Below are positions 1 to 64,000 of a stretch of 64,000 nucleotides of DNA, in pieces. The notes under the pieces were generated by a model. It did no database searches. It saw only the letters and a program-made list of their open reading frames with translations, and was not told the origin of the DNA. The position numbers and the translations under genes are program-made. Origin of the DNA: Archangium lipolyticum (lineage in GTDB: Bacteria > Myxococcota > Myxococcia > Myxococcales > Myxococcaceae); contig NZ_JANKBZ010000045.1 of NCBI RefSeq assembly GCF_024623785.1, positions 1 through 64,000 on the forward strand, in the 5' to 3' direction. Position 1 is the first letter of the stretch. Every line of letters starts with the position of its first letter.

Positions 1-122
1 AGAAGGAGATGGCGATGCAGGCGGCCATCCAGCGCACCGCGCGCATCAGCCAGCTGATGTCCAACCTGCTGCAGACGCTGCACGACATGAGCAAGACCAT
101 CATCCAGAACACCCGCGGCTAG
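1..122 (+). CDS. C-terminal end of an unknown protein (partial)
   Basis: The frame is open from the window edge to a TAG at 120-122 and gives the last 39 residues of a protein, ending TIIQNTRG. The visible part is an amphipathic helix rich in Gln, Leu, Met and Ile (for example RISQLMSNLLQTLHD). The rest lies outside the window, so no function can be assigned. A small helical secretion or structural subunit would fit, but this is only a guess. Confidence 0.6.
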   Translation, partial: KEMAMQAAIQRTARISQLMSNLLQTLHDMSKTIIQNTRG

Positions 123-205
123 TCTCGTCGGCAGGAACTGGATGCACGGAGCGGGCACTCACCTCGGTGGGTGCCCGTTCTGCTTTGCGGGCATCCGTGG
201 ACGTC

Positions 206-1003
206 TCAGGGCTCCCGGTCGTGGCGTGGGGTCAGGCAGAGCACGGTGCCCAGGGCCAGCAAGCCGCTGAAGAGGAAGGGCATGCCCTGGGGCCAGGTGC
301 CCTCGTCGAACCTCTGCAACGCGAAGAGCAGAGAGAACCCGCTCACCCCCCACTGCACCAGGTTGAAGAAGTGCTTCACCGGCCGGAGCGCGTACCACTC
401 GGCCAGGGCCGAGAACACGGGCGCTCCGAGCAGCACCAGTCCGACGAGCGGCAGATCCTCCCACCTTCCCAGGATGGCGCCCTCCATCAACTCCTCGTCC
501 AGGTGGTGGTGGTGGTGGGAGTGGGAGTCGATGAGGTGGGGGTGGGAATCCGACAGCCGGATGACCGCCTGTCCCAGCACGTTGAGCAAGGCCAGTCCCA
601 GCCCGAAGAGCATGGGCCGGGGGATGGCGAGGCGGGGCGCCCCCCGGGCCCGGGTCAGCATCTCGGGGGTCACCTCGAGCGCGTAGGGGTAGCCGAGTTC
701 CAGCAGCGCCTCCAGCGCCGCCACGCCGACCCGGTGGCCGTCCGTACCGGTGAGCTCGCACAGCCGCTCATCCTCCAGGACATCGAGCATCAGGTCCGCT
801 CGCACACGCGGCGGCTCGCCCGGGGGGAGCGGCGCCGAGAGTCCATTCAGGAACGTGTCCACCTCCTCGAGGGTGATGCCCGGTTGGCGCAGGGCCTCCA
901 GCCGTTCGAGCAGCGGCACGGCCTCCACCTCCCATTCCGCGAGGGACTGGACTCGAGGACCCTCCTCCCCCAGGGCCGGTGGTGCTTCACGGACGCGTTC
1001 CAT
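206..1003 (-). CDS. Hypothetical membrane protein with His-rich loop
   Basis: 265 residues. The N-terminal half (about 1-120) is soluble, acidic and Leu-rich. From about residue 128 there are roughly four hydrophobic segments (near 128-150, 183-200, 215-232 and 240-258). Between the first two lies a His cluster, SHPHLIDSHSHHHHHL, which could bind a divalent metal. I do not recognise the family. The start is the ATG at 1001-1003 with only a weak upstream purine run. The gene ends about 80 bp from the partial gene at the window edge and is divergent from the SnoaL-like gene. A metal-responsive or transport role is inference from the His cluster alone. Confidence 0.75.
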   Translation of the reverse strand: MERVREAPPALGEEGPRVQSLAEWEVEAVPLLERLEALRQPGITLEEVDTFLNGLSAPLPPGEPPRVRADLMLDVLEDERLCELTGTDGHRVGVAALEALLELGYPYALEVTPEMLTRARGAPRLAIPRPMLFGLGLALLNVLGQAVIRLSDSHPHLIDSHSHHHHHLDEELMEGAILGRWEDLPLVGLVLLGAPVFSALAEWYALRPVKHFFNLVQWGVSGFSLLFALQRFDEGTWPQGMPFLFSGLLALGTVLCLTPRHDREP

Positions 1004-1151
1004 CGAGGGCCCAGCTTAGTCCGGCCCGTGCCGCGTTGGCGTGAGGCACGGACGCCTTACAGGCGGACAGCCGACAGTCGAGGCAGGGACTGGGATGCAT
1101 GCGCACCCTGCGTCTCATCAGGACCCTCACGCGGATGGAGCGAGGACCCCC

Positions 1152-1577
1152 ATGGCGATGGAGCGAGCGCAGCGTTTCGTGGATGCACTGGCCAGACTGG
1201 AGGAGAGCGGCGACCTGGAGTCCCTGCTGGAGCTCTTCAGTGACGACGCTCAGGTGAGCAACGTGGCCTCCCACCGGACCTTCCACGGGAAGGAGGGGGC
1301 GCGCGACTTCTGGCGCGAGTACAAGGGAATGTTACGCCAGGTGAAATCCACCTTCCGGAACATGATCGAAGCGGGGGACCGCGTGGCGCTCGAGTGGGAG
1401 TCCAGCGGCACCGCGCACAACGGCGCGGCGGTGGATTACGAGGGCGTCTCCATCATCGAGTGGGACGGTGACCGCATCTCTCGCTTCTACGCCTACTTCG
1501 ACCCGCGCGTGTTGGGGCTGGAGCTGTCCCAGGGCACCGCGCCGCGCTCGGAGGCTCCGGCCACCGCGCCGGCCTGA
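1152..1577 (+). CDS. SnoaL-like / NTF2-fold protein
   Basis: 141 residues from the ATG at 1152 (MAMERAQRF). The frame is open further upstream but that stretch looks non-coding. The pattern is that of the SnoaL-like branch of the NTF2 superfamily: an N-terminal helix (QRFVDALARLEES), an acidic 'LFSDDAQVSN' segment, then strands ending in IIEWDGDRISRFYAYFDPR. Such proteins are small cone-shaped barrels used as isomerases, hydrolases or ligand-binding proteins. No substrate can be predicted. It stands alone between a divergent membrane-protein gene and the redox cluster. The Pro/Ala-rich C-terminus is probably disordered. Confidence 0.8.
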   Translation: MAMERAQRFVDALARLEESGDLESLLELFSDDAQVSNVASHRTFHGKEGARDFWREYKGMLRQVKSTFRNMIEAGDRVALEWESSGTAHNGAAVDYEGVSIIEWDGDRISRFYAYFDPRVLGLELSQGTAPRSEAPATAPA

Positions 1578-1732
1578 GGCCCGAGCTTTCTCTCCGGACG
1601 GGAAAAGGAACGGGGGACCCGCGGATACGCGAGGTCCCTCTTTCTGCTCCAGGCCGTAATATCTCGACATGCGAGCGGGACCCGATTGTCGCATACTGGG
1701 CAGGCCGTGTTCTTCCTGTCCGAGGGCAATTG

Positions 1733-2569
1733 ATGTTCCGCACCGCCGTCGTCGCCCTGTTGATCTCCCTCCTCTCCGTTCCCGCTACGAGCGCGCACGC
1801 CGCCCCGGCGAAGACCGCCAGAGCCAAGACGTCGAAGACCTCCAAGGCCGCGAAGGCGAAGTCGAAGGCGTCCAAGAAGTCTTCCAGGAAGTCCTCCACG
1901 CCGCCGCCGGCCGACACCGAGGCCGAGCCAATGCAGCCCGCGGCGAAGCAGTCCGAGCCCGCGCGGCCCGAGGCCCGTCCGCCCTCGCCGATGGAGCCGG
2001 CGGAGAAGCCCTCGGAGACGCGGCCCGCTGATGCGCCGGTGAAGCAGGAGGAGTCCGACATGGACTTCGATCTGCTCGACTCCTCGGCCTCGGCCGAGGC
2101 GCCGCGCGCGGTGGATCCCGCGCTGGAGAGGGCGATCGCCCAGCGCCGCACCATGCTCACCCTCCACCAGGGGGCGGGCATCGCCATGGCGGCGACGCTG
2201 ACCGCCACCATCGTGGTGGGGCAGCTCAACCTCAACGACCGCTACCGTGGAGGCGGTGACACCGGCCGGTACAAGGGGTGGCACACGGGCCTGGTGATCG
2301 GCTCCAGCGCGCTGTTCGCCGGGACGGGCCTGCTCGGCCTGCTGTCTCCCACGCCCTTCAAGAAGGAGCTCCGGCTGGACACCATCACCCTGCACAAGGT
2401 CTTCATGTCCCTGGCCACCGCTGGAATGCTCTCCCAGGTGGTGCTCGGTCTGGTGACCGCACAACACGAAGGCAAGCTGTCGCAGGTGGACCTGGTCACC
2501 GCGCATCAGGTGATCGGCTATGCGACGCTAGGCGCCGTGGGCGCGGGCATGTTGATGCTCACGTTCTGA
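1733..2569 (+). CDS. Exported/membrane b561-like haem protein
   Basis: 278 residues. An N-terminal signal-like segment (ends near SAHA) is followed by a Lys/Ser/Ala-rich and then Pro/Glu-rich linker to about residue 130. Four hydrophobic segments follow. Each carries a histidine at or near its end: TLHQ (H145), GWHTG (H184), TLHK (H221) and TAHQ (H258). Four membrane helices with four histidines match the cytochrome b561/ferric-reductase-like plan, so b-type haem is likely but inferred. The ATG at 1733 has GAGGG seven bases upstream; a TTG at 1730 is the alternative. It is first in a tight unit with YceI and a Rieske protein, which supports an electron-transfer role at the inner membrane. Confidence 0.8.
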   Translation: MFRTAVVALLISLLSVPATSAHAAPAKTARAKTSKTSKAAKAKSKASKKSSRKSSTPPPADTEAEPMQPAAKQSEPARPEARPPSPMEPAEKPSETRPADAPVKQEESDMDFDLLDSSASAEAPRAVDPALERAIAQRRTMLTLHQGAGIAMAATLTATIVVGQLNLNDRYRGGGDTGRYKGWHTGLVIGSSALFAGTGLLGLLSPTPFKKELRLDTITLHKVFMSLATAGMLSQVVLGLVTAQHEGKLSQVDLVTAHQVIGYATLGAVGAGMLMLTF

Positions 2570-2615
2570 ATTTCCACCCGGAAAGACGAGTCGATAAGAC
2601 CCGGAGACATCCCCC

Positions 2616-3200
2616 ATGAAACACTCGTTCCTGGCCCTGCTGTCCTCGCTGATGCTGTCCGCTCCCGCTTTCGCACAGGAGACGGCCACCGCGCGTACGT
2701 ACTCGGTGAAGAAGGACGGCAGCAGCGTGACCTACCGCCTCAACCACAAGATGCACGAGGTGGTGGGCACCGCGCGCCCCACCGAGGGCAAGGCCCGCAT
2801 CCTTCCGGATGGCACCCTGCAGGTGGCCGTGCGCGCCAACGTGGCCGACTTCGACTCGGGCAACTCCAACCGGGACTCGCACATGAAGGAGGTCACCGAG
2901 GCCGTGAAGTACCCCACGGTCGAGTTCAAGGGCGTGGCCTCGGGCGTGAAGGTGCCCACCTCGTTCCCCGCCAAGCAGTCGGTGACGCTCAAGGGCCAGC
3001 TCACCTTCCACGGTGTGAAGCAGACCATCGAGGTGCCCCTGGAGGTGCTGTTCAACACGGCCAGTGACGTGTCCGCCGAGGGCAAGTTCCAGATCAGCCT
3101 GGATTCCTACAAGGTGGAGCGCCCGTCGCTGCTGATGGTGAAGGTGGACGACGCGCTGGCGATGGAGACGAAGTTCCAGCTCAAGGAGGAGGGGAAGTGA
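2616..3200 (+). CDS. YceI-family periplasmic protein
   Basis: 194 residues with a clear signal peptide (MKHSFLALLSSLMLSAPAFA, cleavage before QE). The mature part has the YceI lipocalin-like pattern: YSVKKDGSSVTYRLNHK at the start, the central NRDSHMKE and KYPTVEFKG motifs, then LTFHGVKQTIEVPLEV. YceI proteins are periplasmic barrels that bind long isoprenoids or other lipids. In several bacteria their genes sit beside b561-type cytochromes, as here. The upstream gene ends 46 bp earlier. The stop overlaps the GTG start of the Rieske gene (GTGA), so the two are translationally coupled. A role in holding a quinone-like lipid for the neighbouring redox proteins is inference. Confidence 0.93.
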   Translation: MKHSFLALLSSLMLSAPAFAQETATARTYSVKKDGSSVTYRLNHKMHEVVGTARPTEGKARILPDGTLQVAVRANVADFDSGNSNRDSHMKEVTEAVKYPTVEFKGVASGVKVPTSFPAKQSVTLKGQLTFHGVKQTIEVPLEVLFNTASDVSAEGKFQISLDSYKVERPSLLMVKVDDALAMETKFQLKEEGK

Positions 3201-4012
3201 GCACGAGTCGTCGTGGTTTCCTCCGGGGGTTGGTGGGAGCGGGCGCGGGTGCCGCGGCGGCGGGCCTGCCCGGGTGCGCGCCGGACATCGCCCCCGCGCC
3301 AGTGCTGGACGCTCAGAAGGAAGCGGACGGCACCGTGATCCTGGACGTGAGGCGCTACCCGGACCTGTCGAAGGAGGGAGGCGCCGTCACCCTGCGCGTG
3401 TCCGGCGAGCAGCCGCTGCTCGTCATGCACACGGCTGAAAAGGGTACGGGTGAGTACAAGGTGGTGTCCGCCATCTGTACGCACTCGGGGTGCCCGCTGG
3501 GCTTCCAGGACGGTGAGGCCATCTGCCCGTGCCACCTCTCGCGCTTCTCGACGGACGGCAAGGTGACGCAGGCCCCCGCGAAGGCGCCGCTGACCAGCTA
3601 CAAGGCGAGCTTCGACGGGGTGCTGTTGAAGATCGACTTCGCGGCGGGCGAGGAGGGGTTCCCCTCGGTGCAGAATGGGAAGATCTTCTTCCCCTTCTCG
3701 CGCTTCCCCGAGCTGCAGGCGGCGGGAGGCAGGGTGCAGGGAGTCCCGCAGGGGTACGGCAAGCTCCTCTTCGTCTTCGCGCTCGAGGGTGGCGCGTACA
3801 CGGCGGTGGACTCGCTCTGCACGCACCAGCAGTGCCCGGTCAGCTACGACGAGTCGGCGAGTGACCTGTGGTGCGCGTGCCACAACTCGCGCTTCACGAA
3901 GACGGGCGACGTGACGCGGGGGCCGGATCCGAGCGGAGCCATCACCATCGGTCCGCTCAAGAAGTTCACGGCCACGAGCGACGCCACGGGAGTCACCGTG
4001 GCCATCACGTAG
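3197..4012 (+). CDS. Tat-exported protein with two Rieske [2Fe-2S] domains
   Basis: 271 residues from GTG, overlapping the YceI stop. The N-terminus has a twin-arginine signal (SRRGFLRG) and a possible lipobox (LPGC at residues 24-27). There are two complete Rieske cluster sites. Site one is CTHSGC (94-99) with CPCH (110-113). Site two is CTHQQC (207-212) with CACH (225-228). In each, the first Cys/His of box I and the outer Cys/His of box II are the expected cluster ligands, and the two remaining cysteines can form the usual disulfide. Rieske proteins normally carry one cluster, so two in tandem is unusual and suggests electron relay. The likely partners are the b561-like and YceI proteins just upstream. 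Confidence 0.93.
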   Translation: MSTSRRGFLRGLVGAGAGAAAAGLPGCAPDIAPAPVLDAQKEADGTVILDVRRYPDLSKEGGAVTLRVSGEQPLLVMHTAEKGTGEYKVVSAICTHSGCPLGFQDGEAICPCHLSRFSTDGKVTQAPAKAPLTSYKASFDGVLLKIDFAAGEEGFPSVQNGKIFFPFSRFPELQAAGGRVQGVPQGYGKLLFVFALEGGAYTAVDSLCTHQQCPVSYDESASDLWCACHNSRFTKTGDVTRGPDPSGAITIGPLKKFTATSDATGVTVAIT

Positions 4013-4017
4013 CACCA

Positions 4018-4055
4018 TCTCCCCTCTCCCTTCGGGAGAGGGACGGGGTGAGGGT
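4018..4055. repeat. Intergenic palindromic repeat, copy 1
   Basis: A CTCTCCC / GGGAGAG hairpin with a TTC-type loop is followed by GGGACGGGGTGAGGGTA. It lies just after the Rieske stop, between convergent genes. It is one of at least eight related copies in the window and may act as a terminator or REP-like element. Confidence 0.75.
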
Positions 4056-4103
4056 ACCTGGACCCACCAGGTTTCCCACCGCCCCGTCCCACGGGGAATC
4101 GCG

Positions 4104-5303
4104 CTAGTACAACCGGCTCCAGAACGAGCGCCGTGCCGAGATGCGATCCAGCGCCTCCTGGAGTTCCTCGTCGTAATCCGCGCGGGTGGCGATGTCGGCC
4201 ATGGAGATGATGCCCACCAGCCGGTCATCGCGCTCCACCACGGGGACGCGGCGCACCTGCTGGCGGCCCATCAGGGCGATGATGCTGTGGATGTCCTCGT
4301 CCGGCGTGACCGCCTCCACGTCATCCGTCATCACATCCCGGGCGCGCATGTTGTCGGGAGGGCGGCCCTCGGCGAGGGTGCGGATGACCAGGTCGCGATC
4401 GGTGAGCACGCCCTTGAGCCGCCCGCGCTCGTCCACCACGGGGACGATGCCGCAGTCCTCGTCCTTCATGACGCGCGCCACCTCGCGCAGGCTGCTGTCG
4501 AGGTGCACGCTCTTCACCCCGCGCGTCATGATCTCCCGAGCCATCAGCGGCTCGCGCTTCCAGCGGCCCTGGCGCTGCTGAGTGGGTGCCCCGGTGGGCC
4601 CGTGCGTGGTGACACGCGACTCGCGAGACGGCGCCGGCTGGCTCACACCCATCAGTGACGAATACCCCTCGCCTCCGGCTTCACGGCCCTCCGTGGGACG
4701 GTCCTCCACTGCCCGGTCCTCGCGCCGCCCGGGAGGCACACCGCGCGTGGCCTGCCCGCCATATCCCGGGGAGCGCGTCTGCGTGACGTGACTGCTCCGC
4801 TCGGCGCCGGTGCCGCTGCGATCCCACTCGCGGTACTCGCGGGGCGGCTGGTGCCCCTCCAACGAGTGGTACAGATCCTGATCGCCCATCAATGGTCCCG
4901 GACCCAGCCCGGCGGCGTCGCCAACCGAGCGATCATCCCGGCCGTAGTGTCCCCCTCCGATGTCGCCCTGCGCCGGGCGCTCGTAGGGCCGATCCCTCCC
5001 GATGAGGCGGCGGCGCGAGCCCAGGTCGTAGCGCGTGTCGTCCCCGGGCGGGGGCCCGCCCTCCTCGGTGCGCGGCTGGGCCAGGCGCAGCTGGGCGGCG
5101 CGGTGGAAGCGGCCCTGGCGCACCTCGGGTGGCTCGTCGCGCTCGGGGCTCCAGCCGGTGACGTCGGACTCGGAGCGCTCGCGGGAGCCCGGCGGGGCCT
5201 CGGCGGCGCGGCGCTCGCGCTCCCGATCCTCGGTGTGGGTGCCATTGGGCGGCGAGGGGCGCGCCGAGACGTCCCGGCCATTGTCGGTGTGTCGTTGGGC
5301 CAT
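4104..5303 (-). CDS. CBS-domain protein with long disordered N-terminus
   Basis: 399 residues from an ATG preceded by a near-perfect AGAGGAGGT, which rules out the longer upstream frame. Residues 1 to about 250 are low-complexity and rich in Arg, Asp, Glu, Gly and Pro with no visible domain. The C-terminus (about 255-385) holds two CBS motifs: one begins AREIMTRGVKSVHLD and contains VLTDRDLVIR, the other begins ARDVMTDDVEAVTPD and contains GIISMADIATR. CBS pairs bind adenosine nucleotides and act as energy or ligand sensors. With no catalytic domain, this is probably a stand-alone sensor whose tail contacts an unknown partner. The neighbours give no further clue. Confidence 0.88.
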   Translation of the reverse strand: MAQRHTDNGRDVSARPSPPNGTHTEDRERERRAAEAPPGSRERSESDVTGWSPERDEPPEVRQGRFHRAAQLRLAQPRTEEGGPPPGDDTRYDLGSRRRLIGRDRPYERPAQGDIGGGHYGRDDRSVGDAAGLGPGPLMGDQDLYHSLEGHQPPREYREWDRSGTGAERSSHVTQTRSPGYGGQATRGVPPGRREDRAVEDRPTEGREAGGEGYSSLMGVSQPAPSRESRVTTHGPTGAPTQQRQGRWKREPLMAREIMTRGVKSVHLDSSLREVARVMKDEDCGIVPVVDERGRLKGVLTDRDLVIRTLAEGRPPDNMRARDVMTDDVEAVTPDEDIHSIIALMGRQQVRRVPVVERDDRLVGIISMADIATRADYDEELQEALDRISARRSFWSRLY

Positions 5304-5536
5304 GGGGTGAGACCTCCTCTGCGGATGTGGACGCCGAAGGGTTGGTACGCGGGTGGCTACTTCCAATCGGCTCCAGCGCCGGACGGCCCCCTGCTGTCCG
5401 CCTCCGGGCATGCCCCTCCCCTCCGAGTGCCCGGCTTCCGACATCCTCGGTGCCCCCCCGCGGACGATGGCTACCGTTCCCCGCTTCCAGGCCGCGTCAT
5501 CCTCTTATGAGAGAATGAGAAAAAGGGGGAAGAGAC

Positions 5537-6886
5537 ATGCTGACGACACTGCCCGACACCGTGGCGGAGGATCTCTCTCATCTGCCGTTGCCACCGGGAG
5601 CCGAGGGGCTCCCGCTCCTGGGCGAGACACTCGCCTTCCTGCGAGCCCCGGGGCCCTTCATCGACGAGCGGCGGCGGCGGCACGGCGACATCTTCCGCTC
5701 GCACATCTTCGGCTCGCCCACGGTGTTCCTCTCGGGGGCGGAGGCCAGCCGCTGGGTCTTCGCGGGGGAGAACAAGTTCCTCCACGTGCGGTGGGGCTAC
5801 GGCACGCGCCGGGTGCTCGGCCTGCAGGCCATTCCCCAGCTCACGGGCGAGGCCCACCTGGCCCGGCGCCGGCTGCTCGCCCCCCACTTCACCCAGGCCA
5901 TGGTGCGTGACTTCGTGCCGCGCGTGCAGACCATCGCCACGCGGCACCTGGAGCGGTGGGCCGAGCACCCGGAGGTGACGGTGCTGTCCATGGCGAGCAC
6001 GCTCGTGCTCGAGGTGGCCCTCGGCCTCATCCTCGGGGACACGCCGGTGGACCTGGGGCGCGTGGTTCCACTGGTGGAGCGGTGGGTGAAGGGCCTCTTC
6101 TCGGCGGTGCCGTGGGACGTGCCCTTCACGGTGCATGGCCGCTCCATGGCGGCACGGCGGGAGCTGCGCGCCTTGCTGGTGCGGGTGGTGGCCGGGCGCG
6201 AGCACCTGGCCGAGCAGCCCCGGGACATCCTCGGCTCGCTGCTGTCGGTGCGGGACGAGCGGGGCCAGCCGCTGCCGCGCGAGGCCGTGCTCGACGAGAC
6301 GCTCGTCCAACTGCTCGCGGGCCACGACACCACGCTGCACTCGCTGACCAACCTGGTGTGGATGCTGGCCGAGCACCCCGAGGTGCTCCAGCGCTGCCGC
6401 GAGGAGCAGCGCGGCGCCAGCGTGGACGAGCCCCTCACGCTCGAGAGCCTGAAGGAGATGCCCTACCTGCACCAGGTCATCCACGAGGGCTTGCGTTGCC
6501 TTCCTCCGGTGAGCGCCCTGCCACGCGTCACCACGCGGGACGTGGCGTATGGCGGCTACCGCATTCCCCAGGGGTGGACGCTCATGCTCAGCGTCGGAGG
6601 CACGCACCGGGCCTCACCCTGGACGGAGCCGGAGCGCTTCGACCCGGAGCGCATGAGCCCCGAGCGCGCCGAGCACCGCAAGCACTCCAACGCCCTCATT
6701 CCCTTCGGCGGAGGGGCACGGGTGTGCCTGGGGCAGCACTTCGCCATGACGGAGATGGCCGTCGTCCTGGCGCTGATGCTGCGCGGCTACCGCTGGGAGC
6801 TCGTCCCCGGGCAGGACCTGTCGCTCGCGCCGCTGCCCTTCCCGCACCCGCGCGGGGGCCTCCGGGTGCGCTTCTCCCGGGCGTGA
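5537..6886 (+). CDS. Cytochrome P450
   Basis: 449 residues, usual for a soluble bacterial P450. Diagnostic motifs are present: the I-helix oxygen-activation motif AGHDTT (about 262-267), the K-helix ExxR in HEGLRCLPP (about 316-319) and the haem loop FGGGARVCLG with the thiolate Cys near 397. The pattern resembles the group that includes fatty-acid and terpene-oxidising P450s (CYP102/CYP110-like), but the substrate cannot be read from sequence. A GGGGGAAGAG Shine-Dalgarno precedes the ATG. It stops 1 bp from the 3' end of the convergent ArsA-like gene. No ferredoxin or reductase gene is adjacent, so redox partners are encoded elsewhere. Confidence 0.95.
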   Translation: MLTTLPDTVAEDLSHLPLPPGAEGLPLLGETLAFLRAPGPFIDERRRRHGDIFRSHIFGSPTVFLSGAEASRWVFAGENKFLHVRWGYGTRRVLGLQAIPQLTGEAHLARRRLLAPHFTQAMVRDFVPRVQTIATRHLERWAEHPEVTVLSMASTLVLEVALGLILGDTPVDLGRVVPLVERWVKGLFSAVPWDVPFTVHGRSMAARRELRALLVRVVAGREHLAEQPRDILGSLLSVRDERGQPLPREAVLDETLVQLLAGHDTTLHSLTNLVWMLAEHPEVLQRCREEQRGASVDEPLTLESLKEMPYLHQVIHEGLRCLPPVSALPRVTTRDVAYGGYRIPQGWTLMLSVGGTHRASPWTEPERFDPERMSPERAEHRKHSNALIPFGGGARVCLGQHFAMTEMAVVLALMLRGYRWELVPGQDLSLAPLPFPHPRGGLRVRFSRA

Positions 6887-6887
6887 C

Positions 6888-8003
6888 TCACGAGGTGGCG
6901 AGCGCGTCGCCCAGCCGCACCAGGCCTCTGAAGTCCTCCAGCTCGCCACCGGCCTCGGGCGCGGCCACCGCCACCGCGCCCGCGGGCAGCTTCTCCGCCA
7001 GCCGTTGGAGCAGTCCGCGGTGGGCCTCGGCGCGGGCGCGCTCCTGCGCGGCCAGACCGATGAGCGCCTTCACCCCGTCGCGCGCGGCGCCTCCCTCCTC
7101 CACGTGCCGCAGCAGCGCCTCGGGAGGCTCCAGCCCGTCCTCGCGCGCCCAGCTCCGGTTGAGCACGTAGCCGGCGAAGGGCAGCCCCTTCTCGCGCAGC
7201 ATGTCCCGGAAGAAGGACGCCTCCTCCAGCGAGGCCGACTCCGGCGACGTCACCAGCAGGAAGGCCGCGTCCGGCGAGGACAGCCGGGAGCGCAACCGGT
7301 CCGCCCTCAACCGGATGCCCGCGAACAGCCCGCTGAAGGCCCCCAGGAAGGCGCGCATCTCCTGGGTGAAACCATCTCCGAAGATGGTGCCCAGCACGTT
7401 GCCCAGCAGCTGCGACGTCTTGCGCCACAGCCGCCCCCCGCGCCCCTTCTCCTCCGGGAGGAAGAGCGAGACGATGCGGTCATCCAGGAAGCGCGCCAGC
7501 CGCCCCGGGGCCTCCAGGAAGTCCAGCGCGTGGCGGCTCGGCGGCGTGTCCAGGACGATGAGCTCGTAGCGGCCCTCGTCCAGGAAGTTGTCCAGTGCCT
7601 CGGCCGCCGCGTACTCCTGCATGCCCGCCACCAGGTCCGACAGGAAGCGGTAGAGGCGGTTCTCGATGATGGTGCGCGCCGCCTCGGGCGTGGCCGACAG
7701 CCGCCGCACGAAGCGCTCGAAGACGATGCGCGGATCCAACATCCACACGTCCAGCCGGCCCGGGCCGGGCTCGCCGCCCGCGAAGAGGCGCTCGGGGGGA
7801 ATGGGGGTGGGCTCCGCGCCGCCCTCGGACAGGCCCATGGCCTCGGCGAGCCGCCGCGCCGGGTCGATGGTGAGCACCAGCACCTTGCGGCCCGCGCGCG
7901 CCGCGGCCACGCCCAGGGCCGCCGCCGTCGTCGTCTTGCCCACGCCGCCGGCGCCACACAGCACGACGACGCGCTTCTCTCGCAGCAGCAACTGCAGGTT
8001 CAT
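6888..8003 (-). CDS. ArsA/Get3-family ATPase (second of tandem pair)
   Basis: 371 residues. The N-terminus has a deviant Walker A GAGGVGKTT (about 17-25) followed by VLTIDPARRLAEAMG, the A' region typical of ArsA/Get3. Further motifs are VLDTPPSRHALDFLEAPGRL (switch-like) and VTSPESASLEEA. The start ATG overlaps the upstream gene's stop (8000-8003), so both are translated together. Paired non-identical ArsA-like ATPases without ArsB are known in actinobacteria (the mycobacterial Rv3679/Rv3680, BagA/BagB) and form a heteromeric complex. A similar complex is inferred here. No arsenical pump gene is adjacent, so arsenite export is unlikely. Confidence 0.9.
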   Translation of the reverse strand: MNLQLLLREKRVVVLCGAGGVGKTTTAAALGVAAARAGRKVLVLTIDPARRLAEAMGLSEGGAEPTPIPPERLFAGGEPGPGRLDVWMLDPRIVFERFVRRLSATPEAARTIIENRLYRFLSDLVAGMQEYAAAEALDNFLDEGRYELIVLDTPPSRHALDFLEAPGRLARFLDDRIVSLFLPEEKGRGGRLWRKTSQLLGNVLGTIFGDGFTQEMRAFLGAFSGLFAGIRLRADRLRSRLSSPDAAFLLVTSPESASLEEASFFRDMLREKGLPFAGYVLNRSWAREDGLEPPEALLRHVEEGGAARDGVKALIGLAAQERARAEAHRGLLQRLAEKLPAGAVAVAAPEAGGELEDFRGLVRLGDALATS

Positions 8004-8983
8004 GGCCGGGCTCCGGCGCTCCCGGTGGAGCGCTCAGGGGGGACGAGGCTACGGGTGAAGTGCGTGGCGAGCCGCTCCACCAGCTCCACGCCCAAGGCGG
8101 GCAGCTCGGGCACGGTGAAGAGGGGCGCGGGAAGGTTGCCCGCCAGCCGGGCCTCGGCGGCGCGCGCCCGGTCCAGCTGCGCCAGGGCACGATGCCCCCG
8201 GTGCGGCCCATGCTCGTCCAGCAGCCGCTCCACGGCGGCGCGGCCATCCGGCGAGAAGGGATTGTCCGGCATGCGGTTGAGCACGCCCGCGGTGATGGGG
8301 ATGCGGTGGCGCTGGATGGCGGTGGCCAGCTCCAGCGTCTCACTGACGGGCAGCGGCTCGGGAAGGGTGACGAGCAGCGCACCCGTGAGGGCCGGGTCCC
8401 TCAAGAGGGTCAGCCCCTCGCGCACGGCGCGGCCCACGGGGCCCCCGGGCATGACGGACAGCAACGCGTCCGGCAGCGCCGCGAGCGCGAGCGCGTGGCC
8501 GGTGGCTGGCAGGTCCAGGATGGTCAGCGTGTGCAGGGGGCTCCCATCCGGGCGGGTGCTCCGCAGCAGGTGCAACATCTGGTAGAGGACACCCATCTCC
8601 CGGAGCGCGGGCGCGGCCTCGAGGAAGCGGCGCAGGGCGCGCGTGCGCATGGCCGCGTCCGCCATGACACGCAGGGGCAGCACATCCTGCAGGAAGAGGC
8701 GCTGGCCCTCGATGGGAGACAGCCGGACGAAGGACAGGCCCCTGGACACCTCGGCGACGCGAGGGCCGGGCGCTCGCGCCCCCACCAGCGTGGCGAGGGG
8801 GGAGGGACCATTCTGCTCGTCGGAAGACACTTCCACCTCGGCCAGCAGCACCCGCCGGCCCGAGGCCACCGCCGCGCGCGCGAGCGCCGCCGCGATGGTC
8901 GTCTTTCCCACGCCCCCTTTTCCCGAGACGAGCAACGCCCGCCGTTCCCACAATGCGTCCAGCAAGGCCGTCGCCCCTCCCAA
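8000..8983 (-). CDS. ArsA/Get3-family ATPase (first of tandem pair)
   Basis: 327 residues if translation begins at the TTG at 8983. A second TTG at 8965 has GGAGGGG about nine bases upstream and may be the real start. The Walker A is GKGGVGKTT, with the signature Lys of the MinD/ArsA class, followed by VLLAEVEVSSDEQ. LTILDLPATGHALALAAL corresponds to the switch II region and VTLPEPLPVSETLELA to the nucleotide-binding strand. The protein is shorter and more diverged than its downstream partner, as in BagA/BagB pairs. The pair forms a two-gene operon with a 4-bp overlap. The substrate is unknown. Confidence 0.87.
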   Translation of the reverse strand: MGGATALLDALWERRALLVSGKGGVGKTTIAAALARAAVASGRRVLLAEVEVSSDEQNGPSPLATLVGARAPGPRVAEVSRGLSFVRLSPIEGQRLFLQDVLPLRVMADAAMRTRALRRFLEAAPALREMGVLYQMLHLLRSTRPDGSPLHTLTILDLPATGHALALAALPDALLSVMPGGPVGRAVREGLTLLRDPALTGALLVTLPEPLPVSETLELATAIQRHRIPITAGVLNRMPDNPFSPDGRAAVERLLDEHGPHRGHRALAQLDRARAAEARLAGNLPAPLFTVPELPALGVELVERLATHFTRSLVPPERSTGSAGARP

Positions 8984-9081
8984 TCGTGGTACCGCGCAAG
9001 TCCAGAGTCTTAACGTCCGGACCCCCGCGCGACAAGGGCACCCGCCGGCTCATGCGCTCCGGGTGGGTACGGCTGAACGCG

Positions 9082-9765
9082 TCATTGCACGGGCCAGCGG
9101 GCGGCGATCTCCTCGCACGCCAACTGCACGTCACTCAGCCGGCGCGCGCGCGCCTTGGGCGGCAGGTACTCGCGCCCGGCGAACACGTCCACCACCCGCA
9201 CCAGCCTCGGGTCGATGGGCCCCAGCGGCGCCAGGTGCTGCTCGGCGAAGGCCAGCAGCAGCGTGGCGATGTACTGCCCGGAGCGCTCGTCCAGGGGGTG
9301 GTGCTTGGAGAAATACAGCTTCATCACTCCCACCTTGTTGTTGCCCTGACGATCCAACGTCTGGAGCACCACCTGGGGCGCGACGCGGATGCTCACGCCA
9401 GCCATCTCGAGCGCGGGCGGCTCGTGTCCCACCTCGCTGGCCACCACACCATGCAGGCCCAGGCGCGAGTGCAAGGCGCGGTAGCGCTCGATGGCCTCGA
9501 TGCACAACAGGGCACGGTGGGCCTCGAACTCCTCGGTGAAGACGGTGGTGGCCAACCGGTGCTGGTGCTGGCGCAGGACGGCCTCGTCCTGGCCCCGGCA
9601 GAGAAAATCGGTGATGGCCTGTGCGGCCTCGGGGTAGTGCAGATAGCGTGGCTCGGGCGGGTGCTTCTGCGCGTGGATGAGGCGCTTGCGCAGGGCGGGA
9701 GTCGCCGTGAGATAGCGCCCCAGCTTGTTGACGGAGACGTGAGGTGACCCCGTGAGTCCATCCAT
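9082..9765 (-). CDS. Hypothetical protein, possible PD-(D/E)XK-like fold
   Basis: 227 residues from an ATG with GGGAGG seven to eight bases upstream; an in-frame ATG 36 bp earlier lacks this. There is no signal peptide or membrane segment. The first half is helical with many His and Arg. The second half has strands GVSIRVAPQVVLQT and VGVMKLYFSKHHPL, then a helix with LLLAFAEQHL. The acidic strand followed by a Lys-containing strand is reminiscent of nuclease-like PD-(D/E)XK folds, but no firm catalytic set is visible, so this is a weak guess. It is divergent from the MEDS histidine kinase across 170 bp. Confidence 0.75.
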   Translation of the reverse strand: MDGLTGSPHVSVNKLGRYLTATPALRKRLIHAQKHPPEPRYLHYPEAAQAITDFLCRGQDEAVLRQHQHRLATTVFTEEFEAHRALLCIEAIERYRALHSRLGLHGVVASEVGHEPPALEMAGVSIRVAPQVVLQTLDRQGNNKVGVMKLYFSKHHPLDERSGQYIATLLLAFAEQHLAPLGPIDPRLVRVVDVFAGREYLPPKARARRLSDVQLACEEIAARWPVQ

Positions 9766-9934
9766 GAAGTGCCTCCCTGATGCGTCGTGATGTGAAGACA
9801 TTAACGGAGGGGTCTGACATCTCCGGGCCCTGGAATCCGGCGGCGGACACCCTCGCGGAACCGGGGGTGGATTGCGTCGGCGCCCGGGTTGGAGGGTACT
9901 GTCAGGCAGGCACCTTTCCGTTCTCGAGGGCAGT

Positions 9935-11437
9935 ATGAAAGAAACCCCCCCGGCAGCTCCCCCGCCCCCCAGGCGACTGGAGGAGGTGGGTGTGGCGCTG
10001 GGCGAGACGGCTCAGCAGCTCACACGCGTGGGCCAGGGTGACCACCTGTGCCTCATCTACGAGCGGTTCGAGGAGCAGGTGGCGGCGCTGGTGCCCTTCG
10101 TTCGCATGGGGCTGGAGCGGGGTGAGCGCTGTGTGTACCTGGTGGACGAGGGCACGGCGGAAGAGGTGGTCGCGGTGCTGCGGGAACGCGGCGTGGACGT
10201 GGAGGCGGAGGGGGCGCGGGGAGCGCTCGTCTTCCAGTCCACGCGCGAGGCGTACCTGCGCACGGGGCGGTTCGTGCCGGAGGAGATGCTGGCCCATCTG
10301 CGCGAGCTGGAGAGGCAGGCGCTGGAGGCGGGCTTCACGGGGCTGCGCATCATGGGGGAGATGACGTGGGCGCTGGGGGCGCAACCGGAGAGCCGGGAGC
10401 TCATCCGCTACGAGGCGCTGCTGACGGGGTTCTTCCCGAACAGCAAGGTGGTGGCCATCTGCCAGTACCACCGGAGCCGGTTCCCGCCGGAGATCATCCG
10501 GGACGTGATGCGCACGCACCCGCTGGTCATCTACGGCAACGAGGTGCACGGGAACCTCTTCTACGAGAGGCCGGAGTTGATGCTGGGGAAGGAGACGGCG
10601 GCGCTGAGGGTGGAGTGGATGCTGGCGCAGCTGAGGCGGGTGAGGGCGGACGAGCGCGAGCTCGTGGAGCTGGGGATGAGGCTGGGGCAGCAGGCGGAGG
10701 AGAACGCGCGGCTGTACGAGGAGGCGAGCGAGGCGGTGAGGATCCGGGACGATTTCCTCTCGGTGGCCTCGCACGAGCTGAAGACGCCGCTGACGCCGCT
10801 GCACCTGAAGCTCCAGTCACTGAAGAGGGAGATGGAGTCGGGGCCGGTGGCGTGTGTGCACCGGGAGCGGGTGGTTCGGGTGGTGGAGGGGGCGGAGACG
10901 CAGCTGCGCAAGCTGGCGGCGCTGGTGGATGACCTGCTGGACGTGTCGAGGCTGGCGGAGGGGAGGCTGCCGCTGACGTGGGAGGACGTGGACCTGACGG
11001 AGGTGGTGAACGAGGTGATGGGGAGGTTCGCGCAGCAGGCGGCGAAGATGGGCTGCGAGCTGGAGCTGGCGGCGGGGGGGCCGGTGGTGGGGAGGTGGGA
11101 TCGGATGAGGTTGGATCAGGTGATGACGAACCTGCTGTCGAACGCGATGAAGTACGGAGCGGGGCACCCGGTGAGGGTGAGGGTGGAGGGGGAGGAGGAG
11201 AGGGCGGTGCTGGTGGTGAAGGACGAGGGGATAGGGATCGCGCCGGAGCACCTGAAGCGGATCTTCGGCAAGTTCGAGAGGGCGGTGTCGGGGAGGAACT
11301 ACGGAGGATTGGGATTGGGGCTCTACATCACGCAGCAGATCGTGCAGGCGCTGGGGGGGAGGGTCCAGGTGGAGAGCGAGCTGGGGCAGGGCTCCACGTT
11401 CAGGGTGGAGCTACCGCGCCGGCCCGTGGAGACGTGA
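9935..11437 (+). CDS. MEDS-domain sensor histidine kinase
   Basis: 500 residues from the ATG with GAGGG upstream. Residues about 25-215 match the MEDS (DcmR-type) sensory domain: GDHLCLIYERFEEQ at the start, ERCVYLVDEGT, and FFPNSKVVAICQYHRSRFPP. A coiled linker leads to a HisKA domain with the phospho-acceptor in SVASHELKTPL (His280). The HATPase domain then shows the N box (NLLSNAMKYG), G1 (DEGIGIAP), F box (FGKFERA) and G2 (GGLGLGLYIT). It has no membrane segment, so it is a cytosolic sensor. MEDS domains are linked to sensing hydrocarbon derivatives in methylotrophs and methanogens. No response regulator is adjacent, so it is an orphan kinase. The 3' half is unusually GGG-rich. Confidence 0.95.
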   Translation: MKETPPAAPPPPRRLEEVGVALGETAQQLTRVGQGDHLCLIYERFEEQVAALVPFVRMGLERGERCVYLVDEGTAEEVVAVLRERGVDVEAEGARGALVFQSTREAYLRTGRFVPEEMLAHLRELERQALEAGFTGLRIMGEMTWALGAQPESRELIRYEALLTGFFPNSKVVAICQYHRSRFPPEIIRDVMRTHPLVIYGNEVHGNLFYERPELMLGKETAALRVEWMLAQLRRVRADERELVELGMRLGQQAEENARLYEEASEAVRIRDDFLSVASHELKTPLTPLHLKLQSLKREMESGPVACVHRERVVRVVEGAETQLRKLAALVDDLLDVSRLAEGRLPLTWEDVDLTEVVNEVMGRFAQQAAKMGCELELAAGGPVVGRWDRMRLDQVMTNLLSNAMKYGAGHPVRVRVEGEEERAVLVVKDEGIGIAPEHLKRIFGKFERAVSGRNYGGLGLGLYITQQIVQALGGRVQVESELGQGSTFRVELPRRPVET

Positions 11438-11440
11438 GCT

Positions 11441-11482
11441 CCCCCCGTCCCTCTCCCTCCGGGAGAGGGACGGGGGGAGGGT
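11441..11482. repeat. Intergenic palindromic repeat, copy 2 (perfect 17-bp stem)
   Basis: The arms at 11441-11457 and 11461-11477 are perfect reverse complements around a 3-nt TCC loop, followed by AGGGTATCC. It starts 3 bp after the histidine kinase stop and lies between convergent genes, so a terminator role for both is plausible. Confidence 0.85.
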
Positions 11483-11499
11483 ATCCGTCCCGATTTGAC

Positions 11500-11988
11500 T
11501 CACTGCCCGGTGTTCTTCTGCCGATCTCGAAGAGCCAGGAGCTCGCGCTCGACGAGGCGATCCTTGTCCCGTCCCACATGGCGTTTGACGGCGATCAGGT
11601 CGTCCAGGCTGATGACGCGGCAAGAGCGCTCGTAGAGGGTCAGGGTCACCGCCTTGTTGGCGACATCCGGATAGGTTCCGATGGGCGGGACTTCGGAGAG
11701 GATATCGAGGCGGCCCAGGTCGGTGAGCAGGTAGAGGTTGCGGTTCTTCGAGAGCGCAGCGGGCGACTCGGTGACGGGGCGCTTGGGCACGGCGAGTGCG
11801 TACCTGGGACGATGCGGCGCGAGCACGGCGAGCAGCCGTGCGAGATTCTCCTCGGTGAAAGGCGCGGTGATGTCACAGTCCTGCGTGAAAGTCGCCGAGC
11901 CGTGGGCGATGGCGGCGACGCCCCCGATGAGGACGAACTCCACACCCGCGTCGAGGAGCAGGCAGAGGAGCTCAGGCGTCCGCTGCAT
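11500..11988 (-). CDS. Nucleotidyltransferase-fold protein (MNT/AbiEii-like)
   Basis: 162 residues. The N-terminus has the minimal nucleotidyltransferase signature: LIGGVAAIAHGS followed by TQDCDI, giving the paired catalytic acids D37 and D39. A later KNRNLYLLTDLGRLDIL strand would supply the third acid, and ISLDDLIAVKRHVGRDKD is the usual C-terminal helix of the family. It overlaps the start of nothing downstream but begins inside the end of a 68-residue gene (17-bp overlap), so it is the second gene of a two-gene unit. This arrangement resembles NTase-based toxin-antitoxin or AbiE-type modules, though the small partner is not a recognised antitoxin. Confidence 0.85.
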   Translation of the reverse strand: MQRTPELLCLLLDAGVEFVLIGGVAAIAHGSATFTQDCDITAPFTEENLARLLAVLAPHRPRYALAVPKRPVTESPAALSKNRNLYLLTDLGRLDILSEVPPIGTYPDVANKAVTLTLYERSCRVISLDDLIAVKRHVGRDKDRLVERELLALRDRQKNTGQ

Positions 11989-12178
11989 CGTCGGAGTCTC
12001 CCTTGGGGCGCAGCGCCTCGTACAGCTCGGTCATTCGCTGCAGTTGCTCGAGCCGCTCCGTGGGAGTGAGGTGGAGATTCTCCTCGAGCAGGGACACGTC
12101 CACGCCTGCATCAATGGCCGCATCCCAATCCGGTCCGTAGCTCGGGAAGGCCTGCCGTAGGAGTTCACGCGGATCCAT
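11972..12178 (-). CDS. Small acidic helical protein, partner of nucleotidyltransferase
   Basis: 68 residues, acidic and predicted helical (LTPTERLEQLQRMTELYEALRPK), with no DNA-binding motif that I can see. The ATG at 12178 is the first gene of a two-gene unit. Its last 17 bp overlap the start of the nucleotidyltransferase gene, which implies coupled translation. By position it could be an antitoxin or a specificity subunit for the NTase. I do not recognise the family. Confidence 0.75.
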   Translation of the reverse strand: MDPRELLRQAFPSYGPDWDAAIDAGVDVSLLEENLHLTPTERLEQLQRMTELYEALRPKGDSDDAADA

Positions 12179-12240
12179 GAGGGAAGTCTAAGCCGGACCG
12201 CGGTCGGGCGCAGGTCCGGCGGTTCAGGCCTGACCGTTCC

Positions 12241-12900
12241 TCAGCCCCTGGGCTCGGGCTGCTGGCCGTACGTCTTGAACTTCTCGAGCACCACGGCCAT
12301 CTCCGCTGGCTCCAGGAGCACGGGCTCGCCGATCTGGAGCGCGCGCCAGTACATGGCCGCGAGCGTCTCCACCTCCACCGCCAGCTTGAAGGTGCCCGCC
12401 AGGTCCCTGCCCAGCGCGAGCATCCCGTGATTGGCCAGCAGGCACGCCTTGCGCCCCTCCAGCGCCGCCACGGCGTGGCGTGACAGCTCCTCCGTGCCGA
12501 ACGTGGCATACGGCGCGCAGCGGATGTCCACGCCTCCGGCCACCGCGACCATGTAGTGGAAGGACGGAATCCCCCGGCGCAGGCACGCGAGCGTCGTGCA
12601 GAACATCGAGTGTGCGTGCAGCACCGCGCCCACCTCGGGCCGCGCGGCCAGGATGTCCCAGTGGAAGCGCCACTCGGACGAGGGCTTGCGGCGCCCCTCG
12701 TGGCTGCCGTCGAAGCGCATCAGGACGATGTCCTCCGGCACCATCGTGTCGTAGTCCATCCCCGTCGGCGTCACGAGGAACCCCTCCTCCACGCGCTGGC
12801 TGAGATTGCCGCTCGTGCCCTGGTTCAGCCCCGACGTGTTCATCTTGCGCGCCGTGGCGATCATCGCCTGGCGCAGCTCGAGGTGCCTCGGTGCGCTCAC
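12241..12900 (-). CDS. Class II aldolase (5-deoxyribulose/5-methylthioribulose-1-phosphate type)
   Basis: 219 residues from a GTG that overlaps the MtnA-like stop (GTGA). It is a class II aldolase/adducin protein with all the expected active-site residues: the catalytic acid in SSEWRFH (E76), zinc ligands in LHAHSMF (H95, H97) and in ANHGM (H158). These sit at a constant offset of three from E. coli FucA E73, H92, H94 and H155. GNLSQR is the phosphate-binding loop. In the setting of an MtnA-like isomerase and an MTA phosphorylase, the likely reaction is cleavage of 5-methylthio- or 5-deoxyribulose 1-phosphate to DHAP and an aldehyde. Fuculose-phosphate aldolase activity is the alternative, but no fucose genes are present. 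Confidence 0.9.
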
Positions 12901-14012
12901 GTGCCCGTCCCCCGTGCAGGCCGCCGCTCGGGGAAGAGCGACAGCAATCCCTCGGTCGAGGCCGCGCACACCCCGCGCTCGGTGACGAGCGCCGTCACCA
13001 GCCTCGCGGGAGTCACGTCGAAGCCGTAGTTGGCCACCGGGCTCTCCTCCGGCGTCACCCGCACCGTCACCACCTCGCCCGAGGGCAGCCGCCCGCTGAT
13101 GTCCGTCAGCTCGCGGCCGTCACGCTGCTCGATGGGGATGTCGCGCACCCCGTCCTCGAGCGTCCAGTCGATGGTGGGGGAGGGCAGCGCCACGTAGAAG
13201 GGCACCCCGTTGTCCTTGGCCGCGAGCGCCTTGAGGTACGTGCCAATCTTGTTCGCCACGTCACCCCGGGCCGTGGTGCGGTCCGTGCCCACGATGCACA
13301 GGTCCACCTCGCCGTGCTGCATGAGGTGGCCGCCCACGTTGTCCGCGATGACGGTGTGCGGCACGCCGTGCTGCCCGAGCTCCCACGCCGTCAGGCTCGC
13401 GCCCTGGTTGCGCGGGCGCGTCTCGTCCACCCAGACGTGCACGGGAATGCCCTGCTCGTGTGCCAGGTAGAGGGGCGCGAGCGCCGTGCCCCAGTCCACC
13501 GTGGCCAGCCAGCCCGCGTTGCAATGCGTCAGCACGTTCACCCGCCCCTGCCGGCCCTTGCGCTCCCAGGCCGAGCGGATGAGCCCCAGCCCGTGCTCGC
13601 CGATGGAGCGGTTGATGGCCACGTCCTCGTCGCAGAGGGCGGCCGCGCGCTGGTACGCCGCGGCAACGCGCCCGGACGGAGGCACCGGACGCAGCACGCG
13701 GCGCATCTCGTCGAGCGCCCAACGCAGGTTCACCGCCGTGGGCCGGGTGGCCTGGAGCAACGTGCAGGCCCGCTCCAGCGCTCCATCGGACGCGTCCGCG
13801 CGCAGGGCGAGGCACATGCCATAGGCCGCGGTGGCTCCGATGAGCGGCGCCCCGCGCACCTGCATGGAGCGGATGGCATGGGCCGCCTCCTCGAGCGTCG
13901 TGAGCCGCAGCGTCGCGAAGGCGTGCGGCAGGCGCGTCTGGTCGATGATGCCGACCGAGTGGCCGTCGGCCTCGACCCAGAGCGTGCGCATCGGCTGACC
14001 GTGGACCTTCAT
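12897..14012 (-). CDS. mtnA: 5-methylthioribose-1-phosphate isomerase (MtnA-type)
   Basis: 371 residues from the ATG at 14012, which has AGGAGGAG upstream; the longer frame above it is not coding-like. The MtnA/eIF2B-like fold is clear: [15 protein letters not shown] near residue 51, the catalytic Cys in THCNAGW (C164), the catalytic Asp in [19 protein letters not shown] (D244) and a C-terminal [18 protein letters not shown]. It isomerises the aldose 1-phosphate made by MTA or 5'-deoxyadenosine phosphorolysis into the ketose 1-phosphate. Its 3' end overlaps the aldolase start, so the two steps are co-translated. The phosphorylase gene lies upstream on the same strand, separated by one secreted-protein gene. 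Confidence 0.95.
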
Positions 14013-14122
14013 CCTCTCCGTCTCCTCCTGGCGGAAAGGGACATCATACCCACGATGGGAGGGCGCCGAGGGAGCTGGCATCCGAGGGATATGTCCCTCT
14101 CCCGGCCATCGCACGCAATGCT

Positions 14123-14159
14123 GCCCGCGCCCGGCGGAGAGGTTTCGCCGGGCGCGGGC
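14123..14159. terminator. Perfect 14-bp GC hairpin
   Basis: The arms at 14123-14136 and 14146-14159 are perfect reverse complements with a 9-nt loop. The hairpin lies 16 bp past the stop of the minus-strand secreted-protein gene and upstream of mtnA. There is no T-run, so a hairpin-only terminator or attenuator is inferred. Confidence 0.65.
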
Positions 14160-14174
14160 AGTCCGTGCCGCGTC

Positions 14175-14864
14175 TTACTGGTCGAGGCGGATGGTGTAGT
14201 CGATCGCGTTGCCCCAGATGGGCTGGTACTTGCAGTCGGTGGGTTGCAACTGCCACGACAGGATGGACCGCGCCCTGGCGGCATTCCCCTTCAGCGGTTG
14301 CACCAGGTCGAGGTTGTCGATCGCGTTGGCCACGACCGCGAACTGCCAGGACGGCGAGAGTTGCGAGTTCGCCAGGTGCACGCTGTCCTGACCGACCGGA
14401 TGGAACGTGCCCGAGCCGTCGGCGACGCAGTGCAGGACGTATTCACGGCTGCCCGGCAATGGAGCCGCACCGAAACCCGTGGGCCGCTTGATCTTCACCG
14501 GGCAGGCGAAGGTCCGGCGCTGTGGATCGTAGCCGCAGCAAGGCATCTCCTCGAAGAAGAGGCTGCCCAACTGCGTCACCCTCGCGCCACACTGGCGCGC
14601 CGCGATGAAGAAGGGATCGTTGGGCTGCGGCTTCGCGGCGTCGGCACTCCCGCACTCCTTGTACTTCGCGTACAGCGATTCCTGGAGCTTGGACTGCTCG
14701 GCCTTGTTCAGCTTTTCGCTGCCTTCGAGGGCCTTGACCACCTCCTCCTTCACCGAGGCGTCGCAGGTCGGGCTCTGCTGGGCGTGCGCGGCCAGCGGCG
14801 CGCCGAGTGTGAGCAGTGCGGCCAGGGTGAGCTTCCGTGCCAGCAGGGTCTTCAATGAAAACAT
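14175..14864 (-). CDS. Secreted hypothetical protein, Cys-containing
   Basis: 229 residues from an ATG with AGGAGGT upstream. The signal peptide is clear (cleavage after APLAAHA). The mature protein begins with a helical, charged segment around a Cys (PTCDASVKEEVVKALEG) and contains about seven cysteines, including PCCGYD. The C-terminal half looks all-beta (YVLHCVADGSGTFHPVGQD, IWGNAIDYTIRLDQ). I do not recognise the family. It interrupts the salvage gene set but has its own upstream region with a 13-bp direct repeat and is followed by a strong hairpin, so it is probably an independent unit rather than part of salvage. Confidence 0.85.
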   Translation of the reverse strand: MFSLKTLLARKLTLAALLTLGAPLAAHAQQSPTCDASVKEEVVKALEGSEKLNKAEQSKLQESLYAKYKECGSADAAKPQPNDPFFIAARQCGARVTQLGSLFFEEMPCCGYDPQRRTFACPVKIKRPTGFGAAPLPGSREYVLHCVADGSGTFHPVGQDSVHLANSQLSPSWQFAVVANAIDNLDLVQPLKGNAARARSILSWQLQPTDCKYQPIWGNAIDYTIRLDQ

Positions 14865-15025
14865 GGTGGAACCTCCTCGGGTGGGTCGTGCGTGATGTGG
14901 TGCGTTCCAACACGGAAGGCCTGGCCTTCCAGACGGAATGAGAAGACGCGTGGCGGCTGTGATGGGGCGTGTATGCCCATTCACGCATTTTGTTTCCCGG
15001 CGGGATTTGGCTCGCACGCCGGGTA

Positions 15026-15066
15026 ACCGTCACACGTCTGTCATTGCCGGGGCACCGTCACACGTC
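15026..15066. repeat. 13-bp direct repeat upstream of secreted-protein gene
   Basis: ACCGTCACACGTC occurs exactly twice, at 15026-15038 and 15054-15066, 28 bp apart. On the gene's strand this reads GACGTGTGACGGT, about 160-200 bp before the ATG at 14864. A pair of regulator-binding sites is plausible but unproven. Confidence 0.45.
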
Positions 15067-15115
15067 GGGCCAGACGACTCCACGCGTGGGGGGTTCTCCA
15101 CCTCTCCACTGTCAC

Positions 15116-16000
15116 TCAGCGCTTCAGCACCCGGCCGGCCACGGTGTCGAGCCGCTCGAGGACCTTGGGGTCTCTCGCCTCGGGAGCGGTGATGAGGGCG
15201 TGGTCGAGCGCCGTCTGGCAGCCGTGGCGACACGGGCCCTGGTGCCCGCCGAGCAGCGGCACCACGTTCCTCACCAGCCCGCGCGCCTTGCCCGCGTTGG
15301 CCATCAGCACGGAGATGATCTGGTCCACGGTGACGGCATCGTGCCCGGGATGCCAGCAGTCGAAGTCCGTCACCATCGCCACCGTCGCGTAGCAGAGCTC
15401 CGCCTCCCGGGCGAGCTTGGCCTCGGGCATGTTGGTCATCCCGATCACGCTGCAGCCCCAGCTCCGGTAGAGCTCGCTCTCGGCGAGCGAGGAGAACTGC
15501 GGGCCCTCCATGACGAGGTAGGTGCCACCGCGCTTCATGGGGATGTCGAGCCCCTGGCCGGCGCTCATCACCGCGTCCCCCAGGCGCGTGCACACGGGCC
15601 GGGCCATGGACACGTGGGCGACGCAGCCGGTGCCGAAGAAGCTCTTCTCTCGGGCAAAGGTGCGGTCGATGAACTGGTCCACCACCACGAAGGAGCCCGG
15701 GGGTAGATCCTCGCGCAGGCTGCCCACGGCGGACAGGGAGAGCAGGTCGGTGACGCCCGCGCGCTTGAGGGCGTCGATGTTGGCGCGGAAGTTGATGTCC
15801 GAGGGGGAGATGCGGTGGCCCCGGCCGTGGCGGGGCAGGAACACCACCCGGGTGCCCTCGAGGGTGCCGAAGCACAGCTCGTCCGAGGGCTCACCGAAGG
15901 GAGAGGACACCTTGCGCCAGGAGACGTCCTGGAGGCCGTCGATTTGATAGAGGCCGCTGCCTCCGAGGATGCCGATGACGGGGGGAGATGGGTGCGCCAT
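15116..16000 (-). CDS. mtnP: S-methyl-5'-thioadenosine phosphorylase
   Basis: 294 residues from the ATG at 16000. It is a class I (trimeric) nucleoside phosphorylase: GGSGLY near 13-18 binds phosphate, PRHGRGHRISPSDINFRAN near 56-73 is the family signature, and MTNMPEAKLAREAELCY near 188-204 binds the ribosyl group. TDFDCW (211-216) carries the two aspartates of human MTAP that select adenine over guanine or hypoxanthine, so MTA (or 5'-deoxyadenosine) is the expected substrate rather than a purine nucleoside at large. It supplies the aldose 1-phosphate for the MtnA-like and aldolase enzymes encoded downstream on the same strand. The 5' flank of about 180 bp holds no other gene. Confidence 0.94.
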   Translation of the reverse strand: MAHPSPPVIGILGGSGLYQIDGLQDVSWRKVSSPFGEPSDELCFGTLEGTRVVFLPRHGRGHRISPSDINFRANIDALKRAGVTDLLSLSAVGSLREDLPPGSFVVVDQFIDRTFAREKSFFGTGCVAHVSMARPVCTRLGDAVMSAGQGLDIPMKRGGTYLVMEGPQFSSLAESELYRSWGCSVIGMTNMPEAKLAREAELCYATVAMVTDFDCWHPGHDAVTVDQIISVLMANAGKARGLVRNVVPLLGGHQGPCRHGCQTALDHALITAPEARDPKVLERLDTVAGRVLKR

Positions 16001-16185
16001 GGGAGGGCTCCGAGGGACGGGGAGACAGGGCCACACTCTTCCCGCCAGGCACCGGACAGGCAACAGCGAAGGAAGCCGCACCGTGTGTCACATCCCGGAC
16101 GGTGCACTCGTCCTCCAGGGTGCCTGTCACCCGGGAGCGTCCGTGACGACTGTCTCCCGGGCATCCCTGGCGCGGAGGCCCACCT

Positions 16186-16407
16186 GTGCGAACGGACATC
16201 GAGGAGTCGGTCACGAGCACCTGGGAGCGGACCTTCGACCCGCACGGGCCCGAGCACGACGACCTCCGTCCGTGGGTGCCCGGTGACGGGTTCCCGGATG
16301 GGAACGACCCGCTGCGCCGCGCCTCGGCTCCCCACGGCCTCGACGGCGAGGACGACGAGGCACCCGCCCTCTTCTGGGAAGACCCGCCGCGCTCCGACGG
16401 CCGCTGA
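16186..16407 (+). CDS. Small acidic hypothetical protein
   Basis: 73 residues from a GTG with CGGAGG six bases upstream. It is rich in Asp, Pro and Gly (for example PHGPEHDDLRPWVPGDG) and ends DPPRSDGR. There is no signal peptide or recognisable domain, and it is likely disordered. It lies divergent from mtnP and ends 3 bp before the convergent gene. The good Shine-Dalgarno and gene-like codon use support it, but it is short and unrecognised. Confidence 0.5.
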   Translation: MRTDIEESVTSTWERTFDPHGPEHDDLRPWVPGDGFPDGNDPLRRASAPHGLDGEDDEAPALFWEDPPRSDGR

Positions 16408-16410
16408 ACC

Positions 16411-16914
16411 TCAGCTCGACGGCAGGGCGTAGTGGGCGCGGATGCGCGCGGCGGCCTGGGTGAGCCCTTCCTCTTGGAAGCGCTCGGCGGCCCAGCTGGC
16501 CGCGGGCGTCAGGCTGGCGGTGACGACGAAGGGCGTGGTCATCGCCGCGAAGTGGCGGATGACGCTCATCATCATCCGCACCGCGGGAGACTCGATGATG
16601 TACGCCGAGCCCAGCATCCAGTGGCGCAGCTGGAGCGCGTTGTCACGCAGCCAGTCGGTGTAGCGCTGGCGCAGCTGCACCGGGGGCATGTGCACCTGCC
16701 GCGTGTCGATGATGCACACGTGCGGCTCCTCGCGCCGCAGGTGGGCGCTCCGGGCCGACAGGTACGCCTCCACGTCCTCCGCCGTGAGGTTCCGGCCGAT
16801 CCTCACCACCACCAGCGGCCACAAGCTCTCATCCACCGTCAGGCTGGAGGGCTCGTTTCCGGGCGCGTGTGGCTGCGAGGCCAGGGTCACCACTCGTTCT
16901 TCCCGGAAGGACAT
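16411..16914 (-). CDS. Hypothetical STAS/SpoIIAA-like soluble protein
   Basis: 167 residues from the ATG at 16914. The pattern is one of alternating strands and helices: DESLWPLVVVRIG, then HVCIIDTRQVHMPP, then WMLGSAYIIESPAVRMMMSVIR, and a final AASWAAERFQEEGL helix. A second protein at 18969-19439 shares this layout, with DDSLWPLLKLRFVG, VLLDLNAASVP and AAEWAADRF at matching places, so they are paralogues. Both resemble the small STAS/SpoIIAA-like proteins common in myxobacteria, but the assignment is tentative. They flank a pair of zinc-ribbon membrane proteins, which hints at a shared function. Confidence 0.8.
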   Translation of the reverse strand: MSFREERVVTLASQPHAPGNEPSSLTVDESLWPLVVVRIGRNLTAEDVEAYLSARSAHLRREEPHVCIIDTRQVHMPPVQLRQRYTDWLRDNALQLRHWMLGSAYIIESPAVRMMMSVIRHFAAMTTPFVVTASLTPAASWAAERFQEEGLTQAAARIRAHYALPSS

Positions 16915-17023
16915 GGAATGGACTCGGAGAAAGGAGGTGGGAGATGTAGCGCAACTCGGACTGAAAGTTGAGTGGAATGCAAGACTCCGGGTACGGGAAG
17001 GTGCTCGCGGGGAGAAGCCTGAG

Positions 17024-17932
17024 ATGAACTTACGGTGCCAATCATGTGGAGCGGAGCTGGTGGTGGCCGAGGGGTTGCGCACGACGGTCTGCCCCTACTG
17101 CGCGGCGCCCTCGGTGGTGGAGCGGCCTCCGAGCCTGGACAGGCCCGCGCCCACCTTCGCGCTGGGCTTCGCGCTGACCCATCAGGTCGCGGGCGAGCGG
17201 GTAAAGCACTGGCTGCGCACGCGCAACCCGTGGAGCCACTCGGGGCTCAAACGGGCCTCGCTGCAGGACGTACGCGGTGTGTACGTGCCCGCGTACCTCT
17301 ACAGCGCCCGTGCCGAGACGCACTACAGCGCCTCCATCGGTGAGAACTACACCGAGACGGAGACGTACACGACGACGGAGAACGGGAAGACCGTCACCAA
17401 GACGCGCACGGTGACGAAGACGGAGTGGCGCCCGCTGCGCGGCCAGCACGCGGAATACGTGCCGGACGTGCTGGTGACGGCCTCTCGCGGGCTGTCCAAC
17501 CCGGAGCTGGAGCACCTGGAGCCCTTCGACCTGCGGGTGCTGGCGCGCTACGAGCCGGCGCTGGTGGCGGGCTGGGTGGCCGAGGAGCCGTCACTCTCCC
17601 GTGACGAGTGCCTGAGGCTGGCGCGCGAGGAGGCGCTGGCGCGGGTGGGGCGGCGGTTGGAGTCCTTCATGCCGGGGGACTCGCACCGTGACCTGAAGCA
17701 CGACACGGAGCTGAAGGCGGAGTCGCTGGACGTGTGCCTGGTGCCGGTGTGGGTGCTGGCGGCGCGCTATGCCCCGGACAAGCCGCCGCTGCGGGTGGTG
17801 GTGAACGGGCAGTCGGGCGAGGTGTACGGCCGGGTGCCCGTCTCCTGGGTGAAGGTGGTGCTGACGGTGCTGGGCGTGGCGGCGCTGGGGCTGCTGCTGT
17901 ACGTGCTGCTGGGCCAGGGGGGCCGGTCATGA
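17024..17932 (+). CDS. Zinc-ribbon, C-tail-anchored protein A
   Basis: 302 residues from the ATG at 17024. The first 30 residues form a zinc ribbon (C5xxC8 and C23xxC26). The middle is soluble, with a Thr/Lys-rich hairpin (YTTTENGKTVTKTRTVTKT) and the strand VPDVLVTASRGLSNPELE. The last 25 residues before the C-terminus are one hydrophobic helix (VVLTVLGVAALGLLLYVLL). This predicts a cytosolic protein anchored by its C-terminal tail. Its stop overlaps the start of the next gene by 4 bp (ATGA). That gene is a paralogue: both have DILVSASRGLSE/VLVTASRGLSN-type segments, a YALPAYVLAYRY/VCLVPVWVLAARY strand, and a tail helix. Function unknown. Confidence 0.88.
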   Translation: MNLRCQSCGAELVVAEGLRTTVCPYCAAPSVVERPPSLDRPAPTFALGFALTHQVAGERVKHWLRTRNPWSHSGLKRASLQDVRGVYVPAYLYSARAETHYSASIGENYTETETYTTTENGKTVTKTRTVTKTEWRPLRGQHAEYVPDVLVTASRGLSNPELEHLEPFDLRVLARYEPALVAGWVAEEPSLSRDECLRLAREEALARVGRRLESFMPGDSHRDLKHDTELKAESLDVCLVPVWVLAARYAPDKPPLRVVVNGQSGEVYGRVPVSWVKVVLTVLGVAALGLLLYVLLGQGGRS

Positions 17933-18897
17933 CGGACGGGCCGGAGGTGTGGTGTGAGCGGTGCGAGAGCGCGCTGGAGGTGGGGGACCTGCGCTGTCCC
18001 ATCTGCGGGCAGGCGGTGGTGGGCCAGCGCCGGACGCGGGCCCTGCTGCCGGCGGGGGAGGTGGCCAGGGTGGTGCGGTGCGACACCTGCGGGGCCTCGC
18101 TGGAGTACTCGGCGGAGGTGAAGGCGCCACGGTGTGCCTTCTGCGCGTCGGTGATGCACGTGGAGACGACGGCGGACCCGCAGGAGCAGGCCGAGCGCTT
18201 CCTGCCCTTCGCGGTGGACCCGGTGGCGGCGCGCGGGGCGTTGATGGGCTTCCTCGAGCAGAAGCGCTTCTTCCGGCCCTCGGACCTGACGCGGGCGGCG
18301 TCGCTCGAGTCGCTGCGGCCGATGTGGTGGCCGGCGTGGGCCTTCAGCGCGGGGGCGCGGGTGAGCTGGACGGCGGACTCGGACGCGGGGAGCGGACGCT
18401 CGGACTGGGCGCCGCACTCGGGGCAGGTGGAGCTCACCTTCCAGGACATCCTCGTGTCCGCGTCGCGAGGCCTCTCGGAGCGCGAGTGCGAGCGGCTGGC
18501 CGGCCATTACTCGCTGGCGGGCGCGGAGCGCGAGCCGCGAGGGCCGGAGGACGCGCAGGTGGAGCGCTTCGACGTGACGCGCTCGGGGGCAAGGCGGCAG
18601 ATATTGGCGGCGGTGGAGGAGGAGGCGCGCGAGCAGGTGGCGCGCTCGCACGTGCCGGGCCGCCGCCACCGCAACGTGCACGTGGCGGTGGTGCTGTCGA
18701 GCCTGGAGACGAGACGCTACGCGCTGCCGGCGTACGTGCTGGCGTACCGGTACCGGAAGAAGCTGTACCGGGTGGTGGTGCATGGGCAGGACGCGAAGGT
18801 GGTGTTGGGCGACGCCCCGGTGTCGGTGCTGAAGGTGCTGCTGGTGGTGGGCGCGGTGCTGCTGGCGCTGGCCGTGGTGCTGTTGTTGCTGCGCTGA
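17929..18897 (+). CDS. Zinc-ribbon, C-tail-anchored protein B
   Basis: 322 residues, overlapping gene A by 4 bp. The N-terminus has two zinc ribbons: C9xxC12/C23xxC26 and C51xxC54/C69xxC72. A soluble core shares segments with protein A (ILVSASRGLSERE, HVPGRRHRNVHVAVVLSSLE, VYRVVVHGQ-like strand). The C-terminus ends in a strong hydrophobic helix (VLLVVGAVLLALAVVLLLLR), again a tail anchor. Two paralogues made together, with different zinc-ribbon counts, suggest a heteromeric membrane complex with both ribbons in the cytosol. The family is not one I can name. No enzyme motif is visible. Confidence 0.88.
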   Translation: MTDGPEVWCERCESALEVGDLRCPICGQAVVGQRRTRALLPAGEVARVVRCDTCGASLEYSAEVKAPRCAFCASVMHVETTADPQEQAERFLPFAVDPVAARGALMGFLEQKRFFRPSDLTRAASLESLRPMWWPAWAFSAGARVSWTADSDAGSGRSDWAPHSGQVELTFQDILVSASRGLSERECERLAGHYSLAGAEREPRGPEDAQVERFDVTRSGARRQILAAVEEEAREQVARSHVPGRRHRNVHVAVVLSSLETRRYALPAYVLAYRYRKKLYRVVVHGQDAKVVLGDAPVSVLKVLLVVGAVLLALAVVLLLLR

Positions 18898-18968
18898 GCG
18901 GCCTCCCTGGCGGGCCGCGGCGTCACCTTCGCGGCCCGGTGCGCGCCTGTGAGGGCCGGGGCCGGGAG

Positions 18969-19439
18969 CTACCTGGGGGCGGGGGCCCAGGAGAGACTGG
19001 GGAATGAGCCGGAGGGCCGCAGACCGAAGTCCTGGCGGATGCGCACGGAGGGCAGCAGGAGCCCCGCGTCGGAGAAGCGATCGGCGGCCCACTCGGCGGC
19101 GGCCCGGGTGTCCGCCACGAGCGTGTGAGCGACGGGCACGGGCTTGAGATGGAGGATGACGTTGAGGGACAACCGGCTGCGAGTCGAGGAGCTCACGAAG
19201 GCCAGTCCGAGCACCTTCTCGCGCAGCAGGGCCTGATTCGCGTGCATCCACTCCGCCTGCTGCCGGCACTGCTCGAGCGGTACCGAGGCGGCGTTGAGAT
19301 CGAGCAACACCATGCAGGGCCCGGGCTGCCGGACGTAGGCCTCCAACCGCAGGAGGTACTGCTCGAACTGTTCGGACGTGTGCGCGCCCACGAACCTCAG
19401 CTTCAACAGTGGCCACAGGCTGTCGTCGAAGATGATCAC
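18969..19439 (-). CDS. Hypothetical STAS/SpoIIAA-like protein, paralogue of 16411-16914
   Basis: 156 residues from a GTG at 19439 that has a GGGGGG run six bases upstream. The longer open frame above it runs through an intergenic repeat and is not credible. It aligns in layout with the protein at 16411-16914: DDSLWPLLKLRFVG, PCMVLLDLNAASVPLEQCR, VLGLAFVSSSTRSRLSLNVIL and AAEWAADRFSDAG. The two paralogues point inwards towards the zinc-ribbon pair and are on the opposite strand to it. Function unknown; a small regulatory or scaffold domain is likely. Confidence 0.78.
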   Translation of the reverse strand: MIIFDDSLWPLLKLRFVGAHTSEQFEQYLLRLEAYVRQPGPCMVLLDLNAASVPLEQCRQQAEWMHANQALLREKVLGLAFVSSSTRSRLSLNVILHLKPVPVAHTLVADTRAAAEWAADRFSDAGLLLPSVRIRQDFGLRPSGSFPSLSWAPAPR

Positions 19440-19602
19440 GCTCGGCCCCCCGGCTTTCTTTTCAACCCCGAGAAAAACGCTACAGAACGGGATTATGAGC
19501 CGATTGGGACGGAGGAGGATGTGAGCGCGAGGGAAGCGTCGGCCGGAGACCACTGGCGGAGGGAGCACCGTCAGGAAGGAGGCAGCGCAAGTGCCGCCAC
19601 TT

Positions 19603-19660
19603 CCCTCACCCTCGCCACCCACCCCTCTCCCTCTGGGAGAGGGACGGGGTGAGGGTATCG
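19603..19660. repeat. Intergenic palindromic repeat, copy 3
   Basis: CCCTCTCCC-TCT-GGGAGAGGG at 19623-19643 is followed by ACGGGGTGAGGGTAT and preceded by CCTCACCCTCGCC. It lies between the GTG of the STAS-like gene and the hydrolase remnant, 3' of the latter. Confidence 0.75.
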
Positions 19661-19702
19661 AGCCTCCCGGGTTGAGCCCGTGCTCAGGGCACCGGGTGCC
19701 CA

Positions 19703-20074
19703 TCAGACCGTCCTCGGGGCCGACGGTGTTGTTGGGTCGAGCACCTCGTCACCCCGCGGCTTGATGCCCTGCTGCTCCCACTTCACCATCGCGTCGAAGG
19801 CGGCGACCTGCTCGGCGATGGTGAAGTCACAGTGGCTCACGCCCCGGATGGCGCGCTGGACGAGCCACTGGGAGGTGCCGTTGGCATCGGCCCGGCGCTT
19901 GTAGAGCTGCTCCATGCTGAAGGGCACGTACAGGTCGCCGAGGGTGTGGATGCTGACGACGGGGACACTGATGCGGGCATTCGTCTGGGGAATCCAGCGG
20001 AGCCCATCGCGGCGGAGCCTGTTGGCCTCGGGGTCACCCCGCACGCGGTAGACTGCCTCGCGGCGAGGGTGGAG
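19703..20074 (-). pseudogene. Remnant of an alpha/beta hydrolase (C-terminal part)
   Basis: About 113-123 residues. The sequence matches the C-terminal end of an alpha/beta hydrolase: PVVSIHTLGDLYVPF would carry the catalytic Asp and RGVSHCDFT the catalytic His, followed by FDAMVKWEQQGIKP. The nucleophile elbow and the whole N-terminal two-thirds are missing. The frame upstream (EAVYRVRGDPEANR) still looks coding until a stop at 20075-20077, after which the 3' end of the cupin gene begins at 20109. It is best read as a 5'-truncated gene left after a deletion or rearrangement. A GTG at 20044 exists but is unlikely to make an active enzyme. Confidence 0.7.
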
Positions 20075-20108
20075 TCACACTTCCGAGGAGATGACCCGTC
20101 GGACCGTC

Positions 20109-21236
20109 CTACTTCTTGGAAGCCGGCGGCTGGACGAGCTTCAGGTCGAGCTCGTTCAACTTCGAGAGGACGCGGTCGAACCGGAAGGGAGGAGGCGTCT
20201 GCGGGTACACGTACGCGGGGTAGGGGTCACCCAGGGTGCGGAAGAACGACTCGAAGAGGCCCGGGGTCAGGAAGCCGACCATGCGCGTGTAGTGGCTGTT
20301 GAGCTGATAGGCGTGGATGGTGCGAGCGGGGGCGTGGACGAAATCGCCCGGAGCCAGCGTCACCGTCGCGTCGTTGACGCGCATCGTGATGGAACCATCC
20401 AGACAGAAGAAGGTCTCCGTGTGCTTCTCATGGAAGTGCAGGGGAATCATGTCTCCGGCCGGGCCCTCGCTCACGACGACGATGAACCTGCCATCGCTGT
20501 TGCGCTGATCGCCGACGAGGGAGAAGAGCTCGCTGCCCGCGACCAGTCGCTGGCCTTCACCCGAGGCGAGGACGTAGGGGACCTTCTTGTCGGGGACCGT
20601 GCCATTGGTCACGCGCTGGGGAGTGCTCCTGCTCGGCGCCTTGCGCTCGAAACGGACGTCGGCACTGGCTTCCGCCTTCTCGAGCAGCTCCTTTGAAATC
20701 TCGGGGTTGACCTCCGGGGGCTGCACATAGCCCTCATAGGGCTGGCCGAGCGCCTTGTAGAGCGGACCCATCTCCTTCCCGGTGGACCAGGAGATGAGCC
20801 GGGTGCGGTGGCTCCGCATCTTGAGGGCATGGGGTGTCCCCTCCGGAATGCTCGCGAAATCGCCGCGGATGAGGAGGTAGTGCCCCTGCCCGAGCCAGAG
20901 CTCGACCTCTCCGTCGAGGACCAGGATGGCCTCGTGTGTCCGCGCGTGGGTGTGCGGAGGGAGGTTCGCGTCCCGTCCGCCTGTCAGGATGGCGGCCTCG
21001 AAGAGCTCCTGGGTGTCCACGCCTCTGGCGATCAGACCCGCGACCAGCCCGCCCACGAGGTAGCGCTCGCCCTCACCGTTGCGGATGAAATAGGGCACCC
21101 CTTTGCCTGGCAGCTTGCCCTCCGGCACGACCTTCTGGATGTCGATGCCCGTGTCTGCCTTGGGGGTGTCCAGGGCCTGGGCGGCCTGGCCCGAGCCGAG
21201 GACGAACATCAAGAGAGCGGCCCATGTGTGTCTCAT
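20109..21236 (-). CDS. Exported bicupin (quercetinase-like)
   Basis: 375 residues from the ATG at 21236, with a signal peptide (cleavage near AAQALD). Two cupin domains are present, each with metal-ligand sets: PPHTHARTHEAILVLDGEVE with a later H in GTPHALK, and PLHFHEKHTETFFCLDGS with ARTIHAYQL. Each domain is followed by a YPxYVxP-type element (PYEGYVQPPEVNPE, PYPAYVYPQTPPP), giving an internal duplication. Quercetin 2,3-dioxygenases are bicupins with this layout, but they are not usually exported, so the substrate is open. It is transcribed away from a LysR gene 120 bp off, the classic arrangement for LysR control by an aromatic effector. Confidence 0.88.
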   Translation of the reverse strand: MRHTWAALLMFVLGSGQAAQALDTPKADTGIDIQKVVPEGKLPGKGVPYFIRNGEGERYLVGGLVAGLIARGVDTQELFEAAILTGGRDANLPPHTHARTHEAILVLDGEVELWLGQGHYLLIRGDFASIPEGTPHALKMRSHRTRLISWSTGKEMGPLYKALGQPYEGYVQPPEVNPEISKELLEKAEASADVRFERKAPSRSTPQRVTNGTVPDKKVPYVLASGEGQRLVAGSELFSLVGDQRNSDGRFIVVVSEGPAGDMIPLHFHEKHTETFFCLDGSITMRVNDATVTLAPGDFVHAPARTIHAYQLNSHYTRMVGFLTPGLFESFFRTLGDPYPAYVYPQTPPPFRFDRVLSKLNELDLKLVQPPASKK

Positions 21237-21319
21237 CGCAACCTGCCTGTGTGTGGGATTGGGGGTGGATTTCGAAGCCCGCGAGACAAGGATGTTGGGA
21301 TGGGCTTGAGAACTCCAAT

Positions 21320-21336
21320 AGATTGAAAGTCGATCT
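21320..21336. promoter_or_regulatory. Inverted repeat AGAT-N9-ATCT, candidate LysR operator
   Basis: A perfect 4-bp inverted repeat (AGAT at 21320-21323, ATCT at 21333-21336) with a 9-bp spacer lies in the 120-bp gap between the divergent cupin and LysR genes, 20 bp before the LysR ATG. Spacing fits LysR sites, but the arms are short. Confidence 0.35.
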
Positions 21337-21356
21337 GTAATCAGTGGGAGTGATGA

Positions 21357-22241
21357 ATGGAGCTGCGCCATCTCCGGTACTTCGTCGCCGTGGCCGAGGA
21401 GCTGCACTTCGCCCGTGCGGCCAGCCGGCTGCGGATCGTGCAGCCCGCGTTGAGCATGCAGATCAAGGCGCTGGAGGAGGAGCTGGGGACACGGCTGTTG
21501 GAACGGACGCGGCGCCATGTGGCGCTCACGGAGGCGGGCAGGCTCTTCCTGGAGGAGGCACGCCGGACGCTGGAGCAGGCGGAGCGCGCGGCGCGGGTCG
21601 CGGAACGTGCGGGCCGGGGAGAGCTGGGACGCCTGGAGATCGGGTACTCGGTCAACGTCGCCTACTCGGGCGTGCTGGCCAGGATGCTCAAGGCCTTCCG
21701 GCAACGTGCGCCGGATGTCGAGCTGCTGCTCCAGGAGTTGCACCCGTTCGACCAGCTCGAGGCCCTGGTGGATGGACGCATCCAGGTCGGCCTGCTCACG
21801 GCGCCGGTCCTGCCCGTTCCTACGGAGCTGGTGACGGTGCGGGTAGCGACCTGGCCCTTGATGGTGGCGATTCCCGCCGACCACCCGCTGTCCGCACGTG
21901 CACGCGTTCCGGCCGACCAGCTGGTGGAGGAATCATTCATCGACTTCAGCGGGTCGAAGGAAGAGCAGGGGCTCTCCGTCCTGCAGCGCATCTGGGGCTT
22001 CACCCCGCGGATCCGCCATCGCAGCACCAACATCATGACGGTCATCAGCCTGGTGGCCGCGGGCCTCGGCGTGGCCCTGGTGCCCGAGTCCATCGTGTCG
22101 CTCAACCTCGGGGGCAACGTCGTCTACCGTCCGCTCACGGGCGTGACCGAGTCGATGGAGCTGTCCGTGGCATACCGCCGTCACGAGAGGGCTCCGGCCG
22201 TGCGGATCTTCCTGGAGGCTGTCCGGAGCCTGCCGGGATGA
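21357..22241 (+). CDS. LysR-family transcriptional regulator
   Basis: 294 residues from an ATG with GGGAG upstream. The N-terminal winged helix-turn-helix is typical (MELRHLRYFVAVAEELHFARAA up to about residue 60, including ALSMQIKALEEELGTRLLER). The rest is the periplasmic-binding-like effector domain (GRLEIGYSVNVAYSGVLARML, then VSLVAAGLGVALVPESI near 230). It resembles the CatM/BenM/CbbR branch. It is divergent from the bicupin gene, which is its most likely target, and from which a 17-bp inverted repeat separates it. Confidence 0.95.
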   Translation: MELRHLRYFVAVAEELHFARAASRLRIVQPALSMQIKALEEELGTRLLERTRRHVALTEAGRLFLEEARRTLEQAERAARVAERAGRGELGRLEIGYSVNVAYSGVLARMLKAFRQRAPDVELLLQELHPFDQLEALVDGRIQVGLLTAPVLPVPTELVTVRVATWPLMVAIPADHPLSARARVPADQLVEESFIDFSGSKEEQGLSVLQRIWGFTPRIRHRSTNIMTVISLVAAGLGVALVPESIVSLNLGGNVVYRPLTGVTESMELSVAYRRHERAPAVRIFLEAVRSLPG

Positions 22242-22316
22242 GCCTCCTTCTCCACGATTGGCTTGACGGGTGCGCTCTCGATTCCGTGTAGTTCCGGCCT
22301 GGCCCTGGGGTGTCCG

Positions 22317-23161
22317 GTGTCCTCTCTACGAGCGTATATTCTCCTCGCTGCCTTGCCCGCCGCGCTCCTCTGCCTCTCCTGCGCCGCCGCGCCAGCGAGC
22401 TTCCAACCCTCATCCACCTGGGGCGGGCAGGTCACCGGCTCTCGGGCTCAGTTCAACCAATCGTGTGGTGCCGGCTGTGCCGCCCCAGTCAATGTGAGCA
22501 CTGGGGAGATCCTCGCACCGACAGCGACTCGGGTTGGCCAGGTCGTCGACAAGGCCGTCCAAATCGTCGGGGTCGTCCAGGGTCTCAATACACTCCACCG
22601 TGCCCTGTCTGGCGAGGAGCTGGATCTCGTCGAGGCAACGCTCAAGGACTGCGTGGCACAGGCTCATGCTGACGTCAACGATACCTACCAGCGGCGTGAT
22701 GATGGTTTCGGTTCGAGAACGGAAAGTTCCCAAGCGACGCCGAGTGCAAGAAGGTTGTCCGGTTCGACGAAGCGGGGGATGAGGTTTCCCTCGCTCAGGA
22801 GCTTGGGCGGCTCAAACATGCCGCCGCTTTCGCCTGTCTCAAGGCTCGCCTGCCTCCGGGCCTGCGCGAGAACTTCACTGTAGAGCCACGCTACAAGCCG
22901 GACCCCGAGGTAAATGGGGTCGTGCTGACGAACAAGGGCATCGATACCCTCCATCCAGACTTCGTGGTGCACGGGACCAGGAATGCCACCGACGTGCAGT
23001 GCGTCTACGAGTTCAAATTTCCCTGTCTCTCCGCTCAGAAGTTGGACCCGCGCAAGTCCTCTGTGGCGGAGGCTCAATTGAAGGCATACCAGGAGCTGAC
23101 GAAGCGATGTCCCGCGGCCCTCATTTCCCCCGCGGGGCTCTTCCAATACGGCATCCCCTGA
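22317..23161 (+). pseudogene. Frameshifted nuclease-type lipoprotein toxin (SitA-like)
   Basis: A GTG start gives an export signal (SSLRAYILLAALPAALLCLSC, Cys22; the lipobox is imperfect) and then ASFQPSSTWGGQ and a helical segment with LNTLHRALSGEELDLVE. At about 22713 the frame is lost: DDGFG reads on as nonsense to a stop at 22883. One base later the sense frame resumes (ENGKFPSDAECKKVVRF) and runs to TGA at 23159-23161. The restored C-terminus has HPDFVVHGT followed by CVYEFKFPC, an acidic strand then E-x-K, the PD-(D/E)XK nuclease pattern of Tox-REase toxins. One missing base explains the break; a sequencing error is possible. The intact gene would encode about 281 residues. Its stop overlaps the immunity gene start. 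Confidence 0.75.
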
Positions 23162-24207
23162 TGAACTCGTACTTCCCCCGCATCCGCCATCGCGGGCGCC
23201 GACATGGTTACGTCAAGCTCTGGAGCGGCGAAACACCCCGCTTTCCGCGGGAACTGCTCGCGCGAGATGTCATTCGCATCGCCTTCTACCTGCCGCATGA
23301 CCACCCGGAGATCGCCGCCGGGGTGAGCCACGCGGTCGAGAGCTACATGCGTGCGGTTGGGCAGGGCCCCAGAACAATCAACCATTCTTTCACCAATGAC
23401 GACGAGGGAGACACACTGACCGAGGAGCGCTGGCGCTCCATTCGCCGCCTCCTCCTGCCCGAGCGACCGTTCCGCTTCATCGAAGAGCTCAGTGAAGCCA
23501 CTGTCTACCGACTGGAGAAGAGGGGGTACGCCACTCTATTGATCCTCGACGGAGGCTTTTCCAGCAGCAATGGCTACGAGCTCTACTACCGGGCCCGCCT
23601 TCCCCGGCGCATTCCCGCCCCGAACTCCGTGAGTCTCCTCACCGCGACACTCCCCACCGAGTACCTGGTGCGGCACGGACCCTCGAGGGTGCGCGAGCTC
23701 GCCCTGGAGATGGCTTCCCAGCTTCGTTTCGCCACCGGTCACGCGGGCCTCGCTCTCCACCTCTACTGGTCCCTGCGTGCCTCCGACTCGGCCTTACGTG
23801 CCCAGCTCTTGCGCTATCCGGGTCTCGACCTGCGCCCCGCCTGGCTCTATGCGCACTGGATGGGCAGTCGGGTCGATGGCATCCACTGGCTCAACTTCCT
23901 CGCGCAGCCCGTGCTTGGTCAGCTCGGCGGAGCCGCTGCCCTTCGCGCTCGCCTCCGCTCCCCGGAAACGACCGTGCACGCGCTCGACGAGGAGCGTGTC
24001 GTCGTCTCGCTCGGAGAGGGGCCCGAGGCGGGAGACCTGTCCGCCGGGCAGACCCTTCCCGCGTACCGCGAGCTGGCACGGGTGCTGGAGCCCTGGCTCG
24101 AGCCCCTGCCGCCGGAGGACACCGGTCCGGAAGAGCCCCCACTCTACTCGCGCCTCAACCTCAACGAGGACGAGGCGCGGCGCTGGTGGAGACGCTTCCT
24201 CGACTGA
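23161..24207 (+). CDS. DUF3396 / type VI immunity family protein
   Basis: 348 residues, with the ATG overlapping the upstream stop (TGATG). It is cytosolic, with no signal. The pattern fits the DUF3396 family: an N-terminal FYLPHD and HAVESYM region, PTEYLVRHGPSRVRELALEM in the middle, and MGSRVDGIHWLNFLAQPVLGQLGG, a characteristic block, near residue 240. Members include immunity proteins of nuclease effectors. Translational coupling to a nuclease-type toxin supports that role here. It remains intact while its toxin is frameshifted, as expected if immunity is selected for after toxin loss or if the break is an error. Confidence 0.85.
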   Translation: MNSYFPRIRHRGRRHGYVKLWSGETPRFPRELLARDVIRIAFYLPHDHPEIAAGVSHAVESYMRAVGQGPRTINHSFTNDDEGDTLTEERWRSIRRLLLPERPFRFIEELSEATVYRLEKRGYATLLILDGGFSSSNGYELYYRARLPRRIPAPNSVSLLTATLPTEYLVRHGPSRVRELALEMASQLRFATGHAGLALHLYWSLRASDSALRAQLLRYPGLDLRPAWLYAHWMGSRVDGIHWLNFLAQPVLGQLGGAAALRARLRSPETTVHALDEERVVVSLGEGPEAGDLSAGQTLPAYRELARVLEPWLEPLPPEDTGPEEPPLYSRLNLNEDEARRWWRRFLD

Positions 24208-24221
24208 CGTCACCTGGCGTG

Positions 24222-25826
24222 TCACGCCGCGTCGGGCAGCGAGGGCGATGACTGCTCCAGGGGCACGTGGCCCTCGGGGTCCTTCACCTTCGCGAGCCGC
24301 TCGTCGAGCTCCGCCACCAGATGCTCGAAGGCCTCCTTGCCGATGACGCCCCGCTGGTAGGCCTTGAGGAGCGCGTCCTTCTCCACGATGAGCATGCGCC
24401 GCACCCCCTCCTGGTGCTCCTCCTCGTGGAAGCGATTCGTCTGCTGCTTGAGCGCGGACAGCTCCTGCTCGGCCGCCGCCGCCTTCTGCTGGTAGTCCCG
24501 CTCCAGTTGCTCCACGACGTCCGCCGGGATGTCGCGCGTGCGGCGCAGCGCCTCCAACGCCGTCAGCGCGGCGTGGATCGCCCCCACCCGCCCTCGCGCC
24601 AGCTCGTACTTCTCCTGGTACACGTCCTTGAGGCCGCTGACGCCCAGCCGCCGCAGCAGCGGCGCCATGGTGAGCCCCTGGACGATGATGGAGAGCACCA
24701 CCACCCCGAACGTCATGTTCACCAGCAGCTCGCGGTGCGCGAACCCCTCGGGAAGACCCAGCACCAGCACCATGGAGATGGCGCCGCGCAGTCCGCTCCA
24801 GGTGAGCACCGCGCTCCAGCTCCAGGGCATCCGCTCCGGCGTGAAGCGCAGCAGGGCCGACACGCCGTACACCACCACCGCGCGTCCGGCCACCACCGCC
24901 ACGTAGGCCAGGAGGATGGGCCGCCAGGACGCCAGCAGCGAGCCCAGTTGCACCTCCAGGCCGATGAGCAGGAACACCACCGAGTTGAGCGCGAAGGCCA
25001 GGTACTCCCAGAAGCTCTCCACCGCCACGCGCGTGCTGGGGCTCATGCTCGTGCTCGCCGCCCAGTTGCCGCACAGCATGCCCGCCACCACCGTGGCGAT
25101 CACTCCCGAGTAGTGGAAGTGCTCGGCCACCACGAACGAGCCGTAGGCCGCGATCACCGTGAGGGTGATCTCCACCATCGCGTCATCCACGCGCTGGATG
25201 ACTTGAGAGATGGCGAAGCCGATTCCCCCGCCGATGAGCGCGCCCACGCCCGCCACCCGGATGAAGTCCATCGTCGCTCCTCCCACCGTGAAGTGCGCTC
25301 CGCCGGCCACCGCCACGATGAGCGTGAAGAGCACGACGGCCGTTCCATCATTGAGCAGGCTTTCGCCCTCCACGAGGATGGCCAGCCGCTTGGGCGCTCC
25401 CAGCGCCTTGAAGAGCCCCACCACCGCGATGGGGTCCGTGGACACGATGACCGAGGCGAACACCAGCGCGTGGATGAAGCCGAAGTCACGCACGGAGTCC
25501 AATCCCCCCACCACCGGCGAGAGGATGAGCGCGGTGACTCCCACGGCCGCCACCACCCCGGGAATGGCCAGGGCATGGATGGCCAGCTTGTTCTTCCAGA
25601 ACTTGCGGAACTCGACGTGGAAGGCCGCCTCGAAGATGAGCCCCGGCAGCAGGATGGCGAAGAGCAGGTCCTTGGTGAGATGGGGCGGCTCGAAGGCATG
25701 CACCACCCCGAGCGTGAGCCCCGCGACCACCAGCGCCACCGTGTAGGGAAACTTGAAGTAGCGCGCCGCGATCGCCACCGCTGTCGCGATGGAGAAGAGC
25801 AGCACGAAGCCCAGCTCGAAGTGCAT
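24222..25826 (-). CDS. Na+/H+ antiporter, CPA1 (NhaP) family
   Basis: 534 residues with about twelve hydrophobic segments up to residue 410 and a charged coiled cytosolic tail (about 410-534, with YQQKAAAAEQELSALKQQTNR). Family motifs are FASVIVSTDPIAVVGLFKAL and VEGESLLNDGTAVVLFT, which hold the ion-binding acids of the CPA1 group. The ATG at 25826 has GAGGA upstream. It exchanges Na+ (or K+) for H+ at the inner membrane in pH and salt balance. The gene is divergent from the aminotransferase gene. A 16-bp inverted repeat lies just 5' of its start. Confidence 0.94.
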   Translation of the reverse strand: MHFELGFVLLFSIATAVAIAARYFKFPYTVALVVAGLTLGVVHAFEPPHLTKDLLFAILLPGLIFEAAFHVEFRKFWKNKLAIHALAIPGVVAAVGVTALILSPVVGGLDSVRDFGFIHALVFASVIVSTDPIAVVGLFKALGAPKRLAILVEGESLLNDGTAVVLFTLIVAVAGGAHFTVGGATMDFIRVAGVGALIGGGIGFAISQVIQRVDDAMVEITLTVIAAYGSFVVAEHFHYSGVIATVVAGMLCGNWAASTSMSPSTRVAVESFWEYLAFALNSVVFLLIGLEVQLGSLLASWRPILLAYVAVVAGRAVVVYGVSALLRFTPERMPWSWSAVLTWSGLRGAISMVLVLGLPEGFAHRELLVNMTFGVVVLSIIVQGLTMAPLLRRLGVSGLKDVYQEKYELARGRVGAIHAALTALEALRRTRDIPADVVEQLERDYQQKAAAAEQELSALKQQTNRFHEEEHQEGVRRMLIVEKDALLKAYQRGVIGKEAFEHLVAELDERLAKVKDPEGHVPLEQSSPSLPDAA

Positions 25827-25838
25827 TGATCCTCGCCC

Positions 25839-25854
25839 GATTTGAGGTCAAATC
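25839..25854. promoter_or_regulatory. Perfect inverted repeat, candidate operator
   Basis: GATTTGA-GG-TCAAATC is a 7-bp perfect inverted repeat with a 2-bp spacer, 13 bp 5' of the antiporter ATG and in the gap between divergent genes. It is AT-rich compared with its surroundings, so it stands out as a possible repressor site. Confidence 0.35.
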
Positions 25855-25962
25855 ATCCTATCGCGTGGGGTCCGGGCAAGGGAACACCCCGGCTCGGCGG
25901 AGGGGCGTGAGGAGAGGCCGGCGTTCTTTGCAAAGCCGCCAGGCTCGCGATAGCGAGGGGGC

Positions 25963-27084
25963 ATGCGCATCCCGGACTTCAAGCTCGAGCGGTTCTTCTC
26001 CCAGTGGGAGTTCAAGGCCCCCTACCTGCTGTGCAGCTCGGACATCGAGGGCTGGCGGATGAGCGAGCTGCTCGCGCTGGCGGACGAGGACGGGCGCGAG
26101 CGCTGGGAGCGGCTGACGCTGGGCTACACGGAGACGCTGGGCCTGCCGGTGCTGCGCGAGGAGATCTCCCGGTTGTACCAGGGCGTGTCGGCGGAGCAGG
26201 TGCTGACCTTCGCGGGAGCGGAGGAGGCCATCTTCGTGCTGATGAACGTGCTGCTGGGGCCGGGGGACCACGCGGTGGTGACGTGGCCGGGGTACCAGTC
26301 GCTGCACGAGGTGGCGAGGGCGGCGGGGGCGGAGGTGTCGCCGCTGCGGCTGCGCGAGGAGGACGGCTGGCGGTTGGACCTGGAGGCGGTGAAGCGCGAG
26401 CTGCGGCCACACACGAAGCTGCTGGTGGTGAACTTCCCGCACAACCCGACGGGGGCGCTGCCGGACGCGGCCACGTGGAAGGCGCTGCTCGAGCTGACGG
26501 AGGAGCGCGGGGTGTACGTGCTGGCGGACGACGTGTATCGGATGCTCGAGTACGACGCCGGGGACCGGCTGCCCGCGGCGGTGGAGCTGTCGGGCCGGGC
26601 GCTGAGCGTGGGGGCGATGTCGAAGTCGTTCGCGCTGGCGGGGCTGCGGGTGGGGTGGCTGGTGGGGCGGGACACGGCGCTGCTGGAGCGGTGCGCGGCG
26701 TACAAGGACTACACGAGCATCTGCAACTCGGCGCCGAGCGAGGTGTTGTCCTTGATTGCCCTGAGGGCGAAGGAGCGGGTGCTGGCGCGCAGCCGCGACA
26801 TCCTCACGCGCAACCTGGCGCTGCTGGATGACTTCTTCGCCCGGCGGGCGGACACGTTCCGCTGGGTGCGCCCGAGGGCGGGGAGCGTGGCCTTCGTGAA
26901 GCTGTTGCGCGACATGCCGGTGGGCGAGTTCTGCCTGCGGCTGGTGGAGAAGGAAGGCGTGCTGCTGCTGCCCGCGGACGTGTATGACTTCCCGGGCAAC
27001 CACTTCCGGTTGGGGCTGGGCCGCACGAACATGCCCGAGGCCCTCGCGAGGCTGGACCGCTTCTGCGACACGCTGTGGCGCTGA
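25963..27084 (+). CDS. PLP-dependent aminotransferase, class I/II
   Basis: 373 residues from an ATG with GAGGGGG upstream. Fold-type I motifs are clear: NFPHNPTG (about 163-170), the aspartate/tyrosine pair in YVLADDVYRMLE and the Schiff-base Lys in GAMSKSFALAGLRVGW (near 226), then FRLGLGRTNMPEAL at the end. The N-terminus lacks a leader. The substrate cannot be told from sequence; relatives include LL-diaminopimelate and alanine-type transaminases and cyclase-like lyases. It stands alone and is divergent from the antiporter. Confidence 0.92.
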   Translation: MRIPDFKLERFFSQWEFKAPYLLCSSDIEGWRMSELLALADEDGRERWERLTLGYTETLGLPVLREEISRLYQGVSAEQVLTFAGAEEAIFVLMNVLLGPGDHAVVTWPGYQSLHEVARAAGAEVSPLRLREEDGWRLDLEAVKRELRPHTKLLVVNFPHNPTGALPDAATWKALLELTEERGVYVLADDVYRMLEYDAGDRLPAAVELSGRALSVGAMSKSFALAGLRVGWLVGRDTALLERCAAYKDYTSICNSAPSEVLSLIALRAKERVLARSRDILTRNLALLDDFFARRADTFRWVRPRAGSVAFVKLLRDMPVGEFCLRLVEKEGVLLLPADVYDFPGNHFRLGLGRTNMPEALARLDRFCDTLWR

Positions 27085-27220
27085 GTCTGGCGCCCTCGCC
27101 TCGGGGACCCGCCGGCTCGTGCTCCTGTCTGGCAGCATAAACCCGCTTCAGGAAGTTGGTGGAGCCGGTGCGTGTTGAGGGTAGGGTCTACCCCGGATAA
27201 CACCTTCCGCAGAGACCTTC

Positions 27221-28168
27221 TTGGACGATAAGACCGACCACCGCATCGCGCTGTTCCTGGACTTCGAGAACCTGGTGACGAACACCGGCTTCTCCGCCGC
27301 CAACTTCGACCTGCAGCCCGCCATGGACCGGCTGCTGGAGCGGGGCAAGGTGGTGTTCCGCCGCGCCTACTGCGACTGGTCCCGCTTCAAGGAAGCCAAG
27401 GGCAACCTGCACGAGTTCGGCGTCGAGCTCATCGACGTGCCGCCCTCGACGCGCTCGGGGAAGAACGGCGCGGACATGCGCCTGGTCATCGACGCGCTGG
27501 AGCTGTGCTACGCGCGCGAGCACATCGACACCTTCGCCATCGCCTCGGGAGACAGCGACTTCTGCCCGCTGGCGTACAAGCTGCGAGAGAACGGCCGTCA
27601 GCTCATCGGGCTCGCGGTGAAGGAGGCGACCAGCCCCCTCTTCGTGAAGGCCTGCGACGAGTTCATCTACCTGCGGCCCCGCACCCGTGCGGAGAAGGAA
27701 AAGGAGAAGGAGAAGCGCGCCCACGAGCACGAAGAGGGCGGGCGAGGCCGCAAGCAGGGCAAGGGGCACGGAGCCGGTGAGCGCCAGGCGAAGGAGCAGG
27801 CGCACGGTGGCAAGGGCAAGGCCGAGGCTTCGAAGGCCGAGGTGCCGGACATCGTGCTGGAGGTGGTGCAGCGTCTGTTGTCGCGAGCCACCGGGCCGGT
27901 CAATCCGTCGCTCATCAAGGAGACCATCGTCCGCAAGGAGCCGGACTTCGACGAGCGCGACCACGGCTTCTCCACCTTCGCGAAGCTGCTGGCGGCCATG
28001 GAGCAGGACGGGCTGCTCAAGCGCGTGCAGCAGGGCCGGCAGTGGTACGTGGTGGGCCCGGACGCGGCTCCGCCCGAGCCCCAGGGCAGGGGCCGGAACC
28101 GGGGCGCGGCTCCCGCGGAGGAGGAAGAGGAAGAGGAGGTCTACCCGGATCCCGTCGACGACTTCTGA
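27221..28168 (+). CDS. NYN-domain (PIN-like) protein with LOTUS/OST-HTH domain
   Basis: 315 residues, with a TTG start (no better start seen). The N-terminal NYN domain carries its conserved acids: ALFLDFENL near 10, KNGADMRLVIDAL near 87 and ASGDSDFCPLAYKLR near 106. A highly charged linker (about 155-205, Lys/Glu/Gly-rich) follows, then an OST-HTH/LOTUS domain (DIVLEVVQRLLSRATGPVN, FSTFAKLLAAMEQDGLL). The tail is acidic (EEEEEEE). NYN-LOTUS proteins (LabA type) are predicted RNases or RNA regulators that act with their LOTUS domain on RNA. This one keeps the catalytic acids, so RNase activity is likely. Confidence 0.9.
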   Translation: MDDKTDHRIALFLDFENLVTNTGFSAANFDLQPAMDRLLERGKVVFRRAYCDWSRFKEAKGNLHEFGVELIDVPPSTRSGKNGADMRLVIDALELCYAREHIDTFAIASGDSDFCPLAYKLRENGRQLIGLAVKEATSPLFVKACDEFIYLRPRTRAEKEKEKEKRAHEHEEGGRGRKQGKGHGAGERQAKEQAHGGKGKAEASKAEVPDIVLEVVQRLLSRATGPVNPSLIKETIVRKEPDFDERDHGFSTFAKLLAAMEQDGLLKRVQQGRQWYVVGPDAAPPEPQGRGRNRGAAPAEEEEEEEVYPDPVDDF

Positions 28169-28255
28169 GCCGCGCCCGGGTCGCGCCGCCAAAGCCTCGC
28201 ATAGAAGTTCTCATCGCAGGTATCATTGACGCTCATCCTCTCGCCAGGAGCAGCG

Positions 28256-29254
28256 ATGCCGCGTCATTCCTTGCAAGCCCTCACCCGGGCCGCAGTGCCC
28301 CTGCTTTGCGTGCTGTGCTCGGCCTGTCAGGTACCTGTCTCGCAGGTCCCCCCGGAGCCGGAGACCGCGCTGGCCGTCAACACGTCGGCGCTCTCCGTGT
28401 CCTCCTCATACATCGACATCCGGCTGCGCACGGGCAGCGGTGTCTCCCTCGGGCGGACCTGCGGCGCGGCGAACGAGGTGTCTCCCACCTGTGCCAGCAG
28501 CCAGGCCTCGGACTTCAACCATCATTGGATCTCCCCCTATGACGGGACGTTCACCTTCAGCACGCAAGGGCCCGGGACCAACTTCGACACGGTGTTGCAG
28601 GTCACCCGCTGGAGCGACAGCGTGCCGCTCGGGTGCGGTGACGACGCGGCCGGTACGCGCCAGTCGTCGGTCACCTTGAACCTGGCCGCCAACCAGGAGC
28701 TCCGCATCACCGTGGATGGGAAGGGCTCGGCGTGTGGCCTCTTCCAACTCGACATCATCGGCGTGCCGTCGACGTGCGGCCCCTGCAACACCCCGCCGAG
28801 CCCGTGTCACGAGCGCAATGGCACCTGCGCGGGCTCCACCTGCGTGTACACGATGAAGCCCTCGGGCGCGGCCTGTGATGACGGGAACGCGTGCACCGTG
28901 AGCGACACCTGCGGCGCCAGCGGCGTCTGCCAGGGCACTCCCATGGCCTGCAACAGCCCCCCGGGGCAGTGCTACGCCTCCCCCGGTACCTGCAGCAACG
29001 GCACCTGCCAGTATGCGCCCAAACCCGCGGGCTCCTGGTGCGAGGACGGCGACTCCTGCACCAGCTCCGATTCCTGTGGCGGAAATGGTTGGTGCTACTC
29101 GGGCGGGCGCGTCTGCTGCCCCGATGGTGGATGGCTGTGCAACGGTGTCTGCTGTGGCTCGAACGAGTACTGCGACGGTGTGTCCTGCCGGCCCACCTGT
29201 GACGGCACGTCCGGCCCCATCATGCTCCGGCCCCAGTGCCCCATCATGTATTGA
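28256..29254 (+). CDS. Cys-rich lipoprotein with PPC-like domain
   Basis: 332 residues with a lipobox-like signal (LLCVLCSAC). Residues about 45-165 look like a bacterial pre-peptidase C-terminal (PPC)-type beta-sandwich: YDGTFTFSTQGPGTNFDTVL and NQELRITVDGKGSACGLFQLDI. The C-terminal half is Cys-rich in repeats of the type GxxCDDGNACTxSDTC and CxxGxCQ (as in myxobacterial extracellular Cys-rich proteins). It is probably exported to the cell surface or matrix. A start further upstream (28226) has no clear ribosome site. It is convergent with the beta-propeller-like gene, with a hairpin between them. Confidence 0.85.
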   Translation: MPRHSLQALTRAAVPLLCVLCSACQVPVSQVPPEPETALAVNTSALSVSSSYIDIRLRTGSGVSLGRTCGAANEVSPTCASSQASDFNHHWISPYDGTFTFSTQGPGTNFDTVLQVTRWSDSVPLGCGDDAAGTRQSSVTLNLAANQELRITVDGKGSACGLFQLDIIGVPSTCGPCNTPPSPCHERNGTCAGSTCVYTMKPSGAACDDGNACTVSDTCGASGVCQGTPMACNSPPGQCYASPGTCSNGTCQYAPKPAGSWCEDGDSCTSSDSCGGNGWCYSGGRVCCPDGGWLCNGVCCGSNEYCDGVSCRPTCDGTSGPIMLRPQCPIMY

Positions 29255-29277
29255 GCCGGAGCGGTGGCCGGCCACCA

Positions 29278-29306
29278 GGTCCCGCTCCCGGACGTGGAGC
29301 GGGACC
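29278..29306. terminator. Bidirectional hairpin terminator candidate
   Basis: GGTCCCGCTCC and GGAGCGGGACC are perfect 11-bp arms with a 7-nt loop, located between two convergent genes (stops at 29254 and 29321). There is no T-run. Confidence 0.6.
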
Positions 29307-29320
29307 CGGCCTTCCCGGGC

Positions 29321-31357
29321 CTAGCGCTGGTGTTGCAGGACCTGGCCGTTGCCGCCCACGGTCCACGCGCCGGTGCGGGTGCTCCAGATGCCCACCAGCG
29401 TGTGGGCCGTTCCGCTGACCTGGCGCCGCCAGCGGGTGCCGTCGTAGTGGAGCAGCGCGCCACCCTCGCCCACCGCCCAGACATCGTCGTGGCCACTGCC
29501 CCACACGTCCTTGAGTTGCAGACCCGCCGCGCTGGTGGTGTCCACCTCGAAGGTCGACCCGTTGTAATGCACCAGCACGCCCTGGTCTCCCACCGCCCAG
29601 AGGTCATCCGCGGCACTGCCCCAGACGGCGCGCAGCGCGTGGGGCGTGACCGAGGCGCCAGCGGGCGTCCACTCCGCGCCGTTGTAGAACTCGAGGTCTC
29701 CCGCGTCTCCGACGGCCCAGTAGTACTCGGGCGTCAGGCCCCAGACGTCATGGAGGGCGAAGTCCCCCGCGCCGGCATCCACCCACTCCTTGCCGGTCCA
29801 CACCGCGCGCCTTCCTTCCTTGCCGACGAGCCAGATGTCCGAGGGGCCGGTGCCATGGATTCCATGGGGCTCCAGCCCCTTCGGCAGTGCATGGGAGGTC
29901 CACTGCTTTCCATCCCATCGCCAGGCCTGGGCGCCAATGGCCCAGACGTCCTCGGGTCCCGCGGCCCAGGCGGCGCGCACCGGACCCGGAGGGGGCGGGG
30001 TCACCTTCCAGGCCGCGCCATTCCAGGCGAGGGCGGCCCCCTCGGAGCCCTTGGCGCCGAACACCCAGACATGCTCCGGGTCCGTTCCGGTGATGGCACT
30101 CCAGCTCACCCCGGGCGCCAGGTTGCGCTCGAACAGGCTCCACCCGCGCGCATCACGGTGCAACATGGCGCCGGTGCTGGTGAATACCCAGACATCGTGC
30201 GGCCCGGTGCCCCGCACCGCGAGCAGATCGGCCTGGGTGCCGGAGTCGACCCGCGAGAGCGACTTGCCGTTCCAGTGCAGGAGCGTGCCCGCGTTGCCCA
30301 CCAACCACACGTCATCGGGACCACTCCCCCACACGCCGTTGAGGCGGACCGCGAGGGGCGAGGGCACGGCCACCCAGCCCGAGGCGGCCGTCCAACGGGC
30401 GATGGCTCCCGTGGTGGCCACGGCCCAGCCGGCGGTGCCGCCCGGAGCCATCCACAACGCGGAGTAGCGCTCGCCCGGCGAACCGAGCCCCGGGAGCGCG
30501 GCCGCGCCCTTCCAGCCCGTGCCATCCCACCGCGAGAGGCCCGTGCCACCGGCGAGGGCCCAGACCTCCGTCGAGGACAGGCCCCAGAGCGCGGAGAGGT
30601 TCCAGCCCGAGGCGTTGTCCACGGCCTTCCAACCGGAGGCCGTCAGGCGCCAGACGCGCCCGTCCGTGGCCCCGGTGCTGGTGGGCGTCTGGGTCATCCA
30701 CCCGTCCGTGGGAGAGAGGATGGAGAGGCCGGCGCGGGCCGAGACGGGCGCGAAGGGCACGACGCTCCAGTTCTCGCCATCCCAGTGCGTCATGTCCCCG
30801 GTGGCGCCGCCCGCCCAGATGTCGGAGGCGCTGGAGCCGGACAGGACGCTCAGGTCCTGCGAGAGGCCGGTGTGCCACGCCGTCCAACGTGAGCCATTCC
30901 AATGCAGCGCGTGGCCTCCGGCGCCGCCGGCCCAGAAGGCGTTGGCGGCCGAGCCCCAGGTGGACCTCACGGGCTCTCCGTATGGCGTGGGGTTGGCCCA
31001 GCACCATTCATCCGTGCTGCACACGGTGCCTGGGTTCAGGAGCACTCCGGCGTCCGAGCCCGCGTCGGGGGGCGGCTCACCGCCCGCATCCACTTCCGGG
31101 GTTCCGGCGTCCGAGCCCGCGTCGGAGGGCGGCTCACTGCCTCCGTCCTCCAGGGGACTGCTGGCATCCAGGGGGCTGCTCGCATCCAGGGGACCGCTCG
31201 CGTCCACGGGACTGCTCGCGTCTGGTTCTCCCTGCTCCCCACCGGAGGTGCAGGCCGTGATGAGCATCAACGAGGAGAAGAGCAGCGCTCCTCGCAGGAA
31301 GACCCGGCAGCGGGTGTGGGGCGATTGAGAGAGGGATGTGCGGGATTGATTGCACAT
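29321..31357 (-). CDS. Surface lipoprotein with WGS..DVWAVG repeats
   Basis: 678 residues with a lipoprotein signal (SLMLITACTSGG). Next comes a low-complexity Asp/Ala/Ser/Pro linker to about residue 105, with DASSPLDASSPL and SDAGSDAG repeats. The rest repeats a roughly 45-55-residue unit: WGS or WAS, then DVWAVG, GxLLHWNG and W, about a dozen times, which suggests one or two beta-propellers. Such repeats occur in large surface proteins of myxobacteria. The linker nucleotides also contain tandem near-identical units, which could vary in number by slippage. It ends in NGQVLQHQR with no anchor beyond the lipid. Confidence 0.85.
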   Translation of the reverse strand: MCNQSRTSLSQSPHTRCRVFLRGALLFSSLMLITACTSGGEQGEPDASSPVDASGPLDASSPLDASSPLEDGGSEPPSDAGSDAGTPEVDAGGEPPPDAGSDAGVLLNPGTVCSTDEWCWANPTPYGEPVRSTWGSAANAFWAGGAGGHALHWNGSRWTAWHTGLSQDLSVLSGSSASDIWAGGATGDMTHWDGENWSVVPFAPVSARAGLSILSPTDGWMTQTPTSTGATDGRVWRLTASGWKAVDNASGWNLSALWGLSSTEVWALAGGTGLSRWDGTGWKGAAALPGLGSPGERYSALWMAPGGTAGWAVATTGAIARWTAASGWVAVPSPLAVRLNGVWGSGPDDVWLVGNAGTLLHWNGKSLSRVDSGTQADLLAVRGTGPHDVWVFTSTGAMLHRDARGWSLFERNLAPGVSWSAITGTDPEHVWVFGAKGSEGAALAWNGAAWKVTPPPPGPVRAAWAAGPEDVWAIGAQAWRWDGKQWTSHALPKGLEPHGIHGTGPSDIWLVGKEGRRAVWTGKEWVDAGAGDFALHDVWGLTPEYYWAVGDAGDLEFYNGAEWTPAGASVTPHALRAVWGSAADDLWAVGDQGVLVHYNGSTFEVDTTSAAGLQLKDVWGSGHDDVWAVGEGGALLHYDGTRWRRQVSGTAHTLVGIWSTRTGAWTVGGNGQVLQHQR

Positions 31358-31648
31358 ACGTGTCCATGTCCTATTCGAAAATTACGGCATGGTTGAACTC
31401 AGACAAACACGCGCGGTGAAGTGGACTGTGTACTGGAGTCTGGCGGTTCTCACCAGGAGTTCATGAGTTCCAATGTTGTGAAATTTTGGTGCCCTCACGG
31501 CTCCATGAGAGCCTGACGCAGCTCTGAAAATCTCGTTTCCTCATGGTTTCGAGAAAACCCGTTGCAATTCCTTAAAACCTATTTACAGTCACACTCCGCG
31601 TGTAGACATCTCACGCGCTGTGTGTATCCACCAAAGAGGGGAGAAGGA
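31358..31648. other. Intergenic region, 291 bp, between divergent genes
   Basis: It separates the divergent propeller-lipoprotein and Hint-protein genes. It is relatively AT-rich, with TTGCAATTCCTTAAAACCTA near 31562 and several short T/A tracts. It must hold two promoters, but I found no convincing -35/-10 pair. No ORF is credible. Confidence 0.5.
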
Positions 31649-33517
31649 ATGCAGACCAGGACTCAGTCCAAGTGGAAGCAGGTGGCTCGGCTCGTTCCGC
31701 TTTCGGGCGTGATGCTGATGACGGCTGGCTGGAGCAACACGCTGTACGCGCCGGCCGGAGATCCCGAGCAGTCGGAGCGGCTGGTGCGGAAGTTCGATGA
31801 GGCCACCCGGCAGCCGGATGTCTATCAAATCGATCTGGACCTGTCGGATGAGCAGGACTGGGCCTTCCTGCGGAGCCGGCTGAAGTCGGCTGGAAAGACC
31901 ACGGAGAACTCCCCGGAGCTCTTCAAGCGCCTGGATTACATGCGCGAGCGGGCCCTGACGCGAGGCAAGGACGTGGCGAGCCTCGGCACGACCGACTCCT
32001 GGTGCAATCACTTCCTCCGGTACACCCAGCCCCCGGTGACGGCCAATGGCTACACCACCTTCTACCCGGTGGTGGAGGTGGCGTGTAAGGACGGCGCCGA
32101 CTACGTCTACGCCGACCTCGTCAACTACGACGTGAATGACGCGGAGACCGACACCCGGCAGCTCACGTCGGCCTCGGGTGAGGAGTACGGCGGCGGCCTG
32201 AACTTCAACTCCGTCACCGCGCCGGCCACGGTGGCCACCGGCAAGGGCCGTGGGCTGCGCATGGAGTCGCTGTTGATGGCCGTGGGCGCCACGCTGGATC
32301 AGACCTCCTACATCGTGGAGCGCGCGGCGGCCGTCGACTCCCAGCCCTCGCTGAGCCTGAGCCACCCGCGCAAGGTGCTCGTCGGCGCGGCCCGGGCGGA
32401 GATCATCGCGTGCCAGCTGCGCGGCGGCGCGGATTGTGACTACGCGGTGGCGGGTTACTCGTCCGGCAGGCTGGTGCCCTACCCGGCCGCTCCCTCGGGC
32501 GTGGCGGCCTCGCTGCCCACCTCTCCGGGTGTCCTGAACACCGCAGACTACTGGGCCTTCAGCGCGCCCTACAACTACCAGAACCTCTACGTGCCCATCC
32601 GGGGCACCCTGAGCGGTGGTGCCAGCGGCGGCTTCAAGTGCGTCATCACCAGCATCGACCGCGCGCGCATCCAGCTCATCGCCGGCGTGACGGGCCGCAC
32701 CTGCCTCAACGAGACGCAGTTCCTCGGCTCCATCCCCACGGGTGGCCTGACGAGCAACATCAACGTGCTGACGAACATGAACCGGCTGTTCAACACCGCG
32801 GGCGCCGGCACCAGCCCGGCGAGCTGCGCCGCGGAGACGATCGTCAACGAGCTGACCCGCTACAGCCTGCTCATCTCCGGTACGGTGAGCTGCAACTCGG
32901 TCACCAAGCGGTTCTTCATCCCCTACCCGACCCCGGCCACGGGCGGCGCCACGAACATCTACTTCTGGAACAGCTGCATGGCCGAGGGCACGAGCGTGAA
33001 GCTGGCCGACGGCCGCGTGGTGCCGGTGGAGCAGGTGAAGCAGGGTGACAAGGTGGTGGCGGATGCGAAGGGCTCGGTGCTGACGGTCACGGACGTGGCG
33101 CGCGGCAATGAGATCAAGCCGCTCTACCGCCTGCGCGACGACGCCGGCCACGACGTGACGCTCACCGAGATGCACCCGGTCATCAAGTCCACGGGCGAGG
33201 TGGTGGCCACCAAGAACCTGAAGGTGAAGGACCAGGTGAAGACGGACAAGGGCGTGGCCACGCTGACGTCCATCACCCAGGTCGCCGCGGACAAGCAGCG
33301 GGTGTACAACCTGCGGCTGGGCACGGATCAGGAGCTGCTCGCGGTGGGCAAGAACGGCCGCACGCTGTTCGCCGGTGGCTTCCTGGTGGGTGACCTGAGC
33401 ATGCAGGACGAGCTGCAGATGCCCAAGCAGGAGCAGCCGGTCGCCGTGCTGGAGCGTCTGCCCAAGGCCTGGCACAAGGACTACCAGAACCGCGTCAACG
33501 CCTCCAAGGCCCAGTAG
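31649..33517 (+). CDS. Secreted Hint-domain (autoprocessing) protein
   Basis: 622 residues from an ATG after AGAGGGGAGAAGGA. The N-terminus is Lys/Arg-rich with a hydrophobic stretch (LVPLSGVMLMTAG), a probable signal. A long unrecognised region with Cys pairs follows, to residue 442. Cys443 then opens a Hint domain: WNSCMAEGTSVKLADGR, QGDKVVADAKGSVL, a TEMHPV motif with the catalytic His region, and VYNLRLGTDQELLAVG. Hedgehog/intein Hint domains cleave the bond before the leading Cys through a thioester. So the N-terminal part may be released or linked to a nucleophile. No splice-donating extein is evident. Confidence 0.88.
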   Translation: MQTRTQSKWKQVARLVPLSGVMLMTAGWSNTLYAPAGDPEQSERLVRKFDEATRQPDVYQIDLDLSDEQDWAFLRSRLKSAGKTTENSPELFKRLDYMRERALTRGKDVASLGTTDSWCNHFLRYTQPPVTANGYTTFYPVVEVACKDGADYVYADLVNYDVNDAETDTRQLTSASGEEYGGGLNFNSVTAPATVATGKGRGLRMESLLMAVGATLDQTSYIVERAAAVDSQPSLSLSHPRKVLVGAARAEIIACQLRGGADCDYAVAGYSSGRLVPYPAAPSGVAASLPTSPGVLNTADYWAFSAPYNYQNLYVPIRGTLSGGASGGFKCVITSIDRARIQLIAGVTGRTCLNETQFLGSIPTGGLTSNINVLTNMNRLFNTAGAGTSPASCAAETIVNELTRYSLLISGTVSCNSVTKRFFIPYPTPATGGATNIYFWNSCMAEGTSVKLADGRVVPVEQVKQGDKVVADAKGSVLTVTDVARGNEIKPLYRLRDDAGHDVTLTEMHPVIKSTGEVVATKNLKVKDQVKTDKGVATLTSITQVAADKQRVYNLRLGTDQELLAVGKNGRTLFAGGFLVGDLSMQDELQMPKQEQPVAVLERLPKAWHKDYQNRVNASKAQ

Positions 33518-33556
33518 CCGCTGAGGCCCGCGAGGGTCCTGTCACTGAGTAGACCC

Positions 33557-33597
33557 GGGAGGAGGAGGCCACGGCCTCTTCCTCCCTCGTCTTTTCG
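33557..33597 (+). terminator. Intrinsic terminator after the Hint gene
   Basis: GGGAGGAGGAGGCC and GGCCTCTTCCTCCC form a 14-bp stem with one mismatch and a very tight loop, followed by TCGTCTTTTCG. It lies 40 bp after the stop. Confidence 0.65.
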
Positions 33598-33614
33598 AAT
33601 GGACGGGGTGGGGG

Positions 33615-34286
33615 CTACTCCTTCTCCTGGGGTGCTAGCGGATCCCAGACGTACTGCTCGGTGGGCGTCAGTCGCATGTTGGTGAGCCCGTGCCGCGAAA
33701 CGAAGTGCTCGAAGCGCTCGGAGACCACGAGGGACCCGTACAGGCCCCGGGGACGGAAGATGTCCTCTCCCCGCCAGGTGCCGGGCTCCAGGGTGAAGCC
33801 ATGGATGGCCTCCTTGTGCAGGTAGCGGCACTCCTCGCATGTGGGGGGCTCGTCGTAGTGGATGTGGCTGTGCGCCAGGTCCACCGCTGCGCGGCCGAAG
33901 CAGGCCGTGACGGCCAGGTAATGGGGAATGAGGGTGGGCTTGGGGCCGCGCCGCTTGCGGTGCACCCGCACCACCTCCACCGGGTGGAAGCCCTGGAGTC
34001 CTGTCAGCCCCTCGGCTCGGAATGCCTGGGCGAACCGTTCGGAGACGAGGACGTCATGCCCGCTGACCTTGATGAAATCTCCGAGCTCCTCGCCGTGCAG
34101 AACCAACCCGGCACGGTGGGGCGGAAGCCACGGCCTCATCCCGATGGCGCCATTGCACCGTGGGCAGCGAGCGGCCTCTCCTCGGTTGACGGGCTCGAGC
34201 TCGTCCACCTCGACATCGTAGCGGGACCCGAGGACGCCCTTCTCCAGGACGAAGAAGCGCGGGGTGACCGATGACTCAGAATCCAT
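33615..34286 (-). CDS. Double-CXXC immunity protein (toxin partner)
   Basis: 223 residues from the ATG at 34286, which overlaps the upstream toxin stop. It is cytosolic, with two CXXC motifs at C41-C44 (RCPRCNG) and C150-C153 (CEECRY). Other features are FFVLEKGVLGSRYDVEVDEL at the start and LVVSERFEHFVSRHGLTNMRL at the end. The layout resembles the myxobacterial double-CXXCG paralogue family (TIGR02264), some of which are SitI-type immunity proteins, though CXXCG is replaced by CXXCN and CXXCR here. An imm11-like family is the other option. The gene is translationally coupled to the toxin gene just upstream. Confidence 0.8.
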   Translation of the reverse strand: MDSESSVTPRFFVLEKGVLGSRYDVEVDELEPVNRGEAARCPRCNGAIGMRPWLPPHRAGLVLHGEELGDFIKVSGHDVLVSERFAQAFRAEGLTGLQGFHPVEVVRVHRKRRGPKPTLIPHYLAVTACFGRAAVDLAHSHIHYDEPPTCEECRYLHKEAIHGFTLEPGTWRGEDIFRPRGLYGSLVVSERFEHFVSRHGLTNMRLTPTEQYVWDPLAPQEKE

Positions 34287-34806
34287 GGGGGAACTTCGCA
34301 CGTATGTCCGGCCGGTTGTAGAGCTGTCGAAGGAAGGTCTCGAACTGCTTCGGTGTGGCTCGGGTGTATTCCTCGAGCCACTTGATGACCTCCTCGTCCA
34401 CCTTCCGGTGCCAGTCCTGATAGCCGCAGTGGGCCTCTTCATCCACGGCCCGGGTGACGAAGCGCGGGTCGCGCGCGGTGTAATGGCCGCGAAGTGTGTC
34501 GTGCTTCTCCAACGCCTGGGCGATGGGCCGGGAGATGATGTGATGCAACTGCCCCTTGCAATCGGGAGGTTCGGGGGCGGCGGGGGATGATTGGCCCTCG
34601 GTCCGGAGTGTGTCGGCCGCCTTTCGGGCGGCCTCCACCTTCGCTGCTTCCATGGCCGCGTGTTCCAACTGCTCGGCCAGCTTCGGGTGGGTCTGTCGCA
34701 ACGCCTCGCACGAGGTGGCGATTCGTTGCTTGCAGCCGCATAGCGCCGATGTCTCGAACGGTGCGCACGGAGCTTGTGCGAGTAGCAGCAACAGGACCGC
34801 GAGCAT
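34276..34806 (-). CDS. Secreted HH-nuclease-like toxin (SitA-like)
   Basis: 176 residues from an ATG with GGGAGG upstream. The signal peptide is MLAVLLLLLAQAPC-like. The N-terminal region has cysteines and a helical AEQLEHAAMEAAKVEAARK segment. The C-terminal domain (about 90-176) begins GQLHHIISRPIAQ, and the His-His pair plus later Cys/His residues fit an HNH/AHH-type nuclease toxin. No typical lipobox is seen, so the final location (lipoprotein or soluble) is uncertain. Its stop lies 11 bp inside the immunity gene. The toxin-then-immunity order, coupling and nuclease-like C-terminus match SitA/SitI organisation, but this toxin is shorter than typical SitA proteins. Confidence 0.78.
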   Translation of the reverse strand: MLAVLLLLLAQAPCAPFETSALCGCKQRIATSCEALRQTHPKLAEQLEHAAMEAAKVEAARKAADTLRTEGQSSPAAPEPPDCKGQLHHIISRPIAQALEKHDTLRGHYTARDPRFVTRAVDEEAHCGYQDWHRKVDEEVIKWLEEYTRATPKQFETFLRQLYNRPDIRAKFPHGF

Positions 34807-34845
34807 GTGCGTCCTCCCAGGAATCTGCGTGGGCCCTTGGAACGG

Positions 34846-35373
34846 CTATTTGCCCTTGGGCGGGGTGCGCTTCTTCTCGTGGGCCTCGATGCGCTTCTTG
34901 AAGTCCTCCAGCAGATCGTTCGGGATGGGAATCGAGAGGTTGTACTGTGCGAGCTTCCACGTGCTCCCGTCCTTCACCAGCACTCCCGAGCCTCTCGCCG
35001 GCCCCATGTTCGTCGTCGAGAGCGCCTCGTCGAACCACGCCACCGTGCCATCCTTCGAGAAGCTCACGTGTCGCGACACCGCCGTGAAGTTCCAGGTCTT
35101 GCCTCGCGCGAAGTAGGGCCTGGCCCACGCGCGGAACTCGTCCCGCGTCCAGCGCTCGCTGCCATCCGTGCCCAGGTAGACCGCCTCCGGCGTGAAGTGG
35201 CTGAAGTAGCGCGCCTCGTCCGCCTGGGCGGCGGCCTTGTGCCAGTCATCCAGGACTGTGTTCACCTCGGACGTGGGATCGGTGCGAGTCCCCGCAGCAG
35301 CCGGTGTTCCGGCATCGGGAGCGGCGGTGAGCAAGGCGAGGCAGAGCAGGGCGACGGTGTGCATGGCCGCCAT
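34846..35373 (-). CDS. Exported SnoaL-like (DUF4440-type) protein
   Basis: 175 residues from the ATG at 35373 with a signal peptide (AALLCLALLTAAPDAG-type, cleavage near A-P-D). The mature part is an NTF2-like SnoaL domain: TVLDDWHKAAAQADEARYF, VYLGTDGSERW, FTAVSRHVSFSKDGTVAWFD and SGVLVKDGSTWKLAQYNLS, typical of the SnoaL_3 pattern. It ends in a Lys-rich helix. A periplasmic or secreted binding role is inferred; no enzyme function is known. It lies 40 bp 5' of the toxin gene on the same strand and could share its promoter. Confidence 0.82.
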   Translation of the reverse strand: MAAMHTVALLCLALLTAAPDAGTPAAAGTRTDPTSEVNTVLDDWHKAAAQADEARYFSHFTPEAVYLGTDGSERWTRDEFRAWARPYFARGKTWNFTAVSRHVSFSKDGTVAWFDEALSTTNMGPARGSGVLVKDGSTWKLAQYNLSIPIPNDLLEDFKKRIEAHEKKRTPPKGK

Positions 35374-35486
35374 GTGCGCGAGTGGGGCCGTTCGGGTCAA
35401 GGGTTACCGCCGTGGGGCACTCCGGGTGAATAGGGCGGTGGCGCGAGCCGTCCACCCCGGCCGTGTTCTCCAGGAGCTCGCGCATC

Positions 35487-36047
35487 ATGAAGATTCTTCA
35501 CGTGCTTCTCGCCGGAGTGTTGTTGATGGGGTCCGGCTGTATTTCCGTGTCCCATCCGCGTCACGGACACCAGCGTCCTCGCCCGACGCGTCCTCCCCCG
35601 CCGCCCCCTCCTTCTCACCCGCCAGAACCGCCTCCTCCCGCGCATCCTCCTCCGGGCTCCATGCGCTTCAGTGTCCCTCCGGATCGCGTTCCCCCGGAGG
35701 GCCTGTGCCGCATCTGGTACCGCGGGCTCCCTCCCGACCGGCAGCCCGCCTCGATGACCTGCGCGCGCGCCCACCGGACGGCTCGCGCTCATGGAGGGCT
35801 GGTGATCGTCGCCACCTCTCCCCGTTCGTTCCAGACCGGCGAGGTCTCGGCGACGGATTATGGGCCCGTTGACTTCAGTGGCGTTCCTCCCGACCGTCTG
35901 CCTCCTCCAGGCCTCTGCCGTGTCTGGTTGGACGGTGTTCCCCCCGACCGTCAGCCTCCTCCCATGTCGTGTCCGGATGCCGCCGCGTATCAGCGCCGCT
36001 CCGGCGGGCGCGTGCTCTTCATGCCCGCCTCCGATGTCTCGCGGTAG
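35487..36047 (+). CDS. Lipoprotein with Pro-rich linker and two internal repeats
   Basis: 186 residues from the ATG at 35487 with a lipoprotein signal (VLLMGSGC). A Pro/His-rich stretch (RPTRPPPPPPPSHPP) spans about residues 29-60. Then two copies of a unit appear: VPPEGLCRIWYRGLPPDRQP and LPPPGLCRVWLDGVPPDRQP, each followed by a CARA or CPDA Cys. The repeated GLCR-W-PPDRQ motif is distinctive. Function is unknown. The motif suggests a small surface or periplasmic protein. Confidence 0.8.
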   Translation: MKILHVLLAGVLLMGSGCISVSHPRHGHQRPRPTRPPPPPPPSHPPEPPPPAHPPPGSMRFSVPPDRVPPEGLCRIWYRGLPPDRQPASMTCARAHRTARAHGGLVIVATSPRSFQTGEVSATDYGPVDFSGVPPDRLPPPGLCRVWLDGVPPDRQPPPMSCPDAAAYQRRSGGRVLFMPASDVSR

Positions 36048-36080
36048 CGCGCTGGCCTCGGGCTCCAGCCCGGGGGGCGG

Positions 36081-36118
36081 ATACCCTCACCCCAGCCCTC
36101 TCCCAGAGGGAGAGGGGG
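36081..36118. repeat. Intergenic palindromic repeat, copy 4
   Basis: ATACCCTCACCCC is followed by CCCTCTCCCAGAGGGAGAGGG, so this copy is in the opposite orientation to copies 1-3. It is 34 bp after the lipoprotein stop. Confidence 0.75.
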
Positions 36119-36246
36119 CATACACCGTCCCGGCCGGGTGTCGGATGGTTCCTTTTCACTCACGGTAAGAGGGGGTTCTGACCTCATGCCGCGATGCGCT
36201 ATACCAGCGCCCCACGCTTCGACCCACCAAAGAGGGGGACCTCATC

Positions 36247-36867
36247 ATGTCGACCGCAATCCAGCAGCGCCCGCGCAGTGACCTGGCCCCTGGCCGCTTC
36301 GGCCAGAGCCGCTACATGATCCGCAGGAAGTTCTTCAAGCTCTTCGGCGGCGCCTTCCACATCTACGACGAAGCGGGCAACGTGCTCTTCTACTCGAAGA
36401 TGAAGGCCTTCAAGCTGAAGGAGGACCTGCGCGTCTTCACCGGCGAGGACATGCAGGAGGAGGTCTTCAGCATCAAGGCCCGCAACATCCTCGACATCAG
36501 CGCCACCTACGACGTCACCGACTCGTCCACGGGCCAGAAGCTGGGCGCGCTGCGCCGCAAGGGCCTCAAGTCCATCCTGCGCGACGAGTGGCTCATCCTC
36601 GACGTGAACGATCAGGAGGTGGGGATGATCCAGGAGGACAGCATGCTGCTGGCGCTGGTGCGGCGCTTCCTGTCCAACCTGGTGCCGCAGACCTTCCAGG
36701 CCACGGTGGGGGGCACGCCGGTCTTCACCTTCCGCCAGCGCTTCAACCCCTTCATCCAGAAGATCGACCTGGACTACTCCATGGATACGGGCGGGAAGCT
36801 GGAGCGCCGCCTGGGCATCGCGGCGGCGGTGCTCCTGTGCGCCATCGAGGGCCGTCAGCAGGGCTGA
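36247..36867 (+). CDS. LURP-one-related (tubby/scramblase-fold) protein
   Basis: 206 residues with a LURP-one/phospholipid-scramblase-like pattern: SRYMIRRKFFKLFGGAFHIY and AGNVLFYSKMKAFKLKEDL, then EEVFSIKARNILDISATYDV. A hydrophobic segment near the end (RRLGIAAAVLLCAIE) may be the buried central helix of the fold. It is preceded by 'GAGGGGGACCTCATC' upstream of the ATG. Bacterial members of this family are of unknown function, with a proposed membrane-associated role. No operon partner is evident. Confidence 0.85.
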   Translation: MSTAIQQRPRSDLAPGRFGQSRYMIRRKFFKLFGGAFHIYDEAGNVLFYSKMKAFKLKEDLRVFTGEDMQEEVFSIKARNILDISATYDVTDSSTGQKLGALRRKGLKSILRDEWLILDVNDQEVGMIQEDSMLLALVRRFLSNLVPQTFQATVGGTPVFTFRQRFNPFIQKIDLDYSMDTGGKLERRLGIAAAVLLCAIEGRQQG

Positions 36868-36879
36868 GCCCCTCGGGGT

Positions 36880-37914
36880 TCACGCCGCGGCGGACACGGG
36901 GACCGGCGGCTCGTCGAGCACGTGCGCCGGTACCTGGGCGAGCGCGTCCCGGAGGACCTCCATCCCCGCTCCGGCCCGGCAGGCGCGCTCGCTCAGCACC
37001 CGCCGCCAGCCACGCGCGCCCTGCTGCCCCGCGAAGAGCCCCAGGATGTGCCGCGTGACGCGCGACAGGTGCACGTCGCGCGACAGCAGCCCCTCGACGT
37101 AGGGCATCAGGGCCTCCACCACCTGACGCCGGGTAGGCGCCGGGCCCTCCTCGCCGAACACCCGCGAGTCCGCGAGCGCCAGCATGTACGGGTTCTGGTA
37201 CGCCTCGCGGCCGATCATCACGCCATCGGCCCACTCCAGGTGCGCGCGCACCTCGTCCAGCGACTTCACGCCGCCGTTGAGCACGAGCGTCAGGTGCGGG
37301 AAGTCCGCCTTGAGCTGCCGCACCACCTCGTAGCGCAGCGGAGGAATCTCGCGGTTCTCCTTGGGGCTGAGGCCCTGCAGGAACGCCTTGCGTGCGTGCA
37401 CGATGAAGGTGTCGCAGCCCGCCCCGCTCACCGTGCGGATGAAGTGCGTGAGGTGCTCGTACGAGTCGAGGTCGTCGATGCCGATGCGGTGCTTGACCGT
37501 GACGGGCAGGCGGGTGGCGCCGCGCATGGCCTCGACGCAGCGGGCCACCAGCTCCGGTTTCGCCATGAGGCACGCGCCGAACATGCCGTTCTGCACCCGG
37601 TCCGAGGGGCAGCCGACGTTCAGGTTCACCTCGTCGTAGCCCCACTGCTCCGCGATGCGGGCACACTCGGCGAGCTGTTCCGGCTCACTGCCGCCGAGCT
37701 GCAGGGCGAGCGGGTGCTCCTCCGGGGAGTAGTCGAGGTGCCGCGCCTTGTCGCCGTGGAGGATGGCGCCGGTGGTGACCATCTCCGTGTAGAGCCGCGT
37801 GCGCCTGGAGATGAGGCGCAGGAAGTAGCGGTCGTGGCGATCCGTCCAGTCCATCATCGGAGCGACGGACAGGCGGTGGCTCGGCACGGGGGTGGGGCGG
37901 GTGCTGGAAGTCAT
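36880..37914 (-). CDS. dusA: tRNA-dihydrouridine(20/20a) synthase DusA
   Basis: 344 residues from the ATG at 37914. It is a Dus flavoenzyme: [19 protein letters not shown] is the FMN-binding start, [13 protein letters not shown] carries the catalytic Cys102, [10 protein letters not shown] the FMN loop, and [12 protein letters not shown] and [12 protein letters not shown] complete the barrel. The [20 protein letters not shown] block is the DusA signature for uridine 20/20a. It reduces uridine in tRNA D loops using NADPH. It is convergent with the LURP-one gene (12-bp gap). Confidence 0.94.
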
Positions 37915-38013
37915 CGATGGGTTCCTACGGACTGCCCTGTCTACGGGCGGCCAGAGGATAACGTTCCCGAGGCCGCACGGCAGGTCCTCCGCGAGGCGAG
38001 GGAGCACATCCTG

Positions 38014-39972
38014 TCACTTGGAGGAGTCGGGACGGAAGCGCCGCTCGATGCGCGAGCGCAGCAGCTCCAGGACTTCCTTCTCGGAGGTGCCGGCCTCGGG
38101 CGCCAGCTTCAGCGTGATGGCGCCCCGGCCCACCCGCGTCTCCCCGTCGAGCTCCTTGCCTCCCTGCACGAGCCGCACGTGCGTGGGCTCCAACTCCACG
38201 CCATAGGGCTGGAGGTACAGGTCCACGAAACGCTGGCGGAGCTGGTCCACGGTGAGGGCCTCGCGCTCCTCGGGGAGGAGCTGGAATCCAATCGTGGTGC
38301 CCGCCAGCCGCAGGCCCTGCTCGACGACGGTGCCGAGCCGCAGCGCGTGGGGCAGCAGTGCCTCCTGGCCCTCGGAGCGGCTGTAGAGCCAGTAGCTCTT
38401 CTGCACGTGGGCGCACAGGGGGCAGAGCATGCCGTTGAGCTCGTCGAGCCCGCGGGTGCGCAGCAGGTGCTGGAGGAGCACCTCCTCGCCACAGCGCTTG
38501 CACTGCTCCTGGGGGCCGATGACGGCGAGCACGGAGCGGCCCAGCTCGGCCACGTCCGCGCGCTGGAGCGCCAGCGGCACGGCGGCGAGCAGCTCGGCCT
38601 CGCGCAGTTGCAGGCCGAAGCGGATCTCCTTCTTCATCACGCGCATGCCGAGCTCCAGGTGGCGCGGCAGCCGCGTGAGGGCCTGGTCGTAGGTGGGCGC
38701 GTCCGGCATGTCGAGCTCGCGCAGCAGCTCGTAGCGCTCGGCCCAGGCCTCGCTGGTGTCGAGCCCCGGAGGCGGACGGCCGGCGGCCTCGGCGAAGAAG
38801 GCCATGAGGGTGAGGGCGACCTGCCAGGGCTCCTGGGTGACGGCGTCCTCGAGGCGGCGGGCGAGCTCGCGCGCGGCGGGCGTGGCGCGCTGGCGCTCGA
38901 GGCGGAGCACGCCCTGGCGCACCAGGGGGCTCTCCTGCACGGGGTCGAAGGCGCGGAGCTTCCGGCCCTTGACGTTCTCGGCGAGCGTGGACATGCGCTT
39001 GTTCCTCAGGGAAGTGAGAGTGCGCGCGGCGCGCTCGAGCTGGCGCATGCGGGCGCGCGCGTCCTGGGCGAGTCCGTGGACCTCCTCCTCCATCTCCGCG
39101 CGGGTTTCGGCGAGGTAGTCACGGCCCTCGGCCTCGCGGCGCCGGGCCTCTTCGTAGAGGCGGGCGGTGGCGGTGGAGCGGAGGCTCTCGCGCTGCTGGC
39201 GCAGGGAGTGGGCGGCGGTGGAGAGGATGCGGATGCGGCGCTCGAGGTGCGCCAGGCGCTCCTCATCGGTGAGCGAGTCCGCGGCGGTGTCGCCCGCGCC
39301 CACCTTGGCGGCGATGAGCTCCAGCGTGGTGCGATCGCCCGCCTCGTAGGCCACGTTGACGCGGGCCATGAGGGAGTCGAGCCGCGTGCGCTCCTCGTCC
39401 GACTGCGCGAGGTCCGGGTGGAGCAGCCGCGCCAGCCGGCGATGGAGCCGCTTGAGGACCACCGCCTCGTCCTCGCGCTCGGCCAGGACGTCCTCCTCGG
39501 AGGGCTCGTCGTCCTCGGGCGGCTCCTCGTCCTCGAGGGGGTCCTCGTCCTCGTCGTCCTCGAGGGAAGCGCGCTTCCTGGAGTCGTCCTGGGTAGATGG
39601 GGAGCGGCGCTCGGAGGCAGGAGCGGGGGCGGTGCGCGAGGACTGCTCGGGCGGAGCGGACGGAGGGAGGGCGGGCTGTTCGAGGAGGCGGGTGAGGGCG
39701 GAGGCGGCGTCCTGGAGGTTGCGGAGCCGGCGCAGCAGCCGTTCGGAGCGGCTCACCTCGTCGAAGGAGACGGAGAGGGTGTCCTCGTAGGCGCGGGCGA
39801 AGCGCTCCAGCTCCAGGCCGAGGGAGTCGAGCTCCGTGTCGAGCGAGTCGATCTCCGCGAGGAGCTCCTGGAGGCGCAGCTCGGCGCGACGCAGGGGCGA
39901 CTCCTCGGGAGGAGGCGCGACGCGGAGCAGGGCCGACTCGGGGGCGAGCGGAGCTGTCGACGAGGAGGACAT
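38014..39972 (-). CDS. J-domain-like protein with zinc-ribbon and coiled coil
   Basis: 652 residues. Residues about 25-100 are a coiled coil (LLAEIDSLDTELDSLGLELE). An acidic low-complexity stretch follows (about 138-170). Next is a J-domain-like segment with the signature HPD at 185-187 (LARLLHPDLAQ) and a following NVAYEAGD helix, suggesting it can recruit DnaK/Hsp70. Another coiled coil runs to about 320. Near 487-517 is a CxxC..CxxC zinc ribbon (CKRCGEE and CPLCAHV). The C-terminus is mixed alpha/beta. The start is at the ATG preceded by a purine-rich stretch. I do not recognise the family as a whole; a specialised co-chaperone is the best guess. Confidence 0.82.
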   Translation of the reverse strand: MSSSSTAPLAPESALLRVAPPPEESPLRRAELRLQELLAEIDSLDTELDSLGLELERFARAYEDTLSVSFDEVSRSERLLRRLRNLQDAASALTRLLEQPALPPSAPPEQSSRTAPAPASERRSPSTQDDSRKRASLEDDEDEDPLEDEEPPEDDEPSEEDVLAEREDEAVVLKRLHRRLARLLHPDLAQSDEERTRLDSLMARVNVAYEAGDRTTLELIAAKVGAGDTAADSLTDEERLAHLERRIRILSTAAHSLRQQRESLRSTATARLYEEARRREAEGRDYLAETRAEMEEEVHGLAQDARARMRQLERAARTLTSLRNKRMSTLAENVKGRKLRAFDPVQESPLVRQGVLRLERQRATPAARELARRLEDAVTQEPWQVALTLMAFFAEAAGRPPPGLDTSEAWAERYELLRELDMPDAPTYDQALTRLPRHLELGMRVMKKEIRFGLQLREAELLAAVPLALQRADVAELGRSVLAVIGPQEQCKRCGEEVLLQHLLRTRGLDELNGMLCPLCAHVQKSYWLYSRSEGQEALLPHALRLGTVVEQGLRLAGTTIGFQLLPEEREALTVDQLRQRFVDLYLQPYGVELEPTHVRLVQGGKELDGETRVGRGAITLKLAPEAGTSEKEVLELLRSRIERRFRPDSSK

Positions 39973-40136
39973 GCGAGGTGGCGGGGGCTTCCTGGTGCAG
40001 GGTACCCGATGGCGGGGTGATCGCTCGTAAATGCTCCGAGCGCAAGTGGACGCCTGCCTGCCTTGGGGACGAGCCCGCCATGGAAGCCCGGGTCGGTCCG
40101 GCCTATGATCTCCTTCTCTCACCCCGGAGGAGTGCC

Positions 40137-42072
<1,936 letters not shown>

Positions 42073-42087
42073 AGGTAGGCTTCGTCC

Positions 42088-42996
42088 ATGGTCGGGCTCC
42101 TCCTGCTGTGCCTGGGCGCCGCGCCCGTGACGGTCTCCACCGCGGGCGATCTGCACTTGGGCTCACTCTCCACCGAGGCGCACGTGGCTCCACTGTCCCG
42201 GTTGCTCGAGGGCGACGTGCGCTTCGTGAACCTGGAGGGCCCCATCACGAAGTCCGGCCGCGAGTCCGGTGTCACGGCCAGAGGGAAGCCCACGGGGCCA
42301 TTGCGCTTCAACGCACCTCCCATCGCCACGAAGTGGCTGAAGGGCCGCGTGGACGTGGTCTCCCTGGCCAACAACCACGCGCTGGACCAGGGGGAGAAGG
42401 GGCTCTCGGAGACGGTGTCGCGGCTGCGCGAGCGGGGCATCCAGGCGGCCACTTCCTCCACGGACGCGGAGCTGGAGCGCGGGGGTCGCAAGCTTCGCCT
42501 CATCGCTCGCGAGCTGCCCGAGAGCTGGTCTCCGGAAGAGGAGTCCATGCTGGAGGCCCGGGTGCGCCAGGCGCGCGAGGCGGGCGCGGTGGTGCTGGTG
42601 TCGCTGCACTGGGGCCGCACGGGCTCTTTGTTGCCCTCGGAGGACCAGCGGCGGCTGGCGGAGAAGCTCATCGACGCGGGAGCCACGGCGGTGTTGGGAC
42701 ACGGTCCGCACACGCCGCAGGGAATCGAGCGGCACGGGCGAGGCATCATCGCGTACTCGCTGGGCAACCTGGCCTTCGCCTGCGGCTGTACGGACGAGCG
42801 CGACGCCTACGTGCTGCGCTTCCGCATCGACGAGGCGGGGGCGGCGGTGGACGTGGAGGCCGTGCCCCTCCAGGCCGGTCTGCGCGAGCCTCCCCGGCGC
42901 GCGGACGACCCGGGCGTGGCGCAGCTCATCCAGAGCCTCTCCGAGGACCTGGGCACCGAGGTGCGGCTCGAGGGCGGACGGGTGCTCATCCGCTGA
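42088..42996 (+). CDS. CapA/PgsA-like metallophosphatase-fold protein
   Basis: 302 residues with a short hydrophobic N-terminus (MVGLLLLCLGAAPV), probably exported. Motifs are of the CapA (PGA_cap) family: TAGDLHLGS, VNLEGPITKSG, SLANNHALDQGEKGL, VSLHWGR and GHGPHTPQGI. They mark a calcineurin-like phosphoesterase fold used in capsule or poly-glutamate formation, though its enzymology is unclear. No cap or pgs genes are adjacent, so a role in envelope or exopolysaccharide is only a possibility. It begins 15 bp after the immunity gene. Confidence 0.9.
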   Translation: MVGLLLLCLGAAPVTVSTAGDLHLGSLSTEAHVAPLSRLLEGDVRFVNLEGPITKSGRESGVTARGKPTGPLRFNAPPIATKWLKGRVDVVSLANNHALDQGEKGLSETVSRLRERGIQAATSSTDAELERGGRKLRLIARELPESWSPEEESMLEARVRQAREAGAVVLVSLHWGRTGSLLPSEDQRRLAEKLIDAGATAVLGHGPHTPQGIERHGRGIIAYSLGNLAFACGCTDERDAYVLRFRIDEAGAAVDVEAVPLQAGLREPPRRADDPGVAQLIQSLSEDLGTEVRLEGGRVLIR

Positions 42997-43064
42997 CCGG
43001 AGCCCGGTGCGGCGCGTGCTGTTCGGCTGTCTCGGTTCCGCCCACCCGGGGCGGTCAGGGCTCA

Positions 43065-44084
43065 TCAAGCCCCGGAGATGAAGCCGGGGTCGGGCGGGTC
43101 CTTCCGGTGCTCGGGATCGGGGATGAGGAAGTCCTCGTCCTTCAGGGCTCCGCCGAGCTCCTTCTCCACCGACTGGATGAGCTTCACGTTGCGCTGATCG
43201 TTCTTCGTGAGGCGCGCATCCGTGTAGCTCGGGTCCGCCTTGTACCAGGGCATGTGGGCGAAGTGCCGTTGCAGCACGGGCGACTTGAAGGGCCGCCCAC
43301 GCCGCGCGTAGAGGGTGTTGCGCAGCAGGCGCAGGTCGCGCAGGGACAGCTCGCGCAGGTCCTTGAGCGAGAGCACCTCGTCCAGGGACTTCTCCATCTG
43401 TCCGCGTGAGGAGTCGTCCGAGGCGAAGCTCCCCATGGCGCGGCTGAGCAGGCCCAGCTCGATGCGCTCGTGGGGCTCGAGCTTCTTGAAGTCCGGCGCG
43501 CGGGAGATGGCCGGCGAGCGGTGGTACATGCAGTCCTTGGAGTTGGCGATCTCCTGCTCGGCGTCCGCCGCCATGAAGTTGCTCGGGTTGCAGGAGGGGT
43601 GCTCGCGGCCCTTTTCGTCCTCGTACTTCGGGGCATCGCCCCACCACTTGCCGGCCTTGGCCAGGAGGCTGTCCCGCCTCTCCTCCAGGTCCTGGTAGGT
43701 GACGTTCATCTCGTGGTGGGCGATGGCCTGCACGTTCTCGCGGTCGACGTCCGAGAGCAGCTTGTAGGAGAAGCCCGGGTTGGGCTTGAACCAGGGCTTC
43801 TGTTGGAAGTGCTCGCGCAGCCAGGTCTTGCGGAAACCCGCCCAGCCGTAGCGGGCGAAGATGGTGTTGCGCAGGAGGGACAGCTCGCGCAGCGACTTGC
43901 CGCGCAGCGCGGGGCAGTCCGGCTCGAGCCACTCATCCTCCTCCGTGTCCGGGTCGTCCTCGACGCCCTTCGGGCAGAGGAGCTTCTCCGAGTACCCGGC
44001 GATGTCACTGGCCGCCGGGGGCACGTAGGGCTCCGCCAGGGCGAGGCCAGGCAGCAGGAGGCTCAGGAGCAGGGCTGCGCGCAT
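43065..44084 (-). CDS. Secreted protein with two YARHG domains
   Basis: 339 residues from the ATG at 44084, with a signal peptide (cleavage near ALAE). It holds two YARHG-type domains: LSLLRNTIFARYGWAGF and QKPWFKPNPGFSYKLLSD near 60-125, and LRLLRNTLYARRGRPF and HMPWYKADPSYTDARLTK near 260-320. YARHG domains are extracellular domains named after their conserved sequence. In between is a charged region with GEH-like segments. It probably acts in the periplasm or outside the cell; the function is not known. It lies upstream of a small hydrophilic gene on the same strand. Confidence 0.85.
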   Translation of the reverse strand: MRAALLLSLLLPGLALAEPYVPPAASDIAGYSEKLLCPKGVEDDPDTEEDEWLEPDCPALRGKSLRELSLLRNTIFARYGWAGFRKTWLREHFQQKPWFKPNPGFSYKLLSDVDRENVQAIAHHEMNVTYQDLEERRDSLLAKAGKWWGDAPKYEDEKGREHPSCNPSNFMAADAEQEIANSKDCMYHRSPAISRAPDFKKLEPHERIELGLLSRAMGSFASDDSSRGQMEKSLDEVLSLKDLRELSLRDLRLLRNTLYARRGRPFKSPVLQRHFAHMPWYKADPSYTDARLTKNDQRNVKLIQSVEKELGGALKDEDFLIPDPEHRKDPPDPGFISGA

Positions 44085-44147
44085 GGGAGGACCATACTGG
44101 AGGCCTCCCACGGCACACGAGTCCCCCCACGCACCGCACGCGGGTGG

Positions 44148-44333
44148 CTACTTCTCGGGCTCCTCCCGAGAGGACTCGCGGGACTCGTCCGCGTTGGCAT
44201 TCTGGGGCCGCTGGTGGGCGCCCTGCTGCTCTCGGGTGGGCTGCTCTTCCTCTTTGTCGTGCCGCACATCCGTGGGACGTCCGAACATGTCCTCGGCGGG
44301 CTGAGGGGGCGGGCGTCTGTCCTGGTTGGCCAT
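44148..44333 (-). CDS. Small hydrophilic protein
   Basis: 61 residues, Gln/Glu/Arg-rich and disordered (for example RPTDVRHDKEEEQPT). The ATG at 44333 has CGGAGG about ten bases upstream. It has no domain. It lies 63 bp 5' of the YARHG gene on the same strand. It could be a small intrinsically disordered protein. Support is moderate because it is short. Confidence 0.5.
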   Translation of the reverse strand: MANQDRRPPPQPAEDMFGRPTDVRHDKEEEQPTREQQGAHQRPQNANADESRESSREEPEK

Positions 44334-44427
44334 GATGGAATGCCTCCGAGTCCCTACGGTCGGGATGCCCTCGCCGGGAGGCAACGACGCCGGGACGGCA
44401 GACAGGAGGGCGGGCGGGAAGACGAGC

Positions 44428-45420
44428 TCAGGGCAGGGGGACGGCGGCGGTGACCAGCACCGGAGGCCAGAAGCGCGCCGCGAGGGCCTTGTCGGCCGAG
44501 GCGAGCCACTTGTGCCGCTTCACATCGTAGAGGCGCGCGGCGTCCTCGCCGGAGACGAGGAGCACGTCCTCTCGCAGGTAGAGCTGGAAGCAGGCCTCGG
44601 GGGGAAGCGCGAGGCGCTCGAGCTCGACGAGCCGGGAGCCCTCGTACCAGCTCAGGGGCATGCAGGAGCCGGGCTGTCCGGCGCGCGCCTTCCAGGAGAA
44701 GAGCGGCCCGCCCGAAGTCCGCGCGAGGACCCACTCGCCATCCCCGCCGGAGCGCTTGTGGGGAAACGCGTTGCCCAGCGCGGCGAGGTCATCACCGCCG
44801 CGCTCCACCTTCGGCATCTCACGGAGGGCCTCGGGGTCGTCCATCGAGGTGGAGGGCCCGAGTGTCCGGGCCGCGTCGAGCGACTCCAGGAGCCGCCAGC
44901 CATTGCCCTCGTGGAGGAAGGCGCGGGCCTCGGGCCGCTCCCCGGCGGCGGTGGTCAGGCCTTCGGGGGAGACGAGCGCGACGGGGTGTCCCTCGGGGTC
45001 GAAGCCGAGGTCCGTGGTGTGCCCGGGCCAGGGCAGCGCGAGCTCGACGCCCTGGCCGGAGGTGAAGTCCACCACCCAGGCGCGCTCGGGGGTCTCGACG
45101 TGGCGCGAGAGGAGCACGGCGCCCTTGTCCCCATCGTGGCTCCACGAGAGCCGGGCGCGCTCGCACGCACCCTCGAAGGTGAAGAGCTCCGCGCGGGCGC
45201 CCTCCAGCCCGAGCCGGACCCACCGGCAGTGCTCGGGGGGCACGGGCTCGAGGAGGGAGAGGCTGAGGCCCATGATGCGCACGGGCGCCTCGGCGGAGGC
45301 GGGGGTGGGGGCCGGGGCGGTGGCCGCGGGAGGCGGCGGGGGGTCGGCGGGCCTCGTCCGGCACGCGCCCATCAGGAGCGCGGCGCACAGGAGGCTCGGC
45401 ATACCGGGTCGGCGGACCAT
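44428..45420 (-). CDS. Lipoprotein of unknown function
   Basis: 330 residues from the ATG at 45420, with a lipoprotein signal (CAALLMGACR). A Pro/Ala-rich linker (PPPPPAATAPAPTPAS) follows. The remainder is beta-rich with WVRLGLEGARAELFTF and VVDFTSGQGVELALPWPG blocks, reminiscent of a propeller or repeat fold, but I do not recognise it. It is downstream of, and on the same strand as, the AmpG-like gene, 70 bp away, and may be co-transcribed. Confidence 0.75.
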   Translation of the reverse strand: MVRRPGMPSLLCAALLMGACRTRPADPPPPPAATAPAPTPASAEAPVRIMGLSLSLLEPVPPEHCRWVRLGLEGARAELFTFEGACERARLSWSHDGDKGAVLLSRHVETPERAWVVDFTSGQGVELALPWPGHTTDLGFDPEGHPVALVSPEGLTTAAGERPEARAFLHEGNGWRLLESLDAARTLGPSTSMDDPEALREMPKVERGGDDLAALGNAFPHKRSGGDGEWVLARTSGGPLFSWKARAGQPGSCMPLSWYEGSRLVELERLALPPEACFQLYLREDVLLVSGEDAARLYDVKRHKWLASADKALAARFWPPVLVTAAVPLP

Positions 45421-45491
45421 GGAAGCTCCGGGTTGGGAAAGGCCACCCGGAACCTTGTCAGACGGTGAACGCCTCGTGAACCCCTTGACGC

Positions 45492-46787
45492 TCAACGCGC
45501 CACGGCGGTGGCGGGGGCGGGCGGCGAGGGCGCGGTGGGCTCGGGGACGGGCGGCTCTTCCACGGGAGCGGCGATGCCCTCGGGGAGGAAGCCCAGCAGC
45601 ACGAGCGCGGGCAGGGCGAGCACCACGGTGAGGCCGAAGAAGCCGGCCCAGCCCATCCACTCGGCCAGGAAGCCAGAGGTGGCGGTGAGCATGCGGCTGC
45701 CCAGGTTGGCCAGCGCGGACAGCAGCGCGAACTGGGTGGCGCTGAAGCGCTTGTTGCACAGCGACATCGTGAAGGCGCCGAAGGCCGTGGTGGCCATGCC
45801 TCCGCACAGGTTGTCCGTGCAGATGGCCAGCGCGAGCATGAGGTGGTGCTTGCCCACCAGCGCGAGCGCCAGGTAGGTGAGGTTGGTGAGGGCCTGGAGC
45901 GCGCCGAAGATGAAGAGGCTGCGGCGCGTGCCCAGCTTGGCCAGCAGCGCGCCGCCGAACAGCGCCCCCACGATGGTGGCCGCCATGCCCACGCCCTTGC
46001 TGATGGCGCCCACCTCCAGGTTGGAGAAGCCCAGCTTGAGGAAGAAGGGCGTCGTCATTCCGCCCGCGATGGCATCTCCCAGCTTGTAGAGGAGCAGGAA
46101 GAGCAGGGCGAGCACGGCGCCGTTGCGGCGGAAGTAGTCGAAGAAGGGGACGACGGCGGCCTCGGTGAGGGTGCGCGGGGGGCGCTGGCCCTGGGGCTCG
46201 CGCGCCAGCAGGGTGGCCACCACGCCCACCAGCATGAGGGCGCCCATGGTCCAATAGGTGCGCGGCCAGCCGATGAACTGCGAGAGGCTGAGGGCCACGG
46301 CGCCGGCGGCGATCATCCCGAAGCGGTAGCCCATGACGAAGGTGGCGGTGCCGAAGCCACGCTCCTCCGCGGAGAGGGTGTCGGTGCGCCACGCGTCGGT
46401 GACGACGTCCTGGCTGGCGGAGAGGAAGGACACCAGCAGCGCGAGGCAGGCCATGGCCAGCGGCGAGTCCTTGGGGTTGACGGTGCCCATGGCGGCGATG
46501 GCGCCCATGAGGCCCAGCTGCGTGACGAGCATCCACCCGCGCCGCCGTCCCAGGAAGGGCAGCGCCTTGAGGTCCATCAAGGGCGCCCAGATGAACTTGA
46601 AGGTGTAGGGCGAGGCCACCAGGGTGAAGACACCGATCGTCTTCAGGTTGACGCCCTCGTTGGTCATCCAGGCGGACAGGGTGCCGCCCACGAGGAGCAG
46701 GGGCAGACCGGAGGCGAAGCCGAGCGCCACGAGAAGCCACGCACGCGGGCTGGCGAGGACCTGGAGGAGGGAGGGCTTGGAGGACAT
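45492..46787 (-). CDS. MFS transporter, AmpG-like
   Basis: 431 residues with about twelve membrane segments and the AmpG-type MFS pattern: LGFASGLPLLLVGGTLSAWM, FKFIWAPLMDLKALPFLGRRRGW and SQDVVTDAWRTDTLSAEERG in the first half, and GGMATTAFGAFTMSLCNKRFSATQFA in the second. The C-terminal tail is Pro-rich. AmpG imports 1,6-anhydro-muropeptides for cell-wall recycling. The closest alternative is a related uptake permease. A GTG at 46799 is an alternative start. Confidence 0.88.
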   Translation of the reverse strand: MSSKPSLLQVLASPRAWLLVALGFASGLPLLLVGGTLSAWMTNEGVNLKTIGVFTLVASPYTFKFIWAPLMDLKALPFLGRRRGWMLVTQLGLMGAIAAMGTVNPKDSPLAMACLALLVSFLSASQDVVTDAWRTDTLSAEERGFGTATFVMGYRFGMIAAGAVALSLSQFIGWPRTYWTMGALMLVGVVATLLAREPQGQRPPRTLTEAAVVPFFDYFRRNGAVLALLFLLLYKLGDAIAGGMTTPFFLKLGFSNLEVGAISKGVGMAATIVGALFGGALLAKLGTRRSLFIFGALQALTNLTYLALALVGKHHLMLALAICTDNLCGGMATTAFGAFTMSLCNKRFSATQFALLSALANLGSRMLTATSGFLAEWMGWAGFFGLTVVLALPALVLLGFLPEGIAAPVEEPPVPEPTAPSPPAPATAVAR

Positions 46788-46935
46788 GGGCAGGGGCACA
46801 GAATACCGGCCCTGGGGAGGAATCCATCCTCCACGTCGAGGGCGAGGCCGCCCCAGTGTCCGCCCGGCCGCTGAGCGGGCTCGCCGGTGTCAGCTGTCAG
46901 GCGCTTGCCGGCCCGCCCAGGGGCCACGAATGCGA

Positions 46936-46968
46936 ACGCCCCCTCCCCGGAGGCCGGGGAAGGGGCGT
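46936..46968 (-). terminator. Hairpin terminator for the TonB-receptor operon
   Basis: ACGCCCCCTCCCCGG and CCGGGGAAGGGGCGT form a 15-bp stem with one mismatch and a 3-nt loop, about 55 bp past the receptor stop. There is no clear T-run. Confidence 0.55.
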
Positions 46969-47023
46969 CTGTCACACCGCGAGGCGACCCGCTACGTCCG
47001 GGCCGCCGGGCGGAGGGCGGTGG

Positions 47024-49852
47024 CTAGTACTGGTAGCGCACGCCCAGCTGCACGCGCAGCGGCTGCTGACGCGCGGACGCGAGGCCGAAGTTGTTCGGGT
47101 TGCTCAGGCCGTCGTCGCGGCGCACGTTGGTGGCGGTCGCCGTGTTGAACAGGTTGAAGCCGTCCACCATGAGGCTGATCTTCTGGCCGGTCAGCTCCGA
47201 GAAGTCGTAGGAGGCGCGGGCGTTGACCGTCAGGAGGTCCGGCAGACGGAACTCGGTGATCAGCTTCGGGTCGTTGCCAGCGCCCGGCGTGGTGCCCACG
47301 GGGGAGCGCAGCATGTAGCCGCTGACGGCATCGTCGGCGGAGTTGTAGCGCTTGGCCAGCGGCGTGCCCGTGGAGAAGTTGATGCTGGGACCGATGCTGA
47401 AGCCCTTCCAGGTGTAGGAACCCGTGAACTTGAGCTGGTGCCGCGTGTCACCCAGCGCGTAACCCGTGAAGAACTGCCTCTGCCGCGGGTTGTTGTACTG
47501 GCTGATGCCGGTGCCCAGCTGACCCATCGACTCGTTGCCCGGACCGTAGCGGAAGGACAGCGTGTAGGCCGCGTAGAACTCGATCTCCGGCGTGGGGCGG
47601 CCGTCCACGATGAGGTCGACGCTCTGGTACTTGATCCAGTTGTCGTCCGGACGGGTGAACTTGTAGACCGTGCCCTTGCTCTCGTCCCGGTAGCCGATGA
47701 CGCGCGTGCCGGTCGGATCCCACATCACGTTGGTCTCGACCGCGTCCCAGATGTTCTGCAGGTGCTTGTAGGTGTACTCGACGCCGATGCTGGTGCCCTT
47801 GAGCACCTGACGGCGCAAGCTCAGCAGGATTTCATCCGAGTGCGGCGCGGTGTGGTTGTGCGGATCCACCAGGGTGCCGCCAGGACCACCCGTCTCGTAC
47901 GCCTTGGCGAACTTCTTCGAGGTGGCGTTGTACTGGTAGGTGGTGGAGATCGGACCGGACGAGGAGTTGGCCGCCGAGAGCAGCGACAGCGTCTCGTTGG
48001 AGCGACCGTAGAAGGCCGAGAAGACGGTCTTCTGGTCACGCGTCACGTCGACCGCCGCGCCGATGCGGGGACCGAAGCCGGCCAGCTGCGACACGATGCG
48101 GTTGTCCGCGTCCTTGGTCACGCCGTAGTCGAAGCGCAGACCGGGCAGGATGGTGAGCCAGTCGGTCGGCTTGTAGCGGTCCTGCACGTAGAAGCCGAGG
48201 CCCAGACCCTGCTCGACGGTCGTGAAGTCCGGGGTCTCCGTGTACTGGTAGCAGCCACCGGAGAACGTTCCGTCGCCGTTGTCGACGCACAGACCGGCCG
48301 CACCCGCACCACCGTTGCGGTCGCTGAAGGTCCTGCCGCCGGGGATGGCGAAGGAGTAGTCGCGGCGCACCATGCGGCCCTGGAAGCCGGCCTCGGCCTC
48401 GTGACGCTGGCCGAAGATGGTGGCGCGCTTGGTGACGGAGAGGTCCGCCATCGCGGTGTAGCGGGCGTCAACCGTGTGGTCGGAGTCGTTGTACCAGTAG
48501 CTGCCGTCGTCCCGGTTGTAGTGCTGAGACCGGTTGGGATCGTACGTCAGGGTCGGGTCGTTGTAGGCGTTGCGGATGGCCTCCAGGTCGATGTTGCCCA
48601 GCTGCGCCTGGGGACCGGACTCGATGGTGTTGTTCTGCGCACCCACCTGGGCCTTGTAGGTGATGTCATCCGTGGGGAAGTACTCCCAGATGAGGGTACC
48701 GAAGGCACCACCCTGCTTCTGCAGGCGGCTGGCGAACGGCGTGTACGCGTTCGCCGCCGAGCCGTTGTTGTCCGCGTAGCTGATGGTGGCGGGGTCGGTC
48801 GAGGCGGACAGGGTGAGGCGGCTGCGCGAGCCGGGGGCGAACGTCAGCTTACCGCGCAGGTAGTGGCCGATGAACTCGCGGTTGGGGGCCTGGATGTTGA
48901 GCGGCGGGCCCGACGGCACGGAGGCCTGGTTGTTGGTGTACTGGTAGGAGAGGTTGAACCAGAGCTTCTCCTTGAGGATGGGGCCGCTGACGTTGATGTT
49001 GCCCTGGGCGCCCTGGGTCGGCGGGCGGACCGTCGGGTCGAACGGACGGAAACCCTCGTACAGGTTGGAGCCGTACTGCGCCGGCGCCGCCAGCTTGTAG
49101 TGGTTGCCGTAGAACGACGCGTCGACGTGGAACTCATCCGAACCGCCGTTCGTGATGAGGTTGATGACGCCGCCCATCGCGTTGTACTTCGCCTCCATAC
49201 CGCCGGTGAGGACGGCGAAGGAGCCGATGGAGTCGAAGTTGATGTTGGCGGAGAACGTGTTCGTCACCGGATCGGTGATGTCCATGCCGTCCACCAGGTA
49301 GCGGTTCATGATGGAGTTGGCGCCGCGCACGTCCGGGTTGGCACCACCGCTCACGCCCGCGACCTGCTGGGCCACGTTCTGGTAGCTGCGGCCCGAGGCC
49401 ACCTTGGACTGACCGGACGAGGAGAGCACCGTACCGGACTGGGTGGTGTCGGGACGGGTCGGGGGAGCCTCGTACTCGACGACGATGGTCTCCTCGGCGG
49501 CCGACTCCACGTTCCACTGGAGGTTCAGCGGGCTCGTCTCGCCCTGGCGCACCGTGAGCTTGCGCTTGAGGGGCTTGACGCCCTCCATGCTGAACTCGAC
49601 GGTGTACTCACCGGGGGGGAGGTTGGCGAGCTCGAAGTAACCGTCATTGGCGGTGGCGATCTCCTTGGAGCCGCCGATGAGGGCCGGCGAGGAGATGGTC
49701 ACCTTGACGCCCGGAAGGGCCGCCTTGGTGCCGGCCTCGAGCAGCTTGCCGTTGATACGGCCGTTCAGCTCACCGGCCGCGAACGCCGTGCCCGGACCGG
49801 TGATGGCGAGGGCAAGGGCGAGGGACAACCACTTCTGATTCTTGAATTTCAT
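47024..49852 (-). CDS. Oar-like TonB-dependent receptor
   Basis: 942 residues with a signal peptide (GPGTAFA). Residues about 28-115 form a CarboxypepD_reg-like domain (GKLLEAGTKAALPGVKVTI, NDGYFELANLPPGEYTVEF). The plug follows (SSSGQSKVASGRSYQNVAQQ, GGVINLITNGG). The rest is a beta-barrel that ends in LRVQLGVRYQY, with the usual aromatic last residue. The overall plan resembles Oar proteins of Myxococcus, which take part in protein export, signalling and social behaviour. GGGAGAGAA precedes the ATG. It lies 24 bp 3' of a lipoprotein gene on the same strand, so the two are co-transcribed. The ligand is unknown. Confidence 0.92.
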   Translation of the reverse strand: MKFKNQKWLSLALALAITGPGTAFAAGELNGRINGKLLEAGTKAALPGVKVTISSPALIGGSKEIATANDGYFELANLPPGEYTVEFSMEGVKPLKRKLTVRQGETSPLNLQWNVESAAEETIVVEYEAPPTRPDTTQSGTVLSSSGQSKVASGRSYQNVAQQVAGVSGGANPDVRGANSIMNRYLVDGMDITDPVTNTFSANINFDSIGSFAVLTGGMEAKYNAMGGVINLITNGGSDEFHVDASFYGNHYKLAAPAQYGSNLYEGFRPFDPTVRPPTQGAQGNINVSGPILKEKLWFNLSYQYTNNQASVPSGPPLNIQAPNREFIGHYLRGKLTFAPGSRSRLTLSASTDPATISYADNNGSAANAYTPFASRLQKQGGAFGTLIWEYFPTDDITYKAQVGAQNNTIESGPQAQLGNIDLEAIRNAYNDPTLTYDPNRSQHYNRDDGSYWYNDSDHTVDARYTAMADLSVTKRATIFGQRHEAEAGFQGRMVRRDYSFAIPGGRTFSDRNGGAGAAGLCVDNGDGTFSGGCYQYTETPDFTTVEQGLGLGFYVQDRYKPTDWLTILPGLRFDYGVTKDADNRIVSQLAGFGPRIGAAVDVTRDQKTVFSAFYGRSNETLSLLSAANSSSGPISTTYQYNATSKKFAKAYETGGPGGTLVDPHNHTAPHSDEILLSLRRQVLKGTSIGVEYTYKHLQNIWDAVETNVMWDPTGTRVIGYRDESKGTVYKFTRPDDNWIKYQSVDLIVDGRPTPEIEFYAAYTLSFRYGPGNESMGQLGTGISQYNNPRQRQFFTGYALGDTRHQLKFTGSYTWKGFSIGPSINFSTGTPLAKRYNSADDAVSGYMLRSPVGTTPGAGNDPKLITEFRLPDLLTVNARASYDFSELTGQKISLMVDGFNLFNTATATNVRRDDGLSNPNNFGLASARQQPLRVQLGVRYQY

Positions 49853-49876
49853 GTTCTTTTCTCTCCCGCGCTCTCG

Positions 49877-50947
49877 TTACTCGGCCTGGTTCTCGGCCTG
49901 GAGGCAGTAGACGTAGGTGCCAGCGCCGGTCACGGCCTTGATGGTGCCGGCGTAGTCCCTTTCGATCTCTGCCGTGCTCGTGGGCAGCGTCGTCGCCGCG
50001 CCCGGGTCATACGTGTAGACCTTGCACACCGGCGAGTAGCCGGGCTGGCCGCGCGCGGCCTCCAGCACGTCGAAGCCCGAACCCACGGTCTTCGAGACCG
50101 GGTAGTACAGCTTCTGGGTCGCGATGCTCACGGTCTCGACGCCCTTGTCGTCGGTCGTCGAGCGGGTGGGCACCTGGCCGCCATCGATGTAGGCCAGCAG
50201 GTACTGGTTGTACCAACCCCACTTCTGGACGCCGATGCCGGTCAGCGGGAGCGGCTCCTCGTCCTCGGTGATCAGATCCTCGGCGTGGTAGACGGCCGCG
50301 CCCGGGTCGATGATGGCATAGGCGTGGTAGGTGCTGTCGGGGATGCCGACCATCTTGCCGTTGACGGGGGCGGTGAGCGGCACCGTCACCTCACGGCTGG
50401 CCACCACGGCCTCCTCGCTCTTGAGCTTCTGGCAGTCCACGCCGTTGGACGTCACCTGCACCTTCGAGACGATGGGCACGTAGGAGTACGTCGGCGTGGC
50501 GCCCAGGGCGTACGTGGCGGTGGGCAGCCGGGTGAAGACAACGCCCTGCTCGCCCATGTTGATGCCGTCGCGCTCGAGGTCGAACGTGTAGCCGGCGGGG
50601 GCCTTGCACGAGTCGAACACGTAGGCGCTGGGGGTCGCTATGCCCGCCTTGGCGCCCGTGCGCAGCGTGAGCGCGCCCGCGAGGCCCGAGGCCGAGCGCT
50701 GCGTGGTCGGGAGCTGGAAGAGGAAGTACTCCACGCGCTGCTCACCGGCCGAGGCCAACTTGGCCTGGAAGGTGCCAAGGCCCGCGATCTGCCGGTTACC
50801 GTCGACACCCAGGTAGTCGGCCGGGAAGTTCGTGACATCGATCGGGCCGGCGTTGAACTCCTTACCGCTCCACCGATCGTACACATTGCACCCGCTCAGG
50901 CCCATCAGGGCGAGCGAGAGCGGTAGCACCATCCGCTGCACTCTCAT
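49877..50947 (-). CDS. Lipoprotein partner of the Oar-like receptor
   Basis: 356 residues from the ATG at 50947, with GGAGG seven bases upstream and a lipobox (LMGLSGC). The mature part is beta-rich with YFLFQLPTTQRSASGLAGAL, DLERDGINMGEQG and YSVPVC-type segments. It has several cysteines (KAPAGYT near a Cys, VDCQKLK, PVCKVYTY). I do not recognise a fold. Being 24 bp upstream of the receptor gene suggests a surface-exposed accessory to it, as SusD/lipoprotein partners are in other systems, though no SusD similarity is visible. Confidence 0.85.
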   Translation of the reverse strand: MRVQRMVLPLSLALMGLSGCNVYDRWSGKEFNAGPIDVTNFPADYLGVDGNRQIAGLGTFQAKLASAGEQRVEYFLFQLPTTQRSASGLAGALTLRTGAKAGIATPSAYVFDSCKAPAGYTFDLERDGINMGEQGVVFTRLPTATYALGATPTYSYVPIVSKVQVTSNGVDCQKLKSEEAVVASREVTVPLTAPVNGKMVGIPDSTYHAYAIIDPGAAVYHAEDLITEDEEPLPLTGIGVQKWGWYNQYLLAYIDGGQVPTRSTTDDKGVETVSIATQKLYYPVSKTVGSGFDVLEAARGQPGYSPVCKVYTYDPGAATTLPTSTAEIERDYAGTIKAVTGAGTYVYCLQAENQAE

Positions 50948-51445
50948 CAACAGCCTCCACTGCGAGTTGACGGCAGGAGCGCGCATATCGACCCGTGCCC
51001 GTCCCATCGCGAGCTTTCCGTATGGCTTCGGGTTTCTTGGATTCTCGAACCGGCCCCCACTGCATCCGGTCCTCGAGCCCACGCTCCCAGGATTCTGAGA
51101 GCGCGTTGATGAATTGATACAAGACGGTCATCGCCCTGTAAAGTCACGTGCCCGACGGACCCGGGGAGGTTGGGAATATTGACCCCCTTGACGGCAGCAG
51201 TCGGGACACCGGGTGAAGGACGACCCCGTGCCTTCTTCCCTCTGAGGAAGGGGGGGAGGGGCCTACGTGGAGTGAGGGAGAGGAAGCTCCGCGGCCCTCG
51301 TCCTCCGCGCATAAGCGCTGGGAATGGTGGGGGCTCGGACCTTCAGGAAACGTGGGTCCAACGACGCAGGGACACGGACCCGGACGATCTGGCATAGGGG
51401 CACGCCGCCCGTTTTCGCGGCTCCCTACCCCAGAGGAGTAGCACC
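50948..51445. other. Intergenic region, 498 bp
   Basis: It lies between the divergent lipoprotein and GST genes and contains no credible ORF. It includes the promoter candidate at 51114-51142, a G-rich run (GGGGGGAGGGG near 51250) and a patch of lower GC content between 51100 and 51180. The GST gene's promoter should be in the right half, but I could not identify it. Confidence 0.5.
51114..51142 (-). promoter_or_regulatory. Candidate sigma-70-type promoter for the lipoprotein/Oar operon
   Basis: On the minus strand TTTACA (51142-51137) and TATCAA (51119-51114) are separated by exactly 17 bp. The -35 matches TTGACA at five of six positions, the -10 at four of six. It would give an untranslated leader of about 160 nt. 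Confidence 0.4.
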
Positions 51446-52060
51446 ATGAAGCTCCATGAGCACCCGATGTCCAGCGCCGCCTTCAAGGTCCGCGCTGTCG
51501 TCCACGAACTCGGCCTGCCCGTCACGTTCGTCACCGTCGACATGATGAAGGGCGAGCACAAGACGCCCGCCTTCCTCGCCATGAACCCCAACGGCAAGGT
51601 CCCCACCCTCGAGGACGACGGCTTCTATCTCTGGGAGTCCAACGCCATCCTCTGTTACCTGGCCGCCAGGAAGCCCGAGAGCGGGCTGCTGCCCACCGAC
51701 GCGCGCGGCATGGCCCAGGTCCAGCAGTGGCTGCAGTGGCACGCCACCACCTTCGCCCCCTCCACCGGCGAGGTGATGGCCGAGACCCTCTACGCGAAGT
51801 TCATGGGTCGCGCGAAGGACGAGGCGAAGTACGCCGCCGGCATGGAGAAGGTCCGCCGGGACCTCGGCGTGCTGGAGAAGGCGCTCGCCGGCAAGGAGTA
51901 CCTCTGCGGCAAGCTCACCATCGCCGACTTCTCCCTCGTCTCCACCCTGCTCCTGCGCGCCCCCATGGGCGTCGACCTCGAGGCCTTCCCCCACGTGAAG
52001 GCCTGGGTCGCGCGCATGGAGGCCCGCGAGAGCGTCCGCAAGTCCCTGCCTCCCCTGTAG
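51446..52060 (+). CDS. Glutathione S-transferase-like protein
   Basis: 204 residues from an ATG with AGAGGAG upstream. It has the GST fold: the N-terminal thioredoxin-like domain with HEHPMSSAAFKVRAVVHELG (Ser in the usual catalytic region), NPNGKVPTLEDDG and WESNAILCYLA, then the helical domain with KLTIADFSLVSTLL. It would bind glutathione or an analogue and conjugate it to electrophiles, or act as a stress protein. The substrate is not predictable. It is a single gene. Confidence 0.92.
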   Translation: MKLHEHPMSSAAFKVRAVVHELGLPVTFVTVDMMKGEHKTPAFLAMNPNGKVPTLEDDGFYLWESNAILCYLAARKPESGLLPTDARGMAQVQQWLQWHATTFAPSTGEVMAETLYAKFMGRAKDEAKYAAGMEKVRRDLGVLEKALAGKEYLCGKLTIADFSLVSTLLLRAPMGVDLEAFPHVKAWVARMEARESVRKSLPPL

Positions 52061-52090
52061 TGGCGGGACACGGGGTGGGGTTCGGAATGA

Positions 52091-52125
52091 CCCTCACCCC
52101 GACCCTCTCCCAGGGGGAGAGGGAG
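52091..52125. repeat. Intergenic palindromic repeat, copy 5
   Basis: CCCTCACCCCGACCCTCTCCC-AG-GGGGAGAGGGA, same orientation as copy 4, between the convergent GST and charged-protein genes. Confidence 0.75.
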
Positions 52126-52127
52126 TG

Positions 52128-52742
52128 CTAGTAGCGGCGGTTGCGCCGGTCCTCGCGCAGCTCCTGCCGGTCCTCGCGCAGCTCCTGCTTGTTCTGCCGC
52201 ATCTCCTGCCGGCCCAGGTCGATGAGCTGGGTGATGAGCGTGCGCGTGCGGTTCAGGTCCGAGGGCCTCCGGCTGCCCACCAACGTGGACAGCTCCCGGG
52301 CGATGCTCATGCGCGCCGACAGCGAGTTCTTCTCCACGCGCACGTCCCGGATGTCGTCCCGCCGGTCGCGGCGGTCATCCGCGTACTCTCCCCGTCCCTG
52401 CCACCGGTCCGAGCGCGCCTCCCGGGTCTCCCGCCGCACCTCGGCCTTGTCCGCCGCCAGCTCGTTCCGGCTCTCGTCCAGCTCCGCCCTCACCAGGTCG
52501 CGCAGACGCCTCTCCACGTCGCGCATGTCGCCCTCGTCCCTGCGCGCATAGGCCCGGTCGAAGCGCTCCAACACGTTCTCCAACTCGGCCACGTCACGCC
52601 GGTCATCGCGAATCTCGCGCTTGTCCTGGCGCACTTCCCGGCGGTCCTGCTCGCGCTCGTTGTGCCACCCCTGCGCGTGCGCGCCTCCGGCGAAGAGGAG
52701 GGAGGCGACCAGGGCGGAAGAGAGTCGGTTCATGCGGTTCAT
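52128..52742 (-). CDS. Exported Arg/Asp-rich charged helical protein
   Basis: 204 residues with a signal peptide (LVASLLFAGGAHA). The mature protein is almost entirely Arg, Asp, Glu, Lys and Gln in short blocks such as DRREVRQDKREIRDDRRDV and KQELREDRQELREDRRNRRY, with a helical pattern. It has no known domain; a charged periplasmic coiled structure is likely. The ATG at 52742 has GAGGA upstream; the second ATG (52733) is the alternative. Its low-complexity sequence suggests repeat expansion. Confidence 0.82.
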   Translation of the reverse strand: MNRMNRLSSALVASLLFAGGAHAQGWHNEREQDRREVRQDKREIRDDRRDVAELENVLERFDRAYARRDEGDMRDVERRLRDLVRAELDESRNELAADKAEVRRETREARSDRWQGRGEYADDRRDRRDDIRDVRVEKNSLSARMSIARELSTLVGSRRPSDLNRTRTLITQLIDLGRQEMRQNKQELREDRQELREDRRNRRY

Positions 52743-52935
52743 CGTGGAAGTCCTCGGAAGTTTCAATCACGTCTTCGTGAACACCGCTTCTGACGGACCT
52801 TCGCGGGCTTTATTTCAACCCCCAGCACATCCTCCCGGTATTCCCTCACTCGGAGTCACAGGGCTCCATCGTCGGAGCGTCGCGCCCGCCTGGATGGCTG
52901 CACGGGGAGGAGCGCTCGGCTAGCGTGGGGCGTCC

Positions 52936-54222
52936 ATGGCCCCATGCCTCCTCAACATCGACCTGGGCGAGCTGCCCGACGAGGACGAGCGGCTCTACAC
53001 CTACGCGCAGGTGGCGAACATCGCCTGTGGCGGGCACGCGGGAGACGAGCGCACCATGCGCCGGGCGCTCGCGGCGTGCGCGCGCCATGGGACGCGGGCC
53101 GGAGCGCACCCCTCCTTCGAGGACCGTGAGCACTTCGGGCGGCGGGAGCTGGTGGTGGCCCCCGAGGTGTTGCGCGCCCAGGTGGCCGCCCAGTGCGCCG
53201 AGCTGGCGATGCTGGCCTCGGAGGTGGGTGTGCCCGTGCGCTACGCCAAGCCGCACGGTGCCCTGTACCACGCGGCCAACAAGGACCCCGCGCTCGCCCG
53301 CGCGGTGGTGGACGGCATCGTCGGGTCGCTGGGCCCGGGTGTCACCTTCATCGGCCCGGGCTCGGGTGCGCTGCGCGAGGCGGCCCGGGCGGTGGGGCTG
53401 GCCTACGCGCGCGAGGGCTTCGCGGACCGGGGCACGCTGCCGGATGGCTCGTTGATTCCACGCGGGCAGCCGGGCGCGGTGCTGAGCGACCCCGCGCTGG
53501 CGCGGGAGAACGCGCTGCGCCTGGTCCTGGGGGGCACGGTGGACACGCTGTGCGTGCACGGGGACTCGCCGGGCGCGGTGGCGATGGCGCGCGAGGTGCG
53601 CGAGGTGCTGGACGTGCTCTCCCTGCGCACCGAGCCGCTCGGAGAGGGCGCGCTGCGGCTCGCGCTGCCCGCGCGGCTGGAGCGGCGCGCGGTGCTGGAG
53701 GCGCTCAAGGCCCAGCCCGGGGTGGTGGACGTGGTGGTGGGCGAGGCGCATGCCTGCATGTACTTCGACCCCTCGGCCCCGCCCGAGGACCCGCGGCGCG
53801 TGCTGGGCCGGCTGACCACGGCTCCGGCGTTGGTGGAGGAGCGGCCACTCGTCACCGTGCGCGTGCGCTACGACGGACCGGACCTGGAGAGGGTGGCCGA
53901 GAGCGTGGGCCTGTCGGTGGACGACGTGGCGCTGCTGCACGCCTCGCGCGAGTACACGGTGCGCAGCGTGGGCTTCCTCCCGGGCTTCGCCTACCTGGGC
54001 GAGGTGGATGCGCGCATCGCCGTGCCCCGGCTCTCCACGCCGAGGACGCGCGTGCCGGCGCTCGCGGTGGGGCTCGCCGGGCAGCGCACCGGCATCTACC
54101 CGTTCGCCTCGCCGGGCGGGTGGAACCTCATCGCCACCGCCGTGGACTTCACCGCCTTCCGGCCCGACTCCGGCGCGCTGCTGGGACTCGGGGACCGGGT
54201 GCTCTTCGAGCGGGTGGACTGA
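52936..54222 (+). CDS. pxpAB: 5-oxoprolinase subunits A and B, fused
   Basis: 428 residues. The first part (1 to about 235) is PxpA/LamB-YcsF: NIDLGE, VANIACGGHAGDE, GAHPSFEDRE, AKPHGALYHA and REGFADRGTLPDGSL. The second part (about 245-428) is PxpB/KipI-like: PALVEERPLVTVRVRYDGPD, then REYTVRSVGFLPGFAYLGEV and GIYPFASPGGWNLIATAVD. PxpA, PxpB and PxpC form the ATP-dependent prokaryotic 5-oxoprolinase, usually encoded separately. Here A and B are fused and C follows 1 bp after. It hydrolyses 5-oxoproline to glutamate and clears this metabolic by-product. Confidence 0.93.
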   Translation: MAPCLLNIDLGELPDEDERLYTYAQVANIACGGHAGDERTMRRALAACARHGTRAGAHPSFEDREHFGRRELVVAPEVLRAQVAAQCAELAMLASEVGVPVRYAKPHGALYHAANKDPALARAVVDGIVGSLGPGVTFIGPGSGALREAARAVGLAYAREGFADRGTLPDGSLIPRGQPGAVLSDPALARENALRLVLGGTVDTLCVHGDSPGAVAMAREVREVLDVLSLRTEPLGEGALRLALPARLERRAVLEALKAQPGVVDVVVGEAHACMYFDPSAPPEDPRRVLGRLTTAPALVEERPLVTVRVRYDGPDLERVAESVGLSVDDVALLHASREYTVRSVGFLPGFAYLGEVDARIAVPRLSTPRTRVPALAVGLAGQRTGIYPFASPGGWNLIATAVDFTAFRPDSGALLGLGDRVLFERVD

Positions 54223-54223
54223 C

Positions 54224-55078
54224 ATGGACGCAACGTGGGAGGTGCTCGACGTCGGTGGGGCGGTGCTGGTGCAGGACGGAGGACGCGCGGGCCTCATGCA
54301 CCAGGGGGTGCCACCCGGTGGCGCGCTGGTGCCCGAGTGGCTGGCCGCGGCCAACCGCGCGGTGGGCAACGCGTGGAGCGCGGCGGCCCTGGAGTGTTTT
54401 GGGCGGCTGGAGCTGCGGCTGCGCGGGCGGAGCGCGTGGGTGTCCGTGGACGGCCGGGCCTTCCAGGTGGAGGAGGGCGGGCGCGTCTCGGTGCCGGCGC
54501 CCGACGCGGCGGTGGTGCGCTACGTGGCCGTGGAGGGCGGGCTCGCCTTGCCCGAGGTGCTCGGCGGGCGGGGCACGCTGCCGGTGGCGCGGTTCGGCGG
54601 TCTCGAGGGCCGCATGCTGAAGCGTGGGGACGTGCTGCCACTCGGCACCGGAGGTGGTGCCCGCGTGGAGGCCGGCACGGCGCTGTCGCTGGAGTCGGAC
54701 GTGCGCGTGGTGCTCGGGCCGGACCTGGGCTTCTTCGGCGCGGGCACGGCGGAGGTGCTGCTGGAGAGCACCTTCACCGTGTCCGACTTGAGCGACCGCG
54801 TGGGCATGCGGCTGCACGGGCCGAAGCTGCCGCAGGCCGATGTGGGCTCGGGGCTGTCCGGACCCATGGTGCGCGGCGCCATCCAGGTGCCGTCCTCCGG
54901 AGAGGCCATCGTGCTCGGGCCGGACCATCCCACCATGGGCGGCTATCCGGTGCTCGCGGTGGTCATCCGCGCGGACTGGGGCGCTCTGGCCGCCCGCAGG
55001 CCAGGGGCCCCGGTGCGGTTCCGCGCGGTGGACCTGGACGAGGCGCGCGACATCTGGAGCCGGCGCACGCCCCTCTAG
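54224..55078 (+). CDS. pxpC: 5-oxoprolinase subunit C
   Basis: 284 residues starting right after the PxpAB stop (TGACATG). It is a PxpC/KipA (biotin-dependent carboxylase-like) protein: DVGGAVLVQDGGRAGLMHQG, GVPPGGALVPEW, the central FGRLELRLRG and EGGLALPEVLGGRGT, and the terminal ATP/substrate-site block HGPKLPQADVGSG with HPTMGGYPVLAVV. Together with the PxpAB fusion it completes the 5-oxoprolinase. It is transcribed with pxpAB. Confidence 0.94.
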   Translation: MDATWEVLDVGGAVLVQDGGRAGLMHQGVPPGGALVPEWLAAANRAVGNAWSAAALECFGRLELRLRGRSAWVSVDGRAFQVEEGGRVSVPAPDAAVVRYVAVEGGLALPEVLGGRGTLPVARFGGLEGRMLKRGDVLPLGTGGGARVEAGTALSLESDVRVVLGPDLGFFGAGTAEVLLESTFTVSDLSDRVGMRLHGPKLPQADVGSGLSGPMVRGAIQVPSSGEAIVLGPDHPTMGGYPVLAVVIRADWGALAARRPGAPVRFRAVDLDEARDIWSRRTPL

Positions 55079-55081
55079 CGG

Positions 55082-55501
55082 CTACTGCCGCGGCTGCGAC
55101 GCGCCGTCGTCCGGGTTCGCGGTCTCGTCATTGATGGGCTGCGGCGACTGGGTGCCCGGGTTGTTCGGCTCCTCGCCGGTCTCGTTGCTCAGGTCGCGCT
55201 CCTCGCCCAGGGGGCCCGGCTCGAGACCCGGGTTGCCCGAGGGAGAATGGGTGCCGCCCTCGTGCACGCCCGGCTCCCTCTCGCGCGTGCCCTCGTCGGG
55301 CAGCGGCGTGACGTCCTGGCCGCGCTCCGGGTTGTCATAGCCCGAGCCACCGGTGTCGGTGTCGGGCGGCGGGGGGGGCGTCTGATTCGGGGCGGTGGTG
55401 GTGTCCGTGCCGGTGGTAGCCCCCTGGTCCGTCTTGCACGCGGTACCGAATGCCACCGCGCCCGCCAGGAGCCCCGTCAGCAGAAGCTTCGTCTTCGTCA
55501 T
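55082..55501 (-). CDS. Small lipoprotein, low complexity
   Basis: 139 residues with a lipoprotein signal (VAFGTAC). The mature part is Thr/Pro/Gly/Asp-rich and disordered, for example TTTAPNQTPPPPPDTDTGG. The ATG is preceded by AAGGGGGAAGG. Function unknown; it is probably an abundant, disordered envelope lipoprotein. It is convergent with pxpC (3-bp gap). Confidence 0.8.
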   Translation of the reverse strand: MTKTKLLLTGLLAGAVAFGTACKTDQGATTGTDTTTAPNQTPPPPPDTDTGGSGYDNPERGQDVTPLPDEGTREREPGVHEGGTHSPSGNPGLEPGPLGEERDLSNETGEEPNNPGTQSPQPINDETANPDDGASQPRQ

Positions 55502-55648
55502 GGCCTTCCCCCTTGTCTCGTGTGTGCCGCTGTTGCCGGAAGCTGAGGCGCGTTTCCGTTCCGCGCAGCCGAGGCTCGCCGGGCAGGTTGCTCGGCGGCT
55601 CGTCGACTTGCCTGCCCTCCGGCCTTCCGGGCGTTACAGTGCCGCCCC

Positions 55649-56197
55649 ATGACGCCCCCCGATTTCCGCCTGGTCCCCGCCCTGCCCGAGCACGTGGACG
55701 TGTGGATGGCGATGCGCGAGGAGCCCGTCTCGCGCGCGCTGATGCCGCTGGAGCCGGCCTCGCGCGAGTCGCTGCTGAAGCGCCTCCAGGAGTCGACCAG
55801 TGACCTGTCCGACCCCAAGGCCACGAGCTTCCGGTGGATGGTGGAGCTCGACGGGCGCATCATCGGCACGGTGGCCGCGCGGGAGCTGTCGCGCTTCCAG
55901 GGGCGGGTGGAGATCGGCTACATGCTCTCGAGCGCGTACCACCGCCGGGGCATCGGCACGCGGGCGGTGGCGAGGGTGCTGGAGCGCCTCTTCGGCGAGT
56001 GGCCCTTCCTGCACCGCGTCTGGCTCACCACGGCGGCGGACAACCTGGCCTCGCAGGGCGTGGCGCGGAAGCTCGGCTTCTCGCTGGAGGGCGTGATGCG
56101 CGAGCACTACTTCATTGACGGCAAGCGCAAGGACCAGCAGGTGTGGGGGTTGTTGCGGTCCGAGTGGGAGCAGGTCTCGAGCAGGAGGGTGATGTGA
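55649..56197 (+). CDS. GNAT-family acetyltransferase, RimJ/RimL-like
   Basis: 182 residues from the ATG at 55649. The GNAT pattern is clear: [40 protein letters not shown] (the acetyl-CoA loop), [21 protein letters not shown] and [20 protein letters not shown]. It resembles the RimJ/RimL-like group that acetylates N-termini or small molecules. It overlaps the next gene's start by 4 bp (GTGA). Confidence 0.9.
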
Positions 56198-57087
56198 CGG
56201 CACTGTGGGGTGGCATCGAAGCGGGGGGGACGAAGTTCGTGTGCGCGGTGGGGACGGGCCCGGACGACATCCGGGCCCAGGTGCGCATCCCCACCACGAC
56301 GCCCGAGGCGACGATCGGTCAGGCCCTGGCGTTCTTCCAGGAGCAGACGCGTGAGCGGGGTCCACTGGCGGCCCTGGGCATCGCGTCCTTCGGCCCGGTG
56401 GATCTCCACCCGGGCTCACCGACGTACGGCTTCATCACCTCCACGCCCAAGCCGGGCTGGAGGAACGCGGATGTGGCCGGTCCGTTCCGGCGGGCCCTGA
56501 ACATCCCGGTCGGCTTCGACACCGACGTGAATGGCGCGGCCCTCGGAGAGAACCGCTGGGGCGCGGCCCAGGGGCTCGACACGTTCATCTACCTGACGAT
56601 CGGCACCGGCATCGGCGGGGGCGGGCCGAGTAACGGCCGGTTGATGCGCGGCCTCCTTCATCCGGAGATGGGGCACATCCGCCTGCCGCACGACTCCCGG
56701 GCGGATCCCTTCCCCGGGGGCTGTCCCTTCCATGGCGACTGCTTCGAGGGGCTGGCGTCCGGTCCGGCCCTGGAGAAGCGCTGGGGCCAGCGCGCCGAGT
56801 CCCTGCCGGAGGATCATCCCGCCTGGGCACTCGAGGCGCACTACATCGCGCTCGCGCTGATGAGCTACATCTGCACGCTCTCACCCCAGCGCATCATCAT
56901 CGGCGGAGGGGTGATGGCGCAGCGGCACCTCTTCCCGCTGGTGCGCGCCGAGGTGGTGAGATTGCTCAACGGCTACATCCAATCTCCCGCCATCCTCGAG
57001 CACATCGACACGTACATCGTCCCGCCCGGCCTGGGGGATCGCGCCGGGGTGCTGGGCGCCCTCGCCCTGGCCCTCGAGACCCGGTAG
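56194..57087 (+). CDS. ROK-family sugar kinase (fructokinase-like)
   Basis: 297 residues from a GTG that overlaps the acetyltransferase stop; AGGAGG lies upstream. ROK motifs: [15 protein letters not shown] (phosphate 1), [22 protein letters not shown], and the zinc-binding block [10 protein letters not shown] near residue 180. The form without an N-terminal DNA-binding domain and with this zinc block is typical of fructokinase-type ROK kinases. The phosphorylated sugar is not certain. The XylF-like gene is convergent with it. Confidence 0.88.
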
Positions 57088-57090
57088 GAG

Positions 57091-57108
57091 GGCGCCCCGC
57101 GGGGCGCC
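57091..57108. terminator. Palindrome between convergent genes
   Basis: GGCGCCCCGCGGGGCGCC is a perfect 18-bp palindrome, lying 3 bp past the ROK stop and directly before the XylF-like stop. It probably ends both transcripts. Confidence 0.5.
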
Positions 57109-58221
57109 TCAGGGCGTGAGCTGCGCCGAGGCGCAGGCGCTCGCGTAGGTGCCCTCGCAGATCTGCGCGGCCGTCCAGAAGCCGTCGGCGACGACGGTGC
57201 TCTTCACGTTGTCCTTGGTGACGACCTGCGCGGGCAGGAGGATGGAGGGCACGTCCTTGGTGCCGTTGTTCACCTTGCCGTTCACCCGGCCGGGGGGCAG
57301 GGGGTTGCCGCGCGCCAGCGCCACGGCGACCTCGGCGGCGATCTCCCCCTCGGCCTTGATGGCCTTGTAGACGGTCATGAACTGCTCACCCGCGAGGATG
57401 CGCTGGATGGCGGCCAGCTCGGCGTCCTGCCCGGTGACGGGCGGGAGCGGCGACACACCGGCGGCCTTCATCGCCGCGATGGCTCCACCCGCCGTGCCGT
57501 CGTTGGCCGCGTACACGCCGGCGATCTTGTCCTTGCCCAGCGTGGTGATGGCTTGCTCCATCTGCTGCTGGGCCTTGTCCGGGCTCCAGTCCGGCGTGTC
57601 GTACTCGGCGCCCACCTTCAGCTCGGAGCCATCGAACACGGCATGCGCGCCCGCCTTGAAGAGCTTCGCGTTGTTGTCGGTGGGCGAGCCGTTGATGATG
57701 ACGATGGTGCCGTTGCCCTTGCCGTCCGCCTTGAGCTTGTCGAGCAGCGCCTGGGCCTGGAGCCGGCCCACCTTCTCGTTGTCGAAGGAGATGTAGTAGT
57801 CCACGTCCGCGTTGAGGATGAGGCGCTCGTAGCTGAGGACGGGCACCTTGGACTGCCGGGCGCGCGTCACGATGGCGGCCGCCGAGGCCGAGTCCACCGG
57901 ATCCAACACCAGCACCTTGGCCCCGTTGGTCAGCGCCGCCTCGGCCTGGTTCTGCTGCTTCGAGGCGTCCTGATCGGCGTTGCTGTAGAGGATCTCGCAG
58001 TCCGCGCACAGCTCCTTCACCTTGCGCTCGAAGTGCGGACGGTCATGGGTCTCGTAGCGCGCGGTCTTCGACTCCGGCAGCAGCAGGGCGATCTTCAAGC
58101 CCGGGGCCGGGGCCGCCGTGCCTCCCTTGGCCTCCGTGCTGTCACGCTTGCAGGCGGGTGCGAGGAACATCAACGCGGCGAGCACTCCCACGGTGCGAAT
58201 ACGGCGAGACGTCGAATGCAT
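57109..58221 (-). CDS. Sugar ABC-transporter binding protein, XylF-like
   Basis: 370 residues from the ATG at 58221, with a lipoprotein signal (FLAPACKRD). It is a periplasmic sugar-binding protein of the XylF type: LKIALLLPESKTARYETHD, ILYSNADQDASKQQNQAEAA, VLVLDPVDSASAAAIV, KVPVLSYERLILNADVDYY and VYAANDGTAGGAIAAM. XylF binds D-xylose. The ATPase and permease genes of the transporter are absent nearby, so it is either an orphan or works with a distant transporter. A chemosensory role is another option. Confidence 0.9.
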   Translation of the reverse strand: MHSTSRRIRTVGVLAALMFLAPACKRDSTEAKGGTAAPAPGLKIALLLPESKTARYETHDRPHFERKVKELCADCEILYSNADQDASKQQNQAEAALTNGAKVLVLDPVDSASAAAIVTRARQSKVPVLSYERLILNADVDYYISFDNEKVGRLQAQALLDKLKADGKGNGTIVIINGSPTDNNAKLFKAGAHAVFDGSELKVGAEYDTPDWSPDKAQQQMEQAITTLGKDKIAGVYAANDGTAGGAIAAMKAAGVSPLPPVTGQDAELAAIQRILAGEQFMTVYKAIKAEGEIAAEVAVALARGNPLPPGRVNGKVNNGTKDVPSILLPAQVVTKDNVKSTVVADGFWTAAQICEGTYASACASAQLTP

Positions 58222-58454
58222 GTCCACCCGTCCTTGCTGAGCGAAGGTCCCCTCATGGGACCGGCTGCATCCTGATGTCCTGTGCGGAGCCGCAACAAGT
58301 TTCCCGTCATGTAGCCGGGCGGACATTCCCGTTCCCGCCAGCCTGCTCTGCACCTGGGCTGTGATTTTCGGCTTCCGCGTGCGCGTTGAATGCCCTGGAC
58401 GCGATAGAACGGGGGCTCTGGGTCTCCGTCGCTCACGCCCCCTGCTTGCTCATC

Positions 58455-59672
58455 ATGGCCCGTTCCATCGAATCCGACGTCGCGGCGGTCTCTCGCCTGG
58501 AAGCCGTCCCCACCATCCTGCGGGTCGTCACCGAGACGACGGGCCTTCGCTTCTCGGTCGTCGCACGTGTCACCCAGGGCACCTGGACGGCGTGTGCGGT
58601 GCACGATGAGATCGCCTTTGGCCTGAAGGCCGGCGACCACCTCGATGTCGCGACCACGCTGTGCAGCGAGGTCCGCGACTCCTACACCCCCATCGTCATC
58701 AACCACGCCAGCCAGGATCCTCATTACTGCACCCATCGGACTCCGAAGCTGTACGGCTTCGAGAGCTACATCGCGGTGCCCATCTTCCTGAAGAATGGTG
58801 AGTATTTCGGGAACGTCTGCGCGCTCGATCCGCTGCCCGCGAAGCTCGAGGAACCGAAGGTCGTGGCGATGATGAAGCTCTTCGCCGACCTCATCGCGCT
58901 TCAGCTCGACGCGGAGCAGCGGCAGGAGGCGACCCGTGAGCAGTTGCTGAACGAGCAGCAGACCTCGGAGCTGCGCGAGCAGTTCATCGCCGTGCTCGGC
59001 CATGACCTCCGCAACCCACTCTCCTCGGTGCTCATGGGGGCGGACACGCTGTTGCGTGCCCAGCTGGCCGAGCGGGAATCCAGGATCGTCCGGCGGATCC
59101 GCGAGAGCAGCCGGCGCATGTCGAGGCTCGTCGACGACGTCATGGACTTCGCCCGGGCGAAGCTGGGAGGGGGAATCAGCCTCTCGATGGCACCCGTGGA
59201 TGACCTGGCGGTCTCACTCAGGCACATCGTCTCGGAGCTGGAGAGCGCGCACCCCGAGCGCATCATCCGGTTCGCCGCCGACGAGTGCACGGGGGTCCTC
59301 TGCGACCGTGAGCGCGTGGGCCAGCTGCTCTCGAACCTGGTGGCGAACGCGCTCGAACACGGCGAGTCCGGCGAGCCCGTGGACGTCCAGTTGCGGCGCA
59401 CGGCGGACAGCGTGGTGCTGACGGTCACCAACCGCGGCGCACCCATTCCTCCCGAGACGATTCCGCTGCTCTTCCGGCCCTACCGCAGGGGGCCCGCCGG
59501 TCATCCGCGCACCGGCCTCGGGCTCGGGCTGTACATCGTGTCGGAGATCGCCAGGGCCCATGGCGGGACGATCGATGTGGCCTCGTCGAGGGAGCAGGGG
59601 ACTGCCTTCACGTTCACCCTGAAGTCGAGCGCGCGGAGCGAACCCGAGCCGCGCAAGCTCAACGCCTCCTGA
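58455..59672 (+). CDS. GAF-domain sensor histidine kinase
   Basis: 405 residues from the ATG at 58455; a TTG at 58386 would add 23 residues but has no clear ribosome site. A GAF domain (about 15-165, FSVVARVTQGTWTACAVHDE and TPKLYGFESYIAVPIFLKNGEYFG) senses a small ligand or redox state. HisKA follows, with LGHDLRNPLSS (His183). HATPase motifs are NLVANALEHG, TNRGAPIPPET and TGLGLGLYIVSE. There is no membrane segment. No response regulator is adjacent, so it is an orphan kinase. It is convergent with tkt. Confidence 0.92.
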   Translation: MARSIESDVAAVSRLEAVPTILRVVTETTGLRFSVVARVTQGTWTACAVHDEIAFGLKAGDHLDVATTLCSEVRDSYTPIVINHASQDPHYCTHRTPKLYGFESYIAVPIFLKNGEYFGNVCALDPLPAKLEEPKVVAMMKLFADLIALQLDAEQRQEATREQLLNEQQTSELREQFIAVLGHDLRNPLSSVLMGADTLLRAQLAERESRIVRRIRESSRRMSRLVDDVMDFARAKLGGGISLSMAPVDDLAVSLRHIVSELESAHPERIIRFAADECTGVLCDRERVGQLLSNLVANALEHGESGEPVDVQLRRTADSVVLTVTNRGAPIPPETIPLLFRPYRRGPAGHPRTGLGLGLYIVSEIARAHGGTIDVASSREQGTAFTFTLKSSARSEPEPRKLNAS

Positions 59673-59680
59673 CGAGGCCG

Positions 59681-59706
59681 GCCCCCTCCCCAGGTGGGAG
59701 AGGGCG
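59681..59706. repeat. Intergenic palindromic repeat, partial copy 6
   Basis: GCCCCCTCCCCAGGTGGGAGAGGGC is a degenerate, shorter version of the repeat between the convergent GAF kinase and tkt genes. Confidence 0.5.
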
Positions 59707-59718
59707 CCCGGACGGCGG

Positions 59719-61773
59719 CTACTTCTTCGCCTGCTCCATCACCTCGCGGGCCACCTTCACCACGTTCTCCGCGGTGAAGCCGAACTTCTGCTGCAGGGCC
59801 TTGAGGGGCGCGGACGCACCGAAGCTGCGCATGCCCACCACCGCGCCGCGCAGCCCCACCCAGCGCTCCCAGCCGAACGTCGCCGCCTTCTCCACCGCCA
59901 CGCGCGCCCGCACCGACGACGGCAGCACCTGCTCGCGGTACGCCTCGTCCTGCCGCTCGAACAGCTCCCACGAGGGCATGCTCACCACGCGCGCCTTCAC
60001 GCCCTCGCTCTTGAGCTGCTCGTACGCCTGCAGGCACAGCGACACCTCGCTGCCCGTGCCGATGAGGATGACGTCCGGCGTCCCCTCGCTGTCGATCAGC
60101 ACGTAGGCGCCCTTCGCCAGCCCCGAGGCGGGTGCGTACTTCGTCCGGTCCAGCGTCGGCACGGCCTGCCGCGTCAGCACCAGCACCACCGGCTCGTGCC
60201 GCAGCGGGGCGATGACCTTCCAGGCCTCCGTCACCTCGTTGGCGTCCGCGGGCCGGATGACGATGACGCCGGGAATGGCGCGCAAGCTGGCCAGGTGCTC
60301 CACCGGCTGGTGCGTGGGGCCGTCCTCGCCCAGACCGATGGAGTCATGGGTGAAGATGTGGATGCTCGGCACCTCCATGATGGCGGAGAGGCGGATGGCG
60401 GGGCGTTCGTAGTCGCTGAAGATGAGGAAGGTGGCGCTGTAGGGCCGCACCTTGCACAGCGCCAGGCCATTGATGACGGAGCCCATGGCGTGCTCGCGCA
60501 CACCGAAGTGGATGTTGCGCCCCGCGTGGTCCCCCGGCTTCATCGCCCCGGAGAAGGACAGGTACGTCTTGGTGGACGGGTTGAGGTCCGCCGAGCCACC
60601 CACCAGCCAGGGGTAGTTCTTCGCCAGCGCGTTGAGCACCTTGCCGCTCGTCTCGCGCGTGGCCGCGCCCTTGGCGTCCGCGGGGAACGTGGGCAGCTCC
60701 TTGTCCCAGCCCGCGGGCAGCTCGCGCCGCTGCATCCGCTGCAGCTGGTCCGCCAGCTCGGGGAACTGCTTCTGGTACTCGGCGAACTTCGCCTCCCACT
60801 CGGTGCGCAGCCGCTTGCCGCGCTCGCCCACGCGCTCGGCGAAGCGCTCGCGCACGCCGTCGGGCACGAGGAACTTCGCGTCCTCGGGCCAGCCGTACTT
60901 GCGCTTGGCGCCCTTGAGCTCCTCCTCCCCCAGCGGCTCGCCGTGGGCGCTGGCGCTGCCCTGCTTCTTGGGGGCGCCGTAGCCGATCTGGCTGCGCACG
61001 ATGATGAGGGTGGGCAGGCCCCGGTCCTGCTTGAAGGTGGTGTAGGCCCGCGAGAGCGCGTCCAGGTCGTTGGCGTCCGCGACGTGGAGCACCCGCCAGC
61101 CGTAGGCCTCGAAGCGCTTGCCCACGTCCTCGGTGAAGGCCAGCTCGGTGCTGCCGTCGATGCTGATGTGGTTGCTGTCGTAGACCCAGCAGAGGTTGGG
61201 CAGCTTGAGGTGGCCGGCGAGGGAGGCGGCCTCGCTGGCCACGCCCTCCATCAGGTCGCCGTCACCGCAGATGGCCCAGACGTCGTAGTCGAAGAGCTCG
61301 AAGCCGGGGCGGTTGAAGTAGCTGGCGAGCCAGCGGGAGGCCATGGCCATGCCGACGGAGTTGGAGACGCCCTGGCCGAGGGGGCCGGTGGTGGTCTCCA
61401 CGCCGCTGGTCCAGCGGTACTCGGGGTGGCCGGGGGTGGAGCTGTCCAGCTGGCGGAACTTCTTGATGTCGTCCAGGGACACGGCCACCTGGTCCTCGAC
61501 GGAGTAGGTCGAGGTGACGCGGCGCACGCCGGTCAGGTGGAGCAGGGAGTAGAGCAGCATGGAGGCGTGCCCGTTGGAGAGCACGAAGCGGTCGCGGTTG
61601 GGCCAGACGGGGCTGGTGGGGTCGTAGCGCAGCTCCTGCTGCCAGAGCTGGTAGGCGACGGGGGCGAGCGCCATGGGCGCGCCCGGGTGGCCCGAGTGGG
61701 CCTGTTCCACCGCGTCCATGGAGAGGGTGCGGATGGTGTTGATGCAAAGCCAGTCGGTTGGATCGTGGATCAT
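59719..61773 (-). CDS. tkt: Transketolase
   Basis: 684 residues. All transketolase landmarks are present: [34 protein letters not shown], the thiamine pyrophosphate motif [57 protein letters not shown] and [20 protein letters not shown]. It transfers two-carbon units in the pentose phosphate pathway. A housekeeping gene, single. Confidence 0.97.
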
Positions 61774-61957
61774 GTCTGGGATTCCTCAGTGCCGGGCGGG
61801 CCGAACCATGCCCCAAGAGGGGCGCGGGCGCCGCAGCATTCGGCATGGGATGAGCGGGGGTGGACGGTGGGGTGGAGTGGCCGGGTCGACAGAGCGGGGC
61901 CCGGAAGCCGCTGGTCGGACTGGCGGGAGGGCCCCATGGGTGGCATATGGTGCGCGC

Positions 61958-62557
61958 ATGTCGATCGAAAAACCGTTGCTGGAGATGGTGCAGGCGGAGC
62001 TCCGGACCCGGCTGGGGCCCATGCACAAGGCCGTCGCGCGCATGGGAGAGCGGCTGGATGTCATCGAGGAGCTGTCGGACATCGTCCAGCGCCTGGCGCC
62101 GTTGGCCACGCGGATGCAGTCATTGCAGCTGGCGCTGCCGGGCATCGAGTTGCCGCCGGTGGGCCGGGGCCGGGGCGGAGGAAGGCCGCCGGCGCTGGTG
62201 CCGGCGCCCCGGGGCAAGGTAGCGGAGGTGGTGCCCGAGAAGAGGCGGGGCCGTCCGCCGGAGGCAGCGGGACGCCGGTGCGCGGTCATCGGGTGCAAGA
62301 GGCCGGCGCGCTCGAAGGGGTACTGCTCGGCGCACTACCAGAAGCTGAGGTTGCTGGTGAAGTCGAACCGGCGGCCGGACAGCTGGGTGGACGACGCGGC
62401 GCCGCAGTCGGTGCAGGAAGTGGTGCTGCCGAGGGGCCGGGCGGCGTCGAAGGCATTGGCGGAGGCGGCGCCGCAGAGGCCGGAGCCGCAGACGCCGCCG
62501 AAGCCGAAGGCGTGGGTGAGGAAGAAGGGCGGCCAGGAGCGAATCTCGCTGCACTGA
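61958..62557 (+). CDS. AT-hook / zinc-knuckle DNA-binding-type protein
   Basis: 199 residues from the ATG at 61958; a GTG at 61940 with GGAGG nine bases upstream could add six residues. The N-terminus is helical (LLEMVQAELRTRLGPMHKAV). Two AT-hook-like motifs follow (GRGRGGGRPPA and RRGRPPEA). Next is a Cys/His cluster, CAVIGCKRPARSKGYCSAHY (C-x4-C-x8-C-x2-H), a small zinc-binding motif. The C-terminus is basic (PKPKAWVRKKGG). This composition suggests a chromatin-like DNA-binding protein. I do not know the family. Confidence 0.82.
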   Translation: MSIEKPLLEMVQAELRTRLGPMHKAVARMGERLDVIEELSDIVQRLAPLATRMQSLQLALPGIELPPVGRGRGGGRPPALVPAPRGKVAEVVPEKRRGRPPEAAGRRCAVIGCKRPARSKGYCSAHYQKLRLLVKSNRRPDSWVDDAAPQSVQEVVLPRGRAASKALAEAAPQRPEPQTPPKPKAWVRKKGGQERISLH

Positions 62558-62584
62558 GGAGGATCCGCCCCTCACCCAACGAAC

Positions 62585-62622
62585 ACCCCTCTCCCGCCGG
62601 GAGAGGGACGGGGTGAGGGTAT
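62585..62622. repeat. Intergenic palindromic repeat, copy 7
   Basis: CCCCTCTCCCGCCGGGAGAGGGACGGGGTGAGGGTATC is close to copies 1-3 and lies 28 bp after the AT-hook-like gene. Confidence 0.75.
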
Positions 62623-62651
62623 CCCGGTCCCCGGGCTCGAGCCCGTGCCAA

Positions 62652-62688
62652 TCCCCTCTCCCTCTGGGAGAGGGTCAGGGTGAGGGTC
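62652..62688. repeat. Intergenic palindromic repeat, copy 8
   Basis: TCCCCTCTCCCTCTGGGAGAGGGTCAGGGTGAGGGT, in tandem with copy 7 (same orientation, about 30 bp apart). Confidence 0.75.
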
Positions 62689-62794
62689 TGCCCGGGGACG
62701 ACCGGAGGCCGCCTGCTGCGCGAGCGGGTTGGGCCGTGGACCCCTGCCCCTGGGAGTCGTTGACACACCGTGCCGGGAGTGATTTCCGGCGGGC

Positions 62795-63298
62795 ATGAGC
62801 GATCAGTATCCGGTGACGGTGGCAGTGAAGCGCCCGGACGGGCGAGTGGAGCAGGTGCGAGTGGGGACGGCGACCCGAAACGGGGACGGGTTCACGCTGA
62901 AGCTGGGGGACATGACGATTGGAGGGACGCCGGACGCGGCGGCGGCGGCGCCAAGGCGGTCGGCCTCGTACGGTGGAGGAGGCGGCGGCGGTGGAGGTGG
63001 TGGAGGCTCGGCGGGGGAGGTCGCGGTGTTCCCCAACTACGGGCGGAGCAAGGGTGGACCCATCCGGGGCGCGAGCATGGGGGACCTGGAGTACTACGCG
63101 AACGGGGCGAGGCGCTCGCTGGGAGACCCGAGCAAGTCGCGGTGGCACGACCGGGAGCGGGCGTTGCTGGCGGCGATCGAGGCGGAGATCGCCCGGCAGC
63201 GAGGGGGCGAGTCCGGAGGGGGAGACGAGCCGCCACCGCACGGGGATGACGACTACAGCGGGGGTGGCAACGACGAGGACGGCGGCATTCCGTTCTAG
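62795..63298 (+). CDS. Protein with ExoX-C-like domain and SSB-like acidic tip
   Basis: 167 residues from the ATG at 62795. The N-terminus is a small beta-rich piece (PVTVAVKRPDGRVEQVRVG). A poly-Gly linker (about 60-71) leads to a block, FPNYGRSKGGPIRGASMGDL and EYYANGARRSLGDPSKSRWH, resembling the C-terminal domain associated with ExoX-type exonucleases. The last residues, DDYSGGGNDEDGGIPF, resemble the acidic SSB C-terminal tip (DDDIPF), which recruits DNA-repair enzymes. No OB fold is visible. A role with SSB-binding partners is inferred. Confidence 0.8.
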   Translation: MSDQYPVTVAVKRPDGRVEQVRVGTATRNGDGFTLKLGDMTIGGTPDAAAAAPRRSASYGGGGGGGGGGGGSAGEVAVFPNYGRSKGGPIRGASMGDLEYYANGARRSLGDPSKSRWHDRERALLAAIEAEIARQRGGESGGGDEPPPHGDDDYSGGGNDEDGGIPF

Positions 63299-63304
63299 GC
63301 GGAC

Positions 63305-64000
63305 TCAGGCGGCCGAGGCGGTGCCCGGCGCCTGACCCAGGGGCAGGTGGACGATGAAGGTCGTCCCCTGGCCCACGGTGCTGCGCACCTCCAGGCAGCC
63401 GTGGTGGGCGTCCACGATGCGCCGGACGATGGCGAGGCCCAGGCCGGTGCCGGCGGCCTTGGTGGTGTAGAAGGGCTCGAACATGCGGGCCATCACCTCG
63501 GGGGTGATGCCCGGGCCGGTGTCGGTGATGGTGAGCGAGGCCATGGTGCGGCCGCCACACTGCTCGCGGCCGAGTTCCACGCGCAGCTCGCCGCCCTGGG
63601 GCATGGCCTGCAGGGCGTTGGTGAAGAGGTTGCTGAGGGCCAGGTGCAGCAGCTGCGGGTCCAGGAGCGTCTCGGGCAGCTGCGGATCCAACGAGCGCGC
63701 CACCCGCACCTGTCCGGCGCGGGGCTCCGAGCGCAGCGAGGACTCCAGGGCCCCTTCCACGACCGAGTCGAGCGACTGGGGGAAGAGGCGGGGCTCGATG
63801 GGCCGGGCGAAGTCCAGCAGTCCGGTGACGAGGTGGTCCAGCCGGGCGATCTCCTCGCTCATGACGCCGAGCAGCTCCCAGGCGGTGCCGTTCTCCTGGG
63901 GGGAAGCCAGGCGGGTGAGGGCGGCCACGGAGTTGGAGATGGCGGCCAGGGGGTTGCGCACCTCGTGGGCGATGCTGGCGGACAGCTCGCCGAGCGCGGC
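63305..64000 (-). CDS. Sensor histidine kinase, C-terminal part (partial)
   Basis: The frame is open to the window edge and gives 231 C-terminal residues. It begins AALGELSASIAHEVRNPL, so it contains the HisKA phospho-acceptor His and then the HATPase motifs NLFTNALQAM, DTGPGITPEV and GTGLGLAIVRR. The sensory N-terminus lies outside the window. The pattern resembles NtrB-like kinases. It is convergent with the SSB-tip gene (6-bp gap). Confidence 0.9.
   Translation of the reverse strand, partial: AALGELSASIAHEVRNPLAAISNSVAALTRLASPQENGTAWELLGVMSEEIARLDHLVTGLLDFARPIEPRLFPQSLDSVVEGALESSLRSEPRAGQVRVARSLDPQLPETLLDPQLLHLALSNLFTNALQAMPQGGELRVELGREQCGGRTMASLTITDTGPGITPEVMARMFEPFYTTKAAGTGLGLAIVRRIVDAHHGCLEVRSTVGQGTTFIVHLPLGQAPGTASAA

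Follow-up and report, generated by a model that had tools for sequence, protein, structure and literature searches.

In bacteria, SSB coordinates the upkeep of the genome by way of its nine C-terminal residues, a tip regarded as SSB's own. In the recognition of this tip (SSB-Ct), the terminal Phe is buried, a basic lip accommodates its carboxylate and a basic ridge the Asp residues, and the penultimate Pro is also important (PMC10164576); RecJ binds SSB-Ct by the same mode (PMC4846377). For DdrB of Deinococcus, a purported SSB-like tail was found to be dispensable for radioresistance (PMC3834827). Here we describe a gene within a window of Archangium lipolyticum DNA (the whole stretch analysed, 64,000 nucleotides in length) whose product carries an SSB-like tip and belongs to a protein family undescribed before.

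Identification of the gene and predicted structure of its product

The open reading frame at 62795..63298 codes for 167 amino acids and terminates with GDDDYSGGGNDEDGGIPF, the stop codon following directly after NDEDGGIPF, and no match to PF00436 (SSB OB-fold) was detected in the product at E<=10, in agreement with a sequence-only reading of the same DNA that had claimed an SSB-like acidic tip on a non-SSB protein. The FPNYGRSKGGPIRG block and the poly-Gly linker (about residues 60-71) recorded in that reading are also present. Because the family is conserved in 99 of the 145 genomes of the order, usually as a single copy (protein search), the frame was taken as a real gene, with the following features.

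62795..63298, + strand: whole gene, 167 aa, ATG start; new family
62795..62926, + strand: small N-terminal beta domain, residues 1-44, with predicted strands 4-12, 18-29 and 32-37 (AF2 model and conserved column pattern)
62927..63022, + strand: low-complexity Gly-rich linker, residues 45-76 (AF2 pLDDT and alignment variability)
63023..63205, + strand: core domain, residues 77-137 (alignment, AF2 model and composition)
63206..63268, + strand: predicted disordered Gly/Pro/acidic linker, residues 138-158 (AF2 model, entropy and composition)
63269..63295, + strand: SSB-like C-terminal tip NDEDGGIPF, residues 159-167 (sequence and orthologue alignment)

In the AF2 model the block-mean pLDDT is about 67-83 for the N-terminal beta domain and 75-89 for the core, falls below 50 at residues 42-75 of the Gly-rich linker, which varies in length and sequence among members, and stays at 45-52 past residue 140, in the low-complexity, variable and predicted disordered tether that precedes the tip; confidence in the core fold is thus moderate to good, and that in the linkers low. 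The core consists of a conserved (F/L)P(N/P)YGRSKGxPI block (FPNYGRSKGxPI) and a predicted helical hairpin (helices 95-109 and 112-137), and shows 20 invariant columns in an alignment of 31 sequences including one phage homologue. It contains 11 K+R within 61 residues, and the tail contains 9 D+E.

The earlier reading had also labelled a block in the middle of the protein ExoX-C-like. By eye, the ExoX-like C-terminal domain (PF20600) and the core have in common a G-[KR]-x-[KR] loop and, after it, a helix containing an aromatic residue; this resemblance was confined to the eye, PF20600 giving no Pfam match at E<=10 in 41 family members and hhalign against seven ExoX-like_C segments giving a probability of 0.6% (E 0.097, 11 columns), and the ExoX-C identity was dropped.

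Distribution of the family and its gene neighbourhood

Searches of Pfam, NCBIfam, PHROGs and PDB sequences gave no credible family for the protein, the PDB sequence search returning 2wfb at E 0.02 across a 46-column stretch. Foldseek gave no hit at E<=0.001 against PDB (first model) or BFVD (both models), and VIA-align gave Z values up to 6.3 (rmsd 2.5, 56 residues), a level within the range that the tool calls common, mostly for ribosomal-protein chains with a helical hairpin. By protein search the listed f2 and f3 genomes are without the family, and among the matches listed in a phylum-wide profile search none lay beyond the order.

No family homologue was found in the phage and plasmid record collections. 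Two phage contigs encode homologues at 52-54% identity, L288 and L289. The beta domain is retained in L288, whose end is DDSGLPF. In L289 the beta domain is missing, but block and hairpin are kept and the end is DDDIPF; what is conserved as a unit is thus the block with the hairpin and the tip. Near L289 lie a PD-(D/E)XK exonuclease gene and a gene whose product weakly matches DUF968.

The neighbourhood of the family gene gives no hint of function: upstream, a putative zinc-finger gene (61958-62557, + strand; a WRKY19-like match too weak for the Pfam cut-off) stays near it in many members, covering much of the family, and the other neighbours vary. Between these two genes, at 62575-62700, short palindromic-looking repeats resembling scattered REP-like elements were seen by eye.

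Conservation of the C-terminal tip

Conservation of the tip in orthologues had been named beforehand as a check, and the result was positive: xPF after an acidic run forms the C-terminus of 83 of the 88 full-length orthologues (IPF in 61, APF in 20, VPF and PPF in one each; consensus PPPxDDDxPF), and both phage homologues keep the terminal Pro-Phe. The other five lack the terminal PF, and with it the tip. Among 41 aligned divergent members, the C-terminal Phe is present in 38 and the penultimate Pro in 36, and tail entropy reaches its minima at the last two residues (0.49 and 0.72 bits) and at position -6 (0.70 bits), as against about 2.4-3.3 bits at positions 16-30 from the end. Acidic residues occupy positions -4 to -6 in 71-90% of the family, and the linker upstream varies freely and changes fast among orthologues. 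The terminal xPF triplet is written with 13 different codon triplets; taken together with the entropy minimum, this speaks for selection acting at the level of the peptide.

That the tip is a functionless chance product of a low-complexity acidic Gly/Pro tail would accord with the low complexity of this tail and with the five tip-less orthologues, but the dip in entropy over the final two residues, the varied codons, the retention of the tip in phage homologues and the few matches to a reversed control pattern all speak against it. A chance origin is largely refuted by the entropy and codon data and the phage homologues, and we regard it as very improbable.

In the window copy, DEDGGIPF, the acids are at -6 to -8, set back by two residues from the usual -4 to -6, and the ends of its relatives (DDDNIPF, DDDIPF, DEDAPF) are nearer to that of SSB; its affinity may be lower than theirs, the acids being displaced. 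In one orthologue (L046, genome G103) the sequence passes into another frame within the Gly-rich tail and the tip is lost, which could reflect a frameshift or an assembly error.

In a few genomes there are short paralogues (for instance L102-L104, L106, L107 and L110), in which the second half of the core is retained but neither the YGRSKG block nor the tip is present. Since these tail-less paralogues have neither, the tip and the YGRSKG block are coupled. This coupling fits the main alternative, in which the acidic tip is autoinhibitory and folds as a nucleic-acid mimic onto basic residues on the surface of the same protein (R84, K86, R106, R107, K114 and R116), tuning nucleic-acid binding without SSB partners. 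The 11 basic residues of the core against the 9 acidic residues of the tail fit this explanation, and in the RNA chaperone Hfq acidic C-terminal tips are reported to act as autoinhibitors (PMC5606850). Charge alone, however, would not need a conserved Pro-Phe at the extreme end, nor would it call for a shared tip on XseB and SSB, the unrelated proteins described below, and we consider autoinhibition unlikely, while still deserving serious weight.

The same tip on SSB and XseB

The source genome's own SSB, its sole SSB match and located elsewhere in the genome, ends with GGGDDDIPF, and all 39 primary SSBs checked end with DIPF; the pockets of partner enzymes for the tip should therefore be maintained. 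Scanning of the source genome with DNA patterns for [DE][DE]x[TIMAV]PF-stop, which cover these patterns rather than the full proteome, identified SSB and XseB, the small subunit of exonuclease VII. This XseB ends with PPPEDDVPF, and its gene adjoins that of XseA, which supports the assignment as genuine. In ten relatives, the recurrent matches with a real stop were SSB, XseB and the family of 62795..63298, the remaining ones being singletons. The XseB tip was present in 24 of 27 genomes with the family gene and in one of 28 without it, counts that come from related genomes and are not independent samples in a Fisher test; G084 and G121, with the XseB tip and with no full-length family copy found, are omitted from this table. 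The XseB tip and the family tip mark the same lineage. In the open-access literature, no report was found in which XseB or this family is described as carrying the SSB tip.

Some other proteins with similar ends were seen. A looser scan of the source genome added one acidic end, that of a PLD-like protein (G000:C30, L252:1825-2700, - strand) which terminates with YDGDIPF and carries zinc-ribbon-like cysteines and an internal EDDDIPF. Three proteins occur each in a single genome: L322 (G139), apparently of NYN type by eye, with a GDDEIPF end; L321 (G076), with zinc-ribbon-like cysteines by eye and a KADDDIPF end; and L300 (G112), with a PDDGIPF end.

The conservation of one tip on SSB, XseB and the family could also be explained if the tip binds to the OB folds of SSB, the family protein and exonuclease VII riding on SSB-coated ssDNA instead of meeting the SSB partners. 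It has been proposed that the SSB tail contacts the OB fold of SSB itself, but this contact is considered weak. The receptors described are the partner enzymes (PMC10164576, PMC4846377), and this explanation appears to us improbable.

Proposed function

We lean towards a model in which the protein is a small adapter whose tip imitates the C-terminus of SSB and fits into the same pockets of repair enzymes. The helical hairpin, the YGRSKG block and the many basic residues would associate with DNA or a DNA-bound complex, usually accompanied by the N-terminal beta domain, and the flexible linker presents the C-terminal copy of the SSB tip, which would bind at the Phe pocket and basic lip found on SSB-interacting repair enzymes, for example RecJ, RecO, RecG, RecQ or PriA. 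These enzymes would then either be brought to the site of the adapter or become the object of competition with SSB.

The features required by known pockets (Phe, carboxylate, Pro and acids) are all conserved in the family tip, the tip is retained in phage homologues at 52-54% identity, and one of these lies near the exonuclease and DUF968-like genes. Against docking, the acids of the window copy are displaced, Ala is found at -3 in 20 of the 88 orthologues, five orthologues are tip-less, the neighbour genes differ between groups and are not evidently those of DNA repair, and DdrB provides a precedent of a dispensable SSB-like tail (PMC3834827). Of the sequence-only reading as a whole, the proposal that the protein may bind or bring in the partners of SSB has gained support, within the reach of sequence comparison, from the conservation of the tip, its SSB-Ct-defining features and the same tip on XseB, while the ExoX-C label finds no support.

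The presence of the same tip on XseB in the same lineage suggests a docking code shared by SSB, exonuclease VII and the family. More tentatively, the tip might serve in Myxococcales as a general docking code on three unrelated proteins, by which SSB-coated DNA, exonuclease VII (through XseB) and the adapter share the pocket-bearing repair enzymes, the phages also carrying the adapter and possibly redirecting the host enzymes with it. Conserved natural copies of the tip on exonuclease VII and a new family would make SSB one hub among others. The model of recruitment or competition is directly testable, Myxococcus xanthus being an established laboratory strain of the group.

Comparison with known systems

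The family tip and SSB-Ct (DFDDDIPF in E. coli) are alike in the order of a disordered linker, an acidic run and a C-terminal Pro-Phe. Unlike SSB, the family protein has no OB domain and no match that would make it an SSB paralogue; position -3 can be Ala, whereas the SSBs checked keep Ile; and the acids are displaced in the window copy. DdrB differs in being an ssDNA-annealing protein. XseB of the same lineage is likewise a non-SSB protein of DNA metabolism with a conserved SSB-like tip, but differs in being a known enzyme subunit of unrelated sequence, and XseBs from other lineages are mostly without the tip.
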